From Stutzerimonas xanthomarina (lineage in GTDB: Bacteria; Pseudomonadota; Gammaproteobacteria; Pseudomonadales; Pseudomonadaceae), in contig NZ_RHQM01000020.1 in NCBI RefSeq assembly GCF_003935375.1, positions 1 through 64,000 of the forward strand: 64,000 nucleotides of DNA. The letters run 5' to 3'. Made by a program: the position numbers and the translations under genes. Below are positions 1-64,000 of the stretch, piece after piece. The notes beneath the pieces were generated by a model, which saw nothing but the letters and a program-made list of their open reading frames with translations, did not search any database and was not told the origin of the DNA. How positions within the stretch are numbered: the first letter of the stretch is position 1; each line of letters opens with the position of its first letter.

Positions 1-58
1 TGATGATCTCGTTGCCGTCGAAGCCTTTCTTCAGGTTGTGGATCTTCAGGTCTGCCAT
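1..58 (-). CDS. mtlK: Polyol ABC transporter ATP-binding protein, 5' end only (MtlK)
   Basis: Only the first 19 codons are inside the window; the gene runs off the left edge. The visible N terminus (MADLKIHNLKKGFDGNEII) is typical of MalK/UgpC-type ATPases of sugar and polyol ABC importers, and resembles MtlK of fluorescent pseudomonads. It follows the second permease gene by about 40 bases on the same strand, the usual place for the ATPase in a mannitol/sorbitol operon. In the cell it would energise the MtlF-MtlG channel from the cytoplasmic side. No Walker motif is visible because the gene is cut, so the call leans on context. Confidence 0.75.
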   Translation of the reverse strand, partial: MADLKIHNLKKGFDGNEII

Positions 59-96
59 GTTCGAATCCTCAGTTGTTCTTGGTTGTCAGGCGGCAC

Positions 97-930
97 TCAT
101 TTCACGGCGCCGAACGACAGGCCGCGCACCAGCTGCTTCTGGCTGATCCAGCCGAAGATCAGTATGGGGGCGCAGGCGAGGGTGGAGACGGCCGAGAGCT
201 TGGCCCAGAACAGGCCTTCGGGACTGGAGTAGGAGGCGATCAGCGCGGTCAGCGGCGCGGCGTTGGACGAGGTCAGGTTCAGCGACCAGAAGGCTTCGTT
301 CCAGCACAGGATCAGCGACAGCAACATGGTCGAGGCGAGCCCGCCCTTGCTGATCGGCAGGAGCACGCGAAGCATCTCCTGCAGCAGCGTGGCACCGTCC
401 ATGCGGGCCGCTTCGAGTATGTCGCGGGGGATGTCCTTGAAGTAGGTGTAGATCATCCACACGAGGATCGGCAGGTTGATCAGCGTGTAGATGATGATCA
501 GCACCGCGCGGCTGTCGAGCAGGCCGAACTGCTTGGCCAAGAGGTAGATCGGCACCAGCACGCCCACCGGCGGCAGCATCTTGGTCGAGAGCATCCAGAG
601 CAGCGTGCCCTTGGTGCGCTTGGTCTCGTAGAAGGCCATCGAGTACGCGGCAGGAATGGCGATCAGCATGCCCAGCGCGGTCGCGCCGAAGGAAATGGTC
701 ACCGAGTTCCAGGCGTACTTGAAGTAGCCGCTGCGGTCCTGGATGTGCAGGTAGTTTTCCAGCGTCGGTGTGAAGATGAACTGCGGCGGCGTGGCGAAGG
801 CGTCGATCTCGGTCTTCAGGCTGGTCAGCAGCATCCAGAAGATCGGGAAGAACAGCAGCAGCGCCACGGCCCAGGCGAACAGCCCGACCACCAGGATGTT
901 GAGGCGGCGACTTTGTTTGAGCGTCAGCAT
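97..930 (-). CDS. mtlG: Polyol ABC transporter permease MtlG
   Basis: A 277-residue inner-membrane permease of the MalG/binding-protein-dependent transport family. It has about six hydrophobic segments, the first at residues 12-36. The cytoplasmic EAA loop, which docks the ATPase, is at residues 173-192 (EAARMDGA followed by LLP). A GAGGA ribosome site lies about 7 bases before the ATG. It starts 10 bases after the stop of mtlF and is followed by mtlK, so it is the second permease of the mannitol/sorbitol/arabitol importer. Substrate is inferred from the resemblance to the P. fluorescens mtlEFGK system and from the adjacent mtlR; the permease alone does not show it. Confidence 0.9.
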   Translation of the reverse strand: MLTLKQSRRLNILVVGLFAWAVALLLFFPIFWMLLTSLKTEIDAFATPPQFIFTPTLENYLHIQDRSGYFKYAWNSVTISFGATALGMLIAIPAAYSMAFYETKRTKGTLLWMLSTKMLPPVGVLVPIYLLAKQFGLLDSRAVLIIIYTLINLPILVWMIYTYFKDIPRDILEAARMDGATLLQEMLRVLLPISKGGLASTMLLSLILCWNEAFWSLNLTSSNAAPLTALIASYSSPEGLFWAKLSAVSTLACAPILIFGWISQKQLVRGLSFGAVK

Positions 931-940
931 CGGTCTGTCC

Positions 941-1885
941 TCAATATTTCTCGGTGAGATTCTTGCCGAGCATCCGCACCAGGATGATCGCCGCGATGTT
1001 GGCGATCACCACCGCGATCAGGCCGCCGGCCGAGGCCATGCCGACATCGAACTGCAGCAGTGCCTGGTTGTAGATCAGGTACGCGAGGTTGGTGGATGCG
1101 TAGCCGGGACCACCGCTGGTGGTGGTGAAGATCTCGGCGAATACCGAAAGCAGGAAAATGGTCTCGATCATCACTACCACGGCGATGGGCCGGGCCAGGT
1201 GGGGTAAGGTCAGGTGCCAGAAGATCGCGATGGGGCCGGCACCATCGAGGCGGGCGGCTTCCTTCTGTTCCTGATCGAGGGACTGCATGGCCGTCATCAG
1301 GATCAGGATCGCGAAGGGCAGCCACTGCCAGGACACGATGATCACGATGGACGCCAGCGGATGCTGTGCGAGCCAGTCCACCGGCTGTGCGCCGAAGAAC
1401 TTCCATACCGCCGCGAGAATGCCCGAGACCGGGTGATAGATGAGGTTCTTCCAGACCAGGGCGCTGACGGTCGGCATGATGAAGAACGGCGAGATCAGCA
1501 TCACGCGAACGATTCCGCGCCCGGTGAAGTCTGCCGCCTCAAGCAGCGCGGAAATCAGTACGCCAAGTACGACGCTGATCAGCAACACGCTGCCCACCAG
1601 GATCAGCGTGTTGGTCATACCAGGCATGAAGCCGGCGTCGGTCAGGAAGTAGTGAAAGTTCTCTAGCCCAACGAACCCGTTCTCGCCGGGATATAGGAGG
1701 TTGTAGCGGATCACCGAAAAGTAGACGGTCATCGACAGCGGAACCAGCATCCACATCAGCAACAGTGCAACGGACGGGCTGACGAGAAACCAGCTGGGGC
1801 CGAAGCGGCGTGGCTTGCGCTCGCGCGGCTCGCTTGCCGTATCGGTGACAGGTGCCTTGGGCAATGCTGCAGATGGGGTGGCCAT
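941..1885 (-). CDS. mtlF: Polyol ABC transporter permease MtlF
   Basis: A MalF-type permease of 314 residues from the chosen start, with a proline/arginine-rich cytoplasmic N terminus, a first membrane segment near residues 31-57 and the EAA motif (EAARLDGAG) at residues 209-217. It pairs with MtlG to form the membrane channel of the polyol importer. An in-frame ATG lies 27 bases further upstream (1912) but has no ribosome site; the ATG at 1885 is preceded by GGAG at good spacing, so 1885 was chosen. A compact inverted repeat sits between mtlE and this gene and may set the expression ratio of binding protein to permease. Confidence 0.88.
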   Translation of the reverse strand: MATPSAALPKAPVTDTASEPRERKPRRFGPSWFLVSPSVALLLMWMLVPLSMTVYFSVIRYNLLYPGENGFVGLENFHYFLTDAGFMPGMTNTLILVGSVLLISVVLGVLISALLEAADFTGRGIVRVMLISPFFIMPTVSALVWKNLIYHPVSGILAAVWKFFGAQPVDWLAQHPLASIVIIVSWQWLPFAILILMTAMQSLDQEQKEAARLDGAGPIAIFWHLTLPHLARPIAVVVMIETIFLLSVFAEIFTTTSGGPGYASTNLAYLIYNQALLQFDVGMASAGGLIAVVIANIAAIILVRMLGKNLTEKY

Positions 1886-1913
1886 GGTGTGCTCCGGCTG
1901 AGAGAAGGCCATG

Positions 1914-1931
1914 AGGGCTCGGGCGAGCCCT
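1914..1931 (-). promoter_or_regulatory. Intercistronic hairpin between mtlE and mtlF
   Basis: Arms AGGGCTCG and CGAGCCCT face each other with two bases between them, giving a very GC-rich stem-loop in the 74-base gap after mtlE. There is no T run, so it is not a classical terminator. Hairpins at this place in binding-protein operons (malE-malF is the known case) protect the 3' end of the upstream message. That role is inferred here. Confidence 0.5.
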
Positions 1932-1959
1932 GTCCGGTTTCATCTTCGGAAGAAAATGC

Positions 1960-3267
1960 CTACTTGGGATAACCGGCGCGCTTCATTTCCCGCGTCGTGG
2001 ATTGCTGCACCGCGGTGAGCATCTGCTCGACCGGCATCTGCCCGGTTAGCGCCGCGGCGAGCATCTTGCCGACCTGGGTACCGATGGCCTGGAACTCCGG
2101 AATGGTGACCAGCTGGATGCCGACATAGGGCACAGGCTTGGCGGAAGGCGAAGCGGGGTCAGCCTGCTTCAACGACTCCAGGGTGATCTTGGCGAACGGC
2201 GCTGCGGCCATGTACTGCTCGTTGTAGGTGGACTCGCGCGTGCCCGGTGGCACGTTGGCGACACCATCGGTTTCGGCAACGAGCTTGGCGTAGTCCTTCG
2301 AGGTTGCCCAGGCGGTGAACTGCTTGGCGGCGTCCTTTTGTTGCGAGCTGGTCGGGATCGCCAGTGCCCAGGAGTACAGCCAGGCCGAGCCCTTGTCGGT
2401 GTCTTCCTGCGGGGCAAAGGTGAAGCCCACCTTGTCGGCCACCTTGCTTTGCGATGTATCGGTGACGAACGAGCCCGCTACCGTTGCATCGACCCACATG
2501 GCGCACTTGCCGCTGTTGAACAGGGCCAGGTTTTCATTGAAGCCGTTGCTTGAGGCGCCCGGTGGGCCGTACTTGCTCAACAGGTCCACATAGAAGTTGG
2601 CGGCCTTGGTCCATTCGGGACCGTCGAATTCGGGCTGCCACTTCTCGTCGAACCAGCGCGCGCCGAAGGCGTTGGCGACGGTGGTGACCAGCGCCATGTT
2701 CTCGCCCCAGCCGGCCTTGCCGCGCAGGCAGATGCCGTACTGGTCCTCGCCAGGCTTGTGCAGCTTTTCGGCGAACTCGGCCATCTGGGTCCAAGTCGGG
2801 TGTTCGGGCATGTCCAGACCGGCCTGTTCGAACAGGTCGGTGCGGTAGTAGGTCATCGAGCTTTCGGCATAGAAGGGCAGTGCGTAAAGGGTGCCGTCGA
2901 CCGAAAGGCCTTCGCGAACCGAGGGGAAGACGTCGTCCAGGTCGTAGTCGTCAGGGAGGTCGGTCATCGGAGCGAGCCAACCCTTGTCGCCCCACAGCGA
3001 GGCCTCGTACATGCCGATGGTGAGCACGTCGAACTGGCCACCATCGGTGGCGATGTCAGTCGTCAGGCGCTGACGCAGGACGTTCTCCTCCAGCACCACC
3101 CAGTTGAGCTTGATGTCGGGATTCTGCTGTTCGAAGGTCTTGGAGAGGCGCTGCATGCGGATCATGTCCGCGTTGTTGACGGTGGCGACGGTGAGGGTTT
3201 CGGCGGCCTGGACCAGGCCGATCGAGGCCATGCAGGCGGTGCCGAGCAGCAAGTGGAATGCTTTCAT
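1960..3267 (-). CDS. mtlE: Polyol-binding periplasmic protein MtlE
   Basis: A family 1 extracellular solute-binding protein of 435 residues, the periplasmic receptor that delivers mannitol or related polyols to MtlFG. The start at 3267 gives a clear signal peptide (MKAFHLLLGTACMASIGL, cleavage near VQA at residue 21) and has a strong GGAAGAGGAG ribosome site. A longer reading from 3480 would add 71 basic residues with no secretion signal and would run through the operator, so it was rejected. It is the first gene after mtlR and is followed by mtlF, mtlG and mtlK. Transcription is probably MtlR-activated from the operator near 3395-3423. Confidence 0.92.
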   Translation of the reverse strand: MKAFHLLLGTACMASIGLVQAAETLTVATVNNADMIRMQRLSKTFEQQNPDIKLNWVVLEENVLRQRLTTDIATDGGQFDVLTIGMYEASLWGDKGWLAPMTDLPDDYDLDDVFPSVREGLSVDGTLYALPFYAESSMTYYRTDLFEQAGLDMPEHPTWTQMAEFAEKLHKPGEDQYGICLRGKAGWGENMALVTTVANAFGARWFDEKWQPEFDGPEWTKAANFYVDLLSKYGPPGASSNGFNENLALFNSGKCAMWVDATVAGSFVTDTSQSKVADKVGFTFAPQEDTDKGSAWLYSWALAIPTSSQQKDAAKQFTAWATSKDYAKLVAETDGVANVPPGTRESTYNEQYMAAAPFAKITLESLKQADPASPSAKPVPYVGIQLVTIPEFQAIGTQVGKMLAAALTGQMPVEQMLTAVQQSTTREMKRAGYPK

Positions 3268-3394
3268 TCGTGGACTCCTCTTCCAGAGCAGGGCCTGGAA
3301 GCACTTATTGTTTTTGTTGTTGCCCGCGTACTGCGCTACGAGCGTCTCGCGAGCATTACAACGCCGGGGGGAGCAGCGCGACAAAGCCGTGACT

Positions 3395-3423
3395 GCACTC
3401 GCTTCGATACTTTTTTGCACTCG
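3395..3423 (-). promoter_or_regulatory. Putative MtlR operator upstream of mtlE
   Basis: Read on the minus strand, CGAGTGCAAAAAAGTATCG (3405-3423) is followed 7 bases after its AGTAT by a second AGTGC (3395-3399). This direct-repeat layout resembles, from memory, the AGTGC/AGTAT repeats described for the P. fluorescens mtlE promoter. It ends about 130 bases before the mtlE ATG, a usual distance for an AraC-type activator. A near copy lies upstream of the kinase gene at 5549-5567. The surrounding gap (3268-3565) holds no gene. Confidence 0.6.
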
Positions 3424-3565
3424 GTTGAGCGAGGCGGGCCGCTCGCAGCGGCACCGACCAGACCCGTCGCCGGGGCTCAAGAATGAGGCTTTGCCACAAC
3501 CGTAATGGCGCGAACGTAGAGACAGTCCAGGAAGAGGACGCCGAACCCGCCCGGCCGGAAGCGTA

Positions 3566-4471
3566 TCAGCTGGCCAGGTTCTGCTCGGTCAGGCGTTGTT
3601 CGACCAGACGCCGATAGCGCGATGGGGTCATGCCCTTGAGCTGCTGGAAGCGGCGATTGAAATTGGACAGGTTGTTGAAACCCGATTCGAAGCAGACGTC
3701 GGTGACCGGCTTGTCCTGATCGAGCAGCAGTTCGCATGACTTGCTGATGCGCAGGCTGTTGACGAACTCGACGTAGCAGCGCCCGGTGGCGCGCTTGAAG
3801 AAGCGCGAGAAGTAGGTGGGTTTCATGCCGAGATGGTTGGCGACTTCCTCCAGCGGCAGCTCGCGCATGTAGTGTTCGAAGATGTAGTTGACCGCCATGT
3901 TGGTCCGGTCGGCCTGCTGCTCGTCGCTCAACTGTGCCGAGGTGGCGCCAGAGAGCAACTGGTAGTCGTCGCATCTGGCAAGCAGCTCGAGCATGATCAG
4001 GAAATAGCCGAGGCGGGTGGCGCCGCGGCTGTCGGCGATCTGCTGCATCAGCTGGCGTGCCTGGGCGATGGTCTGCGGACAGCGAAACTCGATGCCGTAG
4101 CGCGAGCGTTCGAGCATCGGCGTGAAAGTCCGCAGCTCGGAGAACACAGCGTGGCCGGCCTCGAGCATCTCGTCGGTGAAGTTGACCAGCATGTCGCGCT
4201 TGGCCACGACCTCGCCTTCCTCGACCTGGCTGATCCAGTTGTGCGGCAGGTGCGGACCGCTGAGAAACAGGCTGTCCGGTCCGAAATTGCCCACGTAGTC
4301 GCCGACGAAGACCTTGCCGGAGCTGGCGACGATCAGATGCAGCTCGTATTCCTTGTGGTTGTGCCAGCGCACCAGCGGGCAGGGAAACCCATGTTCGCGA
4401 TAGATCAGCGAGTTGCCGTGGTGGTCGTCCATCAGCTCGTAGGACGGGTCGGTAATCTTCAACGCTCTCAT
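3566..4471 (-). CDS. mtlR: AraC/XylS-family activator of polyol genes, MtlR
   Basis: A 301-residue AraC-family regulator. The N-terminal half is a cupin-like sensor domain (HNHKEYELHLIV region). The C-terminal hundred residues hold the two helix-turn-helix motifs, with the second near FESGFNNLSNFNRRF, and end in the usual KGMTPSRYRR signature. The start MRALKITDP at 4471 was preferred to a GTG nine codons earlier because this N terminus matches the known MtlR form, though neither start has a strong ribosome site. It lies between the sugar kinase and mtlE on the same strand, only 66 bases after the kinase, so the two are probably co-transcribed. It should activate mtlEFGK when mannitol, sorbitol or arabitol is present. 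Confidence 0.88.
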   Translation of the reverse strand: MRALKITDPSYELMDDHHGNSLIYREHGFPCPLVRWHNHKEYELHLIVASSGKVFVGDYVGNFGPDSLFLSGPHLPHNWISQVEEGEVVAKRDMLVNFTDEMLEAGHAVFSELRTFTPMLERSRYGIEFRCPQTIAQARQLMQQIADSRGATRLGYFLIMLELLARCDDYQLLSGATSAQLSDEQQADRTNMAVNYIFEHYMRELPLEEVANHLGMKPTYFSRFFKRATGRCYVEFVNSLRISKSCELLLDQDKPVTDVCFESGFNNLSNFNRRFQQLKGMTPSRYRRLVEQRLTEQNLAS

Positions 4472-4537
4472 GCAGGGTCCGTTGTCGTGAAAGGCCACGA
4501 AGGGTTATAGCTGCTGAGGGCGCAACGGCCAAACCGA

Positions 4538-5470
4538 TCAGACAATTTCGTATCGGTAGGGCAGGTCCGGACCACGCCGGGAACAGGTGATGCCAGCGGC
4601 GCTGCTGGCGAAGGCGAGCATGGCCTGCAGTTGCGCGGGTCCCATCTGTGCGATTCCGTGCGGCGAGTCCAGCTGCTGTTCGGCCAGGTAGGCGAGCAAC
4701 GCAGCCTGGAAGGTGTCGCCGGCGCCCACGGTGTCACGCACCGTCACCGCCTGCGCTGCCACGTGCAACTGGCCGTGCTTGCGGCTGAAGAGCTGTGCGC
4801 CGTGGGCACCGCGGGTGAGCACCACCAGTTCGGCGTGATGCCCCAGCCAGCGCTGCGCGATGCTCGCTGGCGCCATGTCTGGATAGAGCAGGGCCAGGTC
4901 CTCGTCGCTGACCTTGATCAGATGTGCGCGTTCGGCGAACGCCTCGACCCGCTCGCGCCAACGTTCGAGACTGGGTTCGACGTTGAGGCGAATGTTCGGA
5001 TCGAGTGAAATCAGGCGCTGGGCATGCTCGCGATGCAGCAAGGCCAGCAGCGTATCGGCAATCGGCGGCGTCACCAGCGAGTAGGAACCGAAATGGATGC
5101 CGCGAATGTCGGCAGGCAGCGGCTGCAGCTGTTCGGTGTGCAACAGGCGATCGGCACAGCCTTCGCCGCGAAAGCTGTAGACCGGACTGCCATCGGCACC
5201 GATGGCGACCATCGCCAGGGTGGTCGGCGCATCGAAGATGGCGAGGTGCTCGGTGGCAACGCCTTCTTCCTGCAGCAGCTCTAGCAGGCGCTGACCGAAA
5301 TGATCGCGGGAGAGCCCACCGAGCAGCGCGGCCTGCGTGCCCAACCGGGCCAGCCCGACGGCGACGTTGAACGGTGAGCCACCGGCGACGGCTTCCAGAT
5401 TCAGGTGACTGCGGCTGTCGGTCGAGGCCGCGAACACATCGAAAAGCGCTTCACCACAGATGAGGTACAT
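4538..5470 (-). CDS. mtlZ: PfkB-family carbohydrate kinase, probable fructokinase
   Basis: A ribokinase/PfkB-family sugar kinase of 310 residues. The catalytic motif DTVGAGDTF is at residues 246-254 with the base Asp252, and an N-terminal glycine-rich sugar-binding motif (AVAGGSPFNVAVGLARLG) is present. In polyol operons this enzyme phosphorylates the fructose formed when mannitol dehydrogenase oxidises mannitol. Start 5470 (MYLICGEALFDVF) was chosen because the 17 codons before it look non-coding. The gene heads a minus-strand unit that continues into mtlR, and a near copy of the mtlE operator half-site lies about 80 bases upstream. The symbol is by analogy to P. fluorescens MtlZ; another ketose as substrate cannot be excluded. 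Confidence 0.8.
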   Translation of the reverse strand: MYLICGEALFDVFAASTDSRSHLNLEAVAGGSPFNVAVGLARLGTQAALLGGLSRDHFGQRLLELLQEEGVATEHLAIFDAPTTLAMVAIGADGSPVYSFRGEGCADRLLHTEQLQPLPADIRGIHFGSYSLVTPPIADTLLALLHREHAQRLISLDPNIRLNVEPSLERWRERVEAFAERAHLIKVSDEDLALLYPDMAPASIAQRWLGHHAELVVLTRGAHGAQLFSRKHGQLHVAAQAVTVRDTVGAGDTFQAALLAYLAEQQLDSPHGIAQMGPAQLQAMLAFASSAAGITCSRRGPDLPYRYEIV

Positions 5471-5548
5471 GGACGATTCCTGCTGGCGGAAATCGCCCGA
5501 GCTTAAACCCGGCGCCTGCACCGGGACAGTACGCCCGCGGCTGGCAGC

Positions 5549-5567
5549 CGATACGATCTTGCACTCG
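5549..5567 (-). promoter_or_regulatory. Putative MtlR half-site upstream of the kinase gene
   Basis: CGAGTGCAAGATCGTATCG on the minus strand matches the mtlE element CGAGTGCAAAAAAGTATCG at 16 of 19 positions. It lies just after the stop of the neighbouring fusion gene and 79 bases before the kinase ATG. This suggests that MtlR controls its own transcription unit as well as the transporter operon. A clear second repeat is not seen here. Confidence 0.5.
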
Positions 5568-5569
5568 TT

Positions 5570-6925
5570 TCAGTACACCCAGACTTCGACACGGCGATTC
5601 TTGATGCGGCCAGCTTCGCTATTAGATGCCACTGGAAGTTGATCGCCCAAACCGTTGATTTCCTTTACAAGGATGCCGCCACGCGCCAGTTCGCGACGCA
5701 CCGCCATGGCGCGCAGCTTGGACAGCAATGCAGTCCGCGCGGGATCGTTGCGGGCGTCGCCGAAGCCGACCAGCACCGCCGCGTTCATCTGCTTGTCGTG
5801 GCTGTTGAGATAGTCGATCAAACGCTGCACGTCGCGCTGGGCCTTGTTGTCCAGTTGCGCGCTGCCTTCGGCGAAGCGGAAGTTGACGGTCAGGCGCTGT
5901 GCCTCCTTGGCCAGCTGCTGATAGGCCTCAGGCAGCGTGGTCTGCAGCGGCAGCCTGATCGGCGCGATGGCCTGGGCCACGTAGCCGGATTTCTCGACGA
6001 TGGCTTGCCCCGCAGGACTATGCACGAACGTCAGGAATTCGCGGGTCCATTTCGATTGCTTCTGTGGATCGGCGTAGAGGAACAGGCGCCGCGACAGGGG
6101 ATAGTCTTCGGTGGCGACCAGGGCCGTGGTCGGTGGCATGGGCTGGGAATCGCCGTCGGTGATTGCCAGCGCCTTCGACTTGCCGACAGAGGCGAGACCG
6201 ACGAAGCCGATGGCGCCGCTACGGCGGCTGACCGCCTGGGACAGGGCGTCGTTGGATTCATAGCGCACGGCGCTGGTGGCCAATGCCTGCCCCTGACTGT
6301 TCAGCACCAGCTCCTTGAAGGTGTCGTAGGTGCCGGACTGGTCATCACGCGCGTGCAGCTCGACGGCAACGTCCGCGCCGCCCAGCTCCCGCCAGTTGGC
6401 GATCTGCCCGGCGAACAGGTGCGCCACCTGCTCCACGCTGAGGGACTGCACCGGGTTATCGGGATGGACGATCACCGCCAGGCCATCGATGGCGATGACC
6501 TGTTCGCTCTCAGCGCTGCGCATGTCGCCCAGGGCGGCGAGGCTCTGCGCTTCGCTCTGCTTGATCGGTCGCGAAGCAGCGGCGAGGTCGGCGGTGCCGT
6601 CTTTCAGCCCGGCGAATCCGGTACCGGTGCCATGGGCTGCGACCAGCGCCTGGATGGTCTTGCCGCGCTCGTCGAGGGCATTGACGCGCTGCTCGTTCTC
6701 CTTGCCGGCCGGGGCGATGCGGACCGACTGCAGGCCCTTGGCCTCGAACAGGCCGGCCACCAGCATCGGTGCCAGCTTGGCACCCACGGTATTGGAGCCG
6801 TGGATGCGCAGTATGGTCGTTCCGTCTGGCGGGGCGGCGAGGCTGTTGCCGGAGGCGCTGCCCAGCGTGACCAGCAGCAGGGGCAGTGCCCGATTCCAGA
6901 ACCGTCCAAACACTCGTGGCGTCAT
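5570..6925 (-). CDS. PstS-like phosphate-binding domain fused to an OmpA domain
   Basis: A 451-residue secreted protein. It has a signal peptide (cleavage near SLAA, residue 31), a PBP-type phosphate-binding domain (HGSNTVGAKLAPML at about residue 42 and typical PstS segments to about 330) and a C-terminal OmpA/MotB peptidoglycan-binding domain at 347-451 ending NRRVEVWVY. The likely role is a phosphate-sensing or phosphate-scavenging protein tethered to peptidoglycan instead of a freely diffusing transport receptor. No pst permease genes are adjacent. AAGGAGG lies 7 bases before the ATG. A good PhoB box and a matching -10 precede it, so phosphate starvation should induce it. Ligand and partner are inferred. 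Confidence 0.85.
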   Translation of the reverse strand: MTPRVFGRFWNRALPLLLVTLGSASGNSLAAPPDGTTILRIHGSNTVGAKLAPMLVAGLFEAKGLQSVRIAPAGKENEQRVNALDERGKTIQALVAAHGTGTGFAGLKDGTADLAAASRPIKQSEAQSLAALGDMRSAESEQVIAIDGLAVIVHPDNPVQSLSVEQVAHLFAGQIANWRELGGADVAVELHARDDQSGTYDTFKELVLNSQGQALATSAVRYESNDALSQAVSRRSGAIGFVGLASVGKSKALAITDGDSQPMPPTTALVATEDYPLSRRLFLYADPQKQSKWTREFLTFVHSPAGQAIVEKSGYVAQAIAPIRLPLQTTLPEAYQQLAKEAQRLTVNFRFAEGSAQLDNKAQRDVQRLIDYLNSHDKQMNAAVLVGFGDARNDPARTALLSKLRAMAVRRELARGGILVKEINGLGDQLPVASNSEAGRIKNRRVEVWVY

Positions 6926-6968
6926 CTCACGACCTCCTTGTAGAAGGCCGCGAGATTAAGACGGTTCG

Positions 6969-6986
6969 GTTACCAATAAATGACAG
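6969..6986 (-). promoter_or_regulatory. PhoB box of the PstS/OmpA fusion gene
   Basis: CTGTCATTTATTGGTAAC on the minus strand has the 7-4-7 layout of a Pho box: a perfect CTGTCAT first half, an AT-rich spacer and TGGTAAC (5 of 7) as second half. About ten bases downstream is TAATCT, a good -10, which is the standard layout of PhoB-activated promoters lacking a -35. The box begins 44 bases before the ATG at 6925. Confidence 0.75.
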
Positions 6987-7020
6987 CGCGGACGGCGCTG
7001 CCGGAATTGCGCAGCGGTCG

Positions 7021-7833
7021 TCAGCGCAGCTCGATCCACACCGGGCAGTGGTCGGAAGGCTTCTCCATCGCGCGGATGTCGTAGTCGACGCCGCAATCGA
7101 TCACGCGTTGGTGCAGCGTTGCGGTGGTCAGGATGTAGTCGATGCGCAGGCCGCGGCGCGGGTCGTCCTCGAAACCGCGGCTGCGATAGTCGAACCAGCT
7201 GAAGCGATCGACGACTTCCGGGTTGAGGGTGCGGAAGCTGTCCTGCAGCCCCCAGCCCTTCAGGCGCTCGAGCCACTCGCGCTCCTCGGGGAGAAAGCTG
7301 CATTTGCCGGTGCGCAGCCAGCGCTTGGCGTTCACTTCGCCGATGCCGATGTCGCAGTCCTGCGGGGAGATATTGAAGTCGCCCATCAGCGCGAGCGATT
7401 CCTCGGGGCGGAACTGCTGTTCGAGCAACGCCTGCAGGTCGGCGTAAAACTTGGTCTTGGCGGGAAACTTCACCTGATGGGCGCGGCTTTCGCCCTGGGG
7501 AAAGTAGCCGTTCATCACGGTAACCGGCTCGCCATTCGCGTCGGCGAACCGGCCCCAGATAAAGCGCTTCTGCGACTCCTCGCCATCGCTGGGAAAGCCC
7601 TTATGGATCTCCAGCGGTGCCTGGCGCGAGAGCAGGGCGACGCCGTAGTGGCCTTTCTGCCCGTGATAGTGGACGTGGTAGCCGAGCGCCTCGATCTCCG
7701 CCTGGGGAAACTGTTCGTCAGAAACCTTGGTTTCCTGAAGGCCGATGACGTCCGGCTGGTGCTTTTCAATGATTGCAGAAAGCTGATGAGGTCTTGCGCG
7801 TAATCCATTGATATTGAACGAAACGATTTTCAT
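7021..7833 (-). CDS. xthA: Exodeoxyribonuclease III
   Basis: A 270-residue AP endonuclease/3'-exonuclease of the exonuclease III class, cutting DNA at abasic sites in base excision repair. Visible active-site motifs are LQETKV (Glu34), GDFNISPQD (Asp152, Asn154) and the C-terminal SDHCPVW (Asp261, His262); these positions and the length fit E. coli XthA. The start at [15 protein letters not shown] (7833) is the family start, and the in-frame extension upstream to 7914 has no support. It is followed by the PhoB-controlled gene, whose own promoter lies in the 95-base gap, so the two are probably separate units. Confidence 0.95.
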
Positions 7834-8083
7834 GGGATTCCGTGAAGGCTGGCTGAGGCTCAAGGGGGAAGGACACCCGGCGCGGCGCTGCCGATGCCGA
7901 TCTGTCGTGGGCAAAGAACGCCGATTCTAGAGCCGTGCCGCCCTGCATACCAAGTTTCGCGCTGAAACGGACAACGGCATTGTCTTTGGAGCAGCGTGAA
8001 CGGCAGGTGCTCCGGCGGCGTGGCGGGGCGGGCGAAGCGCTGCTAAGTTGCAAGCATCCCTCTGGAAAAAGCCGAGAGTTGCC

Positions 8084-8719
8084 ATGCCGATGTCTGCCGA
8101 GGTTCGCACGCTCGATGGTGGTTATGACCGCGAAACCCGTTCGCTGCTGTATCACGCGTACCGTCACGAACCGACCTTTGCCTACCTGTTCGAGGCGGAC
8201 CGGCCCGGCTATCAGCAGCGCGTGCGCGCGACCGTGCGGGAGCTGGTAAACCAGCATTTCCTGCAGCAGCAACCAGCACTCGGGCTGTTGCTGGACGACC
8301 GCCTGATAGCCGTCGCGCTGATCGCGCCGCCGCAACGGCGGCTGGATGTCACCGAAAGCTGGGCCTGGCGCGCGCGCATGCTGCTGACCGCCGGGTTCCG
8401 CTGCACCAGGCGCTATCTGGACTACCACGCGGCGGTACTGGCGTGTCTGCCGACCGGCGCCGTGCATCTGCTGCCGTTGCTCGGTGTGCATCCGCAGTTT
8501 CAGGGGCAGCAATATGGTGAGCAGCTGCTGCAGGCGGTGCACGAGTGGTGCGCCGAGGATGAAACCTCCCAGGGGCTGGTGATCGATACCGGCAACCCAC
8601 GCTACCTGAACTTCTACCAGCGGCAGGGCTACGAGGAGATCGGCCAGATCGCCGTCGGCCCGGTGGTCGAACACATCTTCTTTCATCCGGCGCCCAGGCG
8701 GATGGAAGCGGCGCGTTAG
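8084..8719 (+). CDS. GNAT-family N-acetyltransferase
   Basis: A 211-residue acetyltransferase of the GNAT fold, using acetyl-CoA to acetylate an unknown substrate. The acetyl-CoA pyrophosphate-binding motif is at LLGVHPQFQGQQYGEQLL, followed by the usual C-terminal IDTGNPRYLNFYQRQGYEEIG block that closes the fold. The ATG at 8084 was chosen; a TTG 36 bases upstream and an ATG two codons downstream are possible. It is divergent from xthA and is followed by the tamA promoter region. Nothing in its neighbourhood points to a substrate. Confidence 0.85.
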   Translation: MPMSAEVRTLDGGYDRETRSLLYHAYRHEPTFAYLFEADRPGYQQRVRATVRELVNQHFLQQQPALGLLLDDRLIAVALIAPPQRRLDVTESWAWRARMLLTAGFRCTRRYLDYHAAVLACLPTGAVHLLPLLGVHPQFQGQQYGEQLLQAVHEWCAEDETSQGLVIDTGNPRYLNFYQRQGYEEIGQIAVGPVVEHIFFHPAPRRMEAAR

Positions 8720-8869
8720 GTGTGGCCGAATTTTATCCCGGCGGGCCAGTCTGACTGGTCTGAAGCCACGCGATGTCAGCCGATGCCCGCCCCGCCGCAA
8801 GATCGCCTTACACACTGTCTAGCCCGCACGTTCGGGCTTGCTCGGAAACACGTGCTAGCATCGCTGGCC

Positions 8870-10597
8870 ATGTGCAAATCGAACCGAATCGGCCCGCTGG
8901 TAGCCGCACTCGTGATGTTGAGCGGCATCCATGCCAGCGCCGCTGAACTCGACGTTCGCATCGAGCCCGAGAACCGGGCGCTCCGGGAAAATATCGAGAA
9001 CTACATTGGCGACCTGGGCGACCGTGACGCGCGCGAGCTGCTGCGCTACAGCCGGGTCGCGCAGAGTCAGGCGGAAAAGGCGTTGCAAGCGCTGGGTTAC
9101 TACCGCAGCCGCATCCGCACCGATGTGCGTGAGGGCGAGGAACCCGCGCTGGTGTTGTGTGTGCGAACCGGTGAGCCGGTGAAGCTGCGCAACATCACTG
9201 TCCGGCTGGACGGGCCTGCCGCTGAGTTCTCCGGCTTTCGCGTCGCCGAACGCACCCTGCGTCAGGGCGATGTGCTGAACCACGGACGGTACGAAGAGGT
9301 GAAGCAGCAGTTTCTCAACCAGGCCTCGCGCTTCGGCTATTTCGATGGCCGCTTCACCCAGCAGCGGCTGGCCGTCGATCCGCGGGAGAACGTCGCCGAC
9401 GTCGAGCTGGTGTTCGACAGCGGGCCGCGCTACCGCCTGGGCGACGTGCGCTTCGAGGGGGATTCGCCATTCGATGACGACCTGCTCGCGCGCATGGTGC
9501 CGTTCGAGACGGATACACCGTACGACTCCGAACTGATCGCCGAACTCAGCCAGGCGCTGCAGTCGAGCGGCTATTTCGAGGGCGTGCGCGTCGATGCCAA
9601 CCCGAGCGGCGCCAACCAGCAGCGCATCCCGGTTTCGGTCGCGCTCACCACGCGCAAGCCGCGCACCTTTGGCTTCGGCCTTGGTTATTCCACCGACGTC
9701 GGCCCGCGGGTCCGGCTGGACTGGACACGCCACTGGGTCAACCCGCAAGGCCATAGCTACGGGGCCGAGGCGGAACTGTCGGCGCCGCGGCAGAACGTCG
9801 GGTTCTGGTACGACATCCCGCTGGACCCGCCACTGACCGACAAGCTGCGCTTCGTCGGCGGCTACCAGTATGAAGAGATCGCCGGCACCGACAGCCTCAG
9901 CCGCCTGCTCAAGGTCGGGCCGGAATGGCACAGCCAGCTGCCCAGCGGCTGGTTGCGCGTGCTGTCGCTGAAGTGGCAGCACGAGGAATATCGCCTCGGG
10001 GACGATTCAGGAACCAGCACCTTGCTCATGCCCGGCGTCGCCTACAGCTACCTGCGTAGCGACAACCGTATCGATCCGAGCCGCGGCTATCGCTTGCAGT
10101 TCGAAGTGGCCGCGGCGAAGGCCGGGGTGCTTTCCGACGCCGACCTGGTCCACGCCAACGTGCAGCTGCGGGGGCTGACCACCCTGGCCCAGCGGCATCG
10201 CTTTCTCGGTCGCGTGCAGCTTGGCGGCAACTGGACCGATGAATACGTCAACGTGCCGCCGTCACTGCGCTATTTCGCCGGTGGTGATCAGAGCGTGCGT
10301 GGCTACGATTACCAGAGCCTGTCACCGACCAACTCCGATGGCGACAAGATCGGCGGCCGCTATCAGTTCGCGGTCAGCGCCGAGTATCAGTATTCGATTG
10401 CCGAGAAATGGCGTGTCGCGACCTTCGTTGATCAGGGCAACGCCTTCAACTCACTGGAAATTCCCACGCTGAAAAGTGCCGTTGGCGTCGGTGTGCGCTG
10501 GGTATCGCCGGTCGGCCCAATTCGCGTCGATGTCGCTCATCCGCTGGACGGCGACGGTGGCGTCCGCCTGCATTTCTCCATGGGGCCGGAACTGTGA
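8870..10597 (+). CDS. tamA: Outer-membrane translocation and assembly protein TamA
   Basis: An Omp85-family protein of 575 residues. It has a signal peptide (cleavage near ASA at about residue 23), three POTRA domains to about residue 260 and a 16-stranded barrel to the C terminus. With TamB it forms the TAM complex, which helps insert outer-membrane proteins and is implicated in phospholipid transport between the membranes. The length and barrel segments (GGDQSVRGYDYQSLSP, lid-loop type) fit the family. The start MCKSNRIGPLVAAL at 8870 was preferred because it begins the signal peptide; the longer reading to 8720 adds 50 unsupported residues. Its stop TGA shares a base with the tamB ATG, so the pair is translationally coupled. 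Confidence 0.93.
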   Translation: MCKSNRIGPLVAALVMLSGIHASAAELDVRIEPENRALRENIENYIGDLGDRDARELLRYSRVAQSQAEKALQALGYYRSRIRTDVREGEEPALVLCVRTGEPVKLRNITVRLDGPAAEFSGFRVAERTLRQGDVLNHGRYEEVKQQFLNQASRFGYFDGRFTQQRLAVDPRENVADVELVFDSGPRYRLGDVRFEGDSPFDDDLLARMVPFETDTPYDSELIAELSQALQSSGYFEGVRVDANPSGANQQRIPVSVALTTRKPRTFGFGLGYSTDVGPRVRLDWTRHWVNPQGHSYGAEAELSAPRQNVGFWYDIPLDPPLTDKLRFVGGYQYEEIAGTDSLSRLLKVGPEWHSQLPSGWLRVLSLKWQHEEYRLGDDSGTSTLLMPGVAYSYLRSDNRIDPSRGYRLQFEVAAAKAGVLSDADLVHANVQLRGLTTLAQRHRFLGRVQLGGNWTDEYVNVPPSLRYFAGGDQSVRGYDYQSLSPTNSDGDKIGGRYQFAVSAEYQYSIAEKWRVATFVDQGNAFNSLEIPTLKSAVGVGVRWVSPVGPIRVDVAHPLDGDGGVRLHFSMGPEL

Positions 10598-13500
10598 TGC
10601 GGCTACTGCGTGGGCTTGGCTGGACGCTGCTTGGGCTGATACTGCTCGTGCTCATCGTCACCGCCGTGCTGCTCGGCACCGCCAGCGGCAGCCGCTGGCT
10701 GCTGGGGCAGGTGCCGGGGCTGACGGTCGAAGCGTTCGAGGGCCGACTCGGCCAACGCTGGCAGGCCGAGCGGCTGATCTGGGAGCAGGGCGGCAGTCGT
10801 GTCGAAGTGCAACAGCCCCGTCTTGTCTGGTCACCGGCGTGCCTGCTAAAGCGCACGCTGTGCATCGACGAGCTGGTCACCGGCGACATCGACCTCAGCT
10901 TCCCGCCCAGCGAGCCTGACCCGGCGGCGGAGCCCTTCAGCTTGCCTGAGCTCGATCTACCGCTGGCGCTGCAAGTCGAACGCATCGAAATCGGCCGGGT
11001 GACGCTCAATGAAAGCGAGCAGGTGCGAAACCTGTCTCTGCAGGCAAATTGGCGTGCGGATGGCCTGGATATCCAGCGCCTCGACCTGCGCAGGGCGGAT
11101 GTGGACCTGTCAGTGACTGGCCGACTGCAGCCCAGCGGTGATTGGCCGTTGACGCTGGACGGGCAGGCAGCGTTGCAGTCGCCGGACGAGCAGCCGTGGG
11201 CGCTGATGATCGCCGTGGATGGCGCCCTGCGCGAGCAGCTGCAGGTGCAGGTGAAAAGCCAGGGCTATCTCGACGGCACCCTCAGCGGGCAGCTGCGGGC
11301 CCTCGATGAGCAATTGCCGGCGACGCTCCGGCTGAGCGCCGACGGGTTCAAGCCGCTGCCCGATCTGCCGGACACCCTGCGCCTGAACGATCTGCAGCTG
11401 ACAGCGAGTGGCAACCTGCAGGACGGCTACCGGCTGCTCGGTACCACAGAACTGCCGGGCGAGGGCGGCGCAGTGCGGCTGGCGCTGGAAGGCGTCGTCA
11501 GTCCGAGCGGAGCGCAGATCGAGATGCTCGAGCTGGATGCGGGGCAGCAGCGCGATGTGCGGCTGAGTGGCGATGTCGACTGGCAGGACGGCCTGACCGC
11601 GAATGCCGATCTGCTCTGGCGCAATTTTCCCTGGCGACGGCTCTACCCGGCGATCGAAGAGCCGCCGGTGACGCTGCGCGAGCTCAAGGCGCAGATTCAG
11701 TACGACGACGGCAGCTATCTCGGCAATTTCGAATCGGCCATGACGGGCCCGGCCGGGGATTTCACACTGAACAGCCCGGTCAGCGGCAATCTCGAAGCGG
11801 TGCATCTGCCGCAACTGCAGCTGCAAGCCGGGCAGGGCAGTGCGACGGGTTCGTTGAGCGTCGGCTTCGCCGCGGGCATCGACTGGAAAGCCGACCTGAC
11901 GCTGAGCGAACTCGATCCGGCGTACTGGCTGGCCGAACTGCCGGGCAATCTCGGCGGTTCGCTGAAGAGCCAGGGCGCCTTGCGTGACGAGCAGCTGCAG
12001 GCCGAGGCGAGCCTCGACCTCGCCGGGCGCCTGCGCGGGCAGAATACCCGTCTGCAGCTGCAAGCCAACGGCGAGGGCGAGCGCTGGGATCTGCCGGTCA
12101 TCGACCTGCGCATGGGCGATAACCGCGTACAGGGCAACGGCACCTGGGCACAGACGCTGGATGGTCGACTGCAATTGGAACTGGGCCGCCTGGCGCAGCT
12201 GTGGCCCGGTCTCAGGGGGCGAGTGAACGGTGAGGTCACGCTGGCGGGAACCGCAGCGGCGCCGAGCGCGCAGCTCGAGCTAAACGGTCGCAACCTCGCT
12301 TATCAGGACAATCGGCTGCGTCGCCTCAACGTGCAGGGTCAGCTATCCGATGGAGAACGTGGTCGGCTGGCGCTGAACGCCGAGCGAATCCGCGCAGGCG
12401 AGACGGACCTCGGCGCACTGCGGATCAGTGCCGAAGGCACTGCGGAACGGCATCAGGCCGAGCTGCAGCTGCAAGGTCCCTTGCTCGACCTGGCGCTGGC
12501 TTTCGATGGTGGATTGCGCGGTGAGGATTGGCTTGGCCGACTGACGCGCGGCGAGCTCAGCGCGCAGCAGCAAGACTGGGCCCTGCAACGGCCGGCCACA
12601 CTGCAGCGTTTCGCCGATGGCCGACTGGAGTTCGGTGCGCATTGCTGGCGTTCCGGGCCCGCCAGCCTCTGCGCGGAGAATCAGCGTCTGCTGCCGGAAC
12701 CGCAGATTAGCTATCGCCTTCGCGATTTCTCACTGCAGACCCTGGCCGACTATCTGCCCGAAGATTTCCGCTGGCAGGGCGAACTGAATGCCGATATCGA
12801 ACTGGATCTTCCCGCTGGCGGGCCCAATGGCCGGGTTCGGGTCGACGCCGGCCCCGGCGTGCTGCGCATTCGCGATGTGGACGAGTGGCACGACTTCCCC
12901 TATCAGACCCTGGTGCTGAACAGCCGACTGCTGCCGGAGCGGATCGACAGCCAGCTGCGCTTTCTGGGCGGCGAGCTGGGCGAGCTTGACGTGCAGCTGC
13001 AGATCGATCCGCGGCCCGCGGCCAAGCCGATCGATGGCGAGTTTCGCCTGAGTGGTCTCGATCTGTCGGTGGCGCGCCCATTCGTGCCGATGGTCGAGCG
13101 TTTGCGCGGCGAACTGAACGGCAGTGGCCAGTTGGCCGGCACCCTGCAGCAGCCGTCACTCAACGGCCAACTGCTGTTGAGTGACGGTGAGATCACCGGC
13201 AGCGAGTTGCCGACGACGTTCGAAGACCTGCGGGTGCGCATGCTGATCGAGGGTGAGCGGCTGGACATCGACGGCAACTGGCGTGCCGGCGAGCAGGGAC
13301 GCGGCAGTCTGGCCGGCTCGCTGGACTGGCGGAACGAACTGGATCTGGATCTGGCGATCAAGGGCAGTCGCCTGCCGGTGGTGGTCGAGCCTTACGCCGA
13401 CCTGGAAGTCGAGCCCGACCTGCGCATCGTGCTTAGCGGGCAAGACCTGGCGGTCAGCGGTCGGGTCGAAGTACCGCGAGGAGCGATCACGGTTCGCGAG

Positions 13501-14274
13501 CTACCGCCGGCGACAGTCAAGGTCTCTGAGGACACGGTGATCATCGGCCGCGAAGCCGAGGAGCCGGCGACCCCGCTGGCAGTGAAGATGGACATTGATG
13601 TCGAGGTGGGCCAGGACCGCCTGCGCTTCTCCGGCTTCGGCCTGACCGCCGATCTCGCCGGCTATCTGCACATTGGCGACAACCTGGATGCACGTGGCGA
13701 GCTACAGCTGAAGAACGGCCGATACCGAGCCTACGGCCAGCGACTGACCATCCGCCGCGCCGAGTTGCTGTTCACTGGCGTGATCAGCCAGCCGTTCCTC
13801 AACATCGAGGCGATTCGCCGTATCGATGCGGAGAATGTGATCGCCGGCCTGCGCATCACCGGCAGCGCCGAGCAGCCACGCATCGACGTGTTTTCCGAGC
13901 CTGCCATGAGTCAGGAGCAGGCACTGGCGTATCTGGTACTGGGGCGACCGCTGGGTGCCGATACCGGGGACAGCAACCTGCTGGCACAGGCGGCGCTGGG
14001 CCTTGGTCTGGCGGGTAGCTCGTCCATCACCGGTGGTCTGGCGCAGCGCCTGGGCATACAGGACTTCCAGCTAGACACCGAAGGCACCGGCGTTGGCACC
14101 AGCGTGGTCGCTACCGGGCGGCTGACGGAACGGCTGGCATTGCGATATGGCGTCGGCGTGTTCGAGCCGTCGAATACCATTGCGCTGCGCTATCAGCTGA
14201 CGCGGCGAATCTTCCTCGAAGCCGCCAGCGGATTGGCCAGCTCGTTGGACCTGTTCTATCGCCGCGACTTCTGA
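10597..14274 (+). CDS. tamB: Translocation and assembly module protein TamB
   Basis: A 1225-residue AsmA-like/DUF490 protein. A single N-terminal membrane anchor (about residues 7-27) precedes a very long periplasmic beta-helical groove with many LxLxG-type repeats. The conserved TamB domain fills the last 300 residues and ends SLDLFYRRDF. It bridges the inner membrane to TamA. The ATG at 10597 overlaps the tamA stop (TGATG); a GTG one codon earlier is possible. The length is normal for the family (about 1250). The gene is followed by about 500 bases without a gene. Confidence 0.93.
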   Translation: MRLLRGLGWTLLGLILLVLIVTAVLLGTASGSRWLLGQVPGLTVEAFEGRLGQRWQAERLIWEQGGSRVEVQQPRLVWSPACLLKRTLCIDELVTGDIDLSFPPSEPDPAAEPFSLPELDLPLALQVERIEIGRVTLNESEQVRNLSLQANWRADGLDIQRLDLRRADVDLSVTGRLQPSGDWPLTLDGQAALQSPDEQPWALMIAVDGALREQLQVQVKSQGYLDGTLSGQLRALDEQLPATLRLSADGFKPLPDLPDTLRLNDLQLTASGNLQDGYRLLGTTELPGEGGAVRLALEGVVSPSGAQIEMLELDAGQQRDVRLSGDVDWQDGLTANADLLWRNFPWRRLYPAIEEPPVTLRELKAQIQYDDGSYLGNFESAMTGPAGDFTLNSPVSGNLEAVHLPQLQLQAGQGSATGSLSVGFAAGIDWKADLTLSELDPAYWLAELPGNLGGSLKSQGALRDEQLQAEASLDLAGRLRGQNTRLQLQANGEGERWDLPVIDLRMGDNRVQGNGTWAQTLDGRLQLELGRLAQLWPGLRGRVNGEVTLAGTAAAPSAQLELNGRNLAYQDNRLRRLNVQGQLSDGERGRLALNAERIRAGETDLGALRISAEGTAERHQAELQLQGPLLDLALAFDGGLRGEDWLGRLTRGELSAQQQDWALQRPATLQRFADGRLEFGAHCWRSGPASLCAENQRLLPEPQISYRLRDFSLQTLADYLPEDFRWQGELNADIELDLPAGGPNGRVRVDAGPGVLRIRDVDEWHDFPYQTLVLNSRLLPERIDSQLRFLGGELGELDVQLQIDPRPAAKPIDGEFRLSGLDLSVARPFVPMVERLRGELNGSGQLAGTLQQPSLNGQLLLSDGEITGSELPTTFEDLRVRMLIEGERLDIDGNWRAGEQGRGSLAGSLDWRNELDLDLAIKGSRLPVVVEPYADLEVEPDLRIVLSGQDLAVSGRVEVPRGAITVRELPPATVKVSEDTVIIGREAEEPATPLAVKMDIDVEVGQDRLRFSGFGLTADLAGYLHIGDNLDARGELQLKNGRYRAYGQRLTIRRAELLFTGVISQPFLNIEAIRRIDAENVIAGLRITGSAEQPRIDVFSEPAMSQEQALAYLVLGRPLGADTGDSNLLAQAALGLGLAGSSSITGGLAQRLGIQDFQLDTEGTGVGTSVVATGRLTERLALRYGVGVFEPSNTIALRYQLTRRIFLEAASGLASSLDLFYRRDF

Positions 14275-14776
14275 TCGATTGCGCGGCGCCGGAACACCGC
14301 TGGTGCGCCATGATCGAGGAGGCGCAGAGGCATGACGAAGCATTCGCGCTCTCATCGGTCGGGCGCACCAAACTGCATCAATCCGCACTGGCGGGCGCAC
14401 CAGACTGGGCTACGCTGATTTCGCTTTCCATGCCATTCCTGGCTCGGCTGAGTCGAGCTGTCGGGGTCTGACCGTTCGGTCTGGTTTTCGCGTCGATTCG
14501 ATCATCGAATCTGGCGCGATTGCCCCGAGCCCAATGGGCGAATGCAGTGGTAGCATCCACGCTTCCGAACGTCGCGGTCATAACCGCGCAACGCTCTAGC
14601 ACGAGTCTTGCAAAGCGCTCGCGGACCTCAGCGCAGCGCAAGCTCCAGAGGCGTATCGGAATCGCCGTTACCTGGTCGCTGAAAAACCACCGCCACAAGC
14701 GTCATGTTTTTCAACGGCTCCACGGTAGCGCGACCCTAACGCGAGGGAACTCGCCTATAAGAAATAAGGTGCTCGA
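14275..14776 (+). other. 502-base intergenic region with inverted repeats, upstream of the symporter gene
   Basis: No convincing gene is seen; short frames here lack ribosome sites and recognisable protein features. It holds several inverted repeats: TGGTGCGCC (14301-14309) faces two copies of GGCGCACCA (14362-14370 and 14394-14402); a 17-base palindrome GATTCGAT-C-ATCGAATC is at 14495-14511; GCCCAATGGGC is at about 14529-14539; and TGAAAAAC pairs with GTTTTTCA (14680-14713). These could be operators or leader structures of the symporter gene. No factor can be named. Confidence 0.5.
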
Positions 14777-16120
14777 ATGGAATTTCTGAATAACCTCGTC
14801 AATAGCGTCAACGGCCTCGTCTGGGGCCCACCCATGCTGGTGCTGATCCTTGGTACCGGTCTGTTCCTGATGATCTTCCTCAAGTTCATGCCGCTGACCC
14901 GCATCCCGACCGGCTTTGCGCTGATGTGGCGCGGACGCACCAAGGGTGACGAAGCCACTGGCGAAATCAGCCCTTTCCAGGCGCTGATGACCTCGCTGGC
15001 GGCGACCGTGGGTACCGGCAACATCGCAGGCGTGGCCACGGCCATCTTCCTCGGCGGGCCGGGTGCGCTGTTCTGGATGTGGTGCACCGCGCTGGTGGGT
15101 ATGGCCACCAAGTACTGCGAAGTCGTACTGGCGGTCCACTACCGTGAGAAGGACGACCGCGGCGAGCACGTTGGCGGCCCGATGTACGCGATCAAGAACG
15201 GCCTGGGCAAGAAGTGGATCTGGCTGGGTACCGCCTTCGCCATTTTCGGTGGCCTGGCCGGCTTCGGCATCGGCAACATGGTGCAGGTCAACAGCATGGC
15301 CCACGCGCTGGAAACCACCTTCTCGGTACCGCTGTGGGCGACCGGCCTGATCACAATGGTGATCGTCGGCCTGGTGATTCTCGGCGGTATTCGCCGCATC
15401 GGTGTGGTCGCCGCGTCGCTCGTACCGTTCATGTGCCTGGCGTACCTGATCGCCGCTGCCGTGGTGCTGGTAGTCAATGCCTCGGCCATTCCGGCGGCAT
15501 TCGACCTGATCTTCACCCACGCCTTCACGCCGATCGCCGCAACCGGTGGCTTCGCCGGCGCTGCGGTCATGGCGGCGATTCGCTTCGGGGTTGCCCGCGG
15601 CATCTTCTCCAACGAGGCGGGCCTTGGTACCGCTGGTATCGCTCAGGCGGCCGGAACCACCACCAGCTCGGTGCGCTCGGGCATGATCGGCATGCTGGGT
15701 ACATTCATCGACACCATCATCGTCTGCTCGATGACCGGCCTGGCGATCATCTGCACCGGGGTCTGGACCAGCGGCGAAAGCGGTGCGGCGCTGTCCGCGG
15801 CAGCCTTCGAGTCGGCCATGCCGGGTATCGGTGGCATCATCCTGACTCTCGCGCTGGTGGTCTTCGCCTTTACTACAATCCTTGGCTGGAGCTATTTCGG
15901 CGAGAAGTGCTGGGAGTTCCTGGTCGGCACGCGAGCCATCTGGCCGTTCCGCGTGATCTGGGTTCTGGCAGTGCCGTTCGGCGCCATTGCCCAGCTCGAC
16001 TTCGCCTGGTTGTTGGCCGATACCCTCAACGGCCTGATGGCGATCCCCAACCTGGTTTCGCTGTTGCTGCTGAGTCCGGTAGTGGTCAAGCTGACCAAGG
16101 AATATTTCGCACGTAGCTGA
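14777..16120 (+). CDS. Alanine/glycine:cation symporter family protein
   Basis: A 447-residue AGCS-family transporter with about 11 membrane segments, importing alanine or glycine with sodium or protons. The family signature ATVGTGNIAGVATAI is near residue 75, and SNEAGLGTAGIAQAAG, another conserved block, lies near residue 280. AAGG precedes the ATG with short spacing. The gene ends in a clear terminator hairpin at 16196-16229. The long, structured leader upstream suggests regulation. Substrate is by family; D- versus L-alanine or glycine cannot be told from sequence. Confidence 0.9.
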   Translation: MEFLNNLVNSVNGLVWGPPMLVLILGTGLFLMIFLKFMPLTRIPTGFALMWRGRTKGDEATGEISPFQALMTSLAATVGTGNIAGVATAIFLGGPGALFWMWCTALVGMATKYCEVVLAVHYREKDDRGEHVGGPMYAIKNGLGKKWIWLGTAFAIFGGLAGFGIGNMVQVNSMAHALETTFSVPLWATGLITMVIVGLVILGGIRRIGVVAASLVPFMCLAYLIAAAVVLVVNASAIPAAFDLIFTHAFTPIAATGGFAGAAVMAAIRFGVARGIFSNEAGLGTAGIAQAAGTTTSSVRSGMIGMLGTFIDTIIVCSMTGLAIICTGVWTSGESGAALSAAAFESAMPGIGGIILTLALVVFAFTTILGWSYFGEKCWEFLVGTRAIWPFRVIWVLAVPFGAIAQLDFAWLLADTLNGLMAIPNLVSLLLLSPVVVKLTKEYFARS

Positions 16121-16195
16121 TGTCCGATAGCGACCGGTGCGGGCAGCCAGCGCTGCATCGGTCGTGCAACAGGAACAAGCCCGTGTCGACCACCC

Positions 16196-16229
16196 AGGTC
16201 GTGGAGCTGCGCGTTCCACGACCTTTTTT
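16196..16229 (+). terminator. Rho-independent terminator after the symporter gene
   Basis: AGGTCGTGGA (16196-16205) pairs perfectly with TCCACGACCT (16215-16224) around a 9-base loop and runs into six Ts. It ends only about 30 bases before the tpx ATG, which leaves little room for a tpx promoter downstream of it. Confidence 0.88.
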
Positions 16230-16259
16230 ATTGCCTATTCATATCGAGGAGCGAAGCAA

Positions 16260-16760
16260 ATGACTGAAATCACCCTGAAAGGCACACCGATCCAAGTGGC
16301 CGGTGACTTCCCCCAGGCCGGCCAGCAGGCCAAGGCGTTCCGCCTGGTGGGCGCTGACCTTTCCGATGTCGAGCTGTCGAGCCTTGCCGGCAAGCGCAAG
16401 ATTCTCAACATCTTCCCGAGCATCGATACACCGACCTGCGCCACCTCGGTGCGCAAGTTCAATGCTCAGGCCAATGCCCTGGAAAACACCGTGGTGCTGT
16501 GCATCTCCGCCGACCTGCCGTTCGCGCAGAAGCGCTTCTGCGGCGCCGAGGGGCTGGAGAATGTCATCAACCTGTCCACCATGCGCGGTGCCGAGTTCCT
16601 CGAGGATTACGGCGTAGCGATTGCCAGCGGCCCGCTGGCCGGGGTCGCAGCTCGCGCGGTAGTCGTGCTCGACGAACAGAATCGCGTCCTGCACAGCGAG
16701 CTGGTCAACGAGATCGGCAGTGAACCGAACTACGAGGCAGCCATCGCCTCGCTTGGCTGA
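16260..16760 (+). CDS. tpx: Thiol peroxidase Tpx
   Basis: A 166-residue atypical 2-Cys peroxiredoxin that reduces peroxides in the periplasm or cytoplasm with thioredoxin. The peroxidatic Cys60 lies in [14 protein letters not shown] and the resolving Cys94 in [11 protein letters not shown], the exact family positions. GAGGAGCG gives a strong ribosome site about 7 bases before the ATG at 16260; the in-frame extension upstream to 16137 reads through the preceding terminator and is not coding. A 15-base-pair terminator follows the gene. It probably forms a single-gene unit. Confidence 0.96.
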
Positions 16761-16774
16761 TCTGCCTTGCTGGG

Positions 16775-16820
16775 ACGAAACGGCGAGTGGCTTTCAATAG
16801 CACTCGCCGTTTCGTTTTCT
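16775..16820 (+). terminator. Rho-independent terminator after tpx
   Basis: A perfect 15-base-pair stem (arms 16775-16789 and 16801-16815, core CGGCGAGTG / CACTCGCCG), an 11-base loop, then TTTCT. It starts 14 bases after the tpx stop. Confidence 0.92.
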
Positions 16821-16948
16821 GGCGACAGAAATCCATCGGTTGGTGCGAAACCGCCCGTCGTCGTCAATTAGCGTGAACCCTCCGAGACAACTACTTTCAG
16901 GCATGCCGCCCGGCTTCAGCGTCGCGGGTGTGGAGAAGTCTGCAAAAG

Positions 16949-16964
16949 TGGCAAATAGGCAGCT
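16949..16964 (+). promoter_or_regulatory. Possible sigma-54 promoter upstream of the COG4091 gene
   Basis: TGGCA at 16949-16953 and GC at 16962-16963 give the invariant GG-N10-GC spacing of -24/-12 promoters. The -24 half is good; the -12 half (CAGCT) is poor apart from the GC. It lies 40 bases before the first possible ATG. No enhancer-binding site could be identified. Confidence 0.3.
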
Positions 16965-17003
16965 TTTCAAAAATCTTTTCGCTCAGCTGCTGTCATAGCG
17001 CTG

Positions 17004-18260
17004 ATGCCCATTGAATGGATTCAGTTTATGCCTACCTCAGAGATCAAGAAAATCGGTGTTTCCGGAACCGGAATGATCGCCCGCGGCTTCGTGCGGTTAA
17101 TCAAGAAACACTATCCGGACATGGAAATCTCGCGCGTCCTGACACGCCGACCCCTCTCAACGATGGCTGACTTCCCGTTGGCAGACGTCCTCACCAACTC
17201 GCTGGACGAGCTGATCGATCATTCCGATCTGATTGTCGAGTGCAGCGGTGACGTGTTCCATGGGACTTCAGTCATCGAGCGCGCTTTCGAAGCGGGCTTG
17301 CAGGTGGTGACGGTCAACGCCGAACTGCAGGTGACCACGGGCTCCTTCCTGGCTGGCAGGGGTTTCCTCACCGAAGCCGAAGGCGACCAGCCAGGTTCGC
17401 TTGCGGCCCTGCATGAAGACGCGCTGCAGATGGGCTTTCAGCCGCTGGTGTACGGCAACATGAAGGGCTATCTGAACCATGATCCGTCGCCGGAAGACAT
17501 GGCCTACTGGGCCAATCGACAGGGGATCAGCGTCGATCAGACCACGTCCTTCACCGACGGCACCAAGGTGCAGATCGAGCAGGTGATCATCGGTAACGGC
17601 CTGGGCGCCACCATTACCCGTCAGGGCATGGAGGGGCTGGCCTCGACCAACCTGGATGACAGCGCTAGCCTGCTCGGCATGATGGCCGAGCGAGCAGGGC
17701 AGCCAATCGTCGACTACGTCATTCCTTCCGGCTACCCGGCCGGCGGTGTGTTCCTGGTGGGCAGGCACGACGAGGATCAGGCGCAGGCAATCGAGTACTT
17801 CAAGCTGGGCCGCGGGCCGTTCTACACGCTGGTGCGTCCGTTCCACCTCTGCTCGCTGGAAGTGGGCAAGACCGTGCGCCGCGTGCTGAATGGCGGTGGT
17901 GTGCTGCTCAACAACTCGACCGAACCGACCCTCGGCGTTGCGGCCATCGCCAAGCGTGCCATGAAGCCGGGTGAGCTGATCGAGCGCGGCATCGGCGGTT
18001 TCCAGTTCCGTGGCGAGGCGATCAAGCTGGCCGAGCACCCGGATCACGTGCCGATCGGTCTGCTGCGCAAAACTGCGCTCAAACGCGCCGTCGAGCCTGG
18101 CCAGATCATCACCTTCGACGACATCGATATTTTGCCGAGTCGCGCGCTGGATATCGTGATGGAGCAGCGCAAGCCGCGCATGACCCAGGTCGAGAGCAAA
18201 GCGTCAGACTGGACCGCACCTGGCATCAGCACCATGGGAATGCTCGCCTTCGGTGGTTGA
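17004..18260 (+). CDS. COG4091-type predicted homoserine dehydrogenase-like oxidoreductase with C-terminal SAF domain
   Basis: A 418-residue protein with an N-terminal NAD(P)-binding Rossmann fold (IGVSGTGMIARGFVRLI, near residues 17-33) resembling homoserine dehydrogenase. A middle catalytic domain holds VYGNMKGYLNHDPSP, and a C-terminal SAF domain covers roughly the last 90 residues. Relatives are annotated only as predicted homoserine dehydrogenases or NAD(P)-dependent oxidoreductases, and some act in unusual sugar or sugar-acid pathways. Two ATGs are possible (17004 and 17028); neither has a good ribosome site. It is monocistronic, flanked by terminators, and converges on a MurJ-family gene. 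Its substrate is unknown. Confidence 0.8.
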   Translation: MPIEWIQFMPTSEIKKIGVSGTGMIARGFVRLIKKHYPDMEISRVLTRRPLSTMADFPLADVLTNSLDELIDHSDLIVECSGDVFHGTSVIERAFEAGLQVVTVNAELQVTTGSFLAGRGFLTEAEGDQPGSLAALHEDALQMGFQPLVYGNMKGYLNHDPSPEDMAYWANRQGISVDQTTSFTDGTKVQIEQVIIGNGLGATITRQGMEGLASTNLDDSASLLGMMAERAGQPIVDYVIPSGYPAGGVFLVGRHDEDQAQAIEYFKLGRGPFYTLVRPFHLCSLEVGKTVRRVLNGGGVLLNNSTEPTLGVAAIAKRAMKPGELIERGIGGFQFRGEAIKLAEHPDHVPIGLLRKTALKRAVEPGQIITFDDIDILPSRALDIVMEQRKPRMTQVESKASDWTAPGISTMGMLAFGG

Positions 18261-18277
18261 ACGACGCTCAAACAAAG

Positions 18278-18311
18278 AGGCCGCTGTCTGACGTCAGCGG
18301 CCTTTTTGTTT
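18278..18311. terminator. Bidirectional terminator between the oxidoreductase and flippase genes
   Basis: AGGCCGCTG (18278-18286) pairs with CAGCGGCCT (18295-18303), with T-rich tails on both strands (TTTTTGTTT on plus, TCTTTGTTT on minus). It lies between convergent stops at 18260 and 18364 and can serve both genes. Confidence 0.88.
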
Positions 18312-18363
18312 CTGTTGTCGGTGATGATCGAAAGAGCGGCGATGCAGGACCGCCGCGTTGCCG

Positions 18364-19830
18364 TCAGGCCTTGCGCATGGACCAGTAGCGTGGCTTGAAC
18401 AGGTCGCGCTCGCCGAGCAAGGTCACGCCGGCGGCGAAACCGATCAGCACCAGGCCGATATAGACGCAGAGTTCGATAAAGCCTTGTGGCTGAGGCACGA
18501 AGTGCAGCGCGGCGGCCAACACCGCTGCTGTCGCGGCCCAGCGCGCGAGCACAGCCACACCGGCGCCCTTGGGCGAGGCGCGATAGACGAACAACCCCAT
18601 GAACAGCGCCTGCAGCGTGACACCGCTGGAGAAGGCCAGTGCCAGGCCTGCGGCGCCATAGTGCTTGTAAAGCGCGGCATCCAGGGCGATGGTCATGGCC
18701 GAGCTGATCAGCGTGATCACCAGAAACAGGCGAACCTGGTGCTGGGCGAGCAGGGCGCGGCCCCAGAGCAGGGCGAGCCCCATCGACGGCAGACCAAGCG
18801 CGTAGATGACCATCAGCGAGGCGGTTGCCTGGGTTTGCGTGGCGCCGAACTCGCCGCGCTCGAGCAGTACCGCGACCACCGCTTCCGGGAAGGAGCAAAG
18901 CACGACGGTGGCCGGCACCAGGAACAGCAACGTCGCCAGCAGCCCCTTGCGAATCACCGCGGCATGAGCGCTGTGATCCTGCTCGTTCCAGCTGGAGGAG
19001 AACTGCGGAAAGAGCACGGAAAGCACCGACATCGCGTACAGCGTCAGCGGGATGGTGACGATGCGGAAGGCGAACGACAGCATGGTGATGCTGCCTTCCT
19101 CAAGGAACGAGGCGAACATCCGCTCGGCCAGGATGCACGCCTGCTGCGCGCCAGCGGCCATCAGTACCGGGGCGAATGCCAGGCCGAACTGACTGCCGTG
19201 ACCTTTTTCCAGCGGTTGCGCCTCTCCCCGCAGATAATGAATACGGCGGTGCTGCACGACGATCAGGGCCAACTGCGGCAAAAGCATGCCGAGAAAGATC
19301 ACCATGCCGCTGGGTTCGAACAGCAGAATCCCGATGATGGCCCCGGCATTGAGCAGTAGGGTTCGTGTCATCGGCATGACGAACACGTTGTCCATGTTGA
19401 GCAACGCGCCCTGGCAGTACAGCGCGGCCTGTACGCCGATCAGCAGCGCGCCGACGCAGAAGACCAGTTGTCCGTTGGCGACCTGTTCCGGTGTCCAGCC
19501 CGGTGCCAGGGCGTTCAGCACCCAGTAGCTGGTCAGCAGTATCAGCAGGCAGGCCGCGCCACCGAGCAGCATGATGCGCCAGTAAAGCCAGCTCGCGACC
19601 GCCTCGAACAGCGATTGCGACTGGCTGCGCAGCTTCTGCAGGTAAGGGATCATGGCGTCGCGCAAGGCGAGGCCGAGGAAGTTCTCGAAGAACAGCGGCA
19701 GGATCAGGGCGACGAAGATGAGGTCCGCTTCCCAGCTGAGGCCGAAGGAGCGGGCGATGAACAGATCGCGAAGAAACCCGAGAAGAAAACTGGCGACGGT
19801 CAACGCCAGAATGACCAGCGATACATTCAT
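18364..19830 (-). CDS. MurJ/MviN-family lipid flippase
   Basis: A 488-residue polytopic inner-membrane protein of the MOP superfamily with about 13-14 membrane segments and the N-terminal family block FLRDLFIARSFGLSWEADLIFVAL. MurJ flips lipid II; close paralogs flip other undecaprenyl-linked glycans. Canonical murJ in Pseudomonas sits beside rpsT and ribF, which are absent here, so this is more likely a second MurJ-like flippase for a surface polysaccharide. No glycosyltransferase genes are nearby. Start 19830 (MNVSLVILALTVASF) was chosen because AAGGAT lies at the right spacing; an ATG at 19851 is the alternative. It is divergent from muxA. Confidence 0.8.
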   Translation of the reverse strand: MNVSLVILALTVASFLLGFLRDLFIARSFGLSWEADLIFVALILPLFFENFLGLALRDAMIPYLQKLRSQSQSLFEAVASWLYWRIMLLGGAACLLILLTSYWVLNALAPGWTPEQVANGQLVFCVGALLIGVQAALYCQGALLNMDNVFVMPMTRTLLLNAGAIIGILLFEPSGMVIFLGMLLPQLALIVVQHRRIHYLRGEAQPLEKGHGSQFGLAFAPVLMAAGAQQACILAERMFASFLEEGSITMLSFAFRIVTIPLTLYAMSVLSVLFPQFSSSWNEQDHSAHAAVIRKGLLATLLFLVPATVVLCSFPEAVVAVLLERGEFGATQTQATASLMVIYALGLPSMGLALLWGRALLAQHQVRLFLVITLISSAMTIALDAALYKHYGAAGLALAFSSGVTLQALFMGLFVYRASPKGAGVAVLARWAATAAVLAAALHFVPQPQGFIELCVYIGLVLIGFAAGVTLLGERDLFKPRYWSMRKA

Positions 19831-20032
19831 TCCTTGATCCTTGCTGGCCATCGATGATGGCCCGTTAGCGACACGACAATGTCCGATTCGACGTGCTGGC
19901 AGACCATACGGCCTGCTTACAGCTCTTCCCCTCGCAGCCCGGTGCCCGAGAAGAACGCTAAATAGACTTAAGACCCGGCACATGGTTCCGACGCGTACCG
20001 GCCTCTCTGGGGCTCTTCATACATGCCGATAC

Positions 20033-20048
20033 GTAAAAATGCCGTAAA
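20033..20048 (+). promoter_or_regulatory. CpxR-like box upstream of muxA
   Basis: Two direct GTAAA repeats (20033-20037 and 20044-20048) are separated by six bases, so they recur every 11 bases, one helical turn. The CpxR consensus is GTAAA-N4-8-GTAAA. It lies 64 bases before the muxA ATG. CpxR control of mexAB and muxABC is reported in P. aeruginosa, which makes the match meaningful. Confidence 0.5.
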
Positions 20049-20111
20049 GGCACTTTGCGAGCGGTTCGCGACTGCTTATGGTTCACGCTCCTTTTCAAGC
20101 GAACCCCGTTC

Positions 20112-21353
20112 ATGACCGTGGCTCATCCTTCTTCCGCGCGTTCCAGCCTTCGTTGGCTGCTCATCATCCTCGCCGTAGCTGCCATCGGGCTGCTGGTCTG
20201 GTGGCTGTGGCCTGCACCTCAGGAAACCCCTCAGCGGCCGGGCGGGCGTCCGGGCTTCGGCGCGTTTGGCGGGCCTGTGCCCGTGCGCGTGGCCAAGGTG
20301 GAACAGGGTGAATTCGAGGTCTTCAACAAGGCGCTCGGCAGCGTGACGCCGTTGAATACCGTCAATCTGCGCAGCCGGGTCGGTGGCGAGCTGCTCGAGC
20401 TGCGTTTCGAAGAGGGGCAGCGTGTCAAGAAGGGCGATCTGCTGGCGGTGATCGACCCACGTCCATACAAGGTCGCGTTGCAGCAAGCAGAGGGCACCTT
20501 GCAGCAGAACCGCGCCCAGCTGAAGAACGCGCAGGTGGACTTCGAGCGCTATCGCGGCCTCTACGCCGACGACAGCATTGCCAAGCAGACGCTGGATACC
20601 CAGGAAGCGCTGGTCAGCCAGTACCAGGGCACGCTGGCTGCCAATCAGGCGGCGGTCAACGAGGCGCGCCTGAATCTCGAGTTCACCCAGATTCGCTCAC
20701 CCATCGATGGTCGGGTCGGCCTGCGTCAGCTCGATGTAGGCAATCTGGTCACGGCCAACGACACCACGCCGCTGGTGGTGATCACCCAGACCCAGCCGAT
20801 GTCCATCAGCTTCACCTTGCCCGAGGGCGAGTTGCTGCCGGTGCTCACCCGCTATCGCCAGGGCGATCAGCTGGCCGTGCAGATCTGGGATCGCGGTGAA
20901 AAGATCCAGTTTGGCGAGGGCGTGCTGGAGAGCATTGATAACCAGATTGATGCGACTACCGGCACGCTGCGCCTGAAGGCGCGTTTCGACAATGAAGCGG
21001 AGCTGCTGATCCCCAACCAGTTCGTCAACGTGCGCCTGAGGGTGGAGACCCTGCGTGACGCCGTGTTGATTCCGTCTGCGGCGCTGCAGTTCGGTTCGCG
21101 CGGCACCTTCGCCTATGTCGTCGGCGACGACAACAAGGTTGAGCTGCGGACGCTGCAGGCCGGGCCTACCAACGGCGCGACCACGGTGGTGCTCGAGGGC
21201 TTGAAGGTGGGCGAGCGGGTGGTGATGGAAGGCACCGACCGACTGCGCGATGGCGCTGAAGTGGAGGTTGTCGGCAGCCAACGCATGGCCGAGCAGGCAG
21301 CGGAAAATCCGGTGCTCGGGGGCGGTGAGGCTGCGGAGCGCGAAGAGCGATGA
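20112..21353 (+). CDS. muxA: RND efflux periplasmic adaptor (MuxA/MdtA)
   Basis: A 413-residue membrane fusion protein. An N-terminal membrane anchor (residues 14-32, [18 protein letters not shown]) is followed by a lipoyl/hairpin region with a long coiled coil ([20 protein letters not shown] and on) and beta-barrel segments. It links the two RND permeases to the outer-membrane channel. It heads a muxA-muxB-muxC-opmB cluster equivalent to E. coli mdtABC or P. aeruginosa muxABC-opmB, which exports novobiocin, aztreonam and other drugs. The ATG at 20112 has a weak ribosome site; a TTG at 20055 is less likely. The stop overlaps the muxB ATG by four bases. A CpxR-like box lies upstream. Confidence 0.9.
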
Positions 21354-24300
21354 ACATCTCGCGGTTGTTCATCCTGCGACCGGTTGCGACCACGCTGAGC
21401 ATGATCGCAATCCTGCTGGCAGGACTGATCGCCTACAAGCTGCTACCGGTGGCAGCACTACCGCAGGTGGACTACCCGACAATCCGGGTGATGACGCTTT
21501 ACCCCGGCGCCAGCCCCGAAGTCATGACCAGCGCCGTTACCGCACCGCTGGAGCGCCAGTTCGGGCAGATGCCGGGGCTCGAGCAGCTGTCATCCACCAG
21601 CTCCGGCGGCGCTTCGGTGATTACCCTGCGTTTCTCGCTGGACGTGGCGCTGGATGTGGCCGAGCAGGAAGTGCAGGCCGCGATCAACGCGGCGAACAAC
21701 CTGCTGCCCAACGATCTGCCGGCGCCGCCGGTGTACAACAAGGTCAACCCGGCCGACACGCCGGTGCTGACCCTGGCCGTGACGTCCGAATCGCTGCCGC
21801 TGCCCAAACTGCATGATCTGGTCGACACGCGCATGGCGCAGAAACTGGCGCAGATCAACGGCGTAGGCATGGTCAGTATCGCCGGTGGCCAGCGGCCGGC
21901 GGTGCGTATCCGCACCAACCCGGAAGCACTTGCCGCGTACGGCCTTTCGCTGGCTGACGTGCGCTCGCTGATCACCAGCTCCAACGTCAACCAGCCCAAA
22001 GGCAACTTCGACGGCCCGACCCGGGTGTCGATGCTCGACGCCAACGACCAGCTGAAGACGCCTGAGGAATATGCCGAGCTGATCCTCACCTATGAGGATG
22101 GCGCCGCGCTGCGGCTTAAGGATGTCGCCGACATCATCGACGGCGCTGAGAACGAGCGCCTCGCGGCCTGGGCCAACGAGAGCCAGGCGGTGCTGCTCAA
22201 CGTCCAGCGCCAGCCCGGTGCCAATGTCATCGACGTGGTCGAACGCATCCAGGCGCTGCTGCCGGAAGTGACGGCCAGCATGCCGGCCGGCCTGGATGTG
22301 GTGGTGCTCACCGACCGTACCCAGACCATCCGCGCCGCCGTAACCGATGTGCAGCATGAGCTGATGCTCGCCACCTTCCTGGTGGTGATGGTCACCTTTG
22401 TCTTTCTCAAGAAGCTCTCGGCCACGGTGATCCCGTCAATTGCCGTGCCGCTGTCACTGGTCGGCACCTTCGCGGTGATGTACGTCTGCGGTTTCTCCCT
22501 GAACAACCTGACCTTGATGGCGCTGACGATTGCCACCGGCTTCGTGGTGGACGATGCCATCGTCATGCTGGAGAACATCGCGCGGCATCTGGAAGAGGGC
22601 GAGACACCACTCAATGCCGCGCTCAAGGGTGCCAGGCAGATCGGCTTCACGCTGATTTCGCTGACCTTCTCGCTGATCGCCGTGCTGATCCCGCTGCTGT
22701 TCATGCAGGACGTCGTCGGCCGGCTGTTCCGCGAGTTCGCCATCACCCTGGCGGTGGCCATCCTCATCTCGCTGGTGGTCTCGCTGACCCTGACGCCAAT
22801 GATGTGCGCCAAGCTGCTCAAGCCGCACAGTGTCGCCGAGGCCAAGCCGGACTGGGTCGAGCGGTTGATCGGCGGCTACTCGCGCTGGCTGACCTGGGTG
22901 CTGCGCCACCAGACCCTGACCCTTCTGGTCGCGGTGGCCACGCTGGGGCTGACGGTGGTGCTCTATCTCGCCGTACCCAAGGGGTTCTTCCCGGTGCAGG
23001 ACACCGGCGTTATCCAGGGCATCAGCGAGGCGCCCCAATCGATCTCCTTCCGCGCTATGAGCGAGCGCCAGCAGGCGCTGGCACGGGTGATCCTCACCGA
23101 CCCGGCGGTGGACAGTCTGTCGTCCTATATCGGTGTGGACGGCGACAACGTCACGCTCAACAGCGGCCGCCTGCTGATCAATCTCAAGCCCCACGGCGAG
23201 CGAGACCTGACTGCCAGCCAGATTATCGACCGGCTGCGACCGGAGCTGGCCAAGGTGCCAGGTATCGAGCTGTACCTGCAGCCGGTGCAGGATCTGTCCA
23301 TCGAGGACCGGATCAGCCGCACGCAATTCCAGTTCAGCCTCGAGACGCCGGACGGCGAGCTGCTGCAAGAGTGGACGCCGCGGCTGGTCGAGGCGCTGCG
23401 CGAGCGGCCGGAGCTGACCGATGTGGCCAGCGACCTGCAAAGCAGCGGCCTGCAGATCTATCTGGACATCGACCGCGACGCCGCGGCGCGCCTGGGCATC
23501 CAGGTCGCGGATATCACCGATGCGCTGTACGACGCCTTCGGCCAACGGCAGATTTCCACCATCTTCACCCAGGCCAGTCAGTACCGCGTGGTGCTGGAGG
23601 CAGAGGCGGGCAACCGCCTCGGTCCGCAGGCGCTGGAGCAACTATTCGTGCAGAGCGAAAGTGGCACGCCGGTGCGATTGTCGAGCCTGGCGACGCTGGA
23701 GCAACGCAACGCGCCCTTGCTGATCAACCATATCGGCCAGTTCCCGGCGGTGACCCTGTCGTTCAACCTGGCCAGCGGCGTGTCGCTCGGCAAGGCGGTG
23801 GAAGTGATCGAAGCGGTGGAGCAGGAGATCGGCCTGCCGGCCGGTATCCAGACGCGTTTCCAGGGTGCGGCCGAGGCCTTCCGCGCCTCGCTGTCGAGCA
23901 CGCTGCTGCTGATCCTCGCCGCGGTGGTGACCATGTACATCGTGCTCGGCGTGCTCTACGAGAGCTATATCCACCCGATTACCATCCTCTCCACGCTGCC
24001 CTCGGCGGCGGTCGGCGCCTTGCTAGCCTTGTTGCTGACCGGTAACGACCTCGGGCTGATCGCGATCATCGGCATCATCCTCCTGATCGGCATCGTCAAG
24101 AAGAACGCGATCATGATGATCGACTTCGCCCTGGAGGCCGAACGGCAGCAGGGCATGAGTCCGCAGGATGCGATCTATCGCGCGGCGCTGCTGCGTTTCC
24201 GGCCGATCCTGATGACCACGCTGGCGGCGCTGTTCGGTGCGATTCCACTGATGCTGGCATCCGGCTCCGGTGCCGAGCTACGCCAGCCGCTCGGCCTGGT

Positions 24301-24430
24301 GCTGGTCGGCGGTCTGCTGCTCAGCCAGCTGCTGACGCTGTTCACCACACCGGTGATCTATTTGTTCTTCGATCGGCTCGGCCAGCGCTTTGCCCGCAAG
24401 GACGAAGTGGGACAGGGGGTTGGAGCGTGA
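21350..24430 (+). CDS. muxB: RND multidrug permease MuxB (MdtB type)
   Basis: A 1026-residue inner-membrane RND transporter with 12 membrane segments and two large periplasmic loops. The proton-relay Asp pair is in [13 protein letters not shown] (about residue 400) and the partner Lys in [16 protein letters not shown] (about residue 920). It opens [18 protein letters not shown], typical of the MdtB class. The pump works as a heteromultimer with the second permease MuxC, which lies 163 bases downstream. Between the two genes is a tandem heptamer repeat. The 4-base overlap with muxA points to translational coupling. Confidence 0.93.
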
Positions 24431-24435
24431 GTGTC

Positions 24436-24576
24436 GAGCTGGAAGCTGGAAGCTGGAAGCTGGAAGCAGAGCAATGCGTGCATGCTGGAAAGCGCCCGAT
24501 ATTGGCCAAAACGGGTGGTCACTCCGTTCTGTCGGCAGCAGGCATTGCCACGAGCCGTGCTTTTAGCTTCCAGCTC
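24436..24576 (+). repeat. GGAAGCT heptamer repeat with distant inverted copy, between muxB and muxC
   Basis: Four tandem copies of GGAAGCT, the last one imperfect, run from 24441 to 24468, preceded by GAGCT. A single inverted copy AGCTTCCAGCTC lies at 24565-24576 and is fully complementary to 24436-24447 across 117 bases. Next to it CCCC-TCT-GGGG (about 24573-24585) forms a small hairpin whose GGGG is the likely muxC ribosome site. No gene is seen in the 163-base gap. Confidence 0.7.
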
Positions 24577-24593
24577 CCCTCTGGGGCGCAACC

Positions 24594-27500
24594 ATGAACC
24601 TTTCCGCTCCCTTTATCGCCCGTCCCGTGGCGACCATGTTGCTCAGTCTGGCGATCCTGTTGCTGGGTGGCGTCAGCTTCGGCCTGCTGCCGGTATCGCC
24701 GCTGCCGAACATGGATTTCCCGGTAATCACCGTGCAGGCCAGCCTACCCGGCGCCAGCCCGGAGATCATGGCCTCCAGCGTCGCGACCCCACTGGAGCGC
24801 TCGCTGGGCAGCATCGCCGGCGTCAGCCAGATGACCAGTCGCAGCAGCCAGGGCTCGACGCGGATCATCATCCAGTTCGACCTGGACCGCGAGATCAATG
24901 GCGCCGCCCGCGACGTGCAGGCGGCCATCAACGCCGCGCGCAACCTGCTGCCAAGCGGCATGCGCAGCATGCCCACCTACCGCAAGATCAATCCGTCCCA
25001 GGCACCGATCATGGTGCTCTCGCTGACCTCGGACGTGCTGGACAAGGCCGAGCTGTACGACATCGGCTCGACCATCCTGGCGCAGAAGCTGTCGCAGGTG
25101 TCCGGCGTCGGCGAAATCCAGGTCGGCGGCAGCTCGCTGCCCGCCGTGCGCATCGAGCTGCAGCCGCAGCAGCTGGAGCAATACGGCGTGTCGCTGGATG
25201 AAGTGCGCCAGACCATCGCCAACGGCAACGTGCGCCGACCCAAGGGCATGGTCGAGGACGCGGACCGCCACTGGCAGGTTCGCGCCAACGATCAGCTGCA
25301 CGAGGCGGCCGACTACACACCGCTGATCATCCGCTACCAGGACGGTGCAGCGCTGCGCCTGGGTGATGTCGCAAAGGTGCGCGATTCGGTGGAGGACCGC
25401 TACAACAGCGGCTTCTTCAACAACGAGCAGGCCGTGCTGCTGATCGTCAATCGCCAGGCCGGCGCCAACATCATCGAAACCATCGAGGGCATCCGCCGCG
25501 AACTGCCAGCGCTGCAGGCGATCATGCCCGGCAGCGTCGATCTGAACATCGCCATGGACCGCTCGCCGGTGATCCGCGCCACGCTGCACGAGGCCGAACG
25601 CACGCTGCTGATCGCGGTGGCGCTGGTCATCGTGCTGGTGTTCCTGTTCCTCGGCAGCCTGCGTACTGCATTGATCCCGGCGCTGGCAGTGCCGGTGTCG
25701 CTGGTCGGTACCTTCGCCGTGATGTACCTGTTCGGCTTCTCGCTGAACATCCTCTCGCTGATGGCGCTGATCCTGGCCGCAGGCCTGGTGGTGGACGACG
25801 CCATCGTGGTGCTGGAGAACATCGCCCGGCATATCGACGACGGCATGCCGCCGTTGAAGGCCGCCTACGTCGGCACCCGCGAAGTCGGTTTCACGTTGCT
25901 GTCGATGAACCTCTCACTGGTGGTGGTATTCGTCTCCATCCTCTACATGGGCGGCATCGTCGAGCGGCTGTTCCGCGAGTTTTCGATCACCCTGGCGGCG
26001 GCGATTCTGGTCTCGCTGCTGGTTTCGCTGACGCTGACACCGATGCTCTGCGCGCGCTGGCTCAAACCGCATCAGCCCGCGCAGGAAGGGCGCCTGCAGC
26101 GCTGGAGCCACCAGGCCCATCAGTGGCTGCTGCGTCACTACGACCGGTCGCTGAGCTGGGCACTGCGGCACCGTCGCATCACGCTGCTGAGCCTGCTGGC
26201 GACCATCGCGCTGAACGTGGTGCTCTACGTGCAGGTGCCAAAGACCTTCCTGCCGCAGCAGGACACCGGCCAGCTGACCGGCTTTATCCGCGGTGATGAC
26301 GGCCTGTCCTTCCAGGTCATGCAGCCGAAGATGGAAGTCTTCCGCAAGGCGGTGCTGGCGGATCCGGCGGTGGAGAGCGTGGCGGGCTTCATCGGCGGGC
26401 AGGGCGGCATCAACAACGCCTTCATGATCGTGCGCCTCAAACCGCTGAGCGAGCGGAAGATTTCGGCGCAGAAGGTCATCGAGCGCATCCGCAAGAACCA
26501 GCCCAAGGTGCCTGGCGGGCGCATGTTCCTCATGGCCGATCAGGACCTGCAGTTCGGCGGTGGCCGGCAGAGCAGCTCGGCCTATTCCTACACGCTGCTG
26601 GCGAGCGACCTGAACGACCTGCGCACCTGGGTGCCGCGGGTCACCCAGGCACTGTCGGCGCTGCCGGAACTGACCAGCATCGACGCCAATGACGGCGAGG
26701 GCGCGCAGCAGATCAGCCTGAAGATCGATCGCGATGCGGCCAAGCGTCTGGGCATCGACATGAGTACGGTGACCACGCTGCTCAACAACGCCTTCAGCCA
26801 GCGGCAGATTTCCACCATCTACGAATCGCTCAACCAGTACCAGGTGGTGATGGAGATCGATCCGAGCTACGCGCAGTACCCCGAGGTGCTGGAGCAGATC
26901 CATATCATCACCGAGGATGGCCGGCGCGTGCCGCTCGCCGCGTTCGCCCGCTACGAACGCAGCCTGGAGGAGGATCGGGTCAGCCACGACGGGCAGTTCG
27001 CTGCGGAGAACATCGATTTCGACCTCGCGCCTGACGTCAGCCTCGATCAGGCGACCCTGGCCATCGAGCGCGCGGTAGCCGCCATCGGCATGCCGAGTGA
27101 GGTGCAAGGACGCCTTGGCGGCACCGGCAGCGCCTTCGAGAGCACTCAGCAAGGCCAGCCACTGATGATTCTCGGCGCCTTGCTGCTGGTCTACATCGTG
27201 CTGGGCATCCTCTACGAAAGCTACATCCATCCGCTGACCATTCTCTCGACACTGCCATCGGCCGGGGTCGGCGCGCTGCTGGCGATCATCCTTACCGGCG
27301 ACCAGTTCAGCCTGATCTCGCTGCTCGGGCTGTTCCTGCTGATCGGCGTGGTGAAGAAGAACGCGATCCTGATGATCGACCTGGCGCTGCAGTTCGAGCG
27401 CAACGACAGGCTGTCGCCCGCCGATTCGATCCATCGCGCCTGCCTGCTGCGTTTCCGGCCGATCCTGATGACCACCATGGCTGCCATTCTCGGCGCGCTG

Positions 27501-27698
27501 CCGCTGCTGCTCGGCGGCGCGGAGGGCGCCGAGATGCGCCAGCCGCTGGGTCTGACCATCATCGGCGGTCTGCTGCTGAGCCAGATCCTGACCCTCTACA
27601 CCACGCCGGTGGTCTATCTGTACCTGGACCGCCTGCGTCATCGTTTCAACAGCTGGCGCGGTGTTCGCACCGATGCCGCCCTGGAAAACCCGCTATGA
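24594..27698 (+). CDS. muxC: RND multidrug permease MuxC (MdtC type)
   Basis: A 1034-residue RND permease, clearly paralogous to MuxB but of the MdtC class (MNLSAPFIARPVATMLLSL). The Asp pair is in GLVVDDAIVVLEN (about residue 400) and the conserved Lys in LIGVVKKNAILMIDLA. It should combine with MuxB in one trimeric pump. The ribosome site GGGGCG is partly enclosed in a short hairpin that follows a repeat element, so its translation may be tuned against muxB. The ATGA overlap at 27695-27698 couples it to the outer-membrane gene. Confidence 0.93.
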   Translation: MNLSAPFIARPVATMLLSLAILLLGGVSFGLLPVSPLPNMDFPVITVQASLPGASPEIMASSVATPLERSLGSIAGVSQMTSRSSQGSTRIIIQFDLDREINGAARDVQAAINAARNLLPSGMRSMPTYRKINPSQAPIMVLSLTSDVLDKAELYDIGSTILAQKLSQVSGVGEIQVGGSSLPAVRIELQPQQLEQYGVSLDEVRQTIANGNVRRPKGMVEDADRHWQVRANDQLHEAADYTPLIIRYQDGAALRLGDVAKVRDSVEDRYNSGFFNNEQAVLLIVNRQAGANIIETIEGIRRELPALQAIMPGSVDLNIAMDRSPVIRATLHEAERTLLIAVALVIVLVFLFLGSLRTALIPALAVPVSLVGTFAVMYLFGFSLNILSLMALILAAGLVVDDAIVVLENIARHIDDGMPPLKAAYVGTREVGFTLLSMNLSLVVVFVSILYMGGIVERLFREFSITLAAAILVSLLVSLTLTPMLCARWLKPHQPAQEGRLQRWSHQAHQWLLRHYDRSLSWALRHRRITLLSLLATIALNVVLYVQVPKTFLPQQDTGQLTGFIRGDDGLSFQVMQPKMEVFRKAVLADPAVESVAGFIGGQGGINNAFMIVRLKPLSERKISAQKVIERIRKNQPKVPGGRMFLMADQDLQFGGGRQSSSAYSYTLLASDLNDLRTWVPRVTQALSALPELTSIDANDGEGAQQISLKIDRDAAKRLGIDMSTVTTLLNNAFSQRQISTIYESLNQYQVVMEIDPSYAQYPEVLEQIHIITEDGRRVPLAAFARYERSLEEDRVSHDGQFAAENIDFDLAPDVSLDQATLAIERAVAAIGMPSEVQGRLGGTGSAFESTQQGQPLMILGALLLVYIVLGILYESYIHPLTILSTLPSAGVGALLAIILTGDQFSLISLLGLFLLIGVVKKNAILMIDLALQFERNDRLSPADSIHRACLLRFRPILMTTMAAILGALPLLLGGAEGAEMRQPLGLTIIGGLLLSQILTLYTTPVVYLYLDRLRHRFNSWRGVRTDAALENPL

Positions 27699-29188
27699 AT
27701 CCGTCGTCGCTGAACCCCTCATCGCTGAAGCATGCCCTGCGGCCCCTCGCTGCTGCCGTGCTGGCCCTGTCGTTGGGCGCCTGTACCCTGGGCCCGGACT
27801 ATCAACGTCCGGAGCTGCCCGTGGCTACCGAATTCAAACAGGCCGAAGGCTGGAAAGCCGCGGCGCCGGCCGATGTGCTGGAGCGTGGCGAGTGGTGGCG
27901 ACTTTATGGCGATGCCGAGTTGGATGCCCTGGTCGCCCGGCTGAATGTCGACAATCAGAACCTGGCCGCGGCCGAGGCGCAGTTCCGTCAGGCCCGGGCA
28001 CTGGTACGTGGTGCACGCTCGCAGCTGTTCCCGATCCTTTCCGGCAGCGCCGGCGTGACCCGTTCGGCGCAGGGCAGTGGTAGCTCGGACACCAGCGGCG
28101 GCTCGTTCGGCAGTGGCGTCAGCGAAAGCTACGAAGCGGGCCTGAGTGCGTCCTGGGAGGCGGATATCTGGGGCCGACTGCGGCGCAATCTGGAAGCGAA
28201 CCGCGCCAGCATGCAGGCCAGCGCCGCAGCCTTGGCCGCAGTGCGGCTGAGCCTGCAGGCCGAGCTGGTGCAGACCTACCTGCAGCTGCGGGTGATCGAC
28301 GAACATCAACGCCTACTCGACCAGACCGTCGCGGCTTACGCACGCTCGCTGCGCCTGACCGAGAACCAGTATCGGGCCGGCATCGTGCCGAAATCCGACG
28401 TCACCCAGGCGCAGACGCAGCTCAAGAGCACCCAGGCCCAGGCCATCGACCTGCGCTGGCAGCGGGCGCAGATGGAACATGCGATCGCCGTGCTCATCGG
28501 CGTTGCGCCCTCGGAGCTGGATATTGCGGTGCGCGAGGACATCCCCGGGTTGCCAGGCGTGCCGCTGGCCGTGCCGTCACAGCTGCTAGAACGCCGCCCC
28601 GATATCGCATCAGCCGAGCGCCAGGTCATGGCGGCCAATGCCAACATCGGTGTTGCCGAAGCGGCCTGGTACCCGGACCTGACGCTTTCGGCGAGCGGTG
28701 GTTACCGCAACAGCAGCTTCAGCGATCTGTTCAGTGTGCCCAACCGTTTCTGGTCGCTCGGCCCGCAACTCGCGCTGACACTGTTGGACTTCGGCAGCCG
28801 GCGCGCCGAACTGGAGCGTGCCGAAGCCAGTTACGACCAGACCGTGGCCACTTACCGGCAGACCGTGCTCGATAGCTTCCGCGAGGTGGAGGATTACCTG
28901 GTGCAGCTGCGGGTGCTGGAAGAAGAGGCGCTTGTGCAGCGCGAGGCGCTGGAGGCGGCACAGGAGTCCCTGCGTCTGATCGAGAACCAGTACCGGGCAG
29001 GCACCGTCGATTTCCTCAGCGTTGCCACGGTGCAGACCACCGCGCTGAACAACGAGCGCACCAACCTGACCCTGCTGGGCGATCGGCTGACCGCCAGTGT
29101 GCTGCTGATCGCCGCGCTCGGCGGTGGCTGGGATAGCCAGCAGCTGGATCAGCCACCGGCGGCTGCGACTTCGCCGGACGCGCCCTGA
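27695..29188 (+). CDS. opmB: Outer-membrane efflux lipoprotein OpmB
   Basis: A 497-residue NodT/OprM-family channel. A lipobox ends in Cys30 (LSLGACTLGPDYQRP), followed by two repeats of the TolC-like helical barrel (NQYRAGIVPKSDVTQAQTQL and NQYRAGTVDFLSVATVQT). It provides the outer-membrane exit for the MuxABC pump. The N terminus holds an in-frame five-residue duplication, NPSSLNPSSL, before the hydrophobic stretch, so a start a few codons on is possible but none is better supported. It ends at a terminator shared with the convergent dctP. Confidence 0.92.
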   Translation: MNPSSLNPSSLKHALRPLAAAVLALSLGACTLGPDYQRPELPVATEFKQAEGWKAAAPADVLERGEWWRLYGDAELDALVARLNVDNQNLAAAEAQFRQARALVRGARSQLFPILSGSAGVTRSAQGSGSSDTSGGSFGSGVSESYEAGLSASWEADIWGRLRRNLEANRASMQASAAALAAVRLSLQAELVQTYLQLRVIDEHQRLLDQTVAAYARSLRLTENQYRAGIVPKSDVTQAQTQLKSTQAQAIDLRWQRAQMEHAIAVLIGVAPSELDIAVREDIPGLPGVPLAVPSQLLERRPDIASAERQVMAANANIGVAEAAWYPDLTLSASGGYRNSSFSDLFSVPNRFWSLGPQLALTLLDFGSRRAELERAEASYDQTVATYRQTVLDSFREVEDYLVQLRVLEEEALVQREALEAAQESLRLIENQYRAGTVDFLSVATVQTTALNNERTNLTLLGDRLTASVLLIAALGGGWDSQQLDQPPAAATSPDAP

Positions 29189-29214
29189 TTGCGGCCGCGA
29201 AGCCAGCACCCAAC

Positions 29215-29243
29215 AAAAGCCCCGCCGGATCGGCAGGGCTTTT
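29215..29243. terminator. Terminator between opmB and dctP
   Basis: AAAAGCCCCGCC (29215-29226) pairs with GGCAGGGCTTTT (29232-29243) with one mismatch and a five-base loop. The A and T runs at the ends make it work in both directions, between convergent stops at 29188 and 29272. Confidence 0.88.
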
Positions 29244-29271
29244 GCGTCTTATGCGGCGTCGCTTTCGGCGG

Positions 29272-30345
<1,074 letters not shown>

Positions 30346-30369
30346 TTATGCCAAAGATAGGTGACGACT

Positions 30370-30381
30370 GAAAGCGCTTTC
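30370..30381. promoter_or_regulatory. LacI-family-type operator palindrome upstream of dctP
   Basis: GAAAGCGCTTTC is a perfect 12-base palindrome with central CG, in the context TGAAAGCGCTTTCC. This is the classic layout of LacI/GalR-family operators. It lies in the 147-base gap between the OprN-like gene stop and the dctP start, on the upstream side of dctP. Confidence 0.5.
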
Positions 30382-30411
30382 CCCAACCAACCCGGCGGGA
30401 GCGGCACCGTG

Positions 30412-31860
30412 TCACATTTCTGCGCGACCTCCCTCGGACTGCAACTGCTCTGCCGCGGCCGTTCGCGGCGTCTGCTCGGGGACTTCCCAGCCACCGCCAA
30501 GGGCCTTGTACAGCGCCACCACCCCGCGATAGAGCTCCACTTCGGCTTGCGCCTGAGCGTCTTCGGCCGTCAGGCGCTCGCGCTCGGCATCGAGCAGCAC
30601 GAGGAAATTGGCAGTGCCTTCGCGATAGCGGATCTCCGCCTGCTGCGCGGCGGCGCGGCTGGCTGTCGACTGACGGACCAAAGAAAGCAGGCGCTGCTGG
30701 GCGTTGGCGTAGTCGCTGAAGGCGTTCTCTGACTCTTCCAGTGCCAGCAATACCTGTTGCTCATAGCTGGCCAGCGCCGCATCGGCGTCGGCTTCGGCAC
30801 CACGCAGGCGGGCCCGCACGCTGCCCAGGTCGAATGCTGCCCAGCTGATGCTCGGCGCCACGCCCCAGGCCCGCGCCGCGCTGGAACCGATCTGCGAGCC
30901 GCGCCCGGCAACGAAGCCGAGAAAGCCCGACAGACTCACGCGCGGAAACAGGTCGGCCGTCGCCACGCCGACATCGGCAGTGGCCGCAGCCAGCTGGCGC
31001 TCGGCTGCACGAATGTCCGGGCGCCGGCGCAGCAGCTCGCCGGGATCGCCAATCGGTAGCGACTTGGCGATTGCCGGCAGCTCGCGGGGCGAGAGGTCGA
31101 CGCTGAGCTGATCGGCGCGCTGGCCGAGCAGGGTGGCGATGCGGTTGCGCGCACGCGCCTGCTGCGCCCTGAGCTGCGGCAGACTGGCTTCGGTGGCCGC
31201 CAGACGGGCATCGGCGCGCAGAACGTCGAGCTCGCTGCCGACGCCCGCTTCGCGAAGCTGTTCGGTCAGCTCATGGGAATTGCGCTGGTTGGCCAGGTTG
31301 TCGCGGGCGATGCGCTCACGCAGCTGGGCACCGCGCAGCTGACCGTAGGCATCCACCAGCTCGGCAATCAGGCTGACCTGCAGCTGGTAGAGCTCGGCCT
31401 CGACGGCATCGGCCTGCGCCTCGCTGGATTCCAGGCGGCGCTGGATGCGGCCGAACAGGTCCAGCTCCCAGGCCATGTCCAGCCCGAGGTCGTAGCGTTC
31501 GGCATTCACGCGCTGCTCGGTCACGCCGGGTTGCTGGGCCTTGCCGATATCGGCGCTGGCGCCCGCGGTGACGGTGGGCAGACGATCATTGCTGACGTCA
31601 TCGCGAATCGCCCGTGCGGCACGCAGGCGGGCATAGGCGATGCGCAGTTCGCGGTTCTCGGCCAGCGCTTCGCCGACCAGGGCATCCAGCGTCGGGTCTT
31701 CGAACTGCCGCCACCAGGCCGCTTCGAAACGCGAGCGGTCGTAATCGCCACTCGCTGCATGGCTGATGCGCGCCGGTTCCGGTTGCGGTGCCCGGTAATC
31801 CGGGCCGACCGCGCAGGCGCTCAGTGCCAGAGTGAGAAGGGAAAGGGCGAAGAACTTCAT
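30412..31860 (-). CDS. oprN: Outer-membrane efflux lipoprotein OprN-like
   Basis: A 482-residue TolC/NodT-family outer-membrane channel with a lipobox ending in Cys16 (LALSACAVGPDYRAP) and two helical-barrel repeats (REAGVGSELDVLRADARLA and RYREGTANFLVLLDAERERL). It is the exit duct of the MexEF-type pump. The start at 31860 overlaps the permease stop by four bases (ATGA); the longer reading to 32187 lies entirely inside the permease gene in another frame. Symbol by synteny with mexEF-oprN. Confidence 0.9.
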   Translation of the reverse strand: MKFFALSLLTLALSACAVGPDYRAPQPEPARISHAASGDYDRSRFEAAWWRQFEDPTLDALVGEALAENRELRIAYARLRAARAIRDDVSNDRLPTVTAGASADIGKAQQPGVTEQRVNAERYDLGLDMAWELDLFGRIQRRLESSEAQADAVEAELYQLQVSLIAELVDAYGQLRGAQLRERIARDNLANQRNSHELTEQLREAGVGSELDVLRADARLAATEASLPQLRAQQARARNRIATLLGQRADQLSVDLSPRELPAIAKSLPIGDPGELLRRRPDIRAAERQLAAATADVGVATADLFPRVSLSGFLGFVAGRGSQIGSSAARAWGVAPSISWAAFDLGSVRARLRGAEADADAALASYEQQVLLALEESENAFSDYANAQQRLLSLVRQSTASRAAAQQAEIRYREGTANFLVLLDAERERLTAEDAQAQAEVELYRGVVALYKALGGGWEVPEQTPRTAAAEQLQSEGGRAEM

Positions 31861-34800
31861 GCGCGGGCCTCCTTGTAAACCGCTTTGCGGGCTTCGCGTT
31901 TCTCGACGAAGGCACGAATCACCAAATAGAACACCGGGGTCAGCAACAGACCGAAGAAGGTCACCCCGAGCATGCCGCTGAACACCGCGACACCCATGGC
32001 ATGGCGCATCTCGGCGCCAGCCCCGCTGGAGAGCACCAGCGGCACCACGCCCATGATGAAGGCGAAGCTGGTCATCAGGATCGGCCGCAGACGCAGGCGG
32101 CAGGCTTCGAGGATGGCGGCCAGCCGATCCATGCCTTCTTCCTGCTTGTCCTTGGCGAACTCGACGATGAGGATGGCGTTCTTGCATGCCAGGCCCACCA
32201 GCACGATCAGGCCGATCTGGGTGAACACGTTGTTGTCGCTACCGGCCAGGATCACCCCGGTGATCGCAGAGAGCAGCGTCATCGGTACGATCAGGATCAC
32301 CGCCAGCGGCAGGCTCCAGCTTTCGTATTGCGCCGCCAGCACCAGGAAGGCCAGCAGCACGCAGAGCGGGAAGACGAAGATTGCGGTGTTGCCGGCAAGG
32401 ATCTGCTGGTATGTCAGCTCGGTCCATTCGTAGCTCATGCCATTCGGCAATTCAGCCTTGAGCAGGCGTTCCATGGCCGCCTCGGCCTGACCGGAGCTGT
32501 AGCCCGGCGCGGCCGCGCCGTTGATCTCGGCGGTGAGGAAGCCGTTGTAGTGCATCACCCGATCCGGGCCGGCGCTGTCGGTGACGTTGACGAAGGTCGA
32601 CAGCGGGACCATCTCGCCGCGGTTGTTGCGCACCTTCAGCTGACCGATCTGCTCCGGTGCCAGGCGGAACTTCTGGTCGGCCTGGACGTTAACCTGATAG
32701 GTGCGGCCGAAGCGGTTGAAGTCGTTGGCGTATAGCGAGCCGAGGTAAACCTGCATGGTGTCGAAGATCTCGTCGATCGGCACGCCGTGCGTCTTGGCTT
32801 TTTCCCGGTCGATGTCGGCATCCACCTGCGGCACGTTGACCTGATAGCTGGTGAACAGGCCGGCCAGCTCCGGATAGTCCGCGCTCTTGGCGATGACGTT
32901 CTGCACCTGGCTGTACAGCTCCTCGTAGCCGAGGTTGCCGCGGTCCTGCACCTGCACGCGGAAGCCGCCGATGGTGCCCAGGCCCTGTACGGGTGGCGGC
33001 GGGAAGATGGCGATAAAGGCGTCCTGGATCTGCGCGAACTGACCGTTGAGGTCCGCCGCGATGGCGTTCGCCGAGAGCGACGGGTCCTTGCGCTCATCGA
33101 AGGGCTTGAGCGGGGTGAATACGATGCCGCTGTTCGGGCTATTGGTGAAGCCGTTGATCGACAAGCCCGGGAAGGCCACGGTGTTCTCCACGCCCGGGTG
33201 CTTGCCGGCAATTTCCGACATGCGCTTGATCACGTCCTCGGTGCGGTCCAGGGTTGCGGCGTCCGGCAGTTGGGCGAAGGCGACCAGGTACTGCTTGTCC
33301 TGCGGTGGCACAAAACCGGTCGGCGTGCTGGCGAAGCCCATGTAGCCGAGGCCGACCAGTCCGACATAGACCACCAGCGCAATGCCGCTGCCGCGCAGGA
33401 TGCGCCGCACCAGGCCGACGTAACCGTGGCTGGCGCGGTCGAACATGCGGTTGAACGGCGCGAACAGCCAGCCGCCAAAAATCCGGTCAAGCAGACGCGA
33501 GAAGCCATCTTTTGGCGCGTCGTGCGACCTGAGGAGCGCAGCGGCCAGTGCCGGCGACAGGGTCAGCGAGTTGAAGGCCGAGATCACCGTGGAAATGGCG
33601 ATGGTCAGGGCGAACTGCTGGTAGAACTGCCCGGTGAGGCCGGAAATGAATGCGGTGGGAATGAACACGGCGCAGAGCACCAGCGCCGTGGCGACGATAG
33701 GCCCGGTCACTTCCTTCATCGCCTGCCGGGTAGCCTCCACCGGCGATTTGCCGAGGCCGATGTTCCGCTCGACGTTTTCTACTACCACGATGGCGTCATC
33801 CACCACGATGCCGATGGCCAACACCAGGCCGAACAGCGACAGCGCGTTGAGCGAGAAACCGAGCAGGTGCATGACCGCGAAGGTGCCGATCAGCGACACC
33901 GGCACCGCGGCCAGTGGAATGATCGAGGCGCGCCAGGTCTGCAGGAACAGGATCACCACCAGCACCACCAGCACGATGGCCTCGAGCAGCGTATGCACCA
34001 CTGCCTCGATGGAGCCGCGCACGAAGATGGTCGGGTCGTAGACGATCTCGTAGTCCACGCCTTCCGGGAAGTCGCGTTTCAGCTCGGCCATGCGTGCGCG
34101 CACCGAGTCGGAGATCTCGATGGCGTTCGAACCCGGGCGCTGGAATACCGGAATGGCGACGGCGGGCTGGTTGTTCAGCAGCGAACGCAGCGCGTACTGG
34201 CTGGAGCCCAGTTCGACACGGGCGATGTCCCGCAGGCGGGTGATCGAACCGTCTTCGCCGGCGCGGATGATGATGTTCTCGAATTCTTCCTCGGTGACCA
34301 GACGGCCCTGGGTGTTGATCGACAGCTGGAAGTCCGTCGCGCCCGGTGCCGGCGGTGCGCCCAGAGAACCTGCAGCGACCTGGCGGTTCTGCTCGCGAAT
34401 CGCGTTGACCACGTCCGATGCGGTGAGGTTGCGCGAGGCGACCTTCTCCGGGTCGAGCCAGACGCGCAGGGAGTAATCGCCCATGCCGAACAGCTGCACG
34501 TCACCGATGCCATCCAGCCGCGCCAGCTCGTCCTTGACGTTGAGTGCGGCGTAGTTGGACAGGTAGAGCATGTCGTAGCGCTGATCCGGCGAGGTCAGGT
34601 GCACCACCATGGTCAGGTCCGGCGAGGCCTTGTCCACGGTCACGCCGAGGCGCTGCACCTCGGTGGGCAAGGTCGGCATGGTGCGCGTGACGCGGTTCTG
34701 CACCTGCACCTGGGCGTTGTCCAGATCAGTGCCCAGGCCAAAGGTGATGGTCAGGGTCAGCTTGCCGTCGGCGGTCGCCTGGGACGACATGTAGAGCATG

Positions 34801-35027
34801 CCCTCGACGCCGGTGATGGCCTGCTCCAGCGGGGATGCGACGGTTTCGCCAATCACCTTGGGGTTGGCGCCGGGGAAGTTGGCGCGTACCACCACGGTGG
34901 GCGGGACGACTTCGGGGTATTCGCTGATCGGCAGCTGGAACAGCGAGATGGCCCCGCCGATGAGGATCACCAGCGACAGCACGGCGGCGAAAATCGGCCG
35001 CTTGATGAAGAATTGCGAGAAATTCAT
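31857..35027 (-). CDS. mexF: RND multidrug permease MexF
   Basis: A 1056-residue HAE1-family RND permease. Features are MNFSQFFIKRPIFAAVLSL at the start, the Asp pair in GIVVDDAIVVVENVERN (about residue 405) and the conserved Lys in GLACKNAILIVEFAKD. It exports chloramphenicol, trimethoprim, fluoroquinolones and quinolone-type signals in P. aeruginosa. GGAG lies about 7 bases before the ATG. It follows mexE by 97 bases and overlaps oprN by four. The whole block is under MexT in the known system, and the same neighbours are present here. Confidence 0.92.
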   Translation of the reverse strand: MNFSQFFIKRPIFAAVLSLVILIGGAISLFQLPISEYPEVVPPTVVVRANFPGANPKVIGETVASPLEQAITGVEGMLYMSSQATADGKLTLTITFGLGTDLDNAQVQVQNRVTRTMPTLPTEVQRLGVTVDKASPDLTMVVHLTSPDQRYDMLYLSNYAALNVKDELARLDGIGDVQLFGMGDYSLRVWLDPEKVASRNLTASDVVNAIREQNRQVAAGSLGAPPAPGATDFQLSINTQGRLVTEEEFENIIIRAGEDGSITRLRDIARVELGSSQYALRSLLNNQPAVAIPVFQRPGSNAIEISDSVRARMAELKRDFPEGVDYEIVYDPTIFVRGSIEAVVHTLLEAIVLVVLVVILFLQTWRASIIPLAAVPVSLIGTFAVMHLLGFSLNALSLFGLVLAIGIVVDDAIVVVENVERNIGLGKSPVEATRQAMKEVTGPIVATALVLCAVFIPTAFISGLTGQFYQQFALTIAISTVISAFNSLTLSPALAAALLRSHDAPKDGFSRLLDRIFGGWLFAPFNRMFDRASHGYVGLVRRILRGSGIALVVYVGLVGLGYMGFASTPTGFVPPQDKQYLVAFAQLPDAATLDRTEDVIKRMSEIAGKHPGVENTVAFPGLSINGFTNSPNSGIVFTPLKPFDERKDPSLSANAIAADLNGQFAQIQDAFIAIFPPPPVQGLGTIGGFRVQVQDRGNLGYEELYSQVQNVIAKSADYPELAGLFTSYQVNVPQVDADIDREKAKTHGVPIDEIFDTMQVYLGSLYANDFNRFGRTYQVNVQADQKFRLAPEQIGQLKVRNNRGEMVPLSTFVNVTDSAGPDRVMHYNGFLTAEINGAAAPGYSSGQAEAAMERLLKAELPNGMSYEWTELTYQQILAGNTAIFVFPLCVLLAFLVLAAQYESWSLPLAVILIVPMTLLSAITGVILAGSDNNVFTQIGLIVLVGLACKNAILIVEFAKDKQEEGMDRLAAILEACRLRLRPILMTSFAFIMGVVPLVLSSGAGAEMRHAMGVAVFSGMLGVTFFGLLLTPVFYLVIRAFVEKREARKAVYKEARA

Positions 35028-35124
35028 GGCGCACTCCGGGGTAGGGCGCGCGTCTGGCGCCCTGGCGGATCGATCGGATTGGCGCGGCAGGCGCGCCGGA
35101 GTTCAGGTCAGTTCTGGGAGGTAT

Positions 35125-36354
35125 TCAGCTGCTTGGGCGCTGAGCCAGGCTGCGCTCGACGACCTGCGGTTTCATCGCCTCGCTGATCGCGCGGTTCTGC
35201 TGGCGCAGGGTGGCCAGTGTCTCGGCGTCGGCCATCGGCACTGATTCCGGCTGCACCGGGCTGCCCGGGCGCACACGCTGGAGACCGTTCACCACGATGC
35301 TTTCGCCCTTGGCCAGGCCGCTGCGGACGATGCGCAGCCCTTCCAGCTTGGGACCGAGCTCGACCGGGCGGTAGGCGACGGTGCCGTCTTCGGCCAGCAC
35401 CAGGACGAATTTCTTGCCCAGATCCGTACCGACGGCGACGTCCTTGATCAGCACGGCGTCGTAGGTCGCGCTGCCGACCAGCTTCAGGCGTGCATACAGG
35501 CCGGGGGTGAAGCTGCCGTCACGGTTGTCGAACACGGCGCGACCGCGGATGGTGCCGGTGCGCGGGTCGACCTGGTTGTCGACGAAGTCCATGTGGCCCA
35601 GGTGCGGGTGACCGTCCTCGCTGGACAGGCCGAGGTAGACCGGGGTCGCCTCGCCACGGTCGCCGTTGCGCGCCAGCTCGCGGTACTTGAGGTAGGTACG
35701 CTCATCAGCCTCGAAATAGGCATAGACCTTGTCGGTGGAGACCAGCGTGGTCAGCAGCGCCTCGCCGGCGTTGACCAGGTTGCCGGCGGTGATCAGCGCC
35801 CGGCCGACGCGGCCGTCGATGGGCGCGGTCACGCGGGTGAAGGAGAGATCCAGCTGCGCGCGGTCCAGTTGGGCCTGAATCGCCGCGGTTGCCGAGCGGG
35901 CTTCGCTGGCGGCACTGACGCGGGCGTCGGCGAGCTCGTCGGAAATCGCGTTCTTCTTGCGCAGGCGCTCGCCGCGTTCGGCTTCGGCGACGGTGCGTTG
36001 CTGGTTGGCGCGAGCCTGTTGCAGTTGCGCCTGCAGGCGCTTGACCTCAGCCTGGAACGGGCGCGGGTCGATCTGGAACAAGAGGTCGCCTTTCTTCACC
36101 AGCGCGCCTTCCTCGAAGGCCACCTTGTCGATGAAACCGGACACGCGCGGGCGAATCTCCACCGACTCCGGCGCTTCCAGGCGACCAGTGAGTTCATCCC
36201 ACTCGGTCACCTGCTGCTCGATGACTTCCGCGACGCTGACGGCGGGCGGCGGCATGCCCGACTGGGTGGCCTCCGGTGCCTTGCCACAAGCGGCGGTGAT
36301 CAGCACCGTCAGGGCGATAAGGGGAAAACGCAAGGCGTTGAACGAACGTTCCAT
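35125..36354 (-). CDS. mexE: RND efflux periplasmic adaptor MexE
   Basis: A 409-residue membrane fusion lipoprotein. The lipobox ends in Cys23 (TVLITAACGKAPEA), followed by the biotinyl-lipoyl domain split around a coiled coil (AEVKRLQAQLQQARANQQ) and a C-terminal beta-barrel. It is the first gene of mexE-mexF-oprN. GGAG lies 7 bases before the ATG. The 315-base gap between mexT and this gene holds a nod-box-like ATC-N9-GAT at 36441-36455 and a REP-like repeat. It is probably silent until MexT is activated by electrophile or redox stress. Confidence 0.92.
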   Translation of the reverse strand: MERSFNALRFPLIALTVLITAACGKAPEATQSGMPPPAVSVAEVIEQQVTEWDELTGRLEAPESVEIRPRVSGFIDKVAFEEGALVKKGDLLFQIDPRPFQAEVKRLQAQLQQARANQQRTVAEAERGERLRKKNAISDELADARVSAASEARSATAAIQAQLDRAQLDLSFTRVTAPIDGRVGRALITAGNLVNAGEALLTTLVSTDKVYAYFEADERTYLKYRELARNGDRGEATPVYLGLSSEDGHPHLGHMDFVDNQVDPRTGTIRGRAVFDNRDGSFTPGLYARLKLVGSATYDAVLIKDVAVGTDLGKKFVLVLAEDGTVAYRPVELGPKLEGLRIVRSGLAKGESIVVNGLQRVRPGSPVQPESVPMADAETLATLRQQNRAISEAMKPQVVERSLAQRPSS

Positions 36355-36440
36355 GCTTGACTCCGCAAGTCGGATTTGTTGATGGCAGGAGTCTGCGTGG
36401 TCAAGCCGTTCAGCAAAAATCGAACGAGGCGAAGGTGAAT

Positions 36441-36455
36441 ATCATTGGCGGTGAT
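36441..36455 (-). promoter_or_regulatory. Nod-box-like LysR site upstream of mexE
   Basis: ATCATTGGCGGTGAT fits the ATC-N9-GAT (T-N11-A) core used by MexT and other NodD-type LysR regulators. It lies 86 bases before the mexE ATG in the mexT-mexE gap, where MexT binds in P. aeruginosa. The flanking ACYAT of the full P. aeruginosa motif is not present. Confidence 0.45.
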
Positions 36456-36504
36456 GGTTGCGCATTCGTTATCAGCGCAGCGCGAGGATATTGCTCACAT
36501 ATGC

Positions 36505-36529
36505 GTGGGAGCGGTATTGGCCGCGAATG
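36505..36529 (+). repeat. REP-like element in the mexT-mexE gap
   Basis: A 25-base element starting GTGGGAGCG and containing GGCCGCGAA, the form common in Pseudomonas intergenic repeats. A related copy on the other strand is at 58353-58377 (18 of 25 matches), and a weaker half copy (TGGCCGCGAA) is near 50315-50324. Confidence 0.5.
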
Positions 36530-36669
36530 AACCCTGCCGCCGCCGAAGCCTCGACGCGGCATTCCCCAGCGACCACGCTCGAAGCCACGAAAAACCGGTC
36601 AGCGCATCACTGGCGGGAGCAGTCCTGTCTACCCGGCACGCGCCGCGAAAGCCCCAGGCGTCGGGCCTG

Positions 36670-37587
36670 TCAGAGACTATCCGGATCGCCGACGAACATC
36701 TGGATGCGCGAGCGCAGCCAGCGCTCGGCGGGGTCGTTGTCCTGGGCGCCGCGCCAGGCCATGGACAGTTCGAAATCCTGGCTGGTCTGAAAGGGCAGCG
36801 GTTCGGCGCGGACACCACCATTGGCCGCCAGCGCCGCGGCGGCGTAGTCCGGGACGGTGGCGATGATGTCGGTGCCGGCAAGCAGGCTGGCCAGGCCGTT
36901 GAACTGCGGTACCGCCAGGACCACCTTGCGCTTGCAGCCGTGCAGCGCCAGTTCCTCGTCGATATAGCCGTTGAGATCGCCGGCAAAGGAGACCATCGCA
37001 TGCGGGCGGCTGCAGTAGTCCTCCATGCTCAGCCGGCCGGGAATGCTGTCGGCGCGCAGCAGCATCGGCTTGGGTCGGCGCAGTACCTTTCGCTTGGAAT
37101 TCGCCGGCAGCTCCTCGGTGTAGCAGACGCCCACCGATATCTCACCGGACGCCAGCAGGCCGGGCATCAACAGATAGTTGGCGCGGCGCACCACCAGCAC
37201 CACATCCGGCGCTTCGGCGCGCAGGCGGCGCAGCAGCGGCGGTAGCAAGGCGAACTCGACTTCATCGGTCAGGCCGATGCGAAACACCTGGGTGCTGGTC
37301 GCCGGGTTGAAGGTCGAGGCGCGGCTAACGGCGGTGGAGATCGAGTCCAGCGCCGGTGAAAGCAGTTGGGCGATCTCCAGCGCGCGAGCGGTCGGCTCCA
37401 TGCTGCGGCCGGTACGGACGAAGAGCGGATCGTCGAACAGCGTGCGCAGTCGTGCCAGGGCGGCACTGATCGCCGGCTGGCCGAGAAACAGCTTTTCCGC
37501 TGCGCGGGTCACGCTGCGCTCGTGCATCAGCGTTTCGAAGACGATCAGCAGATTGAGGTCAACACGGCGAAGGTCGTTGCGATTCAT
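36670..37587 (-). CDS. mexT: LysR-family activator MexT
   Basis: A 305-residue LysR-type regulator. The first 60 residues (MNRNDLRRVDLNLLIVFETL, then the helix-turn-helix TRAAEKLFLGQPAISAALAR) are the characteristic MexT N terminus, and the rest is an effector-binding domain. It activates mexEF-oprN and the divergent mexS. The start at 37587 was chosen; a reading to 37758 would cover the promoter and operator region. It lies immediately upstream of mexE on the same strand with mexS divergent, the full P. aeruginosa arrangement. Loss-of-function changes in this gene are common in P. aeruginosa, but here the frame is intact. Confidence 0.92.
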   Translation of the reverse strand: MNRNDLRRVDLNLLIVFETLMHERSVTRAAEKLFLGQPAISAALARLRTLFDDPLFVRTGRSMEPTARALEIAQLLSPALDSISTAVSRASTFNPATSTQVFRIGLTDEVEFALLPPLLRRLRAEAPDVVLVVRRANYLLMPGLLASGEISVGVCYTEELPANSKRKVLRRPKPMLLRADSIPGRLSMEDYCSRPHAMVSFAGDLNGYIDEELALHGCKRKVVLAVPQFNGLASLLAGTDIIATVPDYAAAALAANGGVRAEPLPFQTSQDFELSMAWRGAQDNDPAERWLRSRIQMFVGDPDSL

Positions 37588-37743
37588 ACCTGGTTCACGT
37601 CGAGCCTGCAGCCGGACCAGGAGGCGTCCGACTCTGGAGGGTGGTCTGCATTCTAGACAGCTTCGGTTGCCAACGGCATGCCCGATCCCGCTTTCGAAAT
37701 GCACAAAGCTGCAATGCGCCGGCAAGCATACATACGTAGTTCC

Positions 37744-37767
37744 ATCATTACTGCGCATGGGAACTAT
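37744..37767 (+). promoter_or_regulatory. MexT-box-like element between mexT and mexS
   Basis: ATCA-N5-GCGCAT-N4-ACTAT matches the reported MexT motif ATCA-N5-GTCGAT-N4-ACYAT in both outer parts and in all spacings; three central bases differ. It lies 84 bases before the mexS ATG in the 263-base divergent region. Confidence 0.55.
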
Positions 37768-37850
37768 CGATGGGAATCCACGCCGTTCACTGGAGTTGTG
37801 ACGATACTGACGATAGAGTCCGTTCGCACAGTAGTAAGTGAGGGGTCGAA

Positions 37851-38867
37851 ATGTCCCGCATCATCCGTTTTCATCAGTTCGGCCCGGCCGACGTGTTGCG
37901 CCACGAGGAACGCGCGATGCCGGTTGCCGGCCCAGGCGAGGTGCTGATTGGCGTGCGCGCCATCGGCGTCAGCTGGAATGACGTGCTTTGGCGCCAGGAC
38001 CTCGCGCCACGACACGCGCGTCTGCCTGCCGGGCTCGGTAGCGAGGTGGCGGGCGAGGTGCTGGCGGTGGGTGAGGGCGTTCAGGGCTTCAGTGTCGGTG
38101 ATCATGTTGCCGGCTTCCCGGCCCACGATCTCAATCAGTATCCGCTCTACGCCGAGCATGCGCTGTTGCCGCAGCAGGCGCTGGTGCGCTACCCGGACAT
38201 GCTCAGCGCCAGTGAGGCGGCGATCCACTACACGCCGATGCTGGTCAGCTATTTCGCGCTGGTCGAGCTGGCCCAGCTGGAACCCGGCCAGTACGTGCTG
38301 ATCAACCAGGCGGCTCATTGCACCGGGCCGGCAGCCGTACAACTGGCCAAGGCGTTGGGCGGCCGGGTGATCGCCACTTGCGACACCAGCGAGGACCGTG
38401 ACTACCTGCGCGAGCTGGGCGCGGAGACGGTGATCGTCACCGAAGAGGAAGACCTGGTCGGCCGACTGCAGAAGGTGACCGAAGGGCGCGGCGTCGACGT
38501 GGTGCTGGATGCCTGTGGCGGTTCGCAGATGAAACTGCTCGGCGACGTCATGGCGCCGCTGGGCAAGCTGATCCTCTATGGCATGAACGGCGGCAACGAA
38601 ACGGCCCTGCCGGTGTGTGCGGCCTTCAAGAAGAACTTCAAGTTCTTCCTGCACTGCCTGTGCGACTTCACCGGGCAGCCGGAGCTGGGCATCGAGCAGA
38701 ACCGTGAAGCCGTGGAGCGTGCGTTGCAGCATATCAACCAGCTCACCGTGGACCGGCTGATCTGGCCGCAGCTCGACCGCCAGTTCCCGTTCGAGCAGGC
38801 AGTCGAAGCCCACCAGTATGTCGAAAGCGGCGTACCCCGCGGCCGCGTCGTGCTGACGCTGAACTGA
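37851..38867 (+). CDS. mexS: Zinc-independent MDR-type oxidoreductase MexS
   Basis: A 338-residue quinone-oxidoreductase/MDR-family protein with an N-terminal GroES-like fold (GVRAIGVSWNDVLWRQDL) and a nucleotide-binding Rossmann domain near residues 150-200. MexS in P. aeruginosa (339 residues, divergent from mexT) detoxifies an electrophilic metabolite, and its loss turns on MexT and the MexEF-OprN pump. GAGGGG lies about 6 bases before the ATG. A MexT-box-like site upstream fits MexT control. Synteny and length make the assignment strong, though the family is large. Confidence 0.85.
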   Translation: MSRIIRFHQFGPADVLRHEERAMPVAGPGEVLIGVRAIGVSWNDVLWRQDLAPRHARLPAGLGSEVAGEVLAVGEGVQGFSVGDHVAGFPAHDLNQYPLYAEHALLPQQALVRYPDMLSASEAAIHYTPMLVSYFALVELAQLEPGQYVLINQAAHCTGPAAVQLAKALGGRVIATCDTSEDRDYLRELGAETVIVTEEEDLVGRLQKVTEGRGVDVVLDACGGSQMKLLGDVMAPLGKLILYGMNGGNETALPVCAAFKKNFKFFLHCLCDFTGQPELGIEQNREAVERALQHINQLTVDRLIWPQLDRQFPFEQAVEAHQYVESGVPRGRVVLTLN

Positions 38868-38873
38868 CCATCC

Positions 38874-38895
38874 GAGGGCCCTGTACAGGGCCCTC
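38874..38895. terminator. Perfect 22-base palindrome after mexS
   Basis: Arms GAGGGCCCTGT / ACAGGGCCCTC form a fully self-complementary 22-base site, 7 bases after the mexS stop. As RNA it gives a GC-rich stem with a short loop but no T run follows, so it may be a weak terminator, an mRNA end-stabiliser or an operator. Confidence 0.5.
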
Positions 38896-38973
38896 TCATC
38901 GCCCCGTAGAAACTTTTCTTGCGCCGTTCAAGTCCTCCGAAGACAGGCTCATAACCTTGACGGAGGATTTTCC

Positions 38974-39831
<858 letters not shown>

Positions 39832-39884
39832 CCCATTGCCGGGCCAGCGAATGGCTCGGCCACATCAACGCTTGGAGAACGACC

Positions 39885-40835
39885 ATGCCACGCACGATCT
39901 GGAAAGGCGCAGTCAGTTTCGGACTGGTACACATCCCGGTGGCGCTGGTGCCGGCCACCACCCGCCAGGGCATCGACTTCGACTGGCTGGACAAACGCAG
40001 CATGGACCGGGTCGGCTACAAGCGCATCAACAAGACCACCGGCGAAGACATCGACAGCGAGAACATCGTCAAGGGCGTCGAGTACGACAAGGGTCACTAC
40101 GTGGTGATCAGCGATGACGAGATCAAAGGCGCGCACCCCAAGGCGACCCAGACCGTGGATATCGTTGCCTTCGTCGACGCCAAGGACATCTCCTTTCTCT
40201 ACATCGACACGCCGTACTACCTGACGCCGGACCGCCGCGGCGAAAAGGTCTATGCCTTGCTGCGCGAGACGCTGATCCAGACCGGCAAGGTCGGCATCGC
40301 CAACGTGGTGCTACGCAACAAGCAGCACCTGGCGGTGGTAATGCCGCTGGGCAAGGCGCTGGTGATGAACACCCTGCGCTGGGCCGACGAGGTGCGCGGG
40401 GTCGAATACCTGGAACTGAAGGACGAAGCGCTCGATCCGGACCTGGCCGAGCGTGAGCTGGACATGGCCAAGCGCCTGGTCGAGGACATGACCGAGAAGT
40501 GGAAGCCGGAACAGTACAAGGACACCTTCCAGGACCAGATCATGGAGCTGGTGGAGAAGAAGGCCCGCGAAGGCAAGCTGGAAGCGGTCGGCGGGCCGGA
40601 GGAAGCGGTGGATCGTCGTTCGGCGGATGTCATCGATCTTACCGAACTGCTCAAGCGCAGCCTCGCTGCCAAGCCGGGCAAGGCCAGCAAAGAGAACGAC
40701 CTCGAGGAGGAGGAAAAGGCGCCGGCCAAGCCCAAGACTGCGAGCAAGGCCAAAACGAGCAAATCTTCCTCGGCGGCTTCGCGCACGCGCAAGGCGCCAG
40801 CGGCGGGCAGCAAATCCAGCAAAAAGGCGAGCTGA
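39885..40835 (+). CDS. ku: Non-homologous end-joining protein Ku
   Basis: A 316-residue bacterial Ku that binds DNA ends as a homodimer and recruits LigD. The family start PRTIWKGAVSFGLVHIPVAL is present. The core runs to about residue 255, and the C-terminal tail (about 257-316) is rich in Lys, Ala and Ser, as in Ku proteins with DNA-threading tails. GGAG precedes the ATG. A stand-alone LigD polymerase domain follows after 12 bases, so the two are co-transcribed. A full LigD with ligase domain is not in this window. Confidence 0.95.
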   Translation: MPRTIWKGAVSFGLVHIPVALVPATTRQGIDFDWLDKRSMDRVGYKRINKTTGEDIDSENIVKGVEYDKGHYVVISDDEIKGAHPKATQTVDIVAFVDAKDISFLYIDTPYYLTPDRRGEKVYALLRETLIQTGKVGIANVVLRNKQHLAVVMPLGKALVMNTLRWADEVRGVEYLELKDEALDPDLAERELDMAKRLVEDMTEKWKPEQYKDTFQDQIMELVEKKAREGKLEAVGGPEEAVDRRSADVIDLTELLKRSLAAKPGKASKENDLEEEEKAPAKPKTASKAKTSKSSSAASRTRKAPAAGSKSSKKAS

Positions 40836-40847
40836 TCGGGGTAGCCC

Positions 40848-41768
40848 ATGCCAGAGCAGCGCATGAGCGCCGGCCGCCCGCTGGTGGGTGGCGTCGGCAT
40901 TAGTAATCCACAGCGAGTGATCGACAAGGTCAGCGGCGCGACCAAGCTTGCGCTGGCCGAGTACTACCAGGCGGTCGCCGACCGATTGGTGCCGCAACTG
41001 GCTGGCAGGCCACTGTCCATCGTTCGTGCACCTGAAGGCCTCGACGGCGAAAGCTTTTTTCAACGTCATTGCGGTCGGCTGAAGATGCCGCACATGCGCG
41101 CACTGCCGAAAAACCTCGATCCCGAGCATGCGCGGCTGATCCAGGCGGACAACATCACCGCGGTCATCGAGGCCGTGCAGATGGGTACCGTCGAGTTCCA
41201 CACCTGGAACGCGCGCAGTGATCGCGTCGAGCGGCCCGATCGAGTCATTTTCGATCTCGACCCCGATCCCGCGTTGCCCTGGTCGAGCATGGTGGAGGCG
41301 ACCGAGCTGACGCTGCGGCTGCTGGACGACCTGGGATTGCAGGCCTTCCTCAAGACCAGCGGAGGCCGCGGCATGCATGTCGTGATGCCGCTCGATCGTC
41401 GGCACGACTGGGACCTGGCCCGGCAGTTCGCTCGCTCGGTCACCGAGCGGCTGGCGCGCGAGGCGCCGGAGCTGATCGTCGACAAGATGGGCCCGCAGAA
41501 TCGGGTCGGGCGAATTTTCGTGGACTACCTGCGCAACCAGCGCGGGGCGAGCACCGTTGCCGCCTATTCGGTCAGGGCGCGTCCGGGGCTGGCGGTATCC
41601 GTGCCTGTCGAGCGTGAGGAGCTGGCGCAGCTGGAGAGAGCCGATCGCTGGAACATCGGCAACCTGGATGAGCGTTTGCGGGCATTACGCAGCGACCCGT
41701 GGGCCCGCTACGGCGCCGTTCGACAGGGGCTGACGCAGGCACTGCTCAAGCGCCTGGAGAAAGGTTGA
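40848..41768 (+). CDS. Stand-alone LigD-type polymerase (primase-polymerase) domain protein
   Basis: A 306-residue protein made only of the LigD POL domain, which adds ribo- or deoxynucleotides at broken ends. The metal ligands are visible as FDLDPD (Asp136, Asp138) and IFVDYLRN (Asp226), with the conserved block KTSGGRGMHVVMPL between them. The ATP-dependent ligase and phosphoesterase domains of full-length Pseudomonas LigD are missing, with no trace in the flanking DNA. It starts 12 bases after ku. It may extend ends bound by Ku and hand them to a ligase encoded elsewhere. ATG 40848 and ATG 40863 are both possible starts. Confidence 0.9.
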   Translation: MPEQRMSAGRPLVGGVGISNPQRVIDKVSGATKLALAEYYQAVADRLVPQLAGRPLSIVRAPEGLDGESFFQRHCGRLKMPHMRALPKNLDPEHARLIQADNITAVIEAVQMGTVEFHTWNARSDRVERPDRVIFDLDPDPALPWSSMVEATELTLRLLDDLGLQAFLKTSGGRGMHVVMPLDRRHDWDLARQFARSVTERLAREAPELIVDKMGPQNRVGRIFVDYLRNQRGASTVAAYSVRARPGLAVSVPVEREELAQLERADRWNIGNLDERLRALRSDPWARYGAVRQGLTQALLKRLEKG

Positions 41769-41791
41769 GACATCAGTGTGGCGGCGAGCGA

Positions 41792-41956
41792 TCAGGTCGT
41801 CTGGGGATCGTCGGTATCCGCCACGGTCTGGTTTCCATATGGCGCGCCGGGCTTGTGTTCGTCCAGCTCCTCGGCACAAGGCACCTGCGGCACATCGCCC
41901 GGCTTGTCATGCACGATCGGGTCGGGTTGCGGCACATCGGGTCGCACGTGAGTCAT
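41792..41956 (-). CDS. Small acidic hypothetical protein, 54 residues
   Basis: A 54-residue acidic, proline-rich protein (MTHVRPDVPQPDPIV, then PGDVPQVPCAEELDEH) with no predicted membrane segment and a single Cys. An AGGAG ribosome site lies 8 bases before the ATG, much better than expected by chance, and codon use is that of its neighbours. It converges on the polymerase gene, with 23 bases between stops, and is divergent from glgE. Its family is not recognised. Proline-rich acidic small proteins of this kind occur beside stress genes in Pseudomonas. Confidence 0.65.
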   Translation of the reverse strand: MTHVRPDVPQPDPIVHDKPGDVPQVPCAEELDEHKPGAPYGNQTVADTDDPQTT

Positions 41957-42314
41957 CGTCGTTCTCCTGGTGTTCGCCAGCTCAGCCTTGGCGGCCGTTC
42001 TGCATTGATCGGCCGACGTAGGCGAGGTTCCTGCCAATCGTCGCTGCTCGCGGCGCTGGCGACCGTCGGCGTGGTCGGGTTCGGCACCCACTCACGGGGG
42101 ACTTGAAACCGGCAACTGCCGTATTGCGCTCCACCAGGCTCGACCGGTCGCCGGACGGGCTGGCTAACGGCCGCCCGGGGCTGAACTTTCCAGGGTCCCT
42201 TGGCTCGGAAGAAAGAGCCGACGAAAACCGTACCGGTCGCCTCCCGAACCGCACGATGACGCGTCCAGAGGCGGCTCGGGCAACCCGAACCCATGCGCCC
42301 CAGGAGCCCGTTCG
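41957..42314 (+). other. 358-base divergent region upstream of glgE
   Basis: No gene is seen. The region separates the small acidic-protein gene from glgE. It contains the AlgU-like promoter at 42183-42209, listed separately, and is otherwise GC-rich sequence without clear repeats. The glgE ribosome site CAGGAG ends it. Confidence 0.6.
42183..42209 (+). promoter_or_regulatory. AlgU (sigma-22/RpoE-type) promoter candidate for glgE
   Basis: GAACTT at 42183-42188, a 16-base spacer and TCGGA at 42205-42209 fit the AlgU consensus GAACTT-N16/17-TCTGA with one mismatch. It lies 106 bases before the glgE ATG. AlgU governs envelope and osmotic stress responses in Pseudomonas, matching the trehalose/glucan genes downstream. 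Confidence 0.6.
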
Positions 42315-44327
<2,013 letters not shown>

Positions 44328-44463
44328 ATTCTCGGGCGCAGCTGGTAATTCATTAAAATCATACGTTTATGACGCTTTGTTGATGTGAATTCAGCTGCTG
44401 CTCTGCCGTTGCCTAATGCGCCGATCTGGCCTGGGCCTTCACACCGCGACAGGAATGAAGAAC

Positions 44464-47782
<3,319 letters not shown>

Positions 47783-47790
<8 letters not shown>

Positions 47791-49996
47791 TCGTCCGGTT
47801 CTGACCATGCCAGGGGAAACCCTGATGCCCAGCGACGCCGATGTAGACGCCCTGGTGCGAGCCGAGCATGGCAACCCGTTTTCCATTCTCGGGCCGCATC
47901 CTGACGGCGAGGGAATCGTGATTCGCGCCTACCTGCCCAATGCCCTGAGTGCCGAAGTGCTTGATCGCGATGAGCAACTGCTTGCCGTGATGGAGCAGGG
48001 GCAGGTGCCCGGATTCTTCTTTATCCGCCTGCCACATCAGCAACCCTACCTGCTGAAGATTCGCTGGGCCGGCGGCGAGCAGATCACCGAAGACCCCTAC
48101 AGCTTCGGTCCGCAACTGGGCGAGCTGGACATGCACCTGTTTTCCGAAGGCAATCACCGGCAGATCGGCCGGGTATTCGGCTCGCAGGTGCTGGAAGTGG
48201 ACGGTGTGCAGGGCGTGCGCTTCGCCGTGTGGGCGCCCAACGCGCGCCGAGTGTCGATAGTCGGCAGCTTCAATGGCTGGGACGGTCGCCGTCATCCGAT
48301 GCGGCTGCGCTTTCCGTCCGGCGTGTGGGAGTTGTTCATCCCGCGCCTGCAGCCGGGCGATACCTACAAGTACGAGATTCTCGGACCGAACGGCATCCTG
48401 CCGCTCAAGGCCGACCCGATCGCCCTAGCAACCGAGCACCCGCCGGGCACCGCTTCGGTCATCGCCCGGCCGCTGGACTACCAGTGGAAGGACCATGGCT
48501 GGTTGCAGCAGCGCGCCGCGCGCCAGTCGGTCAAGGCGCCGATGAGTATTTACGAGCTGCATGCGGGCTCCTGGCGACGTGACGGTGGTGACGATGGCCG
48601 CCTGTACGACTGGCACGAACTGGCCGAGCGGCTGATTCCCTACGTGGTGGACATGGGCTTCACCCACATCGAGCTGATGCCGATCATGGAGCATCCCTTC
48701 GGCGGCTCCTGGGGTTACCAGCTGCTCTCGCAGTTCGCGCCAAGTGCGCGCTACGGCAACGCCCATGATTTCGCCGAGTTCGTCGACGCCTGCCATAACG
48801 CCGGCATCGGTGTGATCCTCGACTGGGTGCCGGCGCACTTTCCCACCGACGCCCATGGCCTGGGCGAATTCGACGGCACCGCGCTGTACGAATACGCGCA
48901 CCCGTTCGAGGGCTTCCATCAGGACTGGGATACCTACATCTACAACCTCGGCCGCACCGAGGTGCACGGCTTCATGCTCGCGTCGGCGCTGCACTGGCTA
49001 CGCGAATTCCACGTCGATGCCCTGCGTGTCGATGCGGTGGCTTCGATGCTCTATCGCGACTATTCGCGCAAGGACGGCGAGTGGATTCCCAACCGCCATG
49101 GCGGGCGCGAGAACCTCGAGGCGATCGACTTCCTGCGCCATCTGAACGACGTGGTGGCCACGGAAACCCCTGGCGCGCTGGTGATCGCCGAGGAATCGAC
49201 AGCCTTTCCGGGCGTCAGCAAGCCTACCAGCGAAGGTGGCCTCGGCTTCTCCTACAAGTGGAACATGGGCTGGATGCACGACTCGCTGACGTACATCCAG
49301 GAAGACCCGATCAATCGGCAGTACCACCACGACAAGATGACCTTCAGCATGGTCTACGCCTATTCCGAGCACTTCGTCCTGCCGATTTCCCACGACGAAG
49401 TGGTCCACGGCAAAGGCTCGCTGGTCGACAAGATGCCCGGGGATCGCTGGCAGAAGTTCGCCAACCTGCGCGCCTACTTGTCGTTCATGTGGACGCACCC
49501 GGGCAAGAAGCTGCTGTTCATGGGCAGCGAGTTCGGCCAGTGGCGCGAGTGGAACCATGACCGCGAGCTGGACTGGCATCTGCTCGAAGAGGCCGATCAC
49601 CGTGGCGTGCAGAACCTGGTGCGTGATCTGAACCGACTGTACAGCCAGGAGCCGGCGTTGCACGAACTGGACAGCGACCCGCAGGGTTTCCAGTGGCTGA
49701 TCGGCGATGACCGCGCCAACAGCGTGTTCGCCTGGCTGCGCAAGAGTTCGACCGGGCACCCGCTGCTGGTGGTCGCCAACTTCACGCCGGTGGTACGTGA
49801 GGCGTACCGCATCGGCGTTCCGGTGGAGGCCAAGTGGCTGGAGGTCTTCAACAGCGACGCGGCCTGCTACGGCGGCTCTAACACCGGCAACGGCGGCGGC
49901 ATGCTCGCCGAGCCGATCGAGAACCACGGTGAGAAGGTCTCGCTGTCACTGACCCTGCCGCCGCTCGGCGTACTGGTACTGCGGCCGCAGGTGTAA
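47783..49996 (+). CDS. glgB: 1,4-alpha-glucan branching enzyme GlgB
   Basis: A 737-residue GH13 branching enzyme that makes alpha-1,6 branches in the GlgE-made glucan. Two N-terminal carbohydrate-binding (CBM48-type) segments precede the barrel. The nucleophile Asp417 lies in [15 protein letters not shown], Glu470 in VIAEEST and the third Asp in [18 protein letters not shown] precedes the ATG at 47783, which overlaps the treS stop by 8 bases, so translation is coupled. The in-frame extension to 47492 lies inside treS and is not used. The gene ends at a strong terminator. Confidence 0.95.
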
Positions 49997-50013
49997 GGCT
50001 GCCGCACTGAAGA

Positions 50014-50048
50014 GCGCCGCTCGGGGCAACCTGAGCGGCGTTTTTTTT
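50014..50048 (+). terminator. Rho-independent terminator after glgB
   Basis: CGCCGCTC (50015-50022) pairs with GAGCGGCG (50033-50040), followed by eight Ts. It starts 18 bases after the glgB stop and closes the glgE-treS-glgB operon. Confidence 0.93.
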
Positions 50049-50373
50049 GCGGGTAGGACAATCTGCTTTATCGCGGCTTGTGCGCTCTAAGGCACTTGCA
50101 GAGCGATGCGGCTAGGCTGCACCGCGATGGTCACGGTCTAGCACTCATTGAGTGTGCGGCCTTGGAGGACGCGTTGCGGATTCCAACTAGCGGTCAAGCC
50201 CACTGCCACGGACGCTGCGGTCGAGCCTGTCGTGGATAGAGCTGCTGACAGAACCGACCGGTGAGGCTGTTCCCCTTGGCTCCGTTCAGGTATCCGCATT
50301 TATGGCTGCGACCCTGGCCGCGAACGGAGCACATCTCGAATCGCGGTCTTTCGGAGATCGCTCTCGCTGACCT
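50049..50373. other. Intergenic region between glgB and the YbhN-like gene
   Basis: About 325 bases between convergent genes with no credible gene. It holds a 13-base inverted repeat CACTCA-T-TGAGTG (50142-50154) and a degenerate REP-like half (TGGCCGCGAA, near 50315-50324). No clear terminator for the minus-strand operon was found. Confidence 0.55.
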
Positions 50374-51381
50374 TCAGCTCGTTTCCTGAGAGACAGTCTG
50401 CTGGTCGCCGGCCTGGTTGCTGCTGCGCAGCTTCTTCGCCCGGGCTTCGAGCACCACATAGACGAGGGTGGCGAACAGCAGGGGGATCAGGAAGTAGATG
50501 ACCCGGTAGCCGATCAGACCGCCGACGATGGCGCCTTTGCTCATCTCGTCGGCGAGCATTGCCACGAATACCGCCTCGATGACGCCGAGCCCGGCCGGGA
50601 TGTGGGTGACCACGCCGGCGATGCTGCTGATCATCAGGATACCCAGCACTTCGGGATAGGCGGCCTTCTGGGAAAGCATGAAGTACACCACCAGCGCCAT
50701 CAGCGACCAGTTCGCGGCGCCCAGCACCAGCTGGATCAGCGCCAGGCGCAGCGAAGGCAGTTGAATCTCGTGGCCGCGAATGGTCCACGAGCGACGCTTG
50801 GAGAAGCCGCACAGCCACAGATACACCACACACGCCACCAGCAGGCCGGCGCCAAGCACCCGCAGGGCGGTGAAGCCGATTTCCCAGCTGGCCGGCGGCT
50901 GAATCCAGCCCATGGCGAAGATCATTCCGGCCAGCCACATGTAGCCCAGCCAGTTGGTGAGGATGCTCATGGTGAACACCCGGGTGATCTGCGAGGGTTT
51001 CAGCCCCAGCCGCGAGTACAGACGGAAACGCAGGGCGATGCCGCCGACCCAGGCGCTCAGGTTGAGGTTGAAGGCGTAGCAGACGAAGGTCACCGGCAGG
51101 ATCTGTCGGATCGGCAGGTCATGCCGTGCGTAGCCTTTGCCCAGCACATCGAAGAAGCAGTACACGAGGTAGCTGCCAAAAGCGGCAGCGCCAGCCATCC
51201 ACAGCGTCTGTGCCTGGTAGTTGCGCAGGGTCTTGTAGACCTCACCCCAATCGAGGTTGCGCGCTAGACCGACTAGCAGGCCGACGACAAGTGCGAAGAA
51301 CACATAGGTGAGGATCTTCTTGATCAGGGGCCAGCGTCGGCGCCAGCCGCTCTTTGCCTCGGCCTGGTTGGTCTGGCTCAT
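50374..51381 (-). CDS. YbhN-like UPF0104 (LPG synthetase transmembrane-region) membrane protein
   Basis: A 335-residue inner-membrane protein with about eight hydrophobic segments, of the UPF0104 family related to the flippase region of MprF (conserved block SIAGVVTHIPAGLGVIEAVF). Its E. coli counterpart YbhN is encoded beside cardiolipin synthase ClsB, and the same order is seen here. It probably handles a phospholipid or its headgroup, but no reaction is established. The ATG at 51381 overlaps the clsB stop by four bases. It is last in a four-gene minus-strand operon. Confidence 0.85.
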   Translation of the reverse strand: MSQTNQAEAKSGWRRRWPLIKKILTYVFFALVVGLLVGLARNLDWGEVYKTLRNYQAQTLWMAGAAAFGSYLVYCFFDVLGKGYARHDLPIRQILPVTFVCYAFNLNLSAWVGGIALRFRLYSRLGLKPSQITRVFTMSILTNWLGYMWLAGMIFAMGWIQPPASWEIGFTALRVLGAGLLVACVVYLWLCGFSKRRSWTIRGHEIQLPSLRLALIQLVLGAANWSLMALVVYFMLSQKAAYPEVLGILMISSIAGVVTHIPAGLGVIEAVFVAMLADEMSKGAIVGGLIGYRVIYFLIPLLFATLVYVVLEARAKKLRSSNQAGDQQTVSQETS

Positions 51382-52622
51382 TGGTGGTCTCGCTGCAGGG
51401 GAGAAGGCACGGGATCGAGTGGGCGGGTGGTGTCCGGATCGATCAGCTCCAGGCGTGGCTTGTGCTCGGGGAACAGGCTGACCAGTCCCGGGAAGTGCCG
51501 CAGGAAGTGGAAGATCAGGAAGGCCAGCGGCGCACGCCACCAGAATCCGCGGACGATCCGCTCCAGCGGAATACGCCGGCAGTCGGTCTGCAGCAGGTGA
51601 TCGAGGCGCTCGTGCAGGTGGCGGTTGAACACATGATCACGAATGATCAGGTTGGCCTCCAGATTGAGCGACAGGCTCAGCGGATCGAGGTTGCTCGAGC
51701 CGACAGTGGACCACTCGTAGTCGGCCAGCGCGACCTTGCCATGCAGCGGGCGGCGGCAGTACTCGTGGATCTCCACGCCGTCGCGCATCAGGTAGTTGTA
51801 GAGCATGCGCGCGCCGAACTTGGCGATGGGCATGTCCGGCTCGCCTTGGAGGATCAGCCGCACCCGCACTCCGCGCCGCGCGGCGTTGCGGATTTCCCGC
51901 AATACACGATAACCGGGGAAGAAATAGGCGTTTGCAATCAACAACCTGGAGCGAGCATCTCGAATCGCTTGCAGGTAGTGCTGCTCGATGTCGTTGCGGT
52001 GCTGGTCGTTGTCGCGGATGACGAACAACGCCCGCGCCTCGCCACGGCTGACGCCACCGTAACCCGGCGTCTGATGACGCATGCGCCGCCGCCACCAGCG
52101 GTGGGTCGGCTTGTCCGGTGCGATCTGCGCCAGTGCGAAGTGGTGGATATCACGCACCACGGGACCTTCCACCTGCAGGGCATAGTCCTGCTTGGCGGCC
52201 GGGCCGAAGTCACCCAGGTGATCGGCGGAGAAATTGATGCCGCCGATAAAGGCGACCTCGCCATCGACCACGACGATCTTGCGATGCATGCGCCGGAACA
52301 CGTTGAGCCGGCGGCCGAGTAGGCGCTTGCCGGGATCGAACATGTGAATACGCACGCCGACCCGGGTCATGGCGGTGACGAAATCACCGCACAGGTCCGC
52401 CGAGCCGTAGCCGTCCACAGTCACATCGACGCTGGCGCCGTTTTCCGCGGCGGCGATCAGCGCTTTCTGCAGCTCCGCGCCTACCTTGTCCTGGAACAGG
52501 ATGAAGGTTTCCAGCAGCACTTCTTTCTTGGCCTGGGCGATGACCTCGAACACTCGAGGAAAGAACTCTTCGCCGTTTTCCAGTAACTGAAGGCGATTCC
52601 CGTCTCTCCAGTGGTAACTCAT
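51378..52622 (-). CDS. clsB: Cardiolipin synthase ClsB
   Basis: A 414-residue phospholipase D-superfamily enzyme that makes cardiolipin at the inner membrane. It has two HKD motifs: HRKIVVVDG (His113, Lys115, Asp120) and [20 protein letters not shown] (His294, Lys296, Asp301). There are no N-terminal membrane helices, unlike ClsA, which fits the ClsB (YbhO) class. Its ATG overlaps the stop of the preceding phosphatase-fold gene by four bases, and its stop overlaps ybhN. The order matches E. coli ybhP-clsB-ybhN. Confidence 0.9.
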
Positions 52623-53422
52623 AGATGTATCTCCACCGCTAGGGGCAGATGATCGGACAAGTGCGTCCAGGGTTTGTTACCGAGGATTCGCGCATCGTGG
52701 CTGCTGGCATTGCGCACATAGATGCGGTCCAGGCGCAGCATCGGCCAGCGTGCCGGGAAGGTTTTCGCCACCTGACCCTGGGAAACGGCGAAGACCTCAT
52801 GCAGGCCAGCACAGCGGTCCAGGGTCCTGGTGGCCTTGAGTCGCCAGTCGTTGAAGTCTCCCGCGACCACCACCGGCGCACCTTCGGGCAGCGAGTCGAG
52901 CAGGTTGCAGAGCAGTTCCAGCTGCTGCTGACGGTGCGACTCGCGCAGCCCAAGGTGTACGCAGATCGCGTGAAACTCGTCGTGCCCCGGCACCTGCAGC
53001 ACGCTATGCAGCAGCCCGCGGCATTCCGGGCCGGCGATGGATATGTCGAGATTTTCGTAGCGGGTTATCGGAAACTTCGACAGCACGGCGTTGCCATGGT
53101 CGCCGTCCGGGTAGACCGCGTTGCGGCCGTAGGCGAAATCGCTCCAGATGCTGTCGGCCAGAAACTCGTACTGTGGCGTGGACGGCCAGTTGTGAAAGCG
53201 CAACGCGTGCTTGTCGTGCGTGCCGAGAACTTCCTGCAGGAACACCACATCCGCCGAGACGCTGCGCACCGCTTCACGCAGCTCGGGGAGGATGAAGCGA
53301 CGGTTGAGTGCAGTGAAGCCCTTGTGCGTATTGACCGTGAGAATGCGGATCGAATTGACTGCTGTCGCCATGTGGGCATCGAGGTCGGCGCTTTCGATCG
53401 GGTGATTTTTGTCCAGAGTCAA
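52619..53422 (-). CDS. Endonuclease/exonuclease/phosphatase-family protein, YbhP-like
   Basis: A 267-residue protein of the EEP fold (metal-dependent phosphodiesterases). Visible motifs are the Asn of TVNTHKGF, the Glu of FLQEVLG, GDFNDW and the C-terminal [12 protein letters not shown], so the active site is complete. No signal peptide. The best start is a TTG at 53422, placed 7 bases after AAGGAG and overlapping the stop of the DUF72 gene; the first ATG (53371) has no ribosome site. It is the second gene of the DUF72-ybhP-clsB-ybhN operon. Substrate unknown; lipid- or nucleic acid-linked phosphodiesters are both possible. Confidence 0.85.
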
Positions 53423-54336
53423 ACCATTGCTCCTTCCAGTTGGCCAGGCGTGGCCTGCAGGTGTTCATCCAGGCCGAGCCGGCGCAGCAGTTGCCGCGCG
53501 TCATAGGGCGCGCGAACCTTCACGTCGTTGTCGAAATAGCAGTACACCGCGCGGGATTTGCGCGGCCGCGGCTTGCGCGGGCTGGTCAGTCGCGCGTCAT
53601 CGGGCTGGTCGCCGTCGCTCCAGCGCTGGATGCGTTGACACCAGTGGTCCAGCGCGGCATCGGTGTAACCGCTGGTATAGAGCTCTTCCGCGCCATGCAG
53701 GCGGATGTAGACGAAGTCGCTGGTGAGGTCTTCTAGGTGCGGCCACTTGCCGGCGGTGTCTGCCACTACCAGCGCGACGCGGTACTTGCGCAGCAGATCG
53801 ATGAATTCGGGCTCGGCGAAACTGGCGTTGCGGATTTCCACCGCGTGCCGCATCGGCCGCTTGCGGTCGATGGACAGGCAGCTGCGCCCCTCCATGCGGG
53901 GCTCGCATCCTTTGGCGATGGCCAGCGCGGCTTCGGTGTCGTGGGGCAGCTGGCGAAGGAAAGTCTCGAACAGTTCCGCATCGAATTTGAACGAAGGCGG
54001 AAACTGCCAGAGGATCGGCCCGAGTTTTTCCTTGAGCTGGAAGATTCCCGAAGCGAAGAAGTTGGCGATCGGTTTCTCCACGTCGTTAAGACGGCGTACG
54101 TGGGTGATGTAGCGCGGCCCCTTGATGCTGAAAACGAAGCCCTTTGGCGTATCGGCGTACCAGTCGGTATAGCGCTCCGGGGTCTGCAGCGAATAGAACG
54201 AGCCATTGATCTCGATGCTGCTCAACGCGCGCGAGGCGAACTGCAGTTCCTTCTTCTGCGTCAGGCCCTTGGGGTAGAAATCGCCGCGCCAGGGTGCATA
54301 ACGCCAGCCGGATATGCCGATATGAATGTTCGCCAT
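53419..54336 (-). CDS. DUF72-domain protein
   Basis: A 305-residue DUF72 (YecE-like) protein with a TIM-barrel-type fold: [19 protein letters not shown] at the start, the [18 protein letters not shown] block and [15 protein letters not shown] towards the C terminus. Molecular function is not established for the family. It is the first gene of a minus-strand operon with the YbhP-like protein, ClsB and YbhN-like protein, linked by short overlaps. The 267 bases upstream contain no gene and presumably the operon promoter, but no clear promoter motif was recognised. Confidence 0.85.
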
Positions 54337-54603
54337 GGGCCGGCCCTACCGTGCAATCAGGACAGACGAGGCGCTTGCCGGATTACTGGCGGCGGTAGCT
54401 GCTACGCAGGGCGTTTCACCGGTGACGGGGTTGACCGCTTTCATAACCACTCCAATTCGCCCAGATAGGTGCGCAATCGCCGATGCGCACATCTGTTCCG
54501 ACTTTTGCGCGCAGTAGCGGTTCACCTTTTCTATCGTGGTGATGGCAGTTTTAGCGTGCGAGTTGCGCTCTGGACCGCGGTCTTGCGGCTGAAGTGAGCG
54601 GAT

Positions 54604-55524
54604 TCAGTCCGGCGACAGGCTCCACGGCAGGTCAGCGGAAAAAGCGTCGACCAGATAATCGATCATCACCCGGACCTTGGCCGGAGGACGTCGATCGGGC
54701 GGGTAGACCACGTGAATTCCACCAAGCTCGACGCACGGCTGATCCAGCTCGAGGGCGACCAGTTCACCGCTGCGCAACGCCTTGGAGACAATGAATTGCG
54801 GCTGGTAGATCACGCCCTGTCCACCGATCGCGGCGGCCACCAGGGCTTCACCGTTGTTGGCGACCAGGTCGCCGTTGACTGCGATCCGCACTTCCGAATT
54901 GCGACCGAACGGCCAGACCTTGCCCGCGGCGAGGCTCGCCAGGCTGTAGCCGAGACAGTTGTGCTGCCCCAGGTCGGCGACGCTGCGCGGCACGCCTCGC
55001 TCATCCAGATAGCGCGGCGCGGCACAGACCAGCAATGGGCAGTCGGCAAGCTGGCGGGCCTGCATGGGACTGTCCTGTAGCCTGCCAATGCGAACGGCCA
55101 TGTCCCAGCCGCCATCGATCAGGTCGATCCGGCTGTCGGTCAGGCCGAGTTCCACTTTCACCGCGGGATGGCGACGGCTGAACTCCGGAATGAGCGGGGC
55201 GATGAATTGCGTGCCGAACGTCAGCGGCACATTCATGCGCAACAGCCCGGTGGCCTCGATCCGCTGCGACGCAACGCTGGCCTCGGCTTCCTCTATCTCC
55301 GGGAGGATGCGCTGGCAGGCCTCCAGACAGTTGCTGCCGGCCTCGGTCAGGCTCAGGCGGCGGGTGCTGCGGTGGAACAACTTGACCCCGAGCCGGGCCT
55401 CTAGCGCATCGACATGCTTGCTGGCCATCGCTGGCGACATTTCCAGATGGCGCGCCGCCGCCGAGAGGCTGCCAGCCGTGGCAGCGCGGGCGAATACGCG
55501 CATGCCAGTGATTCTGTCGAGCAT
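54604..55524 (-). CDS. LysR-family transcriptional regulator
   Basis: A 306-residue LysR regulator with an N-terminal helix-turn-helix (GSLSAAARHLEMSPAMASKH, residues about 18-37) and a C-terminal periplasmic-binding-type effector domain, of the CrgA/DsdC-like subgroup by its opening (MLDRITGMRVFARAATAG). It is divergent from the DODA-type dioxygenase gene with about 100 bases between starts, so it probably controls that gene and the cytochrome fusion after it. The effector is unknown. Confidence 0.9.
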   Translation of the reverse strand: MLDRITGMRVFARAATAGSLSAAARHLEMSPAMASKHVDALEARLGVKLFHRSTRRLSLTEAGSNCLEACQRILPEIEEAEASVASQRIEATGLLRMNVPLTFGTQFIAPLIPEFSRRHPAVKVELGLTDSRIDLIDGGWDMAVRIGRLQDSPMQARQLADCPLLVCAAPRYLDERGVPRSVADLGQHNCLGYSLASLAAGKVWPFGRNSEVRIAVNGDLVANNGEALVAAAIGGQGVIYQPQFIVSKALRSGELVALELDQPCVELGGIHVVYPPDRRPPAKVRVMIDYLVDAFSADLPWSLSPD

Positions 55525-55626
55525 CGCGGTTCCTACTCCTAGTTAAAACTGTGTGTTCTTTTTAGCAGGTTCTCTCACCGGCGAGTGTAGGTCATGCTTG
55601 CCGCACGTTCTTCACGGAGCCCGCTG

Positions 55627-56451
55627 ATGATTGCCAGTGATCCTGCAACCGACCGAACCATGCCGACGCTGTTCGTGCCGCATGGCGCCGGGCCTTGCTT
55701 CTTCATGGAGTGGAACCCGCCGACCGCCTGGAACGCCATGGCTGATTTCCTCAGGGGCATCGCGGCGACACTGCCGGCGAAACCGACGGCCATCGTGCTG
55801 ATTTCCGGGCACTGGCTGCAGCCGACGTTCAGCGTCACCAGCGCTGCGCGGCCGGCATTGGTCTACGACTATCACGGCTTTCCGCCGCACACCTATGAGC
55901 TGCGCTATCCGGCTGCAGGTGAGCCGCGGCTGGCTGCACGTATCGCCGGTCTGCTCGAAGACGCTTCGCTCGGTGGCCATGAGGACGCACAGCGCGGCTT
56001 CGACCACGGCATGTTCATCCCGCTGAAGCTGATGTTTCCCGACGCGGATATCCCGGTGGTGCAGCTTTCGTTGCGCAGCGACCTCGACCCGCAGGCACAT
56101 ATCGAGGCCGGTCGTGCCTTGCAGGGCTTGCGCAAGGACGGGGTGCTGATCGTCGGCAGCGGCATGAGCTTTCACAACATGCGTGGCTACGGCGACCCGC
56201 GTTTCGCGCCGATCTCCGACGAGTTCGATCATTGGCTGAGCGCTGCGGTTGAAACCGCGCCCAAGCAACGCGATCTCGCGCTGCAACGCTGGGAACAGGC
56301 GCCGTCGGCACGCCTCTGTCATCCGCCGCGCGCCGAGGAACATCTGCTTCCGTTGCTGGTGACGGCCGGCGCGGGTGGCGACTCCATCGGACGCAAGGTC
56401 TTCAGTGACCGCGTCATGCACACCATGCTGTCCGCCTATCGCTTCGGCTGA
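55627..56451 (+). CDS. DODA-type (LigB/YgiD) extradiol dioxygenase family protein
   Basis: A 274-residue class III extradiol ring-opening dioxygenase of the DODA/YgiD group. Metal-site histidines are visible in FVPHGAGPC (His19), ISGHWLQ (His62), FDHGMFIP (His127) and SGMSFHNMRG (His183). The group cleaves catechol-like rings such as DOPA; the natural bacterial substrate is mostly unknown. The start at 55627 (GGAG nine bases upstream) was preferred to an ATG at 55594. It is followed after 29 bases by a DUF2218-cytochrome fusion and divergent from a LysR gene, so these three probably act together. Confidence 0.88.
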   Translation: MIASDPATDRTMPTLFVPHGAGPCFFMEWNPPTAWNAMADFLRGIAATLPAKPTAIVLISGHWLQPTFSVTSAARPALVYDYHGFPPHTYELRYPAAGEPRLAARIAGLLEDASLGGHEDAQRGFDHGMFIPLKLMFPDADIPVVQLSLRSDLDPQAHIEAGRALQGLRKDGVLIVGSGMSFHNMRGYGDPRFAPISDEFDHWLSAAVETAPKQRDLALQRWEQAPSARLCHPPRAEEHLLPLLVTAGAGGDSIGRKVFSDRVMHTMLSAYRFG

Positions 56452-56480
56452 CAGGGCAAATTTCTACAGGAGAACAAGCG

Positions 56481-57320
56481 ATGTATCGATCCCACGCTCG
56501 TATCGCGGCCGAGAACCCGCAGCGGCTGATCAAGCGGCTTTGCAACCACTGGCGGCACAAGTTTCCCGTGCAGCTGGACGAGCAGGGCGGGACCATCGAG
56601 CTGCCGATCGGCCGCTGCGATCTGCGCGCCGTTGAGGGATACCTGAACGCGTACCTGGAATCAGCCGATCAGGACAAGACGCAGCAGTTGCAGAAGGTTG
56701 TGGCCGATCACCTGGCGCGCATGGCGGGGGAAGAGCGCCTGCAGATCGACTGGCAATCCGAAGCGGGCAAGCCGCCCGGAGCCGCTGCGAACGCGAACAC
56801 GGCGGTCGACTCCAGAAGTCGCTACGGCACGGTTTCGCGGACATTCCATTGGCTGATGGCACTGCTGATCGTCTGGCAGTTTCTCAAGCTGGGCGACCGC
56901 ATCGCCGAAGGCGAGCACTGGGTCGGGCAGACTCTGGTGCCCTGGCATGTTTCCCTTGGCGCGGTGCTGCTGGTAATGGTGGTGCTGCGCATCGTCTGGG
57001 CGGCGAGCCAGCTCAAACAGCGCCCGCCGCACGACCCGGCCACAGCATGGCTGGTCAAGGGCGGTCATCTGGCACTGTACGGCTGCATGTTGCTGATGCC
57101 GATCAGCGGTCTGCTGTATCTGATCGGCAATGGCTACGGGGTCAAGGTGTTCGGCCAGCAGTTGGTGGAGAAAGGCCCGGAGATCGCCTGGGCCGCCTCG
57201 CTCGGCAGCGTGCATTCACCGCTGGCCTGGCTCACCGTTCTGCTGGTGCTCGGGCATATCGGCGCTGCGCTGTATCACCGCCTGGTCAAGCGCGACGACA
57301 TCATGCAGCGCATGCTCTAG
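56481..57320 (+). CDS. Fusion of a DUF2218 domain to a cytochrome b561-type membrane domain
   Basis: A 279-residue protein. Residues 1-95 are a DUF2218 domain (MYRSHARIAAENPQRLIKRL, ending RLQIDW). A linker rich in Ala and Asn (96-113) leads to a four-helix cytochrome b561/CybB-type domain (about 115-279) with candidate haem ligands His123, His156, His196 and His245 or His259. The membrane part should pass electrons between quinol and an acceptor; DUF2218 has no proven role but is often linked to iron or siderophore handling. AGGAG precedes the ATG. The frame is continuous, so the fusion is real in this sequence. It ends 9 bases from the stop of the convergent M23 peptidase gene. Confidence 0.85.
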   Translation: MYRSHARIAAENPQRLIKRLCNHWRHKFPVQLDEQGGTIELPIGRCDLRAVEGYLNAYLESADQDKTQQLQKVVADHLARMAGEERLQIDWQSEAGKPPGAAANANTAVDSRSRYGTVSRTFHWLMALLIVWQFLKLGDRIAEGEHWVGQTLVPWHVSLGAVLLVMVVLRIVWAASQLKQRPPHDPATAWLVKGGHLALYGCMLLMPISGLLYLIGNGYGVKVFGQQLVEKGPEIAWAASLGSVHSPLAWLTVLLVLGHIGAALYHRLVKRDDIMQRML

Positions 57321-57329
57321 GGTCTGGCT

Positions 57330-58181
57330 TCACTGGCGGCTCAGCGCAAAGTTGGGCAGCGAGCTAACCGGCTGGTTGAAGCGGAAGGGGATCGACAACA
57401 TCGAGCTGCCATAGGCCTTTTGCACCACGAAGTGCAGGTGTGGTCCGGTGCTGCGGCCGGTGTTGCCGGACTTGCCCAACAGCGTGCCGAGCTTGACCTG
57501 CTGCCCTGGCTTGACCCGCACCGATCCGCGGCTCAGATGCAGGTAGGCGCTGTGGGTGCCGTCCTCGTGTTCGATGCGCACGTAGTTGCCGGCCGGGTCG
57601 GGAAACCGGCCGCCCTGGCCGTTGCGAATCTTCACCACGGTGCCCGCCCGAGCCGCCACGATAGGGGTGCCGACAGGCATGGCGATATCCACCGCATAAC
57701 GACCGCTCGGCGAGTTGTGGCTGAAGTCGCCGCCAGCGCCTTGGGAGATGCGGAACGGCCCGCCTTGCCACGGCAGCGCGTACGCCGGCCCTTCGATCGA
57801 AACCGAGTCAGGCTGATCCGGCTCCGGCGAGAACAGCATCGCGTAGCTGAACGAATGCTTGAACATTATTGGCCCGCCGGCGTTGCGCTTGCTCAGGGTA
57901 GCCACGCGAACGCGGCTGTTGGCCGGTATGGTCTTGCGAATCACACCCTTGCCGACGCCGGCCACGTTGACCATGCGCGTCAGCCGCAAGGTGACCTCGA
58001 CCGGCACTTCCAGCGTGTTGCTGACGTCCATCGCCTTGCCGCTGCCGGCACGGTTGATGAACAGGCGCACCGAGCCCGGTTTGTCGGCTTTTGCCTGGTT
58101 GCTGGCGGCCAAGGCCGGCACCAGAGGTGCCAGCCCGAGCAGGAATAGAAGGGGATACAAAAGCGGTCGCAGAGAGAGCAT
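57330..58181 (-). CDS. M23-family metallopeptidase
   Basis: A 283-residue secreted protein with a signal peptide (cleavage near ALA, residue 26), an N-terminal beta-rich domain and a C-terminal LytM/M23 peptidase domain. Zinc-site candidates are His155 and Asp165 (HNSPSGRYAVD), His215 (YLHLS) and GPHLHF (His248, His250). The usual HxxxD spacing is stretched, a variant known in a subset of M23 proteins, so activity is probable but not certain. It would cut peptidoglycan cross-bridges in the periplasm. It converges on the DUF2218-cytochrome gene with no room for a terminator. Confidence 0.85.
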   Translation of the reverse strand: MLSLRPLLYPLLFLLGLAPLVPALAASNQAKADKPGSVRLFINRAGSGKAMDVSNTLEVPVEVTLRLTRMVNVAGVGKGVIRKTIPANSRVRVATLSKRNAGGPIMFKHSFSYAMLFSPEPDQPDSVSIEGPAYALPWQGGPFRISQGAGGDFSHNSPSGRYAVDIAMPVGTPIVAARAGTVVKIRNGQGGRFPDPAGNYVRIEHEDGTHSAYLHLSRGSVRVKPGQQVKLGTLLGKSGNTGRSTGPHLHFVVQKAYGSSMLSIPFRFNQPVSSLPNFALSRQ

Positions 58182-58352
58182 GACGTGTGATCCATCACGG
58201 AAAAGACAAGGCTGCCGGCGACGAGCAGAACGAATCCGTTGGGTTGGTTAGGGGGCCGCGCTGGTTTTGGGACTTGAGTCACGCGATGAGGTTCACTACC
58301 GCGTGTCGTTTTTTGCGCGTGGGCGCGGGACTAAGTCTGTGGCGGTACAGGA

Positions 58353-58377
58353 GCTTTGCGGTCGAGATCGCTCCCAC
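58353..58377 (-). repeat. REP-like element upstream of the M23 peptidase gene
   Basis: On the minus strand it starts GTGGGAGCG and has GACCGC, matching the element at 36505-36529 at 18 of 25 positions, including the first nine. Such elements are dispersed in Pseudomonas intergenic regions and are not mobile on their own. Confidence 0.5.
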
Positions 58378-58587
58378 ATCCGTTATGGATTTGGCGTGAG
58401 GTGGGAAGGGCGTCTATAGCCCGATTTCCGCGCGGCGAAATTCAGGGACGCCAAGCCAGCCGTGCCGCTGAACTGTTGAAGCACCTCTTCGCGGTCGAGG
58501 CCTTGCGGCCCCGCCCCACAAAACAAGTTGGTGTGGAAGGGGCAGCAATGGATGCCAGGCACGCGATCCCGGAGAAAGCCAGCATAA

Positions 58588-58615
58588 GCGCCCCGGCCGC
58601 ACTGGGCCGAGGCGC
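58588..58615 (-). terminator. Hairpin after glgX
   Basis: On the minus strand GCGCCTCGGCC pairs with GGCCGGGGCGC (one G-T wobble) around a six-base loop, starting 6 bases after the glgX stop. There is no T run; it is a terminator-like or transcript-protecting hairpin. Confidence 0.55.
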
Positions 58616-58621
58616 ATTTGC

Positions 58622-60772
<2,151 letters not shown>

Positions 60773-60870
60773 GAAATCTCCAAAGGCGGATTCCGGATGG
60801 CGTGCCGAGGCGGGTGTCGGCGCGGACGATCATTCGACCGATCCCACGCCGACAAGATGCCTGCCGCCGG

Positions 60871-61224
60871 TCAGCTTTCCTTCTTTGCCCGCGGGGTGCG
60901 TGTTTTCTTGATGGTTTCGGGGGTGCCGGCCTTGGCATCGGTGCCAGCCTTGGGTGCAGCACGGCTCGCGCGGGGCTTGGCCGCCGGGGCGTCCTTCGCA
61001 TCCTTAACGTCCTTGGTCTTGCTCTTGGCTTTGGGTGTGGCGTCGGTGGGTTTGGTGGCGGTCTTGCGTGGACGGCTGGCAGGCTTGGCATCGGCAGCGC
61101 CGTGTTCGGCCTCGACCAGCTTGCGCGCCATGGCCCAATGGCGTTCATCTTCCCCTTCCGGGCAACCTTCGGATTGCCAGATCTGATAAGCGAACTCGCG
61201 GATACGTTGCTCTTCTGAACTCAT
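60871..61224 (-). CDS. DUF2934 protein with histone H1-like tail
   Basis: A 117-residue protein. Residues 1-42 form a DUF2934 domain (RIREFAYQIWQSEGCPEGED, then HWAMARKLVEAE), a short helical unit of unknown function. The remaining 75 residues are a low-complexity Lys/Ala/Pro/Thr tail with TPKAKSKTK and AAKPRASRAAPK repeats, resembling histone H1 and bacterial AlgP-type tails. GGAGAA precedes the ATG, which overlaps the treY stop by four bases. It occupies the same place as PA2161 in P. aeruginosa. DNA or polyanion binding is an inference from the tail. Confidence 0.85.
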   Translation of the reverse strand: MSSEEQRIREFAYQIWQSEGCPEGEDERHWAMARKLVEAEHGAADAKPASRPRKTATKPTDATPKAKSKTKDVKDAKDAPAAKPRASRAAPKAGTDAKAGTPETIKKTRTPRAKKES

Positions 61225-64000
61225 TGTTGGGATTCTCCATTTGCGGTCATAGACGTATGCAGGACGGCCGCCGATAGTCCGTCCAGAACGCGCGCAACCT
61301 CTAGGCTGGCTTGTTGGGATGAGACTGTCGCTCCGTCGAAAAGTCGCTCGAATTCACTACCGTTTAGCGCCTCGGGCAGTTCGATCCGGGTGTTGCCCCA
61401 GCGCTGCGCCGGAATGCTCGGTACTCCACGATCCCCCAGCAGATCCGCTGCCAGCCGCGGCACCACGACTACCACCCACTCGCCTTCCAGCTCGCGGGCG
61501 AATGCCAGCAGCTGCTCGGCCTGCTCGCCAGAAACCGCAAGCTGCAGATAGCGGCCTTCGCTGAACAGCCGCGGGTAGCGTCGACGCAGCTGCAGTGTGC
61601 GGCGGATCACGGCTTGCTTGATGCGACCGTCGTGCCAGCTTTGCAGCAGCTCATCGAGTGAGGCCGCGCTGGCGAGGCTGTGCTGCCGTGCAGTGAAGTC
61701 CACCGGCCGCCGATTGTCGGGATCGACCAGGCTGAAGTCCCAGTACTCGGTGCCCTGATAGAGGTCGGGCACGCCGGGGGTGGTCATGCGCAGCAGACTT
61801 TGCACAAGGCTGTTCAACGCACCGGCAGGGGCCAGTTCGGCAGCGGCCGCAGCGATTTCGTCCCGTAATGGTGCACCTTCGCCGGTGAGTAGCAGGTACT
61901 CGACGTGCTGGCGGCAGGCGCTTTCGTAATCGCTGTTGGGGTCGCTCCAGGTGGTGCGCAGCTTGGCCTCGCGCAGGGCTTTCTCCTGCCATTGCAGGAT
62001 GCGTGTGCAGTACTGCTCCATCGCCGCCTTGTCGTCGGCCCGCAGGTCCAGCGGCCAGCTGCCGAGCAGAATCTGGAACAGCATCAGCTCATCGCCGGGC
62101 GAGGGCGCCGCACCGTCACCAAGCTGCTGGATGTGGCTGGCACTCATCTCGCGCCAGCGCCGCACCTTGCCGGCAAACCATTCGGCGCGCTCGCTGATTA
62201 CCGCGATGCGGGCGCGGGTATCTTCGCCACGCTTATGGTCGTGGGTCGCGGTGGTCAGCATGTTGCGCGGGAAGTGCTCGGCGCGTTGCAGGCATTCGTC
62301 GTGGAAGGCCTGCAATGGCGCGCTGAAGTGTTGCGGGTCGAAACCCACATCATTGCGCGACAGCAGAATGCCGGAGCGGTAGCAGGCGGTATCCTCCACG
62401 GCCTTCGCCGCAGCCGGCGAGGTCAGCTGCTGGAAGCGTGTGCAGGCGTAGCGGCGAATCTTGCGCAGGCTACGCGGCAGTTGCCGCAGGCTTTCGCCGC
62501 CGAGCCAGCGCTGCAGATGCTCGAGCAACGGCCAGTCGGCTTCGCTCAAGGTCGTCTTCGCGCCGTCCAGCGCCTGCTGGAAGAACGGTTCATCGGCCTC
62601 GCGGCGTCCCGGTGCGGCAATGTAGGTGCGATACACCGGGAAGTGAATGATCAGCTCCAGCAGGGCGCGGCGAATCGCGCCGAGGGTAATGTCGCGGGTC
62701 ATCACGTCGCCGCGGGCGACCTGCAAAAGCGACAGGGCGACGGTTTCGAAGTCGCCCGCCAGCGGGCCGGTCAGCACCAGCTGGCGAGCCTGGCGAGCCT
62801 CTTCCATGAAATCGGTGGTACGCCCGCTGGTCTCGCTCCACAAGGCGCAGAGCAGCGATTCACCGGCCGGGTCATGCTGCAGCAGCGACACCTGATTCAT
62901 GAATTCGTAACCGGTGGTGCCGTCCACGCCCCAGTCGTCATGCAGCCGCTCGCCACCGGCGAGAATCTTCTCGACGTAGATCGGCACGTGATCCTGCACC
63001 GCGTCCTGCGGGCGCCCGGCATTCAGCCGATCGACACGCCGGCGCAGGCGTCGGCAATAGCCGCGCGGGTCGGCTAGCCCGTCGATATGGTCGATGCGCA
63101 GGCCGTCGACCAGGCCATCGCCGATCAGCTCGAAAATCTTGGCGTGGGTTTCCTCGAACACCACCGGACGTTCGACGCGCAGGCCGCCCAGCTCATTGAT
63201 GTCGAAGAAGCGCCGCCAGTTGATGTCGTCACCCGCGGTCCGCCAGCTGGCCAGCCGATAGCTCTGACGTTCCAGCAGGCTGTGCAGGCGGCGGAAGCCG
63301 TCATCGGTAGTGGAGTCGTAGCAATTGAGCGCCTGCTCCAGCGCCTGGCGAGTACTGGCGTCTTGCAGCTGCTCGGCGAGCTCGGTGCGTAGCAAGCGAG
63401 CGGCCTGGTACGGCGCGGGCTCGGTCTTCAGAGCATCGAAGTGCTGCGCCAGGGTACGCAGCTGCGGATGATCGGCGGCACGCAACACCTCGCCGTAGCT
63501 CGGCGGGGTGATCGGAAAACGGTGCTCGTAATGCTCGGCGTACAGCGAGCCGTTATCAACGTCCAGGCGCAGCTTCACGGTGCCCTGCTGCAGCGCCTCG
63601 CCATAGTCGCTGCCAAGGAAGGGCACCAACAACTGGCCTTCGAGCAGGGGGTCCGGCGAATTCCACTCGATGTCGAAGAACTGCGCGTACGGGCTGCGGC
63701 GGCCCCACTCGAGTACGTCCAGCCACCAGGCGTTGCCCGAGCCACCGACCGCCATGTGGTTGGAGACGATGTCGAGGATGAGCCCCATGCCCTTGCCGCG
63801 CAGGGCCTCCACCAGGCGCTGCAACGCCGGTTCGCCGCCCAGTTCAGGGTTGATGCGGGTCGGGTCGATCACGTCATAGCCGTGCATGGAACCGGGGCGG
63901 GCGGTCAGCAATGGGGACGCATAGATGTGGCTGATGCCGAGTTCCGCGAAGTAGTCGACCAGCGCAGTAGCGTCGTCGAGGGTGAAGTCGCGGTGAAACT
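61221..64000 (-). CDS. treY: Malto-oligosyltrehalose synthase TreY, 5' end missing
   Basis: About 925 residues of a GH13 subfamily 26 enzyme that rearranges the reducing end of malto-oligosaccharide to a trehalosyl unit. The frame is open to the right edge; the visible start reads FHRDFTLDDATALVDYFAEL, then SHIYASPLLTARPGSMHGYD, the TreY N-terminal block, so only a few residues lie outside. Catalytic motifs include DGLRIDHIDGLADP and GTTGYEFMN. It would be followed by TreZ, usually encoded next to it. The stop overlaps the DUF2934 start by four bases. An internal start at 63911 is an artefact of the window edge. Confidence 0.93.
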   Translation of the reverse strand, partial: FHRDFTLDDATALVDYFAELGISHIYASPLLTARPGSMHGYDVIDPTRINPELGGEPALQRLVEALRGKGMGLILDIVSNHMAVGGSGNAWWLDVLEWGRRSPYAQFFDIEWNSPDPLLEGQLLVPFLGSDYGEALQQGTVKLRLDVDNGSLYAEHYEHRFPITPPSYGEVLRAADHPQLRTLAQHFDALKTEPAPYQAARLLRTELAEQLQDASTRQALEQALNCYDSTTDDGFRRLHSLLERQSYRLASWRTAGDDINWRRFFDINELGGLRVERPVVFEETHAKIFELIGDGLVDGLRIDHIDGLADPRGYCRRLRRRVDRLNAGRPQDAVQDHVPIYVEKILAGGERLHDDWGVDGTTGYEFMNQVSLLQHDPAGESLLCALWSETSGRTTDFMEEARQARQLVLTGPLAGDFETVALSLLQVARGDVMTRDITLGAIRRALLELIIHFPVYRTYIAAPGRREADEPFFQQALDGAKTTLSEADWPLLEHLQRWLGGESLRQLPRSLRKIRRYACTRFQQLTSPAAAKAVEDTACYRSGILLSRNDVGFDPQHFSAPLQAFHDECLQRAEHFPRNMLTTATHDHKRGEDTRARIAVISERAEWFAGKVRRWREMSASHIQQLGDGAAPSPGDELMLFQILLGSWPLDLRADDKAAMEQYCTRILQWQEKALREAKLRTTWSDPNSDYESACRQHVEYLLLTGEGAPLRDEIAAAAAELAPAGALNSLVQSLLRMTTPGVPDLYQGTEYWDFSLVDPDNRRPVDFTARQHSLASAASLDELLQSWHDGRIKQAVIRRTLQLRRRYPRLFSEGRYLQLAVSGEQAEQLLAFARELEGEWVVVVVPRLAADLLGDRGVPSIPAQRWGNTRIELPEALNGSEFERLFDGATVSSQQASLEVARVLDGLSAAVLHTSMTANGESQQ

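Follow-up and report, generated by a model that had tools for sequence, protein, structure and literature searches.

A heptad hairpin between muxB and muxC of Stutzerimonas xanthomarina is probably an imported copy of a dispersed intergenic repeat

The stretch of Stutzerimonas xanthomarina DNA analysed here (64,000 nucleotides, hereafter the window) carries on its + strand a muxABC-type operon, in which the TGA of muxB and the ATG of muxC are separated by 163 bp. This gap holds a tandem heptamer array, a spacer and an inverted array. The locus raises the question whether such an arrangement is a device that sets the ratio of two permeases or a copy of a dispersed repeat that came to lie between their genes. 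Concerning the identity of the permeases, MuxB passes the cut-off of NCBIfam model NF007798 (MdtB/MuxB); the best match of MuxC is NF007905 (MdtC), with a score under the cut-off of that model. Near the mux operon, a second RND permease gene lies on the - strand (31857-35027; RND_permease_1 above its cut-off, the OqxB model below its own) and is followed by an outer-membrane-factor-like ORF (30412-35027, - strand, for both together). The parts of the junction are the following:

21350..24430, + strand: muxB, the upstream one of the two RND permease genes; the presumed recombinant tract takes in its final 70-81 bp
24428..24430, + strand: TGA ending muxB; the heptad arm starts 5 nt further on, and in the lowest-energy fold pairing sets in at 24431
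24436..24468, + strand: 5' arm, a tandem heptad array (three GGAAGCT and one GGAAGCA)
24469..24558, + strand: spacer, paired in the predicted fold as the inner part of a rod
24559..24576, + strand: 3' inverted arm GCTTTTAGCTTCCAGCTC, three heptads fewer than in the orthologue of the relative G048
24576..24586, + strand: CCCC-TCT-GGGG, a local inverted repeat covering the probable Shine-Dalgarno sequence of muxC, with low predicted occupancy
24594..27698, + strand: muxC, the downstream RND permease gene, with its ATG at 24594
24350..24601 (outer limits; inner limits 24361-24592): presumed recombinant tract matching G048 in an S. kunmingensis-type background

The gap opens with GTGTC, followed by the array GAGCTGGAAGCTGGAAGCTGGAAGCTGGAAGC. 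An initial annotation had counted four copies of GGAAGCT. The array was borne out, but exact units are found only at 24441, 24448 and 24455, the fourth unit (24462-24468) being GGAAGCA. Tandem Repeats Finder (TRF) reports 24437-24467 with period 7, 4.4 copies and 100% matches, the top score among 16 rows for the window. An inverted copy, said to lie 117 bases on, is indeed present as AGCTTCC at 24565-24571, 97 nt past the end of the array and 117 nt from the start of its second unit; the fuller inverted arm measures 18 nt (24559-24576 against 24436-24453, 89% complementary). The CCCC-TCT-GGGG sequence described before muxC is found at 24576-24586. Directly behind the muxB stop a GTG-started ORF (24431-25201, + strand) reads the array out of the muxC frame, and gain or loss of one heptad would shift its frame.

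According to folding predictions, the muxB stop, the gap and the start of muxC form one rod of -76.1 kcal/mol, compared with a shuffle mean of -63.4 (z -2.67; one of 200 dinucleotide shuffles as good); a second computation on the gap set gave z -3.5. The opposite strand of the gap reaches z -3.31, with none of 200 shuffles as good. In these predictions the GGGG before muxC is mostly paired with varying partners, its unpaired probability being 0.01-0.10 within 24431-24640 and 0.17-0.53 within 24381-24660. The local CCCC/GGGG hairpin has a pair probability of 0.11-0.13 in two long contexts and of 0.38 without the 5' arm. In these models it competes with the rod and is a minor structure. CCCC-TCT-GGGG is kept in the window, in G048 and in strain 24a75, with one compensated change (C-G to U-A). 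Across 29 species, small hairpins before the muxC start were not enriched (13 versus a shuffle mean of 10.5; 40 of 200 shuffles had as many). The window gave no Rfam match at the gathering score, and three sub-threshold matches were judged to be due to chance.

These predictions bear on the proposal of a slippage-tuned regulator, in which heptad number and pairing over the Shine-Dalgarno sequence would set muxC translation. The MuxB:MuxC ratio would matter in a pump built like MdtBC, a relative of MuxBC that is reported as a B2C heterotrimer (in the part of PMC7015380 considered). Besides this stoichiometry, the strong predicted rod over the whole gap, the mostly paired GGGG and the retention of the Shine-Dalgarno hairpin in three close orthologues speak for a regulator. 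The minor share of that hairpin and its lack of enrichment speak against it, as do several comparisons below, and we regard an evolved regulator as quite unlikely. The rod might also be read as an intra-operonic terminator or attenuator of transcription. A stable hairpin would suit this; a scan for terminators and promoters, however, detected nothing in the gap, its single terminator-like match (24342-24356) being inside muxB, and the spacer is long for the loop of an intrinsic terminator. Together with the gene settings described below, this makes a terminator very unlikely.

Junctions of relatives were compared in a set made up of the best 80 of 140 relatives matching the muxC start. The two genes overlap by 4 bp in 30 of them; the distance between them is 10-52 bp in 20 and 85-187 bp in the other 30. 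Other heptads form the arms in further long gaps: GCAAGCT/AGCTTGC in L044, L045 and L061 (the muxC start of L061 is uncertain by 15 nt), GGAGGCT/AGCCTCC in L048, L054 and L063, and TTCAAGC-type arms in P. graminis and its kin. In the long gaps of L053, L055, L057, L059 and L062 a 5' heptad arm is not clearly recognisable, and several contain a different palindrome instead, so that a long gap does not equal a heptad hairpin. The gaps of L057, L059 and L053 carry a GATGGGTGCAACCCATC-like palindrome where a clear 5' heptad arm would stand. Those of L072 (187 bp) and L075 (181 bp) resemble a pair of heptad-hairpin units, either adjacent or one within the other. On a muxC tree built by a quick method, the class of the gap, long or short, changes 14 times, at least 11 of them on starred branches, and the window is nested among short-gap relatives. 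On this comparison the junction is labile. Such frequent switching (at least 11 times) does not fit a regulator of muxC well.

Unit number varies between orthologues, as a regulator would have it. The first arm has four units in the window and in G048 and three in strain 24a75; the gap measures 163 bp in the window and 184 bp in G048, and the 21-bp difference corresponds to three heptads of the second arm. The initial annotation held that the heptamer count can change by slippage. The count does differ between orthologous junctions, but all differences found are between species, whereas a phase-variable repeat would be marked by counts that vary among isolates of one species and alter expression; slippage is a conjecture about the origin of the differences.

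The two arms of one species match each other better than arms taken from different species do. In 25 long gaps, own arms gave a mean of -39.4 kcal/mol and arms swapped between species -33.2 (permutation sd 1.25); none of 20,000 permutations, which ignore relatedness, was as low. These 25 were retained out of 32 long gaps after removal of similar ones at about 75% by alignment score. Nineteen of the 25 beat their own swapped median and six do not, and six foreign arms pair better with the 5' arm of the window than its own shortened arm does. For 14 of the 32 long gaps the fold z is above -2.

How the element came to lie in this genome is suggested by the mosaic structure of the region. Residues 1-333 of MuxC are identical to those of six kunmingensis-type relatives (L033-L038), and the flanking DNA is 94-99% identical. 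These relatives have a 28-bp gap and a MuxB C-terminus different from that of the window; flanks so nearly identical without the element are a further point against a regulator. At 235 sites the six agree with one another and differ from G048; the window sides with the six at 193 of these and with G048 at 42. Most of the latter, 31 sites, fall in one run (24361-24592, with a single exception, 24585), and the nearest informative sites on either side of it, 24349 and 24602, are kunmingensis-like. A further eleven G048-like sites form small runs elsewhere in muxB and muxC (22849-23038, 26006 and 26846-26864). Tract sites inside the gap depend on an alignment that is arbitrary against a 28-bp gap, and it is the sites in the tail of muxB that carry the case. 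Two types of MuxB end, RARKDEVGQ-like and RRREPL-like (window 24361-24430), track the long and the short gap in the nearest relatives. The simplest reading is that a tract of 232-252 bp was probably acquired by recombination from a G048-like donor.

The idea that a dispersed repeat had landed here, put forward initially as an alternative, gained support from searches of other genomes and from this mosaic tract. A genome-wide search for further GGAAGCT arrays gave a divided answer. In the 4.66-Mb genome to which the window belongs, GGAAGCTGGAAGCT is found at this site alone (backwards control 0), as is expected of an import, and relaxing the pattern brings in two more, isolated sites; it is in its relatives that tandem 7-bp units recur across the genome. 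Of 56 Stutzerimonas genomes, 28 (the present one included) contain GGAAGCTGGAAGCTGGAAGC, a run just short of three units, with 1 to 113 overlapping matches per array-bearing genome (backwards control 0). Across the family, 83 of 248 genomes and 8 of 19 genera contain the degenerate triplet GCTKSAAGCTKSAAGCTKSAAGC, again with a backwards control of 0.

Arrays were placed relative to genes predicted by a home-made codon scorer trained on eight ORFs of the window. The sample is non-random: it consists of first-listed or best-scoring places, counts orthologous sites and, for one element (L025), each of the two arms, and omits the array of the window as a duplicate of that of G048. The 100 loci yielded 67 distinct arrays with a minimum of three units, and none lies within a predicted gene; with the looser two-unit pattern, one of 69 cases (L139) does. 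Forty-five arrays stand between co-directional genes, 16 between convergent and four between divergent ones, and two are at a contig end or unresolved; the 39 gene pairs of the window comprise 31 co-directional, four convergent and four divergent. The convergent and divergent settings (16 and 4 of 65) speak for a terminator, the 45 of 65 arrays between co-directional genes against it. That arrays adjoin many other genes likewise counts against a role specific to muxC. Where a gene reads towards a GGAAGCT array, the array begins a median of 6 bp (n = 17) or 6.5 bp (n = 16) past the stop codon. Arrays of opposite sense (n = 28) have their outer end a median of 45.5 bp from the start of the neighbouring gene, so closeness to a stop codon is true of one orientation only. 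A strict pattern detected heptads in inverted sense no more than 140 nt past the array in 27 of 68 cases (0 in one shuffle) and in direct sense in seven; by eye, a less regular inverted arm, for example CTTCCAGCTTCAGGCTTCCAGC, follows many more.

Some elements at different sites resemble each other beyond their arrays. When cores were compared (47 of 65 sites kept; earlier, three of 68 had been dropped, two as too short near a contig end and one as the second arm of an element already represented), 28 of 820 non-orthologous pairs scored at least 14, as against 0-2 in five shuffles. The top pairs reflect an embedded GTAGGGTGGATG palindrome, a separate repeat. These shared cores indicate that part of the heptad family has spread by copying. 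Judged from the sequences, copying to new sites holds for some elements, of which the muxB-muxC copy may or may not be one. Near-full-length matches to the present element numbered five among the matches listed (at most 15 candidates scored per genome), all at muxB-muxC junctions, those of G048 and G035 (the same as L043) included. In plasmid records, the 20 matches listed of 31 all correspond to the coding end of muxB homologues. At six loci (L013, L017, L026, L027, L154 and L176) a separate palindrome, GTAGGGTGGATG or close kin followed by a CATCCACC-like stretch, stands directly behind the heptad array; from its GTAG foot we take it to be REP-like.

Dispersal, inverted ends and the cores common to some non-orthologous sites would also be expected of a miniature transposable element mobilised in trans, for example by a REP-associated Y1 transposase. 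Y1_Tnp scores over its cut-off in 23 of 28 array genomes and in 13 of 28 others (Fisher p 0.011, ignoring relatedness). Three genomes with 21-38 array matches (G002, G045 and G046), however, have no Y1_Tnp at E 0.001, the best core pairs belong to the separate GTAGGGTGGATG palindrome, and inspection by eye of one alignment between filled and short junctions revealed no target-site duplication. We consider such an element unlikely. The genome of the window itself has one Y1_Tnp match, below cut-off.

Among the matches listed in open-licence papers, none describes these arrays in Pseudomonas or Stutzerimonas. By analogy, the described repeats closest to these are the GGGAATC heptamers that lie between genes in Xanthomonas, as presented in the parts of PMC4692102 examined; the two are alike in anatomy, and the present arrays fall outside the quadruplex class, since GGAAGCT has no run of three G and the quadruplex property of the GGGAATC type is absent. 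According to the same parts of that paper, the Xanthomonas heptamers and the GGGGA(C/T)T heptamers of Nostoc are dispersed, mostly intergenic and on average 28 nt behind the upstream gene, often form inverted pairs (70 and 75 cases), are few between divergent genes, vary in length between species and have no identified role. The mux-gap heptads have in common with them the 7-bp unit, dispersal, intergenic position (0 of 67 arrays in predicted genes), a place close behind the upstream gene (33 arrays, median 6-6.5 bp past the stop), inverted pairs, rarity between divergent genes and a length that varies from species to species. The unit differs, being GGAAGCT or kin here, and arms matched within a species with a unit differing between lineages are absent from the parts of PMC4692102 examined. 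In the same bacterial family, P. fluorescens has intergenic repeat families (R0-R200, IR1_g/REP) that measure 50-352 bp (PMC2718517, in part). These are likewise short, dispersed and intergenic, and several have inverted ends; as described there, they are set apart by the lack of a heptad array and by mostly tail-to-tail gene settings, in contrast to the co-directional ones here. The TAACTGA heptamers of Beggiatoaceae are also intergenic tandem heptamers and have been proposed to act on translation (PMC4679880, in part). In the sections considered, they lie mostly just upstream of start codons in the main species, and all sets but one are direct, whereas those here are inverted.

Taken together, the element at this junction is probably a heptad hairpin of a dispersed, intergenic kind that was imported by recombination and may have a side effect on muxC rather than being an evolved switch. 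Such an element would sit immediately past a stop codon and consist of a 7-bp tandem array and, beyond a spacer, the same unit arrayed in inverted orientation. It would have entered this genome by homologous recombination, as about 0.24 kb from a G048-like relative. Units may be gained and lost by slippage, and the likeness of the arms may be maintained by hairpin-templated correction or by common descent. In the mRNA a long rod would follow right after the muxB stop, uncouple muxC translation from muxB termination, and possibly slow, steer or otherwise change RNA decay. REP hairpins near stop codons make an effect on translation or RNA decay plausible. Such an effect is most likely a tolerated side effect, since the gap class changes often, arrays stand beside many other genes and the local hairpin is minor. 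An altered MuxB:MuxC ratio could still matter, given the B2C heterotrimer reported for the kindred MdtBC.

A bolder reading, to which we give little credence, is that these elements form a family-wide class of evolving junction cassettes. They would time and again take the place of translational coupling between co-directional genes, rely on template-switch correction for the likeness of their arms, pass from species to species in short recombination tracts and thereby reset operon stoichiometry with most proteins untouched. Natural junction variants on near-identical flanks offer a way to study operon spacers in a two-permease pump, and lineage-specific arms a way to study how inverted repeats stay matched. 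The findings point to a dispersed, fast-changing intergenic repeat of Pseudomonadaceae.
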